This document shows, one piece after another, positions 1-48,247 of a stretch of DNA of 48,247 bases (its first letter is position 1; each line of letters opens with the position of its first letter). A program made the translations under genes and the position numbers. The stretch is from NCBI GenBank assembly GCA_001871325.1, contig MNVA01000019.1, positions 1 to 48,247 on the forward strand, given 5' to 3'. The DNA comes from Ignavibacteria bacterium CG1_02_37_35 (GTDB lineage: Bacteria > Bacteroidota > Ignavibacteria > Ignavibacteriales > Ignavibacteriaceae). Below the pieces are notes generated by a model. It saw only the letters and a program-made list of their open reading frames with translations, had not been told where the DNA came from and did no database searches.

Positions 1-11
1 TGTCGGAGAAA

Positions 12-51
12 TAAAAAAAAATGAAGGAACCGAAAAGTTCAGTTCCTTCAT
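12..51 (-). terminator. Rho-independent terminator for the 69..455 gene
   Basis: 10-bp stem ATGAAGGAAC (21-30) / GTTCCTTCAT (42-51); read on the minus strand it is followed by a T tract (A run at 12-20 on +). Confidence 0.85.
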
Positions 52-68
52 AACATGGTGTGAATAAA

Positions 69-455
69 TTAATGCAGCGTTGGTACCGCCGTAGTAATTG
101 CACTTGGCGTAACTGTAGTAACTCCCCAATATGCTTTTCCGGCTGAATTTTTTACAACGCCTTTTCCGGTAATAACTACACTTTGCGCAGCAACTACTGC
201 TGTATAAGCACCGTTTGCCGTTGAAGCAAGGTTGGTCGGAATAGTGAATCCGGTAAAGGTGTTGTTTCCGCCGCCTAATTCAGTTGGTTTTTTGTAAAAT
301 TGTTGTGCAAGAGCGGCAAGATTCATATTGTCTGCCACAACTCCATCTCTATTAGCTTCAAGTGAACTTGCGCTAAAGAGATTGATACCGACGACAATTG
401 CAATTCCAACGATAATAACACCAAGAACGATGAGTAATAACTGTTGTTGTCCCAT
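69..455 (-). CDS. Small pilin-like protein (short N-terminus, single hydrophobic helix, Gly/Thr/Ala-rich body)
   Basis: N-term MGQQQLLLIVLGVIIVGIAIVVGINLF; SD AAGGAG upstream (464-469); own terminator; beside other pilin-like ORFs. Confidence 0.6.
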   Translation of the reverse strand: MGQQQLLLIVLGVIIVGIAIVVGINLFSASSLEANRDGVVADNMNLAALAQQFYKKPTELGGGNNTFTGFTIPTNLASTANGAYTAVVAAQSVVITGKGVVKNSAGKAYWGVTTVTPSAITTAVPTLH

Positions 456-503
456 TTTAAGTAACTCCTTATTTTAAGTGATAATTGACTTCGATTTCAT
501 AAA

Positions 504-519
504 AGCAATAAAGATGCCA
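504..519 (-). promoter_or_regulatory. Candidate sigma-54 (-24/-12) promoter for the pilin-like gene 69..455
   Basis: Minus strand reads TGGCAT-CTTTA-TTGCT, with GG-N10-GC spacing, about 50 nt upstream of the ATG. Confidence 0.6.
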
Positions 520-768
520 TCCTGTAAACGTGAACATAATCTTCCGTTTTGGATTAAAAATCTTAGAACAGAGCAATGGTAAAAAATACTCTTTTGTAAA
601 TGTTACCTGTAAGAACTGCCGATATTTTTCTTCTTTCGCTTTACTTTTTCAAGATATTGCGCTAAGGGGTGCGTTTATTTGTTGAAAAAGAGTGTGTGAA
701 ATATATTTTAATACCTGAATTAATATGGTACGTAATTTGACTTTATTTATAGAAAGGGAATCGTTTTT

Positions 769-1272
769 ATGAATACCGGACAAACAATGCTCACGCTGCT
801 GGCAATGATGATGCTGACACTTCTTTCTGTTAGAATGAATAGCTCTGTACTGCAGACGCAAGAAACTATGCAAAATTCTAAATTTGGGTTAGCGGCGATT
901 TCATTAGCAACCTCTATAATCGAAAATGCGAATAAACTTTCTTTTGATGAAATAACCATTGATAGCTCTATTACAAACACAAACGCTCTTACTTCAATCA
1001 ATAATTTAGGAGTAGATGGAGTTGAGCATTCGAATAAACCCGCTGAATTTAATGACTTCGACGACTATAACAATTTCCAATATGATGAAAGAAAGTTGGC
1101 TTCGGCTTACTATCATATCTCGTGTAAAGTTAGTTATGTAATTCCTACAACGCCGGACGTTGATTCTAATTCTCCAACTTTTAATAAAAAACTAACTGTA
1201 TCAGTTTCAAGCATTTCGATGCAAGACACTGTTAAAATCAGTACGATATTTAGTTATTGGTATTTTAGGTAG
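769..1272 (+). CDS. Pilin/pseudopilin-like membrane-anchored protein
   Basis: MNTGQTMLTLLAMMMLTLLSVRMN: very short leader then one hydrophobic segment; tandem with two similar ORFs. Confidence 0.5.
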   Translation: MNTGQTMLTLLAMMMLTLLSVRMNSSVLQTQETMQNSKFGLAAISLATSIIENANKLSFDEITIDSSITNTNALTSINNLGVDGVEHSNKPAEFNDFDDYNNFQYDERKLASAYYHISCKVSYVIPTTPDVDSNSPTFNKKLTVSVSSISMQDTVKISTIFSYWYFR

Positions 1273-1281
1273 AGGAGTCTT

Positions 1282-1884
1282 ATGGGTTACACTACCATCT
1301 TAGATATTATCGGGGCGATGGTCATTGGCGGAATTTTGCTTCTTTCGCTCTTCACAATAAATGACAATACGGTACAAAGTTATTTTTATTACAATGCCGA
1401 TTTTATCTTGCAGCGGGATCTTGTTGATATTATTTTAATTGTTGAAGGAGATTTGCGGCGAATCGGGTATTGCGCTGATCCCGACAATCTAATTCCTCCA
1501 AATAAAACTATTTTAAGTGCAGATTCTAATTCAATAACTTTTGTAACCGATTTACATAAAACCGGAAAACTTGATACTGTTGAATATCGAATCGGAATTC
1601 CAAGCGATTTACCCGGGACAACAAACCCGAGGGATGTTCCACTTTATCGCATCATAAACAATAATAGCCTGGATAAATCCGTGACCGGTGTAGTAACTGA
1701 GTTTCGTCTCGTTTATTCCGATGCTTTAGGTGATACGATAAATGCCCCGGTTGCCACTCCGGGAGAAATACAAACAATGGAGCTTTCTGTAAAAGTTGAA
1801 AATGCAGCGGCTTACAATCAAAATTATTCCAATGCTTATTGGCGGCAAGTTAGATTAGCTTCAAAAAATTTAAAAAGCAGGTAA
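1282..1884 (+). CDS. Pilin/pseudopilin-like protein
   Basis: MGYTTILDIIGAMVIGGILLLSLF; SD-like AGAGGAG upstream; overall resembles type II/IV minor pseudopilins (PulJ-like). Confidence 0.5.
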   Translation: MGYTTILDIIGAMVIGGILLLSLFTINDNTVQSYFYYNADFILQRDLVDIILIVEGDLRRIGYCADPDNLIPPNKTILSADSNSITFVTDLHKTGKLDTVEYRIGIPSDLPGTTNPRDVPLYRIINNNSLDKSVTGVVTEFRLVYSDALGDTINAPVATPGEIQTMELSVKVENAAAYNQNYSNAYWRQVRLASKNLKSR

Positions 1885-1893
1885 GGTGAAATT

Positions 1894-3108
1894 ATGTTTG
1901 GCAGAGCGTCAGTCTTTTTAGTGCTTGGCTTTAGCGGAATTTTGCTTATGTACACGCAAAATCTTTTTACTTTTAGTTCAAATTCCGTTGATGTTTACAG
2001 TCAGTATTATACCAATACCATGGCGGAGAACATTGCCTCAAGCGCCGCAAACTTAGCTTGCAATCAATTTTTCTTATCTCCGACCTGGACAACAGGTTAC
2101 TCCAATGTTTCGTTTAATGGTGGAACGTTCAGCGCTTCGATTGTTAGTTTAGCTTCCAACCGAAAAAAAATAATTGCAACGGGTAGTTACAGTGGACTAA
2201 CAAAAACCGTCGAAGTAATCTTACAGCCTTCAAGTTTTGCACGGTTTGGTTACTATGGAGCAATAATGCCGGGCAATCTTTATTATGTTACGGGAGACAC
2301 CGTCTCTGGTCCAATGCACGTGCAAGGAAAATTAAATGTTTGGGGAAGACCTGTGTTCACTGGAAAAGTCACTACAAAAAATGGACTAAAAAAACTCGAT
2401 TCTTCAACCGATCCTCAATTCCTGGGCGGCTATGAAAGCGGGATAAACTTACCCTTGCCGTCAACAATCAATACGGTTTCTGCGGATGCTGAATCGGGTG
2501 GAAAATTTTTTTCCAGTACAGATGTTTGGCTTACTTTCAATTCGAATGGCTCCGTTGATTATAAAGTTGGGAGTTCGGGTAGCTGGGAAAATGAGATGCT
2601 TTCAACCTTTGCTCCAAACGGCGTCATTTCGGTTGACAAAGGAAACCTTCACATAAAAGGAACTGTAAAGGGGAAAATAACACTTGGCGCAACCCTCAGT
2701 TCAGGCACCTCAAACGGAAACATTTATTTAGATGATAATATCGTTTATGATACAGATCCAACTAACCCAACTTGCACTGATATGCTCGGAATAGTGGCAA
2801 CCAATAATGTAATAGTTTCTGATAATGTGCCAAACAAAAGCGATATAATTATTAACGCTTCCATATTTTCTTTAAAGGGCGGTTTAAAGGCTGAGCACTA
2901 CAGTACAATCCCTTATAGCGGCACTATTCGGTTGACCGGCGGACTTATTGAATACCAGGCACAAGCCACCGGGGTCTTTAATCCTTATACAGGACAAATT
3001 ACCAACGGTTATAATTCATACATTCGTTTTGATGAAAGATTCATGACTCAAGTTCCGCCATCCTTTCCTAAAAGTGCCTCATATGAAGTGCTTTCCTGGT
3101 TCGAATAA
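1894..3108 (+). CDS. PilX-like / DUF4900-like minor pilin-type protein
   Basis: MFGRASVFLVLGFSGILLMYTQN N-terminal helix followed by a repetitive beta-rich body (VSGPMHVQGKLNVWGRPVFTGKV...); 404 aa; last of a three-gene run. Confidence 0.45.
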   Translation: MFGRASVFLVLGFSGILLMYTQNLFTFSSNSVDVYSQYYTNTMAENIASSAANLACNQFFLSPTWTTGYSNVSFNGGTFSASIVSLASNRKKIIATGSYSGLTKTVEVILQPSSFARFGYYGAIMPGNLYYVTGDTVSGPMHVQGKLNVWGRPVFTGKVTTKNGLKKLDSSTDPQFLGGYESGINLPLPSTINTVSADAESGGKFFSSTDVWLTFNSNGSVDYKVGSSGSWENEMLSTFAPNGVISVDKGNLHIKGTVKGKITLGATLSSGTSNGNIYLDDNIVYDTDPTNPTCTDMLGIVATNNVIVSDNVPNKSDIIINASIFSLKGGLKAEHYSTIPYSGTIRLTGGLIEYQAQATGVFNPYTGQITNGYNSYIRFDERFMTQVPPSFPKSASYEVLSWFE

Positions 3109-3287
3109 TTTACTGACTCACATTACGCTACGCTTCTTGCTCTTGATCGTAATCATGCTCTTAATCGAATTGAAAACCAAGCAAGATCAAGACTGCATGC
3201 AAGATTTAGGATTTCATGCGTAAAATAACTTACTGAATTATTTAAAGCCTCTTTATTTTTATCACTATGCAACCATAAATTTTTCTT

Positions 3288-3295
3288 TATATTTG
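3288..3295 (+). promoter_or_regulatory. Candidate Bacteroidota-type -7 element (TAnnTTTG)
   Basis: TATATTTG located 33 nt upstream of the ATG at 3328; weak -33 element. Confidence 0.4.
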
Positions 3296-3327
3296 TATAT
3301 CAAATAACTAACAATATACCAGGAGGT

Positions 3328-3813
3328 ATGATGTTCACAAAAAAAAATAACCCCTATTCCGGATTAGTACTAATTCTTACAGTTCTAACTTTTTCTTTTT
3401 TTGCAGGATGCGGAAAACAAGAAGCGCCTAAACAAGAAGAGCAAGCCGCCGAAACTGTAAAGACCGCTGTAGATACAACTCCTGAACCGGTTGAAGAAAA
3501 AAAAGCCGTCCTTGATTTAAAAGGGACTTACACCGGTACCCTTGATTCACGTGCTACAACCCTAAAAATCACCGATCAAACCGATTCTACATTCTCAGGC
3601 TCAATTACAATTAATTACCGTGAAATAAGAAAGCAGACTGTTTCAGGTAAATTTAGCCCGGAAAAACTTACTCTCTCAATGAACGATACCCAACACAACA
3701 GATATGCTGGTACATATTCTGCGAAACTTTCTGCTGATGGGAAAAAAATTTCTGGTACATTTACGGAAAAAGTTGATAAGTCATCAAGTAAATTCACTTT
3801 AACTAAAAAATAA
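3328..3813 (+). CDS. Lipoprotein, hypothetical
   Basis: Signal peptide with lipobox FFAGCGKQ; perfect AGGAGG SD just upstream. Confidence 0.75.
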   Translation: MMFTKKNNPYSGLVLILTVLTFSFFAGCGKQEAPKQEEQAAETVKTAVDTTPEPVEEKKAVLDLKGTYTGTLDSRATTLKITDQTDSTFSGSITINYREIRKQTVSGKFSPEKLTLSMNDTQHNRYAGTYSAKLSADGKKISGTFTEKVDKSSSKFTLTKK

Positions 3814-3829
3814 CTTCAAAGGGAAAACA

Positions 3830-4585
3830 ATGAAAAAATATCTAGCTCTTTTAATCTTTCTTCCTATTATTTTCTTTATTGCCTCGTGTACTGATTCAAC
3901 AACTGACCCAGTAACCTCGGCTACAGAATATGGTACTTTCTACCTTGAAACAGCTCCTTCCTACGCGCAATTTTTTGTTGACGCTGATACTCAATTTAAA
4001 GTCTCAAATGAAGATACCGTTAAGAACCTTACTGTAGGTACTCATACAATCGTTGTAAAAAATGATAATTATGCTGATACAAGTTTTACTGTGACAATTT
4101 CTGCTAACAAATTAACCACCTCAACAATTACTTTATCGCCTAAAACGGTTGTTTATGGACCAATTAAAATTTGGGAAACTACCGGAACTGGTGTTTCACA
4201 ACCAAGTGGATTAATTCTTTCTACAGGTACAACTGCAAGCTCATCTAACGCTGCAATTGATATGCTTTATTATTCCAACTCAGCTTCCAGCACATATGAT
4301 CTGCGCAGTTCCGATTTGATAACCTCAACAGCTAGAAAAACCAGATTTAAAGCTGCCGGCACATCAAATATTACCGACGGTGCTGCTGCACCAGCTTTTG
4401 ATGCTGCGACTTGGACAAATAAAATCCCAGATAGAGATACGACCCAATACTACTTTGTTTATGATTATGATGGGCATTATGCTAAAGTAAAAGTTGCTTC
4501 CTATGGTGATAACTCTGGACAAGAAGCTTATGTAAACGTTCAAATTGTTTACAATAAAGCAGTTGGTGAAAAACGATTTAAATAA
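3830..4585 (+). CDS. Lipoprotein with PEGA-like domain
   Basis: Lipobox IASC; YGTFYLETAPSYAQFFVDAD...LTVGTHTIVVKNDNYAD resembles PEGA repeats. Confidence 0.65.
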   Translation: MKKYLALLIFLPIIFFIASCTDSTTDPVTSATEYGTFYLETAPSYAQFFVDADTQFKVSNEDTVKNLTVGTHTIVVKNDNYADTSFTVTISANKLTTSTITLSPKTVVYGPIKIWETTGTGVSQPSGLILSTGTTASSSNAAIDMLYYSNSASSTYDLRSSDLITSTARKTRFKAAGTSNITDGAAAPAFDAATWTNKIPDRDTTQYYFVYDYDGHYAKVKVASYGDNSGQEAYVNVQIVYNKAVGEKRFK

Positions 4586-4601
4586 TTTTTTATTTAAAAT
4601 T

Positions 4602-4635
4602 AAAAAGCCGTGAAAAATTTCACGGCTTTTTTTTT
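4602..4635. terminator. Bidirectional terminator between convergent lipoprotein and aspS genes
   Basis: AAAAAGCCGTGAAA-aat-TTTCACGGCTTTTT with flanking A and T tracts. Confidence 0.9.
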
Positions 4636-4657
4636 GAAAAATCCTAATTCGTAATTC

Positions 4658-6427
4658 CTAATTCCTAATTCTGATATGCAATTCTTTCAGTTGATGCTCG
4701 TCCACAGTTGAGGGGGCTTCATCCATCAGGGACACACCGCTTGCGGTTTTCGGAAAAGCGATTACTTCGCGAATAGAGTGTTCGCCTGCAAAGATCATCG
4801 CAAGGCGGTCAAAACCGAATGCAATTCCACCATGCGGCGGAGCGCCGTATTTGAAAGCGTTCATCAAAAATCCGAATTTGTGTTCGGCTTCTTCTTCAGT
4901 AATTCCCAAAGCTCTAAACATTTTTGCCTGCAATTCCGCACTATGAATTCTAATGCTTCCGCCGGCAACTTCACTTCCATTTAAAACTAAATCGTAAGCG
5001 CTGGCTTTAACTTTTCCCGGATTAGATTCCATAAAAGGAATATCATCAATGTTGGGTGATGTAAACGGATGATGCATGGCGTAAAACCTTTTTGTCTCCT
5101 CGTCCCATTCAAATAACGGGAAATCGGTTACCCATAAAAGTTTTGGCGCTGCATTTTCATTGATCAAATTTAATCTCCTCGCCATTTCCAAGCGAAGCAT
5201 TCCCATCAAGCTAAGCGTTTTATATTTTTTACCGGTAAGAATTAAAATTAAATCGCCGGGTTTGGCTCCGAGGAACGAAGTTAAATTTGCCTGCTCAACA
5301 TCAGTAAAAAATTTCATTGTGGGAGATTCAAGTCCTTCTTCTTTTACACGAATCCAGATTAATCCGCCGGCGCCAAGTTTTTTAATAAAGTCTGTAAGCA
5401 CATCGAGTTGATTGCGTGTGTACTCGCCGCAACCGGGGGCAACCAGGCCGGTGATTTCTCCTTTGTTTTGAATCTGGTCTTGAAAAACTTTAAAAGTAGT
5501 GTTTTCAAAAACATGGTTAAGAGTTTTCATTTCAAGTTCAAAACGCAAATCGGGTTTATCGCTTCCATAACGTTCCATTGCTTCTTCAAACGAGATGCGT
5601 GGAAGCGGAAGCGGAAGTTCTTTCTGCCAAACTTCTTTAAAGAAACGTTTCATCAAACCTTCAACCACCCCGAAAATATCTTCTTGATCAACGAAAGACA
5701 TTTCAACATCAATCTGTGTAAACTCCGGCTGACGGTCTGCGCGTAAATCTTCATCACGGAAACATTTTACAATTTGAAAATATCTATCAAATCCGGAGAC
5801 CATTAATATTTGCTTGTAAGTTTGGGGTGATTGCGGAAGCGCGTAAAACTTTCCTGTGTGCAATCTGCTTGGAACAAGAAAATCTCTTGCTCCTTCAGGA
5901 GTGCTTTTCATAAGAACGGGAGTTTCAATTTCAATAAACTTATTTTCATCAAAATATTTACGCGTAATTTGGTACATTTTGTGGCGAAGCATTAAATTTT
6001 TTTGCATCGAAGAACGGCGAAGATCAAGATAACGGTATTTTAAGCGCAGGTCTTCTCCTGCATCCGTTTCTTCTTTGATCTGAAAGGGCGGAGTTTTTGC
6101 TTCGTTAAGAATAGTAAGGTTGTTCACCATAACGTCAACCTTGCCGGTAGCTAAAGCTGCATTTTCAGTTCCTTCGGGACGTTTTCTGACCACTCCTTCA
6201 ATAGAAATAACAAATTCGCTTCTTAAGGGTTTTCCGGTGTTGTGGGCTTCTTGATTAAATCCGGGCTCAAAAACAACTTGTGTAATTCCATAACGATCTC
6301 GCAATTCAATAAAAATTAATCCGCCTAAATCTCTTCTTGTATCAACCCATCCGTTTAAAATAACGTTTTGTCCGATATTTGATTCTCGTAGATCACCGCA
6401 TGTATGTGTTCTTCTCTTAAAATGCAT
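4658..6427 (-). CDS. aspS: Aspartyl-tRNA synthetase
   Basis: Class II aaRS motifs (FRDEDLRADRQPEFTQIDVEMSF, GGIAFGFDRLAMIFAGE); start set at internal Met (MHFKRRTHTCGDLR); the ORF track starts at 6478. Confidence 0.95.
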   Translation of the reverse strand: MHFKRRTHTCGDLRESNIGQNVILNGWVDTRRDLGGLIFIELRDRYGITQVVFEPGFNQEAHNTGKPLRSEFVISIEGVVRKRPEGTENAALATGKVDVMVNNLTILNEAKTPPFQIKEETDAGEDLRLKYRYLDLRRSSMQKNLMLRHKMYQITRKYFDENKFIEIETPVLMKSTPEGARDFLVPSRLHTGKFYALPQSPQTYKQILMVSGFDRYFQIVKCFRDEDLRADRQPEFTQIDVEMSFVDQEDIFGVVEGLMKRFFKEVWQKELPLPLPRISFEEAMERYGSDKPDLRFELEMKTLNHVFENTTFKVFQDQIQNKGEITGLVAPGCGEYTRNQLDVLTDFIKKLGAGGLIWIRVKEEGLESPTMKFFTDVEQANLTSFLGAKPGDLILILTGKKYKTLSLMGMLRLEMARRLNLINENAAPKLLWVTDFPLFEWDEETKRFYAMHHPFTSPNIDDIPFMESNPGKVKASAYDLVLNGSEVAGGSIRIHSAELQAKMFRALGITEEEAEHKFGFLMNAFKYGAPPHGGIAFGFDRLAMIFAGEHSIREVIAFPKTASGVSLMDEAPSTVDEHQLKELHIRIRN

Positions 6428-6627
6428 TTCTGCCAGGTACTCCTTCGTTTTCAAAATGTAAGGGCTAAAAATACTCAATTATGAAGTTTAAACAAACAGA
6501 AGAAAGCTGTTAGGAGCTTTATTTATTATTGAATCCTGAATATTCATTTCATTTTTTGCATATTCTCCTTTTCAAGAGAACGTATTTTTAACTAATTTGT
6601 ACACACTATAATCGTACCTATTTAAAT

Positions 6628-7032
6628 ATGAATGAAAACAAAATAAAAATTCTGGTAGTTGAAGACAATCAGGATAACCGCGAAGTTATCGCCCTTTTTA
6701 TTCGAGGAATTGCGGTGTCCGATTTTGCAATAAACGGTGAAGAAGCCTTGACCAAAACCGAGCTGAATTACTATGACATCATCTTGATGGACATTAATCT
6801 TGGTATGGGAATAAACGGGTTAGATGTAACCAAGCTTCTGCGGCAGCGTGAAAACTATAAATCAACTCCCATCGTTGCGGTGACCGCGTACTCTCTGATG
6901 GAAGACCAAAAGAGAATTCTTGATGCCGGGTGTTCCCATTATGTGGGGAAACCGTTTACGCGGAAGCAATTGCATGAACTTATTTCGAAAATTTGTCTCG
7001 ACTATTGTCTTTTAAAACGATTCAATAACTGA
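6628..7032 (+). CDS. Orphan CheY-like response regulator
   Basis: Receiver domain: VVEDNQDN, DIILMDINLG, VAVTAYS, GKPF; no output domain. Confidence 0.9.
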   Translation: MNENKIKILVVEDNQDNREVIALFIRGIAVSDFAINGEEALTKTELNYYDIILMDINLGMGINGLDVTKLLRQRENYKSTPIVAVTAYSLMEDQKRILDAGCSHYVGKPFTRKQLHELISKICLDYCLLKRFNN

Positions 7033-8064
7033 AAAAACCTTTTCTACCTCCAACTCTCTTATACATTTAAATTGAATGTCATCTCTTTTACAGCTAAGTG
7101 GTTTGGGAGAATAGAAAAAACAGGGCGCACAATCTAATTGAAGGGAAGCAACTCTATGATTTGTTTTCCATGGATAAATATAGTTAGTATTCGTCGGACC
7201 AATAACAGCTACAACCTTTAATTGCATTGCCGAAGCAATGTGCATCAAACTTGAATCGTTCGTTACAAAAACATTACACCTCTTCATTATTGAAGCGGTC
7301 TGTGATAGCGATTGTGTCTTGATAACAAAAGCATTTTCCGAATTGATATTTTGTTTAACTAATTTCTGCAATTCACGTTCTTCAGTTCCGCCAAAAATTA
7401 ATATCTTTGCTCCTTTTTTCTCAACCAACAAATTGCCTAACCGTGCAAATTTATCCGGCTCCCATCGTCTCTTAGCATGATTTTTTAGGGTAGAACACCC
7501 GGGGTGAAATCCAACAACAAAATCAGGAGAAGTAATTCCGGTTTCAATTAAATATTTTTCTTTAAATAACTCATCTTCTTTTGTAAGGGGAAAAAGAAGC
7601 TGCGGACTTTCGGCAAACTTTGTCGAAAAAAGTTTTTCACAGAGAAGAATATTTTCTTCTACATTGTGAAGCGAATCATTTTCTACAATTCTGTGGGTAT
7701 TAAGAAATCCGAGATTTGGAAGATCGCTACGAAGATATTGAACCGCTGCTCGTTTCTTTGCACCAACAATAAAATTTATAAGGTTATATTCTTTCCGGTT
7801 TGATGGATAGACGTTGATCGAAGCCTCATACCTGCCGCGAAATTTCAAAACAAATTGAAATGAAGAAAATTTTGGTGCGCTTAGAAAATCAAAATAATGA
7901 ACAGTGTCAAACAGATTTGTCCGCTCATAGATATCCTTAACGCCTTTGTACATTACCATTGCATCAATTTCTGCATCGGGTAACTTACTTCGTAGAAGCT
8001 GCATCGCCGGAGTGAACATTAGTGCGTCGCCAATTCCCGAAAGAGCAAGTATTAGTATCTTCAT
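7012..8064 (-). CDS. Glycosyltransferase family 9 (heptosyltransferase-like)
   Basis: GFHPGCSTLKNHAKRRWEPDKFARLGNLL, FVTNDSSLMHIASAM, VAVIGPTN motifs of the ADP-heptose:LPS heptosyltransferase family. Confidence 0.88.
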   Translation of the reverse strand: MKILILALSGIGDALMFTPAMQLLRSKLPDAEIDAMVMYKGVKDIYERTNLFDTVHYFDFLSAPKFSSFQFVLKFRGRYEASINVYPSNRKEYNLINFIVGAKKRAAVQYLRSDLPNLGFLNTHRIVENDSLHNVEENILLCEKLFSTKFAESPQLLFPLTKEDELFKEKYLIETGITSPDFVVGFHPGCSTLKNHAKRRWEPDKFARLGNLLVEKKGAKILIFGGTEERELQKLVKQNINSENAFVIKTQSLSQTASIMKRCNVFVTNDSSLMHIASAMQLKVVAVIGPTNTNYIYPWKTNHRVASLQLDCAPCFFYSPKPLSCKRDDIQFKCIRELEVEKVFSVIESF

Positions 8065-8127
8065 TATTTAGTTTCACCGGTCAGCGGGTCAATGGGCATC
8101 AGTCATTGAGAAAGCAATGACAAATAA

Positions 8128-11100
8128 CTAATGACCGATCACCAAAGAATCCTTGTTTGCCTTTGCGGCTTTCAATCTTTCAATTTCATTTTTAACTTGA
8201 TTGTCGCCGGGATAGATATTAGATATCTTCTGAAGAAGATCAATTCCTTTATCGTATTCATTCAGATTTTCATAAATATCTAACAAAATGTTGTAAGGGC
8301 TGTATCGCCCGGGTTGTCCCCTGGGGTTTTCTACAAGTGCTTTCAGCGCATCACTTTCAATTTCGGAAGCAATTATTTTATAATTAGGCAAATCATTTAC
8401 AGCGAAATACAAATTCCCGATATCGTAAAGAATGCGGTAATCAATCGGTAAAATTTTTCTCGGGAGTTTTTTCTCCATCAGGTTCAGGACTTCCACTGCT
8501 TTTTGATCCGGCTGACCGGTGTTCATATAATAAATAGCTAACCGGATAAATGCATTACGATAATTTTGGACAAGTCGGGTATGGTTTTCATCAAAGAAAA
8601 TGGTTGAATCATTTAAGCCCCGGAATTTAAATCCCGGCAAATATTTTTTTGAAAAACTTGGGTTTTCATCGAATACTTGTTTACGCATAACAGGTTCATT
8701 AATAAATTCAACTCTCGCCCGTTTTTTCTCGGGAACAAGCCTGAAAGCCATTCCTTCCATTTTCAAATAATCATTTAAACCAATCTTGCTATCGTCCGAA
8801 CATGTTACGGCAAAATAGATCGGTCTTTGCCAATTGTTCGCTTGAACGATCTCTTTTGTCATAATGTCTTGTACGCGCACAGCTTTGATTCCGCTATAGA
8901 CAACTGAGTTGTCCATCCGCCAGGTCAGTTTTCCTTCACGGATGATGGTTGAATCTTCAATATTCCATTCGTTAAGATTTATTGACGGATCAGTGTTTAG
9001 GACCGTTCTTCCTTCGGAATAGGTTTTATAAGATGAAGGGAGCTGACCCGGTACCGGGATAGTAACGTCCTGCGGCTCCCATTGAGTCGGCTGCAGCGCA
9101 TCAATCTGCATATCGTCCAAATTCATTGCGACCTTTTTTGCGCCGTACGGCTCAAGGTTCTTTAATTGTTTGATATACCAATTTGTGTTCAGTAAACTTA
9201 GGTTTGCAATACGCACATCGCGCCGCACACCTTCAACATCCTGCAAATACCAGAGAGGGAAAGTATCGTTGTCGCCGTTCGTAAAAAGGATTGCATTCGG
9301 CGCACAGCTTTGTAATAAGTTGTAGGAATAATCCCATGGCACCCAATTGCGTGAACGGTCGTGCGTAAAATAATTTGCCTGCAACATTCTCACCGGGACA
9401 AAAATAATTCCAAGCACTACAACTGCAAAGGCGGCACTTTTTGCAAGTGACGGCGAAATTATTTTATCTAAAAGAACATCTATAATTCCACGAAGACCGA
9501 ACGCGATCCAAATTGAATAAACAAAAAATGCTCCGACATAAAAATAATCTCTTTCACGCGGCTGCGGTTCTTGCTGATTTTGATAGAATGCCGTTAAGTA
9601 TCCCATAAAGATAAAGAGCACCATAAAAATACTTGCCATCTTCCAATCTTTTTTGAAATGGAAATAAATGCCGAGTAATCCGAGCAAGAGAGGAATGCCA
9701 AAAAGAGAATCTTTTGCATCGCCGTTAAAATGAATGTTGAAAGGTTTGAACAGAGCGTTTCCGAGCCCGTTAAGAGGCCACATGTTTGCGCCGGAATCTT
9801 GATCCCATGATTCGCGTCCGACATAATTCCACATGAAATATCTGGTGGTCATGTGGTTCATTTGGTAACGCCACCAAAAATCGAGATCGGAAGTATAGTT
9901 TTCATAAACTCCCATTTGATGGGGTTCGGTAGCAAATCTTCTTTTAAATGTTGGGAAATCGCCATACTGTTCGCGGTTGAGGTAAGAAACCAATTCGGAA
10001 AAATTATCCGGTTCATTTTCATTCATCGGCGTACTTTGGTTTGCACGAACTATTACCATTGTATATGTTGTGAATCCCAGAAGAGCGAAAATCAAAGACA
10101 TAAAAACAAGATGCATTGTTGGTTTATTATTTTTCACAGCGTAGAACACGCCATAACCCAAAGCTCCGAACACAGCCGCTAATAAGAGGATTTCCGTAAT
10201 GATATTGTCTCCGGAAATACTCGACATTAACCCAGGAAGTATTTTAACAATTCCGGGATAAACAACAAAGAGCGCCACCCCTCCAATAGCGAGGGAAATA
10301 TAAATTGAATTTCTATTGAACAATTTCTTCCACAAAGCTCCAACGATCAAAATGCTGATTCCCGCCATTACCAGTTTAAACTTGGAATCAAAATCTTTGT
10401 ATTGTTCCGGAGTGGGGGGAGTAGCATCCGTTTGATTTGCCCAAAGAGCAACTGCAAGGATTATAAGCAGTCCGGCATGCGCAAGAAAAATATATCCCGA
10501 TTTTTTCAAAGCTTCGTCATCATCAACATATTTTCTAAACATGATAATCATAACAACGGAGATCATGGCTAAAACACTCATCAAGTGAACGCCCGTAGAA
10601 AGACCGATAAGATATGCGATCAGTAAAATATATTTCTCATTGTCTTTATTGTCCGCCTTCTCGTGCCAGACCATCATCAGGTAAACTACTAAAGCTAAAA
10701 AGAAAGTACTTGCAGCGTAAACTTCAGCCTCTGCACCGTTAAACCAAAAGGTATCGCTGAACGAAAAAGATAACGCGCCGATAGCCGCCGGAATGTAGGT
10801 TAACAGCGCTGCTGAAAGATTATTATAAGTCTTTCCTTTATAATTCTCTATCAACTTAACAGCGATCAAATAGAGAAGAAGAATTGAGAGCGAACTGGCT
10901 AAAACGGAAATTGTGTTAAACCGGAAGGCAATATTTTCACCAAACGGAAGCATAGAAAAAACTCTGCCAAGGAGTAAAAAGAAAGGAGCTCCCGGCGGGT
11001 GAGGAACCTGAAGGGAGAATCCGGAAGCAATAAACTCGCCGCAATCCCAAAATGAAACCGAAGGTTGTACCGTTAAAAAAAGAACGGCGTTTGAAATAAC

Positions 11101-11145
11101 AAAAACGATCGCCGCAATAATTCTATTCAGAAGCTTATAATTCAT
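8128..11145 (-). CDS. DUF2723 family multi-pass membrane protein (putative protein O-glycosyltransferase-like)
   Basis: N-term SFWDCGEFIASGFSLQVPHPPGAPFFLLLGRVFS is the DUF2723/TMEM260 signature; many TM segments. Confidence 0.88.
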   Translation of the reverse strand: MNYKLLNRIIAAIVFVISNAVLFLTVQPSVSFWDCGEFIASGFSLQVPHPPGAPFFLLLGRVFSMLPFGENIAFRFNTISVLASSLSILLLYLIAVKLIENYKGKTYNNLSAALLTYIPAAIGALSFSFSDTFWFNGAEAEVYAASTFFLALVVYLMMVWHEKADNKDNEKYILLIAYLIGLSTGVHLMSVLAMISVVMIIMFRKYVDDDEALKKSGYIFLAHAGLLIILAVALWANQTDATPPTPEQYKDFDSKFKLVMAGISILIVGALWKKLFNRNSIYISLAIGGVALFVVYPGIVKILPGLMSSISGDNIITEILLLAAVFGALGYGVFYAVKNNKPTMHLVFMSLIFALLGFTTYTMVIVRANQSTPMNENEPDNFSELVSYLNREQYGDFPTFKRRFATEPHQMGVYENYTSDLDFWWRYQMNHMTTRYFMWNYVGRESWDQDSGANMWPLNGLGNALFKPFNIHFNGDAKDSLFGIPLLLGLLGIYFHFKKDWKMASIFMVLFIFMGYLTAFYQNQQEPQPRERDYFYVGAFFVYSIWIAFGLRGIIDVLLDKIISPSLAKSAAFAVVVLGIIFVPVRMLQANYFTHDRSRNWVPWDYSYNLLQSCAPNAILFTNGDNDTFPLWYLQDVEGVRRDVRIANLSLLNTNWYIKQLKNLEPYGAKKVAMNLDDMQIDALQPTQWEPQDVTIPVPGQLPSSYKTYSEGRTVLNTDPSINLNEWNIEDSTIIREGKLTWRMDNSVVYSGIKAVRVQDIMTKEIVQANNWQRPIYFAVTCSDDSKIGLNDYLKMEGMAFRLVPEKKRARVEFINEPVMRKQVFDENPSFSKKYLPGFKFRGLNDSTIFFDENHTRLVQNYRNAFIRLAIYYMNTGQPDQKAVEVLNLMEKKLPRKILPIDYRILYDIGNLYFAVNDLPNYKIIASEIESDALKALVENPRGQPGRYSPYNILLDIYENLNEYDKGIDLLQKISNIYPGDNQVKNEIERLKAAKANKDSLVIGH

Positions 11146-11226
11146 TAGTTCCTCAAGGGTGAATGAGATTCATAATTAGCAGTTCAAATTTATCAAACTC
11201 TTGCTTAAAACCGAAACACGGGGAGG

Positions 11227-11469
11227 TTAATTACTGTTTTCTTGGTCAGGTTTTTTAAAGAAATGGTCATAATTCTTCTTTTCGCGTTGAGCAGAGTATT
11301 TTTCATAGAGCGCTTTTAGTTTTCCGAAAGAGATTGAGTCGAATTCCTCCTCATCTTTATGCCGCTTAACGAACATTTTATATTCTTCAAGTTCCTTCGG
11401 CTGCATTTTCGGTTCATACCTTTTAAGTTCCTCAATATATTTTTTCTGATCTCTGAAATAATATGCCAC
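11227..11469 (-). CDS. Small charged hypothetical protein
   Basis: 80 aa ORF with plausible context between same-strand genes; no recognised domain. Confidence 0.55.
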   Translation of the reverse strand: MAYYFRDQKKYIEELKRYEPKMQPKELEEYKMFVKRHKDEEEFDSISFGKLKALYEKYSAQREKKNYDHFFKKPDQENSN

Positions 11470-11647
11470 TTTCTTTTTTCCTTAATCGTTAATTTCTAAC
11501 CTTGTAAACCGGAACCAAAGAGTCACAGATCATCAATTGAATGGCTGAATGCTTGAATGAATGAAAAACATTCAACCATTCATTTTCATTCATCTATTCG
11601 GTAATATTTTTTTAACCATTTTATCTTCCCCTAATTTTCTTTGTTTA

Positions 11648-12334
11648 TTACCCGCGCAAAGCCGAAGTAAGCATTTCTTCTATACCACCAAAACGAAGTT
11701 CATAATCTTCCTGGCTTCTCTTAATCACTTCGTACGCTGTTTCCACATCATAAACTTCATCTATTTCACAATGTTTATGGTGTTCATCGCCGGGAACATC
11801 TTTGTAAGTTAAAAAATAATGGCGCAAGCGATCAATCACATTTGGGGGAACATCTCTCACACTTTTCATTTGACCATAAACAGCGTCGCCTTTCATTACG
11901 GCGATAATTTTATCATCAGCCTCATTGCCGTCTATCATACGTAAACCGCCGATTGGAATTACTTCCAGCAAGATACCTCCCTGCGTAATAGTTTTTTCCG
12001 TAAGCACGCAAATATCCAACGGATCACCATCTCCGACAATACTTTTTTTGCCGGTTTTTTCAGTACTTAATTCCGCAACTTTTTCTGCGCAGTACGTTTG
12101 GGGAACCAATCCGTAAAGCGTTGGACAAAAATTTGAATATCGTTGAGGTCTATCAACCTTCAAATAACCGGATTGTTTATCTATTTCATATTTCATCGAA
12201 TCAGTCGGAACAATTTCAATATAAACAGTAAGTTGGTACGGAACGTTGTCTCCGGGGGATATTCCGTGCCATGGATGCGGTTTAAACAGCAAGCCCATCA
12301 TTTTCCAAATTGGATCATTTTTCGGTGGTTTCAC
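11648..12334 (-). CDS. ppa: Inorganic pyrophosphatase
   Basis: VGDGDPLDICVLTE (family I PPase signature), HPWHGISPG. Confidence 0.93.
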   Translation of the reverse strand: MKPPKNDPIWKMMGLLFKPHPWHGISPGDNVPYQLTVYIEIVPTDSMKYEIDKQSGYLKVDRPQRYSNFCPTLYGLVPQTYCAEKVAELSTEKTGKKSIVGDGDPLDICVLTEKTITQGGILLEVIPIGGLRMIDGNEADDKIIAVMKGDAVYGQMKSVRDVPPNVIDRLRHYFLTYKDVPGDEHHKHCEIDEVYDVETAYEVIKRSQEDYELRFGGIEEMLTSALRG

Positions 12335-12379
12335 ATTGATTCCTTTTTTCTTTCCGTAAAAATAAGGAATAGTTTGCTG

Positions 12380-12407
12380 TTGAAAGAAAATCTTTTTGTT
12401 AATTTTG
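12380..12407 (+). promoter_or_regulatory. Candidate Bacteroidota-type promoter for rluE-like gene
   Basis: TTG-N17-TAATTTTG (TAnnTTTG) 25 nt upstream of the ATG at 12432. Confidence 0.5.
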
Positions 12408-12431
12408 ACGCAGTAAAAAGAAAAAAGTCAG

Positions 12432-13010
12432 ATGAAAAAATCTTTTAAATATTTTGTCGCACATAAACCCTTCAGAGTGCTGACTCAATTTACGGACGCA
12501 GTTGGAAGGAAAACGCTCACCGATCTTTTTACTTTTCCGAAAGATGTTTACCCGGTCGGAAGACTTGATTATGATAGCGAAGGACTTCTTCTTCTAACAA
12601 ATGACAAAGCGCTTACCGATAAACTGCTGCATCCAAAGCATAAATTAGAAAAAGAATATTTTGTCCAAGTTGAAGGAACACCAACAGAAGCCGCATTAAC
12701 AGAGCTTCGGGGCGGTGTCCTTATCGAAAATAAAAAGACGCTTCCGGCGAAAGTTATAATTTTAAATAAACCGCCGCAATTTGAAGAGAGAATACCTCCT
12801 ATTCGTTTTCGAAAAACAATTCCAACAACCTGGCTTGGCATTACGATAATTGAAGGACGAAACAGGCAGGTGCGGAAGATGACCGCTAAAGTTGGTTATC
12901 CAACATTACGGTTGGTGAGAATACGAATCGGCAATATCCATTTGGGAAATTTGAGACCGGGTAAAGTTAGAGAAATTAACTTTTCGGAAATTAAGTTATG
13001 GTTAATTTAA
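12432..13010 (+). CDS. rluE: 23S rRNA pseudouridine synthase, RluE/RsuA family
   Basis: VGRLDYDSEGLLLLTND catalytic motif; EGRNRQVRKM; short form lacking S4 domain. Confidence 0.85.
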   Translation: MKKSFKYFVAHKPFRVLTQFTDAVGRKTLTDLFTFPKDVYPVGRLDYDSEGLLLLTNDKALTDKLLHPKHKLEKEYFVQVEGTPTEAALTELRGGVLIENKKTLPAKVIILNKPPQFEERIPPIRFRKTIPTTWLGITIIEGRNRQVRKMTAKVGYPTLRLVRIRIGNIHLGNLRPGKVREINFSEIKLWLI

Positions 13011-13104
13011 AGCAACATTGCCGGTTATAGTAAATCGCTTTTCTTCAATACATTCGTTTCATTCAATTGTAATTTTTTATATTACTAATAAAAAAAATAA
13101 TATT

Positions 13105-15630
13105 ATGCCTAACCAAGAACAAAAATTTTTAACCGCCCTAAAAGATATTTTTATTGGGGCTAAAATTGAAGGTCAATCCGGTTATGTAAATCTAATGCAC
13201 ATTAAGGGGAAATACTTTGAAGGCATTTTCCCCATTTTAATCCAAGATATTAACGTAAAACTCTCCGGCTTCCCTGATTTCCGCGAAGAAATGTTTGAAA
13301 AACTTTACTTCTTCTTTTCTCGTTACTTTAATCAAACCGGAAGTATCTACTTCAATTATACCCCGCTTTATCAAAACATTTATGATAAAGTTTACGATCC
13401 CAACCGCGATGTTATTCTCTTCTGGAAAACTCACATGCTTTACTATGTTAAAAGTGAAGCAATTTACAAATCAATGAAGATTGAGATTGATGGCTTAAAC
13501 TTTTTCTTTGATGCTTCCCAAATTGAAAACAAAAAAAATAATGAACGACGCAATCTGATTTTTGAGTTCAATAAAGTTGGCGGGATAGACAAAAAAGTTG
13601 CGCTGATATTTAATGTTAATTATTCCAAAAACGGCAGAGTAACTAAGATTGATGAAATTCTCAAAGCTCTCAAAAAAGAAGATTTTAAAAACGTAACCGA
13701 AGAAATTCTTGAACAATCATTCTCCATTTTCAAAAAACAATCCGAAGTTGATTTCTTTATTAACAAAAATGCTAAAGAGTTTCTTAAAGAACAGTTCGAT
13801 CTTTTTCTTTACCAGTATATGTTCAAGGAGGTGAACCAGTTTGACGAAAAGAGAATTAAAGAACTGCAATCCCTTAAAGAAATTGCCTACAACATAATTT
13901 CATTTATTTCTCAGTTCGAAGATGAGCTTGTTAAAATTTGGAACAAACCCAAATTTCCTCTTAACAGCAATTATGTAATTACGCTTGACCGGCTGCCAAA
14001 AGAACTTGTCGAAAAACTTATTAAGCATCCCGGTATAAAAGAACAAATTGCCGAATGGAAAGAACTTGGACTTGTTAAAGATATTTTTAAACCGAAAGAT
14101 ATTATTGCGGTTCAAACTTCCCTCGACGGAAAAGAGTTTCTTAAAAAAGAATGCAGATTCCTTCCGGTTGATACTAAATATTTCAAAGACCTTGAACTTG
14201 AAATTCTTTCTTTGTTCGATAATCTCGATGATTCTTTGGACGGCACTTTAATTCATTCGGAAAATTACCAGGCGCTTAATACACTTAAAAGAAAATATAG
14301 AGGCGCTGTAAAAACTATTTATATTGACCCGCCTTTTAATCTTGATAGCAGCGACCAATTTCTTTACCGTACCAATTATAAAGACGCAAATTGGGCTACT
14401 CTTCTCGAAAATAGAATTAGTATCGCCAAAGATTTTCTAAGTGAAGACGGAAGCATTTTTGTCCGGTGCGATTATAATGGGAATTATATTGTTCGGTTTT
14501 TATTGGATACAATTCTGGGCAAAGAAAATTTTAGAAACGAAATCGTTTTACGCCGTGCGGAAGAAACGAAGGGCGACTTAAATAAACAATTTCGTGATAT
14601 GAAATCGATGACTGTTAATTATGATAACATTTATTGGTATTCGAATAACTTTTTCACTCGTTTTACAAAAATCATTAAACCGACTACAGATAATCAGAAA
14701 GCTGCTCATTGGCACAGTTTCTGGAAAAGTTTTGACAGAAAAAATATGCGTTATGAGATTCAAGGCGTGTCTTTAGAAAAAGGTCAGTGGATGTGGGAAA
14801 GAAACCGGGCATCTACTGCAATTGAAAACTACAAAGAATATCTCAAGGTTTCTAAAACAACAAATGAAACGTTAGAAGAATATTGGTTAAGGGATGGCGC
14901 AAATCGTGAGTTTATAAAAAAAGAAGGCGACGGAATTTCCTCAATTAAATATTGGATACCACCTCGTGAGTTTGTATTGGCTGATACAAATTGGCTTGAT
15001 ATAAAAGGATATTCAAATACCACTGATTTCAAAACTGAAAACTCCGAACTGTTATTAAAAAGAATATTCTCTAATATTAATCAAGAAGGTAACCTTGTTT
15101 TTGATTTTTTTATGGGCAGTTCTACAACACAAGCGGTTGCTCAAAAACTCGGTCGTAAATGGCTCGGCGTGGAAATGGGAGAACACTTTTTTACGGTTGT
15201 TCTTCCAAGAATGAAAAAAGTAATTGCCGGCGTTCAATCCAGTATTTCAAAAGAAACAGATTATAAAGGCGGCGGTTTCTTCAAATATTATTCCCTTGAA
15301 CAATATGAAGACACACTTCAAAAAGTATCTTACAAAGAAGATGCACTGCTCATCTTTAACGAAAACAAAACTCCGTACGAGCAATACATTTTTATGCGTG
15401 ATGATAAACTTACAGACAAAGCGGTAAAGATCAACGCAAAAGATAAAACAGTACAAGTAACGCTCAACAAACTTTACCCCAATATTGATGCTGCGGAAAC
15501 TCTCTCGTTAATAACCGGCAAAAAGATAAAAAAAATAACCGAAGAAGAAGTTGAATTTAATGACGGCTCGAAAGAAAGTTTAACCAATCCAAATTATCAT
15601 CTCTTCAAAGAATTTATTTGGTGGCAATAA
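13105..15630 (+). CDS. Site-specific DNA methyltransferase, type III Mod-like, with long N-terminal extension
   Basis: TIYIDPPFNLDSSDQFLYRTNYKDANWATLLENRI (motif IV) followed later by VFDFFMGSSTTQAVAQKLGRKWLGVEMG (motif I), the beta-class order. Start set at ATG 13105 (residue 30 of the track ORF). Confidence 0.88.
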   Translation: MPNQEQKFLTALKDIFIGAKIEGQSGYVNLMHIKGKYFEGIFPILIQDINVKLSGFPDFREEMFEKLYFFFSRYFNQTGSIYFNYTPLYQNIYDKVYDPNRDVILFWKTHMLYYVKSEAIYKSMKIEIDGLNFFFDASQIENKKNNERRNLIFEFNKVGGIDKKVALIFNVNYSKNGRVTKIDEILKALKKEDFKNVTEEILEQSFSIFKKQSEVDFFINKNAKEFLKEQFDLFLYQYMFKEVNQFDEKRIKELQSLKEIAYNIISFISQFEDELVKIWNKPKFPLNSNYVITLDRLPKELVEKLIKHPGIKEQIAEWKELGLVKDIFKPKDIIAVQTSLDGKEFLKKECRFLPVDTKYFKDLELEILSLFDNLDDSLDGTLIHSENYQALNTLKRKYRGAVKTIYIDPPFNLDSSDQFLYRTNYKDANWATLLENRISIAKDFLSEDGSIFVRCDYNGNYIVRFLLDTILGKENFRNEIVLRRAEETKGDLNKQFRDMKSMTVNYDNIYWYSNNFFTRFTKIIKPTTDNQKAAHWHSFWKSFDRKNMRYEIQGVSLEKGQWMWERNRASTAIENYKEYLKVSKTTNETLEEYWLRDGANREFIKKEGDGISSIKYWIPPREFVLADTNWLDIKGYSNTTDFKTENSELLLKRIFSNINQEGNLVFDFFMGSSTTQAVAQKLGRKWLGVEMGEHFFTVVLPRMKKVIAGVQSSISKETDYKGGGFFKYYSLEQYEDTLQKVSYKEDALLIFNENKTPYEQYIFMRDDKLTDKAVKINAKDKTVQVTLNKLYPNIDAAETLSLITGKKIKKITEEEVEFNDGSKESLTNPNYHLFKEFIWWQ

Positions 15631-15666
15631 TGCAAAAGAAAAAAAATCTGAATTTGAGGGTGTTCA

Positions 15667-16707
15667 ATGAAATCTTTTGAAAATGATTATTTTTTGGACC
15701 AGCCCGTTTCTCAAAAGTTACTTATTGCCGTAAGAATGCTTGGAGAATTTAAAGGGAAAGAATCTTTGTTCAGAGATCAATTCCCCGAAGTTCTTAAAAC
15801 CTTGCAGCAAACAGCCATTATTCAAAGCACGGAATCGAGTAATCGTATCGAAGGTATCTTTGTGCCTGAAAAAAGAATCCGCTTAATCGTTGCACAAAAC
15901 GTAAAACCGCTAAACAGACCCGAAGAAGAAGTTGCCGGTTATAAAGATATTTTGAATGATATTCATACCAATGCAAGTAAAAATAAACTTACTCCTAATC
16001 TAATTCTGAAATGGATTAAACAGCTTTACCGCTATACACCCGAAAAAGTTGTTGGCTTTAAAACCTTGGACAATGCCATTCTGGAAATTCTTCCTATTGG
16101 AAAAACGGTTATTCGGTTTCGTCCTGTCTCTGCAAAAAATACTCCTAAAGCAGTTCAGAAACTTTGCGATTCGTTTAATAAAAGCATCGCGCAAAATAAA
16201 GTTGAACCTCTACTTGCTGTCGCTTCTTTTGTTCTTGATTTTGAATGTATCCATCCTTTCAAAGACGGCAACGGCAGGATCGGTCGTCTTCTAACTCTTC
16301 TTCTTTTATATCATATCGGTTATGAAGTCGGTCGCTTCATTTCAATCGAAAGAATTATCGAAGAAAGCAAAGAAGCATATTACGACGCTCTTTATAAGAG
16401 TTCTCAAAAATGGCACGAAGGTGAACACGATCTTATTCCCTGGTGGAACTACTTTCTCTCTACTCTAATTGCGGCTTATAAAGAATTTGAACAACGCGTC
16501 GGTAAAATTACCACAGCAAAAGGGGCAAAAAGAGAAATGGTTTTTGCCGCTATTGAAAATCTGCCGGATGAATTTTCTTTCTCCGATCTTTTGCGCGCTT
16601 GTCCCGGTATTAGTTATGCTACTCTTAAACGCGGTTTACACGAATTAAAAATGAAACAAGTAATTAAAACGGTTGGCAAAGGGAGAGATGCCAAATATCG
16701 TAAATAG
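15667..16707 (+). CDS. Fic family protein (AMP-transferase-like) with N-terminal inhibitory motif and C-terminal winged-helix-like region
   Basis: Complete Fic motif HPFKDGNGRIGR; SNRIEG matches (S/T)xxxE(G/N); C-term FSFSDLLRACPGISYATLKRGLHELKMKQVIKTVGKGRDAKYR. Confidence 0.93.
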   Translation: MKSFENDYFLDQPVSQKLLIAVRMLGEFKGKESLFRDQFPEVLKTLQQTAIIQSTESSNRIEGIFVPEKRIRLIVAQNVKPLNRPEEEVAGYKDILNDIHTNASKNKLTPNLILKWIKQLYRYTPEKVVGFKTLDNAILEILPIGKTVIRFRPVSAKNTPKAVQKLCDSFNKSIAQNKVEPLLAVASFVLDFECIHPFKDGNGRIGRLLTLLLLYHIGYEVGRFISIERIIEESKEAYYDALYKSSQKWHEGEHDLIPWWNYFLSTLIAAYKEFEQRVGKITTAKGAKREMVFAAIENLPDEFSFSDLLRACPGISYATLKRGLHELKMKQVIKTVGKGRDAKYRK

Positions 16708-16721
16708 TATCACGAGCCTAT

Positions 16722-16756
16722 TAATTAGCTCACATGTCGCTTATATGAGCCAATTA
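16722..16756. repeat. Inverted repeat in Fic-Res intergenic region
   Basis: TAATTAGCTCA (16722-16732) / TGAGCCAATTA (16746-16756), 11 positions with one mismatch, 13-nt spacer. Confidence 0.6.
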
Positions 16757-16845
16757 GAGTATGTCAACCTCTCTTCCATACGGTTTAATAAACGGTGAAA
16801 ATTAATGAAAATATTATTTTACTTATGAAATTACAGCGGTAATAA

Positions 16846-19764
16846 ATGCCATCACTTATTCTTGAAGAAATAATATCAGCGCGAAAAATTGAAGACCTCC
16901 CTTTGTCCTGGTCTGAATTTAATTTCTCAACTTTCTCGGCTTCAAAGACTTTATACGATTATCAAATAAAATCTTTGCAGAACACCGTAAAACTCCTGCA
17001 TCTTTATTATGAAGAAGCTAAAGATTTTTCAATTTCTGAAAATCCGGCTGGTAATTTTTTACGCAAAGAATATCTGCTTAACCTTTTTAACGCTAACGAA
17101 TTTAGGGAAGATAATTTTTCTATCTCTCCGCAAAACAAAGACCTCTACACTGTTTTTTCAAATTATTACACGGTAGAGAACGGCCAAATCCTCTTTCGTA
17201 ATTTTATAAATCGCTGCTCTTTTTGGATGGCTACCGGTTCCGGTAAAAGTTTGTTGATTGTAAAAGTTATAGAACTGTTAAGCTCCCTTATCACTCTTAA
17301 CGAAATTCCCGATAACAATATTCTTATTCTTGCCCCGCGTGAAGATTTGCTTGAGCAGATTAAAAAACTGATAGACGAATACAATTCAGCAAGTTCAAAC
17401 CGGCGGATCAATCTCTATAGTATTAAAGATTACGAAAGAATAAAAAACGAAAAATTCTCTTTCTCCGATGAAATTTCTGTTTTCTACTATCGTTCAGATA
17501 ATTTTACCGATGAACAAAAAGATGTGCAAATAGACTATAAAAACTATGATAATAATGGTAACTGGTATATTCTTTTAGATGAAGCTCATAAAGGCGGTAA
17601 GGAAGATTCTAAACGACAATCTTACTTTAGCATTCTTTCAAGAAATGGATTCCTATTTAATTTCTCTGCTACCTTTACTGATAATTGGGATTTAGTAACA
17701 ACAGTTTTTAATTTCAATCTGGAAAAGTTTATTACAGATGGCTACGGAAAACATTTATATGTAAGCGGTGAAGAATATATATCCTTCAGTGCAAAAACCG
17801 ACGACGATTTTTCACAAGAAGAAAAAGAAAAGATTGTTATAAAATCACTTCTTACACTGGCATTCAGTAAAGATTACTCCAAAAAAGTTTATCTCAAAGA
17901 AAAGTCTGCTTATCATTCTCCTTTAATGTTAACGCTTGTAAACTCTGTAAATACGGAAGAATCCGATCTCCTTGTTTTTTTTAATGTGCTTGTAAAATTT
18001 GCCTGTGGTAAAATCAATAGTTCTCTTTTCCACCAAGCCAAAGATGAACTTATTAAAGAGCTAAAAAATCATAAAGAATACATCTTCGAAAACGAACCCC
18101 ACGCCTTACCCCTATCATTCTTTGCTGCCGTTGAACGTGAACATATTCTTAAATCTGTTTTTAATTCTGATAGATTTGGCGAAATTGAAGTAACCACTAA
18201 CGCAAACACTAAAGAACTTGCATTCAAACTCAAAGAATCCGATACGCCTTTTGCTCTTATCAAAATCGGCGATATTTCCGGTTGGATTAAAAATAAACTT
18301 AGCGGTTATGAGTTTACTAAAACCTATGATGACGATAGCTACTTCAGAAAACTAAATGATAATCCGCATATTAATATTTTAATGGGTTCGCGTGCTTTTT
18401 ATGAAGGCTGGGATTCAAATCGTCCGAATGTCATTAACTACATTAATATTGGCACTTCAACAGACGCTCAAAAATTTATTCTTCAATCTCTCGGTCGTGG
18501 CGTTCGTATTTCTCCTTTACCCGGCAAAAGAAAACGACTAATTAAACTCCGCAATTCAAATTTAATCCAGCAATCGGATTTTGGAAATCTATTTGACTTT
18601 TCAAGTGTATTAGAAACTCTCTTCATTTTTGGAACAAATAAACTTGCTATCCGGAAAGTTGTCGAAGCAATCAAATCTGATAGCGATTCGGTTGTTGATC
18701 ATACAACCTTGAAACTATCTAAAAATGAATCCAACTGTGACTTATTAATTCCATGTTACGATATTAAATCTTCTCATTTTGATGATCTTCCTCCGTTCCA
18801 TATTGCGGCTTCTTCAAAAACAAGATTGAATAATTATCTTTCGTCGGTTAATGATAATGTCTTACTTTTCAGCACAAATGCTAAGGTAAATGATTTGTCT
18901 TTATTAAGATCATCTCTTTCATCCAATGCTATCCTGACTGAAGATGATTCAAAAAAATACTCTGATACAAATTCAATCATTAACCGGTTCTCATTTCATA
19001 TTAATTCCAAACGTAAATATTTAAGCGGCTTCAAAAAATTAGATGAAGAAATCATTCACTTTAGAAAAATTGCTGTCTCTAACGAATTCAAAAAGATTGC
19101 GGATTTAATAAAAACCATAAATGAAATAACATCGCCGCAAGCTCAAATAAGCAAAGAAAAGTTTCAAAAATCTGAAGAGCTGTTCAAGAAAGGGATAATC
19201 AGTGAGCCAATCTTTGATGCTATAAAAGAAAAAGCATCACTTAAATCAGAAATAGTTTTTGAAGAGCTAACTATCAGGCGTCTATACGAACATTACTACA
19301 TTCCGGTAATTACATCTGATGAAAAAATAAAATTTATAAAACACATAATCCAAAATCCCGGTGAAATCACATTCTTAAATGAATTAGATAAATATATTTC
19401 TGAAAATGCCTATGAGATAAAGAAAAAATATGATTGGTGGATGTTCAGCAAAATTGATGAATCATTAGACAATATTTATATCCCATACTTGGAAGCGGAT
19501 AAAGAAAGATCTTTTTTCCCGGACTTTATTTTTTGGTTAAAAAACGGGAATGCTTACAAAATTATCTTTGTTGATCCAAAAGGAACTGCCTATTCAGATT
19601 ACCAATTAAAAGTAGATGGTTTTGAAAAAATCTTTAACAAAAATCCTTACAGCTTTTTAGGATATAATATTCGCGTCTCTCTAAAATTATTTACTGAAAA
19701 CGTAACCACTCTCCCGCACCGTTACCGTGAGTTTTGGTTTAACAAGCCAAAGGAAATATTTTAA
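16846..19764 (+). CDS. Type III-like restriction enzyme Res subunit (SF2 helicase plus PD-(D/E)xK nuclease)
   Basis: WMATGSGKSLL (Walker A), LLDEAHKG (DEAH), FYEGWDSNRPNVINYINIGTSTDAQKFILQSLGRGVR (motifs V-VI), C-terminal FPDFIFWLKNGNAYKIIFVDPKG nuclease core. Confidence 0.9.
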   Translation: MPSLILEEIISARKIEDLPLSWSEFNFSTFSASKTLYDYQIKSLQNTVKLLHLYYEEAKDFSISENPAGNFLRKEYLLNLFNANEFREDNFSISPQNKDLYTVFSNYYTVENGQILFRNFINRCSFWMATGSGKSLLIVKVIELLSSLITLNEIPDNNILILAPREDLLEQIKKLIDEYNSASSNRRINLYSIKDYERIKNEKFSFSDEISVFYYRSDNFTDEQKDVQIDYKNYDNNGNWYILLDEAHKGGKEDSKRQSYFSILSRNGFLFNFSATFTDNWDLVTTVFNFNLEKFITDGYGKHLYVSGEEYISFSAKTDDDFSQEEKEKIVIKSLLTLAFSKDYSKKVYLKEKSAYHSPLMLTLVNSVNTEESDLLVFFNVLVKFACGKINSSLFHQAKDELIKELKNHKEYIFENEPHALPLSFFAAVEREHILKSVFNSDRFGEIEVTTNANTKELAFKLKESDTPFALIKIGDISGWIKNKLSGYEFTKTYDDDSYFRKLNDNPHINILMGSRAFYEGWDSNRPNVINYINIGTSTDAQKFILQSLGRGVRISPLPGKRKRLIKLRNSNLIQQSDFGNLFDFSSVLETLFIFGTNKLAIRKVVEAIKSDSDSVVDHTTLKLSKNESNCDLLIPCYDIKSSHFDDLPPFHIAASSKTRLNNYLSSVNDNVLLFSTNAKVNDLSLLRSSLSSNAILTEDDSKKYSDTNSIINRFSFHINSKRKYLSGFKKLDEEIIHFRKIAVSNEFKKIADLIKTINEITSPQAQISKEKFQKSEELFKKGIISEPIFDAIKEKASLKSEIVFEELTIRRLYEHYYIPVITSDEKIKFIKHIIQNPGEITFLNELDKYISENAYEIKKKYDWWMFSKIDESLDNIYIPYLEADKERSFFPDFIFWLKNGNAYKIIFVDPKGTAYSDYQLKVDGFEKIFNKNPYSFLGYNIRVSLKLFTENVTTLPHRYREFWFNKPKEIF

Positions 19765-19952
19765 CCGTAATAATGTGCAATAGAGTATTGGCGTTTAAGT
19801 TTTTGTTTTTATGTCAAGCTATTTGAAATGACTTTTACCAATAAGTAGTTTAAATGTTGATGATTAATTCTATCCATCCTTTTCGTCAAGCATTTTCCGG
19901 TAAATAAATAGAGCTACGCGATAATTATTCTGTGGGTCATTTCTTTTCTTAA

Positions 19953-20456
19953 TTATTTTTTCGTTAAAATCGCTGCTAAATCTTTTTCCAACGTTTCTTT
20001 CGGCGTTTCAACTATTCTGCCGATTTCCAACCCATCATTATAAATAATCATTGTGGGAACAAGTTCAATATTTAAAGATGCGATGTTTACCTCCGCCGCT
20101 TCTTTTTTTCTGTCCACCATGATCAGCTTTACTTTGGCAGAAGGGAAATTCAGCGAATCGAGAATTTTATAAAAACGCGGGACTTCCCTTCTGCTGTCGC
20201 TGCACCACGTTCCCATTACTATGGTTATTGAGTGAAACTCGTTATCCATTTTAACGTGGGAAAGCGTTTCTTTATCAAGTTCATAGTTTTCATATTCCGG
20301 ATTAAACCACCATGCAAATGAGGAATCTTGAATTGCTTCTCGACTGCAAATGCCAACCAACATCGGTTTGCCGGATTTTTGGTCTAGCACGCATTGGTTT
20401 GTTGTTTGTGCAAAAGTAACAAGTGAGAAAAAGAAAAGAATGAATAAATTTTTCAT
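19953..20456 (-). CDS. Secreted thioredoxin-fold protein (single-Cys WCSDSR motif)
   Basis: Signal peptide; ITIVMGTWCSDSRREVPRFYKILD and cis-Pro VPTMIIYNDG. Confidence 0.8.
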   Translation of the reverse strand: MKNLFILFFFSLVTFAQTTNQCVLDQKSGKPMLVGICSREAIQDSSFAWWFNPEYENYELDKETLSHVKMDNEFHSITIVMGTWCSDSRREVPRFYKILDSLNFPSAKVKLIMVDRKKEAAEVNIASLNIELVPTMIIYNDGLEIGRIVETPKETLEKDLAAILTKK

Positions 20457-20457
20457 C

Positions 20458-21351
20458 TTAAGATCCTTTTTGTTGATGACTATTTTTTCTAACGTCTAAT
20501 CCCCAAAGTAATTTTGACCGGAGGATCTTAAAGTAATTCGCAGAATCCATGTGCACTAACTTCAACGGTTTTTCACTTTTCGAAATTACAATTTCAAGCG
20601 GGGGCGGAAATTCCATTACGCGCTGACCATCGCAGTTTACTTGAACTTTTGTGTGCATTGAGTTAGCGGTAATAAAAATTTTTTCATTACTCGGCAGCAC
20701 TAAAGGGCGCATGGTTAAACTATGGGGCGAGATAGGACTAAGCGCTATCACTTCAGCTTTCGGACTTACAATCGGTCCGCCAACGGAGAGCGAATACCCG
20801 GTAGATCCGGTCGGGGTAGCAACGATTAAACCGTCTGCCGAAAAAGTTGTAACGTATTCATCTTCAACAGAAATTGTAAGCTCAATCATTTTAGGCCATG
20901 CGCCTTTATCAATAACCAAATCATTCACCGCAAAAAAATCGTCACAATCATTAGTGGAACATTTACCTACCAACACCATTCTTTCTTCAACCGAATAGCG
21001 AGAATTTTTTATGTCGTTAAAAAGCTGCTCAATCCCCTTGATATCAACTTCGGCTAAGAAACCAAGCTTTCCGAGATTAATTCCGAGAATGGGTTTATTA
21101 ACTTGATGTGCGATATATGCGGTTGTAAGCATTGTGCCGTCTCCGCCAAGCGAAATTAAGATGTCACAACTTTCTGCGACCTTTTTAGCGGAAGCAAAAT
21201 AATCAGGTTGAACCAATGCAAGGGGAAACGATCTTCGCAACGAATCGTTAATAAGAAATTCATACTTGTTTAATTTTAGCTGTTCAACTATGATTTGTAA
21301 AGTAGCTGTAAGCTCGTCTTTGGTTGTATTGCCGAATATTCCAAATTTCAT
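20458..21351 (-). CDS. nadK: NAD kinase
   Basis: SLGGDGTMLTTAY, GINLGKLGFLAEV, TPTGSTGYSLSVGGPI. Confidence 0.95.
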   Translation of the reverse strand: MKFGIFGNTTKDELTATLQIIVEQLKLNKYEFLINDSLRRSFPLALVQPDYFASAKKVAESCDILISLGGDGTMLTTAYIAHQVNKPILGINLGKLGFLAEVDIKGIEQLFNDIKNSRYSVEERMVLVGKCSTNDCDDFFAVNDLVIDKGAWPKMIELTISVEDEYVTTFSADGLIVATPTGSTGYSLSVGGPIVSPKAEVIALSPISPHSLTMRPLVLPSNEKIFITANSMHTKVQVNCDGQRVMEFPPPLEIVISKSEKPLKLVHMDSANYFKILRSKLLWGLDVRKNSHQQKGS

Positions 21352-21678
21352 TTATGCTTCCGGCGGTGTTTCTTCTGCAGTTGCAGCCTCGGGCGGAGTT
21401 GGTTCTTCTTTTGTATCTTTCCCGACTTCTTCAACATAATTCAATTTTAATTCGCGTAAAACTTCATTAATAAATTTATCTTCATACTCGCCAAGGTTCC
21501 CCTTCGTTTTTGCAGCCAGCATGTCGAGCGTATCAATCGCATATTTTGACATCTCTAGATTCCGTTCAATTTTGTCGCTCATAGGATTTTTTAATTTTCC
21601 CATGGACATCATCGCCCATTGCTGCTGCTGCATGATTAATTGCATAAAGAGGACTTCGTAATTCGTTTTTTCAGCCAT
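21352..21678 (-). CDS. DUF1844-like protein
   Basis: YEVLFMQLIMQQQQWAMMSMGKL...AKYAIDTLDMLAAKTKGNL pattern; directly abuts nadK. Confidence 0.75.
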   Translation of the reverse strand: MAEKTNYEVLFMQLIMQQQQWAMMSMGKLKNPMSDKIERNLEMSKYAIDTLDMLAAKTKGNLGEYEDKFINEVLRELKLNYVEEVGKDTKEEPTPPEAATAEETPPEA

Positions 21679-21681
21679 AAT

Positions 21682-22461
21682 TTATTTCTCCTTTTGTTGA
21701 TTAAGTTCCCATAGCTTTGCATATTTCGTAAAAACATAATGAGATGAAAAGACGGCTAAAAGAAATCCGTGAAAACCGTCTAAAAATCCCAGACGAAAAA
21801 TATACATTTTTAGAAAGATAAATAAGGGGCGAAGCAGTACATCTGTTTTCTTAAAAGATTTTTTCCTCTCGTACAGTTCTTTAGCCGCAAGTGAGGTATA
21901 GTAATTAAATTTTGTGAAGTAGTGTTCAATCGTCGGGTCTGTGAAGTGGTCAATGTCGCCGATGAATTTTCCAACTTCCTCATTTACGAGTAAATGTTCA
22001 TGCACATCATTTTCACTAAAATGAATTTTATCTTTTCTAAAAAGCCTCGTTACTCTGCCTGGATACCAGCCGGAATGTTCTATCCATTTCCCAAGGAAGA
22101 AAGCACGTCTTGGGAATGAATAAGCGTTAAATTTCGGAAGTTCGTTTTTAAATTGAATTAATTCATCGTTCAGAGGCTTGGTTATTGCTTCATCTGCATC
22201 AATCCAAAAAATCCAATTGTTTGAAGTGAACGAAAGTCCCAGTTGTTTTGTTTTTGAAAATCCCTGCCAGACAACTTTTTCATAGCGTACTTGCGGAAAG
22301 GTACGGATAATTTCTTCAGTTCGATCTGTCGTTGCATCATCAATTAAGACTATTATTTCATCAACACATGTAAGCTGGCTTTCAAGGCAGCGGGCGATGT
22401 TTTGTTCTTCATCTTTTGCAAGAATAAGAGAGGAGATTTTTGTTTGCTGATTCATTGCCAT
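21682..22461 (-). CDS. Glycosyltransferase family 2 (WaaE/KdtX-like)
   Basis: ISSLILAKDEEQNIARCLES, WIFWIDADEAI, VTRLFRKDKIHF...VHEHL. Confidence 0.88.
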   Translation of the reverse strand: MAMNQQTKISSLILAKDEEQNIARCLESQLTCVDEIIVLIDDATTDRTEEIIRTFPQVRYEKVVWQGFSKTKQLGLSFTSNNWIFWIDADEAITKPLNDELIQFKNELPKFNAYSFPRRAFFLGKWIEHSGWYPGRVTRLFRKDKIHFSENDVHEHLLVNEEVGKFIGDIDHFTDPTIEHYFTKFNYYTSLAAKELYERKKSFKKTDVLLRPLFIFLKMYIFRLGFLDGFHGFLLAVFSSHYVFTKYAKLWELNQQKEK

Positions 22462-23258
22462 TTAATTTTTCGCCAAAATTTTACCAAGATCAGAAGTCCG
22501 GTTTTATCCATGTAAGATTTGAGGAAAATTCTTAACCTCCGTAAGGCATAATAATATCCTGCGGACACATTCCACAGCTTATTTTTTTTTAAAGCTTTTT
22601 TTACTTCTCCAACACTTTCTTTTTCTTGCAACCATGAAGCGCCGCCGCCGCGCATATGCACAAGGGGAATTCCATTAAGATAGAATCCTTTTTTTAAAAA
22701 ATTTGGAGTCCGATCTGACATTTGGCAAAGAAGCTCAAAGTCCATTGCAAAGCGAAAGGTCGAATCGAAAACTCCTGCTTGTTCAAAACACTTTTTCCGC
22801 ATAAACATTGCCGGATGATTAAAAGGCATCCCTTGCTGAAGCTTACACATCAACGGCTTGCGAATATTTGAACCATATTTCTCATCTTCAAAAAAAATAT
22901 TCCCATGAACAAAAAGGATTTCATTTCCATTAAAAGCTCCATTGACTTTTTGAAAAACATCATCGCTAAAATAGAAATCATCCGAGTTTAAAAAAGCAAT
23001 CACTTCTCCTGAAGCCAGGGTAACCCCTTTATTGAAAGCCTCCGCAATTCCGTTATCGTTCTCGGATACCACGACAAGTTTTTCCGTTAATGCCTTAGCG
23101 TCATATTCTTCCCTGATAATTGAGAGAGTTGCATCCTTGCTTTGATTATCAATGATGATATGCTCGTAATCTGTGTGTGTTTGAGAGAGAATAGATTGAA
23201 CGTTCTGCCTGATAAATTTTTCGGAATTGAAAGTCGGAGTAATGACGGTTATTTTCAT
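22452..23258 (-). CDS. Glycosyltransferase family 2
   Basis: MKITVITPTFNSEKFIRQNVQSILSQTHTDYEHIIIDNQSKDATL; start set at ATG 23258, not the track's upstream Met. Confidence 0.9.
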   Translation of the reverse strand: MKITVITPTFNSEKFIRQNVQSILSQTHTDYEHIIIDNQSKDATLSIIREEYDAKALTEKLVVVSENDNGIAEAFNKGVTLASGEVIAFLNSDDFYFSDDVFQKVNGAFNGNEILFVHGNIFFEDEKYGSNIRKPLMCKLQQGMPFNHPAMFMRKKCFEQAGVFDSTFRFAMDFELLCQMSDRTPNFLKKGFYLNGIPLVHMRGGGASWLQEKESVGEVKKALKKNKLWNVSAGYYYALRRLRIFLKSYMDKTGLLILVKFWRKIKWQ

Positions 23259-23389
23259 GTTAATTTTAGAAGAAGTCCATTCTTTTGAACAAAGATAAGC
23301 ATAATCAATTAAAATTTTGGACTTAAAAAGAAAGCATCTAAAAGGTTTTCTTTGCATATTTAAAGAGAAAATTTCAATTGTTTAGAAAG

Positions 23390-24565
23390 ATGGCGAAAAA
23401 CGAAAACTCTATTTTACTTCTGTCCGTAACGGATTCATGGGGCGGTGGAGAAGAAGTGTTGTTAAAAATTGCACTTCATGTAGAAGGCATTACTTTTTTT
23501 GTTGCAACCCCTCCCGGAGCTTCAGCAAAAAAGTTTTTAGCGCATAAATTGAATATTTTTCCATTGGCGTACTTGAAAAAATTTTTCCGCAAAAATGGAC
23601 ATTGGGCAATCTCAGACAGACTGAACACATTTGTTAATATTCTTCGGTCGGTGATGCCGCTCTATTCTTTTATGAGAAAGAAGAATATTCCAGTCATTGC
23701 CGCTAATGGAAATTTTGCGGCATTGTTTGCTCTCCCGCATGTCTTTCTCTTTAAGAAAAAACTTATTATTATTCAACATCTCTTGTATAAAAAAAACTCT
23801 TTTGAAGGGAAACTGCTCAAAACTCTCGCAAAATATTCTGATAGGTTTATTTGTGTTTCTAAAAGTGTTGCGCAGAATATTCAAACATTTACCGGAGAAC
23901 GGCTCGGCAGAAAATGTTGTGTAATTTATAACGGAATATCCCGCCCGGAAATGAACAACAAAATGATCAAATCGCGCGTCTCAGAGGGTGAAATTCGTTT
24001 TGGAGTAGTCGGCAGCATTATTCAGGAAAAGGGACATGACCGAATCATTGAGGCTTTTGCGGAACTGACAAAAAACTTTCCGCAATGCAGGTTGTACATT
24101 TTTGGAACACCCAGGGAAGAGAGATCGTCAAAATTCCTTTTTCGTTCCTTACAAGAAAAAGTTGAGCGTCTTAATCTCGGCGACAAAATTATCTTCAAAG
24201 GATTTGTTGAACAGAAAACTGATCTTTACGATCAATTTGATATTTTAATAAATTATTCCGCCGTTCCCGAATCGTTCTCCATGGCTGTCATCGAGGCTTT
24301 GGCATACAATAAAATTGTACTTGCTTCAAACGAAGGCGGACCTTCGGAAATAATTCAGCATGAAATAAACGGCTTTTTAGTGGAACCGAGAAACGAGCGA
24401 ACTCTTGTGCTCATGATGGCGAAAGTTGTAACAGAATTTGAGAACGGATCGCTGATCGAAATTCGAAAAAACGGCCGCGCGACAGTTGAAAAAAGATTCG
24501 CTCTTGAGCATTTTGCGGAAGCATACAAAAACATATTCGAGACTTACTCGCTTGAAAGGAAATAA
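23390..24565 (+). CDS. Glycosyltransferase family 4
   Basis: FGVVGSIIQEKGHDRIIEAFAEL and PESFSMAVIEALAYNKIVLASNEGGPSEII; start set at ATG 23390. Confidence 0.9.
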   Translation: MAKNENSILLLSVTDSWGGGEEVLLKIALHVEGITFFVATPPGASAKKFLAHKLNIFPLAYLKKFFRKNGHWAISDRLNTFVNILRSVMPLYSFMRKKNIPVIAANGNFAALFALPHVFLFKKKLIIIQHLLYKKNSFEGKLLKTLAKYSDRFICVSKSVAQNIQTFTGERLGRKCCVIYNGISRPEMNNKMIKSRVSEGEIRFGVVGSIIQEKGHDRIIEAFAELTKNFPQCRLYIFGTPREERSSKFLFRSLQEKVERLNLGDKIIFKGFVEQKTDLYDQFDILINYSAVPESFSMAVIEALAYNKIVLASNEGGPSEIIQHEINGFLVEPRNERTLVLMMAKVVTEFENGSLIEIRKNGRATVEKRFALEHFAEAYKNIFETYSLERK

Positions 24566-25695
24566 TGCAGAATAAATTAAAAACCGCAGTTGTCCATGAA
24601 TGGCTGGTAAATTACGCCGGCTCCGAGCGTGTTGTTGAATCATTTACAAACATTTGGAAAGATGCGGATATCTTTACTCTCGTTGATTTTCTCAACCAAC
24701 AAGAACGGGATACGATTGTAAAGGGAAAATTTCCAAAAACTTCATTTATCCAAAAATTGCCTTTTGCAGAAAAACACCACCGCTCTTACTTGCCGTTCTT
24801 TCCTTTGGCAATTGAACAATTCGATCTTTCATCGTATGAGGTGATTCTTTCAAGTTCTCATGCGGTAGCTAAAGGCGTTATTACAAGCGCGCAGCAACTT
24901 CACATCTCCTACTGCCACACACCGATGCGGTATGCTTGGGATTTTACTCATCAATATTTAAAAGAATCGAATCTGCAGAAAGGCGTTAAAGCCGCAATTG
25001 TAAAAATGTTTCTTCACTACCTGCGCATTTGGGATTATTCAACTGCAAATAGAGTTGATTATTTTATAGCGAATTCGAAATATATTGCAAAGCGGATAAA
25101 AAAAATTTATAATAAAGAGTCCGAAGTTATTTATCCGCCGGTTGATACAAATCTTTTCCCATGCGAAACGAACAAAGAAAATTATTATGTAACTGCTTCG
25201 CGGTTTGTTCCTTATAAAAGAATTGATTTAATTGTTGAGGCGTTCGCAAAAATGCCCGACAAAAAATTGTTGGTTATCGGAGAGGGTCCGGAGAAAGACA
25301 AAATTACCGCCCATGCAAAAAAGAATATCGAGTTCCTCGGTTATCAAGATGGAGAAGCATTAAAAAAATATATGCAAAAAGCTAAAGCGTTCGTTTTTGC
25401 TGCGGAAGAAGACTTTGGCATTGTTGTTATCGAAGCCTTAGCTTGCGGGACACCCGTTATTGCCCTTGCTAAAGGGGGAACGGCTGAAACAGTTGTTCAT
25501 TTAAAAAATGGAATTCATTTTAAGGAGCAGACAGTCGAGGAAATCATGAGCGCTGTAAATGAGTTCGAAAGAAACGAACAGCGCTTCGACTCCTTAGCCA
25601 TTAGTAATGACGCGGCTCTGTACGACCGTACGATTTTCGAACAAAAATTTTCGGATTTTGTTACTCAAAAAGCTGAACTTTTTTTTAATCAATAA
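24565..25695 (+). CDS. Glycosyltransferase family 4
   Basis: VVHEWLVNYAGSERVVE, YVTASRFVPYKRIDLIVEAF, EEDFGIVVIEALACGTPVIALAKGGTAE; TAATG overlap with the upstream gene. Confidence 0.92.
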   Translation: MQNKLKTAVVHEWLVNYAGSERVVESFTNIWKDADIFTLVDFLNQQERDTIVKGKFPKTSFIQKLPFAEKHHRSYLPFFPLAIEQFDLSSYEVILSSSHAVAKGVITSAQQLHISYCHTPMRYAWDFTHQYLKESNLQKGVKAAIVKMFLHYLRIWDYSTANRVDYFIANSKYIAKRIKKIYNKESEVIYPPVDTNLFPCETNKENYYVTASRFVPYKRIDLIVEAFAKMPDKKLLVIGEGPEKDKITAHAKKNIEFLGYQDGEALKKYMQKAKAFVFAAEEDFGIVVIEALACGTPVIALAKGGTAETVVHLKNGIHFKEQTVEEIMSAVNEFERNEQRFDSLAISNDAALYDRTIFEQKFSDFVTQKAELFFNQ

Positions 25696-25713
25696 ATTAA
25701 TTTGTAAAGTACA

Positions 25714-27111
25714 ATGTTTGTAAACAAAGATTCTATTTATCATTTCAGATTAACCTTTGATCTGCTCTTCGTAGTAATTGCATTTCTCATCGCGGCAATT
25801 TTTGCGCAGTCGTTCTCAATTCTTGTTTCGCGCGATTATATGTTCGGTCTGCTTTTTATCCTTTCTCTTGCATGGTATCTTTCTTCAAACGCAATTGGAT
25901 TTTATGAAGATTCAAGTTCACAGCTGCTGACATTCCAGTTTATTGGAATAATCAAAAATATTGGGCTGCAAATAATGCTGGGCATCATGTTTATCTTTTT
26001 AAGTAAAGAGAATTTGTTTACCAGGAACTTTATCCTCTATTATGGATTTCTTTTATTCTTCCTCATTATTTTAAGGATAGTTTCTTTCCAACTCATCGTA
26101 AATTACCTGCGCAAAAAGGGAAAGAACGTCCGCAATCTTGTAATCATCGGGGCGGGAGAAGTCGGGCAAAATTTTTGGGAAATGCTCGGGAAAAACAATC
26201 AACTTGGTTTTAGATTTCTTGGCTTTGTCGGTCAACCAACGACTGTGGCGGGAATCAACTGCCTGGGAACACTTGACGAACTTTCACAAATAATTCGCAT
26301 CCATCATGTAGAAGAAGCGATTATTGCTCTTCCCAAAGAAGAAATTGAAAGCCTTGATACCGTAATTAAAATTTGTAACATCAACGCTATCCGTACCCAC
26401 ATTATTCCTGATTACTTCCGGTTCATCTCTAAAAAATTTAAAATTACAATGCTTGATAAGTTCCCGATCATCACGGTGAGAGACGAACCACTTCAAGAAA
26501 TTCAATGGCGGATTGTAAAAAGAGTTTTTGATATTATTCTTTCTTTAGGTGCTGTTTTTTTTGTTACTTCATGGCTGTTCCCGGTCTTAATGATTATTCA
26601 AAAAATTACTTCACCGGGGAAAATTTTTTACGTTCAAGATAGAATTGGAAAAAATAATAAAGTTTTTAAATGTTTTAAATTCCGCACAATGTATGAAAAG
26701 TATGACGATAAAAAATTCATCCCGACCACTATTGATGATCTCAGAATAACTTCATTTGGCAAATTTTTACGCCGGTCGAATTTGGATGAACTGCCGCAAG
26801 TGTTTAACGTTTTATTTGGCGAGATGTCAATTGTCGGTCCCCGCCCGCATGCAATTGCTTATAATGAATTGTATAAAGAGTTTTTTGATGAGATTAAACT
26901 GCGAAGTTTAGTGAAACCCGGAATTACCGGCTGGGCGCAAGTTCATGGTTTGCGCGGAGATGTTCCTGACGAGGAAGAAAACAAAGGACGTACCAGGAAA
27001 CGAATTGAATATGATATTTGGTACATCGAAAATTGGTCGGTTTCGCTCGACATTCAGATTATTCTTCTAACTGTTTGGCAAATGATCAAAGCTGATACTA
27101 AAGGGATTTAG
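25714..27111 (+). CDS. Undecaprenyl-phosphate glycosylphosphotransferase (WcaJ/PglC-type initiating enzyme)
   Basis: N-terminal TM helices, CoA-binding-like domain, C-term KVFKCFKFRTMYEK...RRSNLDELPQVFNVLFGEMSIVGPRPHA...KPGITGWAQVHGLRG. Confidence 0.93.
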   Translation: MFVNKDSIYHFRLTFDLLFVVIAFLIAAIFAQSFSILVSRDYMFGLLFILSLAWYLSSNAIGFYEDSSSQLLTFQFIGIIKNIGLQIMLGIMFIFLSKENLFTRNFILYYGFLLFFLIILRIVSFQLIVNYLRKKGKNVRNLVIIGAGEVGQNFWEMLGKNNQLGFRFLGFVGQPTTVAGINCLGTLDELSQIIRIHHVEEAIIALPKEEIESLDTVIKICNINAIRTHIIPDYFRFISKKFKITMLDKFPIITVRDEPLQEIQWRIVKRVFDIILSLGAVFFVTSWLFPVLMIIQKITSPGKIFYVQDRIGKNNKVFKCFKFRTMYEKYDDKKFIPTTIDDLRITSFGKFLRRSNLDELPQVFNVLFGEMSIVGPRPHAIAYNELYKEFFDEIKLRSLVKPGITGWAQVHGLRGDVPDEEENKGRTRKRIEYDIWYIENWSVSLDIQIILLTVWQMIKADTKGI

Positions 27112-28247
27112 ATTTTCCCGGTATCCGTTTCGGAACTGAAGAAAGCCAGCATAAAAATGAAAAGCAACGATAGAATGGGATTGTTAATAAAACCGGACAT
27201 CACCGCTGATAAAAACATTGCGAGAAGTGAAATGAATATCCCCCAAGTCCACTTTGAATTCTTAAAAAGAAATCTTTTAACTCCCTTTCTAACAATTTCA
27301 AAAAACAACAAAAGAAAAAACATCAAGCCGAATATTCCGCTTTCTAAATAAACGGTGAAGTAATCATTATGCCAGCCGCCAACACCTTTATCTAAAAGCA
27401 AATTGCGATCAGGAAAAATCTTTTCAAAGGATCGGGGACCAAAACCAAGAATAGGATGTTGAGAGGAAAGCTGTAAAGCCGATTTCCATAACACGTCCCG
27501 GTCAGACATTGTCGCCGGTTGACTGACTCTAACTTTTATTTCACTGCTGTTTTGTTGAAAAGAAAAATATGAAAGGAGGGTAGTTAATGCAAGTACCGAC
27601 AGTAAATATTTCCAGCTTATCTTTTTCTGAATCAGAGCGAAAATAACTATCGCAGAAGCAATTCCTAAATCGGCTCTGCCAAGTGCAAGAACAATTGCCA
27701 GTAAAATTACTAGCTCGCCCAGGGACAACAGCCATGGATTAATTCTTTTTTTAAGATCAGTAAAAAAAGAAAAGGAGATGGATAATCCGGCAAGTAGAAA
27801 AGTAGAAAAAGTTGCATACCCGGAAACTATTGATTCAGCGCGTGGCCTTATTTCAAAAAGAAATTTTGAAATCCCTATGAAAGAAACAATTACCGAAAAA
27901 ATGAGGAAGATTTCGAGAATCCTTTTTTTCCTTTCGTTCGAAAAAGCTTTTAAATAAAATACGAGCGGAAAAAAACCGGTATAGAAAAGAGAGTCTTTGT
28001 AAAAAGCATGAATGCTTAATGCAAAATGTTCGGAAAAGATAATTGAAAGAATCCGCAAGCAAACAAATGCTAAAAAATAAACTTCAATACTTCCAAACAC
28101 TTTTGTCTTTTCGTTGTTTGGTTCTAATATCCAAAGGATAATTAGAAGAAAAATGAATAACTGAAGTAAAACAAGCGAAAGCAAAAACGAGGCGGCAATT
28201 GCACTGATCAAGTAAAAAGCAATTTGGGGTTTGTCTTTAAAGTTCAT
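27108..28247 (-). CDS. O-antigen ligase/polymerase (WaaL-like)
   Basis: Multi-TM; HPILGFGPRSFEKIFP...GGWHNDYFTVYLESGIFGLMFFL. Confidence 0.85.
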   Translation of the reverse strand: MNFKDKPQIAFYLISAIAASFLLSLVLLQLFIFLLIILWILEPNNEKTKVFGSIEVYFLAFVCLRILSIIFSEHFALSIHAFYKDSLFYTGFFPLVFYLKAFSNERKKRILEIFLIFSVIVSFIGISKFLFEIRPRAESIVSGYATFSTFLLAGLSISFSFFTDLKKRINPWLLSLGELVILLAIVLALGRADLGIASAIVIFALIQKKISWKYLLSVLALTTLLSYFSFQQNSSEIKVRVSQPATMSDRDVLWKSALQLSSQHPILGFGPRSFEKIFPDRNLLLDKGVGGWHNDYFTVYLESGIFGLMFFLLLFFEIVRKGVKRFLFKNSKWTWGIFISLLAMFLSAVMSGFINNPILSLLFIFMLAFFSSETDTGKI

Positions 28248-28254
28248 CTTTCGG

Positions 28255-30108
28255 TTAGACCCTGAATTGGAGTTCGTACAATTTTTTATAAAGCCCCTGT
28301 TCTTCTCGCAACAATTCTTCGTGATTTCCTTCCTGAACTATTTTCCCCTTATCAAGTACCAGGATCAAATCCGCATTGCTGATAGTGCTTAAGCGGTGAG
28401 CGATAACGATAGTCGTTCTATCTTGCATCAAGCGTTCAATAGCTTCCTGAACCAGCACTTCGGATTCATTATCAAGTGCAGAAGTGGCTTCATCAAAAAT
28501 CATGATCTGCGGATTTTTCAACAGTGCGCGCGCAATTGATAATCTCTGCCGCTCCCCGCCGGAAATTTTCAAACCGCGTTCGCCAATGATTGTATCGTAA
28601 CCATCCGGAAATTCTTCAATAAATTTGTGTGCGTTCGCAGTTTTTGCTGCTTCTACAATTTTTTCTAAAGGATAATTTTCAAGTCCATACGCAATATTAT
28701 TTCTAATTGATTCGTTGAACAAAATAGTTTCTTGAGTTACGATTCCCATCAACTTACGCAAGTCAGCAATTTTAATATCACATAAATTCATTCCATCAAT
28801 GGTAATAATTCCTTCTGTTGGATCATAAAACCGTGGAACTAAATCAGCTAAAGTAGATTTTCCCGAGCCGCTTGGTCCAACAAGAGCAACTACGCTACCC
28901 TTTTTTATATCAAAATTAATTTTATGCAAAACCAATTCATCTGAATCTTGATAATGAAAAGAGACATGATGGAAAACAATCTTATCGTTAAAGGCGCTTA
29001 GCCCCTTTGCGCTTTCAGTATCTTTAATTGAAGGTTCGGTGTCAATAATTTCAAAAATTCTATCTCCCGCAGCGCTTGACTCTTGAATCTTGTTGTTCAA
29101 CCCGCTCAATTCTTTTATCGGCGTCATCAATTGGAAGATGGCAAAAAGAAACCCGAGAAATTCGCTCGCCTTTAACCCCTGCCCTGCAAGCACAAGACTT
29201 CCTCCATAATAAATTATTCCGGTCCCTACAGCAACGCTTAAGAATTCAGTAATGGGACTAACAGAATTTCTGATGTTCGTCATTCGCAAAACTTTATTAA
29301 AGTAAGATTGAGTTCCTTTAAAGAATTTTTTATTCTCATACGCTTCCATCCCGAACGCTTTAACAATTTTTACGCCGGTGATAGTTTCATAAAGAAGAGA
29401 AGTAATGTGAGCAATAGCTTCTTGAAGTTTCAAACTTTCTTTTCTTAAACGAAGACCGATCAGAGTTATTAAAGCAAGCGACACCGGAAGAACAACAAAA
29501 GAAAAGAGTGTCAATTTCCAACTGATTGAAACAGCAATTCCGAGAAAAACCACAATCATTATCGGTTCACGCACAAGATTGAGAAAAACCGTTGAAACGC
29601 TTGACTGAACTACTTGAACATCGTTCACAATTCGTGAGATCAAATTACCGGTTTTTTCGTTTTTGAAATATCCCATCGGCAGGGTGTGCAGGTGCATGTA
29701 AGCTTTGTTCCTAATATCTTTAACCACACCTTGTTCGGCAAAAACGAGAAAATATGCCTGAAGATAACTGAATAAATTTTTCAAGAAAAAAGCTACGAGT
29801 ACAAGTATTACAATTTTTGAAAGCGCGTCATACTTAGTTCCGCTGAAAACGAAATTATTGAATGTTGACGCGGCGGAATCTTTGATCGAAAGGATCCAAT
29901 CCGGTATAAGCGATGAAGCCCGCGAGGAGGTTTGTTGAATTTTATGAACGCTTTCCCCTTTTGCTAAAAACAGGGTGTCCAACAAAGGAATGAATAAATA
30001 AACCGAAGCACCGTTTGCAAGCGCATACAGCACACTAAAAATGATTGAACCTGAAATATATTTATAGTAAGGTTTAACAAATGCTAATATTCTAAAATAA
30101 GTTTTCAC
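28255..30108 (-). CDS. ABC transporter, ATP-binding/permease fusion (MsbA-like)
   Basis: ABC TM domain then VGPSGSGKSTLADLVPRFYDP (Walker A), ISGGERQRLSIARALL (signature), IMIFDEATSALD (Walker B). Confidence 0.93.
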   Translation of the reverse strand: MKTYFRILAFVKPYYKYISGSIIFSVLYALANGASVYLFIPLLDTLFLAKGESVHKIQQTSSRASSLIPDWILSIKDSAASTFNNFVFSGTKYDALSKIVILVLVAFFLKNLFSYLQAYFLVFAEQGVVKDIRNKAYMHLHTLPMGYFKNEKTGNLISRIVNDVQVVQSSVSTVFLNLVREPIMIVVFLGIAVSISWKLTLFSFVVLPVSLALITLIGLRLRKESLKLQEAIAHITSLLYETITGVKIVKAFGMEAYENKKFFKGTQSYFNKVLRMTNIRNSVSPITEFLSVAVGTGIIYYGGSLVLAGQGLKASEFLGFLFAIFQLMTPIKELSGLNNKIQESSAAGDRIFEIIDTEPSIKDTESAKGLSAFNDKIVFHHVSFHYQDSDELVLHKINFDIKKGSVVALVGPSGSGKSTLADLVPRFYDPTEGIITIDGMNLCDIKIADLRKLMGIVTQETILFNESIRNNIAYGLENYPLEKIVEAAKTANAHKFIEEFPDGYDTIIGERGLKISGGERQRLSIARALLKNPQIMIFDEATSALDNESEVLVQEAIERLMQDRTTIVIAHRLSTISNADLILVLDKGKIVQEGNHEELLREEQGLYKKLYELQFRV

Positions 30109-30868
30109 TTAATTCTTCCTTGGTTTGTTTTTTTTGCAATTCCCAAAGCTTTGCATAATTTAAAATGGTTGTAAGTCCGTTTAAGAAAGAGATCAGTAAT
30201 CCGTGCATGCCGTCTCTGTATCCTTTCAAAGAAATGTAGGGACGCAGAAAAGCTGAAACACCATGCAGTAACATACTTAATCCAGTAATTTTTTTCTTGC
30301 TTGAATAGTTTTCAACTGCGTGTAGAGAAGAATAATAGTTTATTTTCCCGATCATTTTTTCAATTGACGGAGTTGTGTAATGATACATTGGAGCGTTAAG
30401 TCTTTTTTTCTTCCCGTCAACTAAAAATCCTTCATGTACAAGTTTGTCAACGGTGACCTTTGTTTTTTCTTTTATAAAGAGCCGCAACTGGTAGTCTTTG
30501 TCCCATCCGCAAGTAGTGATTTTTTTATTAAGAAAATAGTTTTCTCTAAGAATTTCATAAGCCGAAATATCCGGATCATTTAAATATAAGATTTCTTCTT
30601 TGAGTTGTGGAGATATTTGTTCGTCTGCATCGAGCGAGAGCACCCAATCGTTCCCGGCAAGACTCAACGCATAGGCTTTTTGATTTGCGAACCCCTCCCA
30701 TTTTTTATAATAAATATTATCGGTAAACTCTTTCGCAATTTCAACTGTTGAGTCGCCGCTAAACGCATCTACAAGAAGAATTTCATCAGCCCAGCACACG
30801 CTTTTCAGACACCCGCGGATGTTCTTCTCTTCGTTTTTTGTTATGATAATTACCGAAATGTTTTTCAT
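30092..30868 (-). CDS. Glycosyltransferase family 2 (WaaE/KdtX-like)
   Basis: ISVIIITKNEEKNIRGCLKSV, WVLSLDADEQI, RLFIKEKTKVTVDKLVHEGF. Confidence 0.9.
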   Translation of the reverse strand: MKNISVIIITKNEEKNIRGCLKSVCWADEILLVDAFSGDSTVEIAKEFTDNIYYKKWEGFANQKAYALSLAGNDWVLSLDADEQISPQLKEEILYLNDPDISAYEILRENYFLNKKITTCGWDKDYQLRLFIKEKTKVTVDKLVHEGFLVDGKKKRLNAPMYHYTTPSIEKMIGKINYYSSLHAVENYSSKKKITGLSMLLHGVSAFLRPYISLKGYRDGMHGLLISFLNGLTTILNYAKLWELQKKQTKEELSENLF

Positions 30869-30948
30869 GCGCGAAAAAAATTTTTCATTTTTTTATTTAA
30901 AGTTAGCAAGAAAAAAGAGGAATAACGAACTTTCTTCTTAGCGATGCA

Positions 30949-31863
30949 CTACCCGCGAGGGTGATATTTTTTATGCTCCTGCTTAACAAAATCACGGTCA
31001 AGATGCGTATAAATTTGTGTCGTAGAAATATCTGCATGCCCAAGCATTTCCTGTACTGCCCGCAAGTCTGCGCCGCCTTCGATTAAATGCGTTGCGAACG
31101 AATGTCTAAATGTATGCGGATGCACCGATTTTAAGATTCCTGCTTCTTTCACATACCTGCTAATTATTTTCCAAATTCCCATCCGCGAAAATTTAGTTCC
31201 GCGTGTGTTCAGAAAAACATAGTTCTCACTCTTGGATTTTTTTTCAAGCAACACCCGGCTGTTTAAGAAGTATTTATCCAACCAGTTTATGGCGCTGCTT
31301 CCTATCGGAACAATTCGTTCTTTTGAACCTTTGCCGAATACTCGAATTGATTCATCGCTTAAAAAAAGATCCGATATTTTTAAATTGATCAACTCGGAAA
31401 CACGCAGACCGCAAGCATAGAGCACTTCAAGGATTGTCCTGTCGCGCAATCCAAATTTATTTCCCACATTTGGCAAAGCGAAGACGGCATCAATTTCGTT
31501 TACCGTTAAAACTTCCGGGAGTGTTTTTCCCAATTTCGGCGGACTTATCTTTTCCATTGGATTGTTTTGAATGTACTTTGACAAAAAAAGAAAAGTGAAG
31601 AATCCTTTCAGCGAAGAAAAGTATCGCGCAATTGATGAATTTGTCAGCCCTGCATAGTGTAACCTGGAAAAGAAACTGTTGATATGTTGATAAGTAACTT
31701 CATCAAAATCTTTGACGTTTTCTAATTCGAAAAATGAAAAGCAAGTTGAAAGATCGTTACTATATGCGGAAGTCGTGTTGTCAGAAAGATTTCGTTCAAG
31801 TTTAAGCAGCGTGAGATATTCTTTTAAAAAGCTTTTATAAAAGGGGTCGTTTTGCTCACTCAC
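30949..31863 (-). CDS. Tyrosine recombinase XerC/XerD
   Basis: LYACGLRVSELINLK, HPHTFRHSFATHLIEGGADLRAVQEMLGHADISTTQIYTH; likely GTG start at 31863 overlapping the upstream stop; the track start at 31959 runs deep into the HD gene. Confidence 0.92.
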   Translation of the reverse strand: MSEQNDPFYKSFLKEYLTLLKLERNLSDNTTSAYSNDLSTCFSFFELENVKDFDEVTYQHINSFFSRLHYAGLTNSSIARYFSSLKGFFTFLFLSKYIQNNPMEKISPPKLGKTLPEVLTVNEIDAVFALPNVGNKFGLRDRTILEVLYACGLRVSELINLKISDLFLSDESIRVFGKGSKERIVPIGSSAINWLDKYFLNSRVLLEKKSKSENYVFLNTRGTKFSRMGIWKIISRYVKEAGILKSVHPHTFRHSFATHLIEGGADLRAVQEMLGHADISTTQIYTHLDRDFVKQEHKKYHPRG

Positions 31864-34015
31864 TTTTTTCCATTTCTTCTTGTTTCGGGTAACGAATTCT
31901 ACGGTGGTGCTGCCCAAGAAGAATGCTGCCAAATACTTCTTTAATTTTTCTGATATCACTAAAGGTTAACGGACATTCATCTAATTGTTTATCGTTAATG
32001 CGGTCATTAATGAGATTTGACATCAAGTTCTCTACTTTCTCGATATCAGGCTCGGAAATTGTACGAGCTGCAGACTCGCACGTATCAGCCAGCATTACAA
32101 TTGCAGTCTCTTTTGTTTGCGGCTTTGGTCCGGGATAGCGGTATTTTGTAATATCAACCTTCTCAGCACCGTGTAACTTTATAGCCTTGTCGTAAAAGAA
32201 TTTTATTGTTGTTGTTCCGTGATGCTGCGGAATAAAATCTATTATTTCCTTCGGAAGCTGCCCATCTTTTGCAAGCTCAATGCCTTGCAATACATGATCC
32301 GAAATTATTTTCGCGCTTTCTTCGGGAGAAATTTCTTCGTGGATATTCTTCGTGGTTAATTGATTTTCAACGAAATAATTCGGGGAAATGGTTTTTCCAA
32401 TATCATGATAATAAGCGCCGACACGAGCCAATAACGGATTTGCTCCAACTATTTCCGCAGCAGCTTCGGCAAGTGTTCCCATTGTAAGTGAATGATTAAA
32501 GGAGCCTGGAGCTTTCCGCGCTAAATCTTTTAATAACGGCCTATCAAAATTAGATAGCTCCAGCAAAGTTAAATCCGTGGTAATCTTAAATATACGTTCG
32601 AAAAAAATTAGGAGTCCGTATGTTAAAATGGGACTAACTAACGCATTGGTTCCCGCAAAAGAGAACTCAATAAAAATTTTCTGCCAGGATTCAAATCTCT
32701 CAAAACCAAAAGCGGTAATCGTAACCAGGTAGCCAAGCAGAATGAACATGAACGAGCGGAAAATCTGAGTGCGGTTCTTTATATCGCGCACAGAATAAAC
32801 CGCGAGTACTCCGGCGATAACATTCATAATAACGAATGGATAATCGTTGCCGCGAAGCGCACCTCCAATAAGTGAAGCAATAACGGTACTGTAAAATCCT
32901 ACACGTGAATCGAAGATGATCGTCATCAACATTGAAACTGCCGGAATAAAGATGAGAAGCCGCGCTGCATCAGGAATGCTAATCTGATTAAGAAGAAACG
33001 TGACAAATGAAATCCATAAAATTAAAATAGCAAAAATGGCTATCTTCAGATTGTTATGATAAATCCCTTTCCTAAACAGAAAAATGTAAATACTCGGCAA
33101 AATGAGAATTGAAAGTATATGAAGAAATTTTCCGAGCCATTGGAGGAATAATCCGCCGTCACCTATTATTTCTCCTTTTGCAATTTTATATGAATCTATT
33201 TTTAATTTTGTTTCAGGATTAACCCGCTCATGCTTGGCAATAATTCTTTCGTTCTCATTTACGATACCGGCATACTTTGAAACCTTTCCTTGAACAATTT
33301 CTAATTCTTCATCTGTAAATTGTTTACTAAACATTAAGTTTGGTGTAAGATAATAGAGACTCAATTCAATGATAGCCCGTTTAATATCAGCGCGGTAAGG
33401 TTTTTTATTAACATAATTTTCTGCAAAAGCTGCGGCAAGAGAGTGATTAAGAAAATGAAACTTGTTATCAAGCCGGTCAATATTTCCTGTTCTTATGGTA
33501 ATAATATTTTGCGGTATCTTATCGTGCGGCTGATCCAGCAGACCCCGTTGGCTAACTTCGGCAAGAACTTGCCTCACATCTCCAAAATATTGATCCAGAT
33601 CCTCATAATTTTTTGTGTTTAACGAAAAGAATGTTTCCTTTGTATTTTCAGAAAGGAAGGGAAAAACGTCGGATAAGTTTTTTTTGTTTTTTTTGATTTG
33701 GGGGAATTCTTCTCTCATCTGCTTTTTTAATTGATCAAGAGAGTCGAAATTATTTTCTACTCCGGTCTCATCCTTCAAGAAAACAGGGTAAACACTGTTC
33801 TTGGCTTTCTCAAGTTCTGCTTTATAAATCTGAGGCTGCTTAATAATCGGGAAACTAAACACTGCAATCAGATCATCCTGGATCCAAATTGACCCGATCG
33901 TTACTTCGGATTCAAGCGATTCTCCTTTGGGAAAAAGGAATGAAATAATTATAGCCGTAACAAGAACAATCAGAATTTTATACCGCTTACCGCTATATAA
34001 TTTTTGTTTAGACAT
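31856..34015 (-). CDS. 7TM-HD family HDIG phosphohydrolase (PgpH/YqfF-like)
   Basis: Extracellular domain, multi-TM region and HD domain (APGSFNHSLTMGTLAEAAAEIVGANPLLARVGAYYHDIGK). Confidence 0.92.
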   Translation of the reverse strand: MSKQKLYSGKRYKILIVLVTAIIISFLFPKGESLESEVTIGSIWIQDDLIAVFSFPIIKQPQIYKAELEKAKNSVYPVFLKDETGVENNFDSLDQLKKQMREEFPQIKKNKKNLSDVFPFLSENTKETFFSLNTKNYEDLDQYFGDVRQVLAEVSQRGLLDQPHDKIPQNIITIRTGNIDRLDNKFHFLNHSLAAAFAENYVNKKPYRADIKRAIIELSLYYLTPNLMFSKQFTDEELEIVQGKVSKYAGIVNENERIIAKHERVNPETKLKIDSYKIAKGEIIGDGGLFLQWLGKFLHILSILILPSIYIFLFRKGIYHNNLKIAIFAILILWISFVTFLLNQISIPDAARLLIFIPAVSMLMTIIFDSRVGFYSTVIASLIGGALRGNDYPFVIMNVIAGVLAVYSVRDIKNRTQIFRSFMFILLGYLVTITAFGFERFESWQKIFIEFSFAGTNALVSPILTYGLLIFFERIFKITTDLTLLELSNFDRPLLKDLARKAPGSFNHSLTMGTLAEAAAEIVGANPLLARVGAYYHDIGKTISPNYFVENQLTTKNIHEEISPEESAKIISDHVLQGIELAKDGQLPKEIIDFIPQHHGTTTIKFFYDKAIKLHGAEKVDITKYRYPGPKPQTKETAIVMLADTCESAARTISEPDIEKVENLMSNLINDRINDKQLDECPLTFSDIRKIKEVFGSILLGQHHRRIRYPKQEEMEKSE

Positions 34016-34019
34016 CGGG

Positions 34020-34901
34020 TTATGTTTTTTTAGCTTGTAAAACCATTTCTAAAAATTCAGCCGTTCCGTCTTCATTGTTTGTTCGTTTCAATTCATAATC
34101 CGCTTTGAATTTAATTTCAGGAACGGCATTAGCAACCGCAATTTTCAAGGCTTCGGTTTCAAATAAGGTAGCATCGTTGTACCAGTCTCCGAGAACAGCC
34201 GCATCGTGGATATGTAATCCTAAATATTTCAAAAGATTCTTCAAGCCGGTTGCCTTTGTTGATCCACTTTTCCGTATATCAAGGTAATAAATACTTTCGC
34301 GTAAATGCGATTTATAGTAATTAGAAACGAGTCCGAATGAATAAGGAAACTTTAATCTTGACTGCACAAACTTTAAATTGTCTTTCATATCGCTTGCAAA
34401 AACTATTTCTAATGTATCATCAAGGTACTCTTCATAAGAATGTACCTCCGCAAACTTTGCACCAAATTTATCAATAATGTTGGGAATAACGGAGTTATGC
34501 TCGGTATAATAAACAGCATCTGCATGGCAGAGAGCAATTTTTAAAAGGAACTGATCTGCAAATTCTATCGCTTGTTTTACTTTTTTCTTCGGAATGACCG
34601 ATTGAAAAAGGACTTTCCCTTCCGGATAACTTTTTAAATATGAGCCATCAAGAGATATGATCGGAACTTTTATATTGAGTTCAGTGGCATATTCCGTTAA
34701 AGCTGAGTGAAGCCTTCCACTTGCGAAAGAAAAATAAACTCCAAGTTGTTGCAATTGATTCACCAATGAAATTGACTCCTGTCCAATTTCACCTCTGTCG
34801 TTTAACAGCGTTCCGTCAAGATCAAAAAGAACGAGTTTAATGTTTTTTAGTTGTGATTTACTAAGCATTGATTTTCTTTTTTGAAAAAATTTGTCGGTCA
34901 C
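34020..34901 (-). CDS. HAD superfamily Cof-type hydrolase
   Basis: VLFDLDGTLLNDRGEI, FASGR, GDWYNDATLFE, VANAVPEIKFKAD. Confidence 0.9.
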   Translation of the reverse strand: MTDKFFQKRKSMLSKSQLKNIKLVLFDLDGTLLNDRGEIGQESISLVNQLQQLGVYFSFASGRLHSALTEYATELNIKVPIISLDGSYLKSYPEGKVLFQSVIPKKKVKQAIEFADQFLLKIALCHADAVYYTEHNSVIPNIIDKFGAKFAEVHSYEEYLDDTLEIVFASDMKDNLKFVQSRLKFPYSFGLVSNYYKSHLRESIYYLDIRKSGSTKATGLKNLLKYLGLHIHDAAVLGDWYNDATLFETEALKIAVANAVPEIKFKADYELKRTNNEDGTAEFLEMVLQAKKT

Positions 34902-34963
34902 ATAATTTATAAGACCGGTCAGTTAAAAATACGGAGGGAAGTTAGAATTTCAACATAAAATAA

Positions 34964-36445
34964 TTATTGTTGCTTCGCAGAAATTTTAGGACCAAACAAC
35001 AAGTGGCTGAGATTTCCTACCAGTATAGTAACAGAACAACCAATAAACGTATGCCAGGTAAAATCAATATTAGTGAATTGTAAAACCAGAACCATAGAAA
35101 TGATACCGCAAATAAAACCGATGAATGCATCGCGCTGGTTTATCTTTTTAAAAAGCAGCCCGAGGAAAAACGTTCCGAGCAAACCACCGTAAGTAAACGA
35201 AGCAATTTTTAAACCGAGTTCAACAACAGGATTCTTGGTATCGGTGAAAAGCATCGCCCCTCCAATCAGAATCAATCCCCAAATCAGCGTAAATACTTTC
35301 GACCAAAACATTTCTTTTCTTTCGGAATGTTTTTTTTCAAAAGAAGAATTCTTGAACAAATCTAAATAACTTGATGATGCGAGAGAACTTATTGAAGAAG
35401 CAAGCGTTCCCATTGCAGAAGCTAAAACTCCGGCAATAACAATTCCCGAAAACCCTGTTGGTAATTCTTCAATAATAAATTTCGGAAAAATTTCATCAGA
35501 AGATTGAAGCCCCAACTGCTGAAAAGGAATTCCGTGATAAAATGCGTAGAGACACGTTCCTAAAAATAAAAAGAAGCCGAATTGAAGCACAATAAACGAA
35601 GCGTCTAACAGTAACGCTTTTTGACTCTCGCGTTTAGATTTACAGCCCAATAACCGCTGCACCAATAATTGATCCGTTCCGTGTGACGCCATTGTTAAAA
35701 ATGTTCCGCCGAGTACTCCGCCGATAAGAGTGTAAGGAGCGCTTAGAAAGTCCCAAAATGAAGAGCCGAGTTCGAAATTAAAAACTTCAAATTTATTCCC
35801 GTTCATTGAGGCATAGGCAAAGACATCGCCAAAACCGTTCGGCAGATTCATAACAATAATTACAAGTGAGACCACCGCACCTGAAAGATAAATGAAAAGC
35901 TGCACTACATCCATGGCAACTACTGCTTTAAGCCCGCCTACGTATGTATAAACAAGTGTAAAAGCACCGATGATAAAAATAGAAGTTGCGTAATCATATC
36001 CCGTTATCAAATGAACCGGAATAGCAGTTGCAAAAAGCCGGACACCTGAAGCCAAAACTCTTGTAGAAAGAAAAACTGATGAAGTAAATTTTCTGAGTGA
36101 GGAACCGAATCGCTTTCCCAGAAAGTCGTATGCTGTTTCTAAATCACCGCGGTAGTAAGCCGGGATAAAAACAAAACTGACAATTATCCTCCCTATGAAA
36201 TAACCAAAAACGAGTTGTAAAAAATGGAAATTGCTCTTGTAGGCAAGCCCGGGAATACTGATAAAAGTTAACGTGCTGGTTTCGCTCGCAACAATTGAAA
36301 AACCGACGGACCACCATGAAAGATTCTTCCCGCCCAAGAAATAATCTTTTGCGTTTTTTTGTTTGGCGCCGATAAACATTCCCGCAACCGTTACTCCCAA
36401 AAGATAAGCGATAATGATGATATAGTCGAGGAGATTTCCTTGCAA
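34964..36445 (-). CDS. Sodium:solute symporter (SSS family)
   Basis: AKDYFLGGKNLSWWSVGFSIVASETSTLTFISIPGLAYKSNFHFLQ; 12+ hydrophobic segments. Confidence 0.9.
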   Translation of the reverse strand: MQGNLLDYIIIIAYLLGVTVAGMFIGAKQKNAKDYFLGGKNLSWWSVGFSIVASETSTLTFISIPGLAYKSNFHFLQLVFGYFIGRIIVSFVFIPAYYRGDLETAYDFLGKRFGSSLRKFTSSVFLSTRVLASGVRLFATAIPVHLITGYDYATSIFIIGAFTLVYTYVGGLKAVVAMDVVQLFIYLSGAVVSLVIIVMNLPNGFGDVFAYASMNGNKFEVFNFELGSSFWDFLSAPYTLIGGVLGGTFLTMASHGTDQLLVQRLLGCKSKRESQKALLLDASFIVLQFGFFLFLGTCLYAFYHGIPFQQLGLQSSDEIFPKFIIEELPTGFSGIVIAGVLASAMGTLASSISSLASSSYLDLFKNSSFEKKHSERKEMFWSKVFTLIWGLILIGGAMLFTDTKNPVVELGLKIASFTYGGLLGTFFLGLLFKKINQRDAFIGFICGIISMVLVLQFTNIDFTWHTFIGCSVTILVGNLSHLLFGPKISAKQQ

Positions 36446-36453
36446 GAAAAAAC

Positions 36454-36801
36454 TTACGGGTTGTTGAATTCTTTGATAGCCGCATCAACATCGGCACAAA
36501 TAAAAAGGACGCGGTGAAGTTGTGTGATCCTGATGAGCGAAAGAATTTTTTCGGAAGAAGTGATGATCGCTAATTTACCGCCGACCGCATTGATCAATCG
36601 GTTAGCTACCAATAATGCGCTTAAGCCTGAACTATCACATGCCTCCACATCATTCAGATCAATGATGAGGTTAGTATCGCCTTCACCTTTAACTAAAAGA
36701 GTAACTTCAGCCTTAACTAAACCTGAAATATTAGCGTCTAATTTTTTTTCTTTTAGCTGAAAGATGGTAAAGTCGTCTAAATGTTTTGTTTCAAAATTCA
36801 T
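36454..36801 (-). CDS. STAS-domain protein (anti-sigma factor antagonist-like)
   Basis: TNLIIDLNDVEACDSSGLSALLVANRLINAVGGKLAI. Confidence 0.88.
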   Translation of the reverse strand: MNFETKHLDDFTIFQLKEKKLDANISGLVKAEVTLLVKGEGDTNLIIDLNDVEACDSSGLSALLVANRLINAVGGKLAIITSSEKILSLIRITQLHRVLFICADVDAAIKEFNNP

Positions 36802-36804
36802 AGC

Positions 36805-39353
<2,549 letters not shown>

Positions 39354-40196
39354 TTATTGCTTTTTTGTCTGATCAATGTACCTTATCCCTTCTTTAGTAA
39401 CTTCGATAATTTCGCGTCTTGCTGAAGATGGTTTAAAATCCATGGGTTGATTATTCAAAGACAATTTAACAGCGGTGGGATTCCCTATTGTCATCGAAAA
39501 TTTTGTAAGCGCTTTTATTTCTACCGCCGTGTTGGGGTACAAAAAATATTCTTTTGCAGCGTTGTCATCCAAAATAACTTTTAGCCATGATGAATCTTTT
39601 GAAGTTATTGCTAAGACCAAACTATCTGAAGAAGCAGCGACAAAAGAGGAATCGGCGGCAACTGTCTCATCTTCAAATCTTTCTTTGTTCTCCTGAATGG
39701 ATTCTTCATACGGTCTTTCCGTTACAATCACCTCTGCGTTTTGTTTTATTACGAACCAATAAATCAGGGAGGCTAAAAGAATAAACACTCCGGCGCCAAT
39801 GCTCACCAACTGCTTTGAAGTAAATGAAAATTTCTTTTCGGGTGAATAGGTTGTTTGTAAATGGTCATCGGTAATTAACCTGGGAGGAGTTGGAGATGGG
39901 AGAATTTCCTTTGGATGATTTTCCGGCTCTTCTTGCTTGCCTTCAAGCGGTTTACCTTCTTTTGCAAAATTATATTTTTTCAGAACCATCTGTTCATTTA
40001 GCCCCACACACTTTGCATATTCCCCGAGAAAAGATTTTAGATAAATGTCGGGAAGAAATGAAAAGTTTCCGCTTTCCATCTTTAGAAGAAATTTCAAATC
40101 CATTTTAATCTTTACGGCAACTTGTTCTGGAGTTAGCCTTGATTCTTCACGGGCTATTACTAATTCTTCAGATAATTGTTGAAACATAACGTTCAT
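39354..40196 (-). CDS. RodZ-like protein (HTH, TM, DUF4115)
   Basis: N-term HTH (REESRLTPEQVAVKIKMDLKFLLKMESGNF), single TM, C-term SSWLKVILDDNAAKEYFLYPNT. Confidence 0.8.
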   Translation of the reverse strand: MNVMFQQLSEELVIAREESRLTPEQVAVKIKMDLKFLLKMESGNFSFLPDIYLKSFLGEYAKCVGLNEQMVLKKYNFAKEGKPLEGKQEEPENHPKEILPSPTPPRLITDDHLQTTYSPEKKFSFTSKQLVSIGAGVFILLASLIYWFVIKQNAEVIVTERPYEESIQENKERFEDETVAADSSFVAASSDSLVLAITSKDSSWLKVILDDNAAKEYFLYPNTAVEIKALTKFSMTIGNPTAVKLSLNNQPMDFKPSSARREIIEVTKEGIRYIDQTKKQ

Positions 40197-40214
40197 TTTG
40201 ATTTCCTAAGCTCT

Positions 40215-41594
40215 CTATGAATTTCGTACTATTCTCGCAGCAAAAGCACCATCCATTTTGTGAATGTGAGGATAAGTTTGCACGCATCCCTTTTCATCCA
40301 CAACCTCAAACGGAACATATTGCCGGGCATTTTCTAAACTAAAATTAGGATTTTCATCAAGAAATTTTTTCACAACTTCATAATTTTCTTCGGGTTCAAT
40401 AGTGCAGGTGCTGTAGACAACCGCTCCGCCGATTTTAATTAAGGTGGAAGCTTTTTTTAAGAGCTTGAATTGGGCATCTGCTAATTTTCTAATATCGAGA
40501 AGATCTTTTTTCCACTTTATATCGGGCTTTTTACAAAGGGTTCCCATTCCTGAACAGGGAACATCTGCTAAAACCGCGTCAAAGAGGTTTTCGTTTTGAT
40601 ATTCCAACGCGTCAATTGCAATGGTTTTAACCGATGTGATTGCTAAGCGTTTTACACTCTTTTCAACCAAAGCTAAACGCGCATCAAATTTATCAAGAGC
40701 GATTATTTCTCCGGTATCTTCCATTAAGTTTGCGAGGTAAGCGGATTTACCACCCGGGGCGGCGCAGAGATCAAGTGCGCGCATTCCCGGCTTTACATTT
40801 AAAAGACGGCAAGCCAAACTTGCGCTTTCATCTTGAATATTAAAATATCCTTCCCTGAAATACTGCCATTGCCGGATGTTTGAGAGGTTAGTAAGTTTTA
40901 AAAATTCGGGATAATATCTTCCTTTTACAAATTTTAAATTGACGGTGCATAAAAGATTTTCAAAATCGTGCAGCGAAATTTTTTTTGTATTAACCCGAAG
41001 CGTTAAAACAGGTCTTTCGTTATTTGCAGCAAGCAGAGCTTCCGTTGCTTCTCTTCCAAATCTTGGAAGCCATCGTTTGATTATCCATGTTGGATGCGAA
41101 TAGAAGGTTGACAAATACCCAATTTCGTCTTGCAGCGGATCAGGATAACGCAAACTGTCTTTGCTTTTTAAAATATTTCGCAAAATAGCGTTTGTGATAT
41201 CGGCAGGCTTTTGTCCCTGTAATTTTTTTACAAACTCAACCGCTTCATTCACTGCGGCATATTCGGGCACTTTATCAAGAAACATAATTTGATAAAGAGC
41301 AACGCGTAAAGCATTTTTTAAGATAGGAATGGCTTTGGAAAATTGTCCTTTATAAAATCCGCTTAGGATCCAATCTAATCTCCCCATCCACCGGATAACG
41401 CCGTGAACAATTTCATAGAGCAGGGCTTTATCGGCTCCGGAAAAATCTGTGTTATGTAATTCTCTATCAAGCTGCTTGTCTAAATAAGCATCCGTCCGTT
41501 CAACGCGGTTTAAAATTTTAACAGCACATCCGCGTACACCGGAATAAATATCTTTTACGAGATGTTCTTCTAATTTTACAATTTCACCGTTAAT
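40215..41594 (-). CDS. rsmB: 16S rRNA (cytosine-5) methyltransferase RsmB; start codon uncertain
   Basis: LDLCAAPGGKSAYLANLM, DVPCSGMGTLCKKPDIKW, STCTIEPEENYEVV. Same frame upstream of Met 41387 encodes INGEIVKLEEHLVKDIYSGVRGCAVKILNRVERTDAYLDKQLDRELHNTDFSGADKALLYEIVHGVIRW (NusB-like N-domain). End placed at a possible ATT start. Confidence 0.85.
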   Translation of the reverse strand: MNGEIVKLEEHLVKDIYSGVRGCAVKILNRVERTDAYLDKQLDRELHNTDFSGADKALLYEIVHGVIRWMGRLDWILSGFYKGQFSKAIPILKNALRVALYQIMFLDKVPEYAAVNEAVEFVKKLQGQKPADITNAILRNILKSKDSLRYPDPLQDEIGYLSTFYSHPTWIIKRWLPRFGREATEALLAANNERPVLTLRVNTKKISLHDFENLLCTVNLKFVKGRYYPEFLKLTNLSNIRQWQYFREGYFNIQDESASLACRLLNVKPGMRALDLCAAPGGKSAYLANLMEDTGEIIALDKFDARLALVEKSVKRLAITSVKTIAIDALEYQNENLFDAVLADVPCSGMGTLCKKPDIKWKKDLLDIRKLADAQFKLLKKASTLIKIGGAVVYSTCTIEPEENYEVVKKFLDENPNFSLENARQYVPFEVVDEKGCVQTYPHIHKMDGAFAARIVRNS

Positions 41595-42855
41595 AAGGGT
41601 ATCCTCTTTTTCTTCTTTCTTTTTGGGTTAGGTCGAAAATTTTTCTAAATAATTTTTCTTCGGCTTCATCCATCACCTTGTTTCTTCTTGCCATAACACG
41701 TTTGGCTGTTTCAATACTTCGCGCTATATCATACGTTGTAATGGCGTCGCTTCCGCCCCATGAAAATGAAGGCAAATACTTTGGAGGAAATCCGGCGCCG
41801 AAAATATTGCAGGCAAAGCCGACGACCGTTCCCGTGTTAAACATTGTATTAATTGCGGTCTTTGATTGATCGCCTATAATAACTCCGAGAAATTGCGAAC
41901 CGGAATCAATAACTTCTCCATTGACATACATTCTAACGCTTCCGTAATTGTTTTTCAAATCGCTGCAATTAGTATCCGCCCCGATGTTGACCCAGCTTCC
42001 TAAATATGCATGGCCTAAAAATCCCGAGTGCTGTTTGTTAGTGAAGGGAGAAATAATCGAGTCTTCGACTTCACCGCCGACTTTACAAATTTTTCCAATA
42101 CTTACGTTTTCGTAAATTCGAGCACAGCTTTTTACCTGACTCGATTTCCCAACATACACCGGACCTTCAATAACAGCGTTAGGAAAGATGACGGCGTTTT
42201 CGTCAAGATAAATCGGACCGGGAGAAGCGTCTAATACCGCACCCGGTTTTATTTCAGCTCCTTCAGCAATAAAAATATTTTCTTTTTCAATTAAGTGGGC
42301 GCCGTCATGAATTTTACCATGATGCATATTCCTTTTTTTTGATTTCGTGTAAAAAGAAAAATCCTTTAACATCTCTTTATGATTATTATTAATCACATCC
42401 CAAATATAATTGATGCATGGGATATCAATTTTCTCAACTTTAACGCCGTCGAAGTTTGAAAGAGTCAGCAAATCGTGAATATTTTTTTTCACTTCATTTA
42501 GTTTTTTACCTGAGATGCGGGCAGCGAGCAGTGTTCCGTCATTGCTTATGAAAACTTTATTTGTCTTTTCTTTTAGAGGGAGCAACTGAGCGATATTCTC
42601 CGGCGCTAAAATTCTTCCGTTAACAAAAAGGCAGTCATCGTCCTCAATTTTATTAACGCTTAAACCGGGATATTTTGAAATGAGAAATGATTCCAGGTAC
42701 GGACGGGTGTGAAGCGAAACTTTTACTCCGGGATAATAACGGGAAATTTTTTCTTTCAGGGAAGAAATTCCGCAAACTAAATCATATGTTGGACGAGAAA
42801 AAGTCAGCGGCTCAAGCCGGTCAAAATACAGGTCTTCAAAAACGCAGATTTCCAT
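41590..42855 (-). CDS. GlmU-like putative sugar nucleotidyltransferase
   Basis: N-term CVFEDLYFDRLEPLTFSRPTYDLVCG and left-handed beta-helix hexapeptide region (PGAVLDASPGPIYLDENAVIFPNAVIEGPVYVG). Confidence 0.85.
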   Translation of the reverse strand: MEICVFEDLYFDRLEPLTFSRPTYDLVCGISSLKEKISRYYPGVKVSLHTRPYLESFLISKYPGLSVNKIEDDDCLFVNGRILAPENIAQLLPLKEKTNKVFISNDGTLLAARISGKKLNEVKKNIHDLLTLSNFDGVKVEKIDIPCINYIWDVINNNHKEMLKDFSFYTKSKKRNMHHGKIHDGAHLIEKENIFIAEGAEIKPGAVLDASPGPIYLDENAVIFPNAVIEGPVYVGKSSQVKSCARIYENVSIGKICKVGGEVEDSIISPFTNKQHSGFLGHAYLGSWVNIGADTNCSDLKNNYGSVRMYVNGEVIDSGSQFLGVIIGDQSKTAINTMFNTGTVVGFACNIFGAGFPPKYLPSFSWGGSDAITTYDIARSIETAKRVMARRNKVMDEAEEKLFRKIFDLTQKERRKRGYPY

Positions 42856-43043
42856 AACAATCTTTCCTCTTCAAATAATTAGATACTAGTTAACTTACGC
42901 AGGAAATTAAGATAATTCTTAATCTTAACCTGCTTTAAATACACATAAGGAGAAAGAGTAAGAAAAAGATTATGATTAAGATGGTCTCCCTATACAACCG
43001 CGAAACGTAAATAAATAAGAAAAATCTTTCTCCTAAAAACAAA

Positions 43044-43074
43044 AAAAGCTATTGCACAAAAGTGAATAGCTTTT
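43044..43074 (-). terminator. Second hairpin of a tandem terminator downstream of rpmE
   Basis: AAAAGCTATT...AATAGCTTTT stem with inner CAC/GTG; T tract on the minus strand. Confidence 0.75.
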
Positions 43075-43086
43075 AATACCTAACCG

Positions 43087-43108
43087 AAAAAGCTAAAACT
43101 AGCTTTTT
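43087..43108 (-). terminator. Terminator hairpin overlapping the rpmE stop codon
   Basis: AAAAAGCTA-aaac-TAGCTTTTT perfect 9-bp stem. Confidence 0.75.
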
Positions 43109-43350
43109 GCCTTTGCATATTTTTTATTGAACTTTTCAACTCTTCCTGCAGTATCGAGTAATTTTTGCTTCCCGGTAAAGAAGGGATGTGATCCGCTGGA
43201 AATTTCTAAGCGTACCAAGGGATACGATTTTCCGTCTTCCCATTCGATGGATTCACTGCTTTTTATTGTTGACCGGGTTAAAATTGCAAAATCGCAAGAA
43301 AAATCTTTAAACACTACTGGTCTGTAACCTGGATGGATTCCGTTTTTCAT
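43099..43350 (-). CDS. rpmE2: 50S ribosomal protein L31 (type B)
   Basis: [29 protein letters not shown]...[36 protein letters not shown]. Confidence 0.95.
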
Positions 43351-43393
43351 TTCAAAAACACCTTTATTAACAAAATAATTTCACTTTCTTGAC

Positions 43394-43425
43394 CAAATAT
43401 ATTAATAATAAAGGAATTTCAAAAA
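43394..43425 (-). promoter_or_regulatory. Candidate Bacteroidota-type promoter for rpmE
   Basis: Minus strand TTTTTG-N18-TATATTTG (TAnnTTTG) about 45 nt upstream of the ATG. Confidence 0.55.
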
Positions 43426-43536
43426 TCTGAGCTTCTGAAAAATTACTTTTTTAATTGATGAAGGATTTCTCTAATTTATTCTTACAAATTAGAAAAGATT
43501 TTCTTTTCACTAACAATAATTGCCAATTCTGAAAAT

Positions 43537-43561
43537 GTTTTTCGGAAAACCGCCGAAAAAC
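43537..43561. repeat. Inverted repeat between divergent rpmE and PFOR genes
   Basis: GTTTTTCGG-aaaaccg-CCGAAAAAC: perfect 9-bp arms. Confidence 0.7.
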
Positions 43562-43655
43562 CACGCTTTGATTTTGGTATAATTTTTGGCTAAATGTAAT
43601 GACTATTCTATTGAATTTAATCTATCTTAATATAAAACAATAATTGGTAAGGAAA

Positions 43656-46600
43656 ATGGAACGAAAAAAAGTAACAATTGATGGGAATGAAGCTGCCGGC
43701 TATGTAGCCTACCATACAAATGAAGTTTGCGCTATTTACCCGATCACCCCCTCTTCGCCGATGGGCGAATGGTCTGATCAATGGGCTTCTGAACAAAAGA
43801 ATAATATTTGGGGAACAATTCCTTCGGTGAGTGAGCTGCAAAGCGAGGGCGGAGCTTCCGGTTCCGTGCATGGCGCTTTACAAATGGGGGCTTTAACAAC
43901 AACTTTTACGGCATCTCAAGGTTTGCTCTTGATGATCCCGAATATGTACAAAATAGCAGGTGAATTAACTCCAACGGTTTTCCATGTTACCGCAAGGTCA
44001 ATCGCTGCACAGGCATTATCAATTTTTGGCGATCATAGCGACGTAATGGCAACGCGCCAAACCGGTTTTGCTATGCTTTGTTCTAACTCTGTTCAAGAAG
44101 TTATGGATTTTGCTTTAATCGCTCAAGCAGCTACTCTTGAATCACGAATTCCTTTTCTCCACTTTTTCGATGGATTTAGAACTTCCCACGAAGTAATGAA
44201 AATTGAACAACTCACTCTTGATGATATGAAAGCAATGATTGATGATGAACTGGTTTTAGCTCACCGCAAAAGAGGCTTAACTCCTGATAATCCATTTATG
44301 CGCGGAACCGCTCAAAATCCCGATGTCTATTTTCAAGGAAGAGAAACCGTAAATAAATTTTATGCTGATTGTCCGGCAATCGTACAAAAACAGATGGATA
44401 AATTTTCTCGGCTCGTCGGTCGGCAATATCATTTGTTTGATTATGTAGGCGCACCGGATGCAGAGCGCATCATCGTTTTAATGGGAAGTGGTGCAGAGGC
44501 TGTTGACGAAACTGTTCAATATTTAATCAACAAAGAAGAAAAAGTCGGGGTTGTAAAAGTTCGGTTGTATCGCCCTTTCTCAATCGAACATTTCATCAAA
44601 GCACTCCCCAAAACAACTAAATCTATTGCAGTCTTAGACAGAACAAAAGAGCCGGGCGCCGGAGATCCGCTTTATCTCGATGTTGTTAACGCTATTTCCG
44701 AACAATATAATGAAGCTGTTTTGCCATTCGCTTACCCCAAAATAACCGGTGGACGTTATGGACTTTCTTCAAAAGAATTCACCCCTGGAATGATCAAAGC
44801 TGTTTATGATGAATTAAAAAAAGAGAGACCAAAAAATCATTTTGTGATCGGAATTAATGAAGACGTTATGCATTCAAGTTTGGATTACGATGCGGCATTC
44901 ACCGTTGAAGCTCCCGAAACTTTCAAAGGAAAATTTTACGGCTTGGGTGCAGACGGAACTGTCGGCGCAAATAAGAATTCAATTAAAATTATCGGCGAAG
45001 GTACCGATAACTTCGCGCAAGGTTATTTTGTTTATGATTCCAAAAAATCCGGTTCAATTACAACATCCCATTTGCGTTTCGGACCGAAAGAATTAAAATC
45101 AACGTACCTAATTGATAAAGCTAACTTCATCGCATCGCATCAGCAATTCTTTTTGGAAAAGATGGATATGTTAAAAGATGCCGTTGAAGGCGCAACCTTT
45201 TTATTGAACACGCAAGAACCCGCAGATAAAGTGTGGGATACGCTTCCGGAAAAAATTCAGCGTGATTTAGTTTCTAAGAAAATGAAATTCTTTATTATTG
45301 ATGCTTACAAAGTTGCCAACGATACCGGAATGGGCGCTCGTATCAACACTATTATGCAGACTTGCTTCTTCGCTATTTCAAATATCTTCTCTAAAGAAGA
45401 AGCAATTACACTAATTAAAAATTCCGTTAAAAAAACTTACGGCGCTAAAGGCGAAAAAATTGTTGAAATGAATTTCAACGCAATTGATCAAACACTTGCT
45501 AATTTGCATGAAGTAGAAGTTCCGAAAACCGTAACAAGCAAAATTCAATTTATGCCTTACGTTTCCGGGAATGTTCCTGATTTTGTTCGTGATGTTACGG
45601 CTGTAATGATCGCCGGCGATGGTGATTCTCTTCCGGTAAGTAAAATGCCGGTTGACGGAACCTATCCAACTGGAACAAGCAAATTTGAAAAACGAAACAT
45701 CGCTCTCGAAGTTCCTGTTTGGGATGCTGATACTTGTATTCAATGTAACAAATGCGTTATCGTTTGTCCGCATGCTACTATTCGGGCAAAAATTTATGAC
45801 GAAGCATTGTTGGCGAATAAACCGGAAACATTCAAAGCGGTAAAATTCAAAGCAAAAGATTTTGGCGACAACCTCTTTTACACGATCCAAGTTGCGGTAG
45901 AAGATTGTACGGGATGCGGAATATGTATTGATGTTTGTCCGGCAAAAAATAAAAAGGAAGTCCGCCTTAAAGCAATTAATATGGCAGAACAAATACCGCT
46001 CCGCGAACCTGAAAGAGCGAACTGGGACTTTTTTGATTCCATTCCATTGTACGATAGACGAAACTTAAATCCGGCTCAGGTAAAAGACTCGCAGTTCCTC
46101 GAACCTTTGTTCGAATTCTCAGGCGCATGTTCCGGGTGCGGCGAAACTCCTTACGTTAAACTTGTAAGCCAATTATTTGGCGATAGAGCGGTCATTGCAA
46201 ACGCTACCGGCTGCTCATCAATATACGGTGGGAATTTACCGACAACTCCCTGGTCGAAGAACAAAGAAGGAAAAGGACCCGCATGGTCAAATTCATTGTT
46301 TGAGGACAACGCTGAATTTGGATTTGGTTTCCGGCTTGCGATCAACAAACAAACCGAACAAGCAAAGGAATATTTGCAGAGACTTTCAGCTGAAATCGGC
46401 GGAGAATTAGTTGAAGAACTCATGAACGCGGTTCAAAATGATGAAGCGGGAATCTACGAGCAACGCGAACGTGTTGATACCTTAAAACAAAAATTAAATG
46501 ATTACAAAAAAACAAATCCGGGGAGTTCAAAGGCTTCCGAAGTTGAGCATTTGCTTAGCCTTGCAGATTATCTTGTAAAAAAATCTGTTTGGATTATGGG

Positions 46601-47246
46601 CGGCGACGGCTGGGCTTATGATATCGGGTACGGCGGATTAGACCACGTACTCGCTTCCGGTGCAAACGTAAATGTTTTGGTTCTTGATACAGAGGTTTAT
46701 TCAAACACCGGCGGACAAGCATCAAAATCAACCCCGATGGCAGCAGTTGCAAAATTTGCAGCTTCCGGTAAAAAGATGGGGAAAAAAGACCTCGGATTGA
46801 TCGCAATGTCTTACGGAAATGTGTACGTTGCAAAAATTGCTATGGGCGCAAATGATGCGCAGACAGTCCGTGCAATTTTAGAAGCTGAAGCATACGAAGG
46901 TCCTTCTTTAATTATCGCTTACAGTCACTGTATTGCTCATGGAATAAACATGGGAACTGCAATGAAGAATCAAAAAGCAGCGGTAGATTCAGGGCACTGG
47001 CCTTTATTCCGTTACAATCCAATGCTTTCTTTAGAAGGGAAAAATCCATTCAAGCTTGAATCAAAAGCGCCGAAAATTCCTTTAAAAGATTATGCGTATA
47101 TGGAAACCCGTTACAAAATGTTAACAAAATCTCATCCGCACGAAGCTGAAATATTAATGACGCACGCGCAGGAAGTAGTTAACAATCGTTTCCATTATTA
47201 TGAACAATTAGCGTCTTTAAAAGATGAAAACGAAGAAGTGAAATAA
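43656..47246 (+). CDS. nifJ: Pyruvate:ferredoxin (flavodoxin) oxidoreductase, single-chain
   Basis: AAGYVAYHTNEVCAIYPITPSSPMGEWSDQWA; two 4Fe-4S motifs (CIQCNKCVIVCPHA, CTGCGICIDVCPA); TPP domain GGDGWAYDIGYGGLDHVLASG...SNTGGQASKSTP. Confidence 0.96.
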   Translation: MERKKVTIDGNEAAGYVAYHTNEVCAIYPITPSSPMGEWSDQWASEQKNNIWGTIPSVSELQSEGGASGSVHGALQMGALTTTFTASQGLLLMIPNMYKIAGELTPTVFHVTARSIAAQALSIFGDHSDVMATRQTGFAMLCSNSVQEVMDFALIAQAATLESRIPFLHFFDGFRTSHEVMKIEQLTLDDMKAMIDDELVLAHRKRGLTPDNPFMRGTAQNPDVYFQGRETVNKFYADCPAIVQKQMDKFSRLVGRQYHLFDYVGAPDAERIIVLMGSGAEAVDETVQYLINKEEKVGVVKVRLYRPFSIEHFIKALPKTTKSIAVLDRTKEPGAGDPLYLDVVNAISEQYNEAVLPFAYPKITGGRYGLSSKEFTPGMIKAVYDELKKERPKNHFVIGINEDVMHSSLDYDAAFTVEAPETFKGKFYGLGADGTVGANKNSIKIIGEGTDNFAQGYFVYDSKKSGSITTSHLRFGPKELKSTYLIDKANFIASHQQFFLEKMDMLKDAVEGATFLLNTQEPADKVWDTLPEKIQRDLVSKKMKFFIIDAYKVANDTGMGARINTIMQTCFFAISNIFSKEEAITLIKNSVKKTYGAKGEKIVEMNFNAIDQTLANLHEVEVPKTVTSKIQFMPYVSGNVPDFVRDVTAVMIAGDGDSLPVSKMPVDGTYPTGTSKFEKRNIALEVPVWDADTCIQCNKCVIVCPHATIRAKIYDEALLANKPETFKAVKFKAKDFGDNLFYTIQVAVEDCTGCGICIDVCPAKNKKEVRLKAINMAEQIPLREPERANWDFFDSIPLYDRRNLNPAQVKDSQFLEPLFEFSGACSGCGETPYVKLVSQLFGDRAVIANATGCSSIYGGNLPTTPWSKNKEGKGPAWSNSLFEDNAEFGFGFRLAINKQTEQAKEYLQRLSAEIGGELVEELMNAVQNDEAGIYEQRERVDTLKQKLNDYKKTNPGSSKASEVEHLLSLADYLVKKSVWIMGGDGWAYDIGYGGLDHVLASGANVNVLVLDTEVYSNTGGQASKSTPMAAVAKFAASGKKMGKKDLGLIAMSYGNVYVAKIAMGANDAQTVRAILEAEAYEGPSLIIAYSHCIAHGINMGTAMKNQKAAVDSGHWPLFRYNPMLSLEGKNPFKLESKAPKIPLKDYAYMETRYKMLTKSHPHEAEILMTHAQEVVNNRFHYYEQLASLKDENEEVK

Positions 47247-47254
47247 AAAAAACC

Positions 47255-47281
47255 GTAACGCAGAATTCTATTCTGCGTTAC
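47255..47281. repeat. Intercistronic hairpin without T tract
   Basis: GTAACGCAGAA-ttcta-TTCTGCGTTAC, perfect 11-bp stem. Confidence 0.75.
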
Positions 47282-47311
47282 AGAATTATACTAAATTAAA
47301 AGGATAGACAA

Positions 47312-48247
47312 ATGGATTTAACCACAACATACCTTGGATTAGCATTAAAAAATCCGCTCATTCCTTCGGGCGGACCATTACAAAGAGACCTTAAAAATAT
47401 TAAAGCGATGGAAGATGCCGGTGCTTCTGCAGTTGTTCTTTGGTCTTTATTTGAAGAGCAAATAACACATGAACAGCTTGAAATGCATCACCATACTACT
47501 GTGCATGCGGAAAGTTTTGCCGAAGCTACAACGTACTTTCCGGAACAATCGGAATATCACGTTGGGCCGGAAGAATATTTGGAACACATCCGCAAAGCTA
47601 AAGAAGCGGTTGACATTCCTATCATCGCAAGTTTGAACGGAAAATCTGCTGGCGGGTGGATTGATTACGCACGACAAATTGAACAAGCAGGTGCTGATGC
47701 ACTTGAGCTTAACATTTATAAATTGGCTACAGACAGCAGCAAAACTTCCGCCGAAGTTGAAAAAGATTATATAGATATTGTTAAATCGGTTAAAGCTTCG
47801 GTAAAAATTCCGCTTGCCGTAAAACTTCATCCCTTCTTCACTTCAGTAACCAACATTTCAAAAGAATTAGTTGACGCCGGTGCAGACGGTTTGGTTTTAT
47901 TCAACCGTTTCTATCAGCCTGATATTGATCTGGAAAATTTGGAAGTTGTTCCGAATGTTTTGCTTTCAACCCCGATGGCAATGCGTTTGCCGTTGCGCTG
48001 GATAGCGATTCTTCACGGAAAAGTTAACGCTGATCTTGCCGCAACTTCAGGAATTTATACTGAAAAAGATGTTCTGAAAATGCTTATGGCAGGCGCAAAC
48101 GTTACGATGATGATGTCGAGTTTGTTGAAGTTCGGAATTCCCCACTTAGCTGATGTGTTGGGTAAGTTAAAATTCTGGATGGAAGTGAATGAATACGAAT
48201 CAGTTGAGCAGATGCGCGGAAGCATGAGCTACCAAAATGTTGCCGAT
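47312..48247 (+). CDS. Dihydroorotate dehydrogenase-like protein (partial, runs off the window)
   Basis: Not in the ORF track; read directly: MDLTTTYLGLALKNPLIPSGGPLQRDLKNIKAMEDAGASAVVLWSLFEEQ... open for 312 codons to the window end. Confidence 0.9.
   Translation, partial: MDLTTTYLGLALKNPLIPSGGPLQRDLKNIKAMEDAGASAVVLWSLFEEQITHEQLEMHHHTTVHAESFAEATTYFPEQSEYHVGPEEYLEHIRKAKEAVDIPIIASLNGKSAGGWIDYARQIEQAGADALELNIYKLATDSSKTSAEVEKDYIDIVKSVKASVKIPLAVKLHPFFTSVTNISKELVDAGADGLVLFNRFYQPDIDLENLEVVPNVLLSTPMAMRLPLRWIAILHGKVNADLAATSGIYTEKDVLKMLMAGANVTMMMSSLLKFGIPHLADVLGKLKFWMEVNEYESVEQMRGSMSYQNVAD

Follow-up and report, generated by a model that had tools for sequence, protein, structure and literature searches.

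A Fic gene occupies an exchangeable gene slot in a type III-like restriction-modification operon of an Ignavibacteria genome

The DNA analysed here, referred to as the window, is a stretch of 48,247 nucleotides. At positions 13105-19764 its forward strand carries a type III-like mod gene, an intact Fic gene and a res gene, all three with open frames; 36 nt separate mod from fic and 138 nt separate fic from res. An earlier note, made from the sequence alone, had described three same-strand genes of these families, and both the families and the motifs were confirmed by family searches and motif positions. The features are as follows.

12981..19946, + strand: island of ~6.97 kb containing mod, fic and res only, whose flanks adjoin each other in the same-genus genome G1042
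13105..15630, + strand: mod, 841 aa, type III-like beta-class DNA methyltransferase
15630..15680, + strand: 16-codon leader ORF, its ATG overlapping the mod stop (TAATG), extending over the fic start (direct reading)
15642..16797, + strand: variable cargo slot, without homology to the closest relatives, which match on both sides
15667..16707, + strand: fic, 346 aa, class II Fic protein (PF02661, 58.7 bits, cut-off 24)
15838-15855, + strand: N-terminal inhibitory motif SNRIEG of Fic (aa 58-63)
16252-16287, + strand: intact catalytic motif HPFKDGNGRIGR of Fic (aa 196-207)
16846..19764, + strand: res, 972 aa, SF2 helicase-nuclease (PF04851, E=5.2e-17)
17230-17250, + strand: Walker A motif ATGSGKS of Res (aa 129)
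17575-17595, + strand: DEAH region LDEAHKG of Res (aa 244)
Res aa 273, + strand: motif FSATF
Res aa 547, + strand: motif VI, QSLGRGVR
19519-19584, + strand: nuclease motif PDFIFW...VDPKG (PD...DPK) of Res (aa 892)

Mod matched PF01555 (E=2.6e-29) and the PADLOC profile MTase_III (PDLC03638, E=3.5e-255, 847 bits). Motif IV (DPPF, aa 408-411, nt 14326-14337) is followed by a variable region and then by motif I (DFFMGSSTT, aa 667-675, nt 15103-15129), which is the beta-class order of a type III Mod. The family profile matched the solved Mod structures 6k0w, 7dsu and 4zcf, the last being the EcoP15I Mod, and the AlphaFold model of the window protein reached a pLDDT of 72 and a pTM of 0.69. Motif I reads GSS in the window, GSG in most relatives and GSA in the nearest two (L043 and L044); the serine variant may be a lineage-specific change in the AdoMet-binding loop. 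The first ~370 aa (window 13105-14220) gave no Pfam match; this N-terminal part is conserved among bacterial and archaeal family members alike.

Res combines SF2 helicase motifs with a C-terminal nuclease of the PD-(D/E)xK type, as is characteristic of type III Res subunits. Four of the five motifs were found in 51-54 of the 55 family members tested and motif VI, with the pattern used, in 24; the nuclease residues P892, D893, D910 and P911 are invariant in the family alignment. Searches of Res against the PADLOC profiles and, by sequence, against solved structures gave no match, and its AlphaFold model reached a pLDDT of 71 and a pTM of 0.53. Type III enzymes cut DNA in an ATP-dependent manner at head-to-head sites and methylate a single strand, as m6A or, in one subgroup, as m4C. 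The Res C-terminus showed a weak match to the Bordetella BPTD_3080 restriction family. Methylation to m4C has been described for a type III subgroup, with a putative m4C system listed in Bordetella pertussis (PMC8259958). The weak match and this listing together make m4C instead of m6A worth considering for the window system.

The Fic protein has a Fic domain with an intact catalytic motif, which places it in the Fic/Doc superfamily, and it belongs to class II by the presence of an (S/T)xxxE(G/N) motif N-terminal to HxFxxGNGRxxR, here SNRIEG and HPFKDGNGRIGR. Both elements are widespread among its homologues: 64 of 69 carry the catalytic HPFxDGNGRxxR and 65 of 69 the inhibitory motif. The protein aligned almost end to end with PDB 8uqu_A (E=2.3e-92) and over its full length with the PADLOC SoFic profile (E=3.9e-39), which scored higher than PDC-S04 (best E=8.5e-17, 59.6 bits, aa 61-244; the PADLOC output shows no cut-off for it). 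Against the NCBIfam SoFic equivalog it reached 48.1 bits, far below the cut-off of 550, and we do not file it as SoFic. At the C-terminus, a weak winged-helix match (DIP2311-like_C, 22.8 bits) fell below the cut-off of 27. The protein is not a class I Fic toxin of the VbhTA or Phd-Doc kind, which have a separate antitoxin gene, since the inhibitory motif lies inside Fic itself and the only neighbours are mod and res. Direct reading of the 138-nt gap between fic and res revealed no AS1-like antitoxin gene, all ATG frames there being of at most 17 codons. The G+C content of fic (0.376) exceeds that of mod (0.338) and res (0.325). The TAATG overlap at the mod stop, from which the leader ORF starts, is present in L043 too, and this ORF could possibly couple the translation of mod and fic. 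Promoter and terminator scans gave counts no higher than in shuffled sequence, and we make no claim of an internal promoter.

On either side of the three genes lie, as the earlier note had it, a pseudouridine synthase gene and a thioredoxin-like gene (both from family searches), the latter followed by an NAD-kinase type gene recognised by inspection. In the same-genus genome G1042 (contig C56) the pseudouridine synthase (rlu) gene directly adjoins the thioredoxin gene, which corresponds to an empty site. Region L234 matches window positions 11648-12980 and 19947-21460, and 10 nt separate the two matches. With the flanks joined in G1042, the ~6.97 kb has therefore been gained or lost in the window genome, and the difference from the same-genus genome is a precise insertion. 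Neither a tRNA gene nor a flanking repeat marking the island was found, and no integrase-like gene was noticed. The DNA block common to the window and its nearest relative, L043, runs from the mod start to the res stop; a shared block with these limits indicates that the RM operon sits at other sites in other species. Elsewhere in the same genome, contig C118 (L041, 4019-11432) holds a second, different type III-like mod-res pair; genes that by eye look Schlafen/AlbA_2-like and HTH-ImmA-like stand ahead of it.

We then considered whether the order mod-fic-res is conserved, as the earlier note had proposed. An alignment of Mod was used to scan 85,462 species genomes, yielding 80 loci from bacteria and archaea; the slot counts below refer to the 64 with a Res found downstream, L034 having been added to the scan set. 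Mod and res are adjacent in 31 of the 64, and 33 have genes between them, one of these (L112) with doubtful reading frames only. No Fic catalytic motif was present in the mod-res gap of any of the 64 related loci. The note had itself named the absence of Fic from nearly all homologous loci as evidence against its proposal, and on these 64 loci a conserved mod-fic-res triad is rejected. Its statement that Fic is inserted between the Mod and Res subunits holds for the window genome, whereas many alternative cargoes take that place elsewhere. Fic proteins of other subfamilies stand beside mod in three loci, upstream on the same strand in L061 and L062 and on the opposite strand in L034.

The genes found in the gap are of defence or toxin-antitoxin types. 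Bro-N is the cargo in eight loci; other loci carry, among others, Schlafen/AlbA_2, RhuM, DUF6119, ImmA/IrrE-like (PADLOC RmrA) with DUF4411, GmrSD (HEC-06), MNT-HEPN, DUF3800, TIR-like, AAA_13 RloC-like ATPase, Ppl-like ATPase or AAA_14/DUF4143 genes. Cargoes other than Fic matched PADLOC PDC-S05, PDC-S06, PDC-S13 and HEC-06. Their arrangement is regular: of 51 ORFs in the slot that reach 100 aa or more, 50 share the strand of mod, and in 26 of 31 loci the start of the first cargo gene lies no more than 30 nt from the mod stop. Their identity is not: on a Mod tree, a quick one with SH-aLRT support only, cargo type required 32 changes against a shuffled mean of 32.1 and so carries no phylogenetic signal, Bro-N took 8 changes for its 8 rows, and the presence or absence of cargo took 16.

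The closest relatives show the exchange at the level of DNA. L043 matches window 13104-15641 at 85% and 16798-19764 at 80%, while L044 matches 13114-15632 at 77% and resumes from 16854 at 72%; the interval 15642-16797 matches neither, and in its place L043 has a split Bro-N and L044 a RhuM gene. The mod-res gap serves as a slot in which many defence genes can replace one another, and Fic is one of many cargoes. Our literature search, whose limited coverage makes it weak evidence of absence, returned no publication that describes such a slot in type III systems.

Close Mod relatives were also found on two IMG/VR contigs, with mod and res adjacent in both, and on a few plasmids. A viral or plasmid vehicle for the island was considered and rejected; as noted above, no integrase-like gene, tRNA or flanking repeat was seen with it. 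Two plasmid regions were seen in passing: a Rhodothermus marinus plasmid (L165, 6995-14130) has the order mod, nucleotidyltransferase, hypothetical gene and helicase/res, and in the Athalassotoga plasmid pATS2 (L164, 8466-12750, the same locus as L055) the res gene of this family is split by an IS256-family transposase.

The Fic lineage was followed in the same manner. Its three closest intact relatives in the phylum (48-52% identity) all lie in type I RM operons with the order hsdM-fic-hsdS, while in two other phylum samples most copies had no obvious defence neighbour within 1.5-kb flanks. Other copies in these samples do have one: in two genomes fic begins 4 nt after BrxC, NOV/HmaA-like helicases directly precede it in L209, L212 and L215 as well as in L210, which has a truncated start, and elsewhere it is followed by a type III mod, by hsdM or by a DUF1156 methyltransferase; in two genomes it adjoins cas4. 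Longer regions, in which HMM support covers the tested neighbours only and other genes were judged by eye, placed one Fic between brxC and further ATPase genes and another between a HerA/SIR2-like pair and hsdM. Close copies on plasmids stand alone among IS elements and toxin-antitoxin genes, and one close copy is on an IMG/VR contig. The Fic tree demands no fewer than 10 switches between embedded and other contexts; in it the embedded count of 15 of 68 is a lower bound and "solitary" means that no defence neighbour was recognised. This Fic lineage is a promiscuous embedded gene, found in at least five kinds of defence locus or alone.

Some single loci deserve mention for themselves. In L264 (9072-12213) a Fic relative lies between apparent cas7 and cas4 genes of a type I-C-like CRISPR-Cas locus, and in L227 one precedes a cas4-like gene. 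The closest homologue of all (~78% identity) is in a same-order genome (G047; L151 and L152), where only truncated pieces at contig ends are present.

The reading we favour, to which we give a probability of about 0.6, is that the window holds a mobile type III-like RM operon with a cargo slot, in which a SoFic-like, self-inhibited Fic serves as an independent abortive-infection gene. Several observations argue for independent cargo: nearly equal numbers of loci with and without inserted genes, drawn from defence and toxin-antitoxin families; a turnover on the Mod tree like that of shuffled labels, with other cargo in the nearest relatives; co-directional genes placed close behind mod; the deviating G+C of fic; and the many contexts of a Fic lineage with conserved catalytic and inhibitory motifs. 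SoFic proteins have been reported to cause abortive infection via AMPylation (PMC12249575), and with intact catalytic and inhibitory motifs a self-restrained growth-arrest enzyme is the simplest mechanism. For the window locus we infer co-transcription, restriction activity, AMPylation, a trigger and abortive infection: fic would be transcribed together with the RM genes, and Fic would be held off by its own N-terminal inhibitory helix until infection or stress lifted the inhibition; the released enzyme would then AMPylate a host protein and growth would stop, forming a second layer behind DNA restriction. Judging from its sequence and contexts, Fic probably works independently of Mod and Res. 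Against this reading, 48 bits with a SoFic cut-off of 550 mean that the defence activity is carried over from a remote relative, and there is no AS1-like antitoxin gene downstream.

Co-orientation this strict and spacing this tight may also be signs of a true link to Mod and Res, and the earlier note had pictured Fic as a possible back-up toxin or regulator for the case that the RM branch is blocked. In a PrrC-like arrangement, Mod and Res would keep Fic inactive and an anti-restriction protein or DNA damage would free it; the position of fic within the operon beside mod fits this, as does the nearly constant placement of other cargo, and there are precedents in PrrC with its RM system and in the proposed RM-RloC-DOC loci (PMC3710099). 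Restraint by the RM enzyme is nevertheless not needed by a Fic that has its own inhibitory motif and whose lineage occurs alone or in at least five unrelated contexts, and the same Mod family is found with no cargo or with unrelated cargo; we regard such coupling as rather unlikely. A further reading is that the gap in this Mod family is a true plug-in site, where any effector placed behind mod would be tied to the RM complex in the same way, through co-translation or a sensor state that all of them share. Fic, Bro-N, RhuM, RmrA-like, TIR and RloC-like cargo would then be interchangeable outputs of one type III sensor; we consider this quite unlikely. The very rapid turnover, in turn, is also what a passenger or addiction gene would produce, with Fic stabilising a mobile RM island or merely riding on it and having no antiviral role. 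The toxin-antitoxin-like families among the cargo, the solitary plasmid copies beside IS elements and toxin-antitoxin genes, the degraded copies in G047 and the split Bro-N in L043 agree with this. Plain addiction, however, needs a separate antitoxin, of which there is none, and repeated embedding in several kinds of defence locus with conserved catalytic and inhibitory motifs speaks against mere riding, which leaves this option, too, improbable.

A regulatory role would have the Fic-winged-helix protein bind the operon promoter or AMPylate Mod or Res and so tune restriction, for example on entry into a new host. The C-terminal winged-helix-like match is its starting point, but that match is sub-threshold, the lineage sits in operons with unrelated subunits, fic is the second gene of the operon and most operon relatives have no Fic; we hold this to be very unlikely. 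An assembly or binning artefact joining unrelated pieces might be suspected in an assembly of 242 contigs, yet the DNA of mod and res agrees with that of one relative along the same block, the slot alone being different, the junction with the empty site in the same genus is clean and all frames are intact, so that this possibility is close to negligible.

The window locus thus adds one example to the known embedding of defence genes and is no novel system of three fixed parts. The broader view of the earlier note, an RM operon with a Fic-type growth-arrest gene in it, is supported, but a conserved role of Fic there is not. Nor are such combinations in general undescribed: a proposal from 2013 already treated RM loci containing DOC/Fic genes as layered defence (PMC3710099), and Payne et al. 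2024 compiled genes embedded in defence systems under the name "guilt by embedding" (doi 10.1101/2024.01.29.577857), a catalogue taken here as later papers present it (PMC11411939, PMC12255303, PMC12988326). What is new is the quantified turnover of the slot and the range of contexts in which one Fic lineage is found. A single gene order becomes a countable natural experiment, with one RM chassis and at least 12 exchangeable cargo families. One Fic lineage in at least five kinds of defence locus allows embedded genes to be tested alone versus wired to the host system, a question left open in the guilt-by-embedding literature.

Compared with type III RM systems such as EcoP15I and EcoP1I, the window operon shares the mod-res order, the beta-class Mod and a Res with an SF2 helicase and a C-terminal PD...DPK nuclease. 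It differs in the ~370-aa N-terminal part of Mod without a Pfam match, in a Res without a match to a solved structure or PADLOC profile, and in that roughly half of its family has further genes separating mod from res. The Fic resembles SoFic in the inhibitory motif before the Fic core, the extra C-terminal domain and the full-length profile alignment; unlike SoFic, it scores below the family cut-off, lies inside an RM operon and has no AS1-like small gene behind it, such as the AS1-type antitoxin gene reported downstream of one E. coli SoFic. With PrrC/PrrI and the RM-RloC-DOC loci (PMC3710099) it has in common a toxin gene in or beside an RM operon, DOC/Fic included. PrrC, in contrast, is physically restrained by a type Ic enzyme, whereas the window Fic lineage is not bound to one RM type, and this promiscuity of context speaks against a PrrC-type dependence on the RM enzyme. 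TgvAB and DarTG2 (PMC11411939, PMC12255303) are likewise second defences between RM subunit genes, experimentally active ones, but their hosts are type I systems and the effectors differ; the tgvAB pair by itself still gave phage protection, though a weaker one than the complete cluster. A further parallel in gene arrangement is offered by the embedded candidates held in PADLOC as PDC families, which result from the catalogue of Payne et al. as cited by later papers, and several slot cargoes match these families. As in those candidates, a single defence-type gene stands between subunit genes, and the Fic is a possible match to one family (PDC-S04); in distinction to the catalogue as so cited, one type III Mod family is shown here as a slot with measured turnover.
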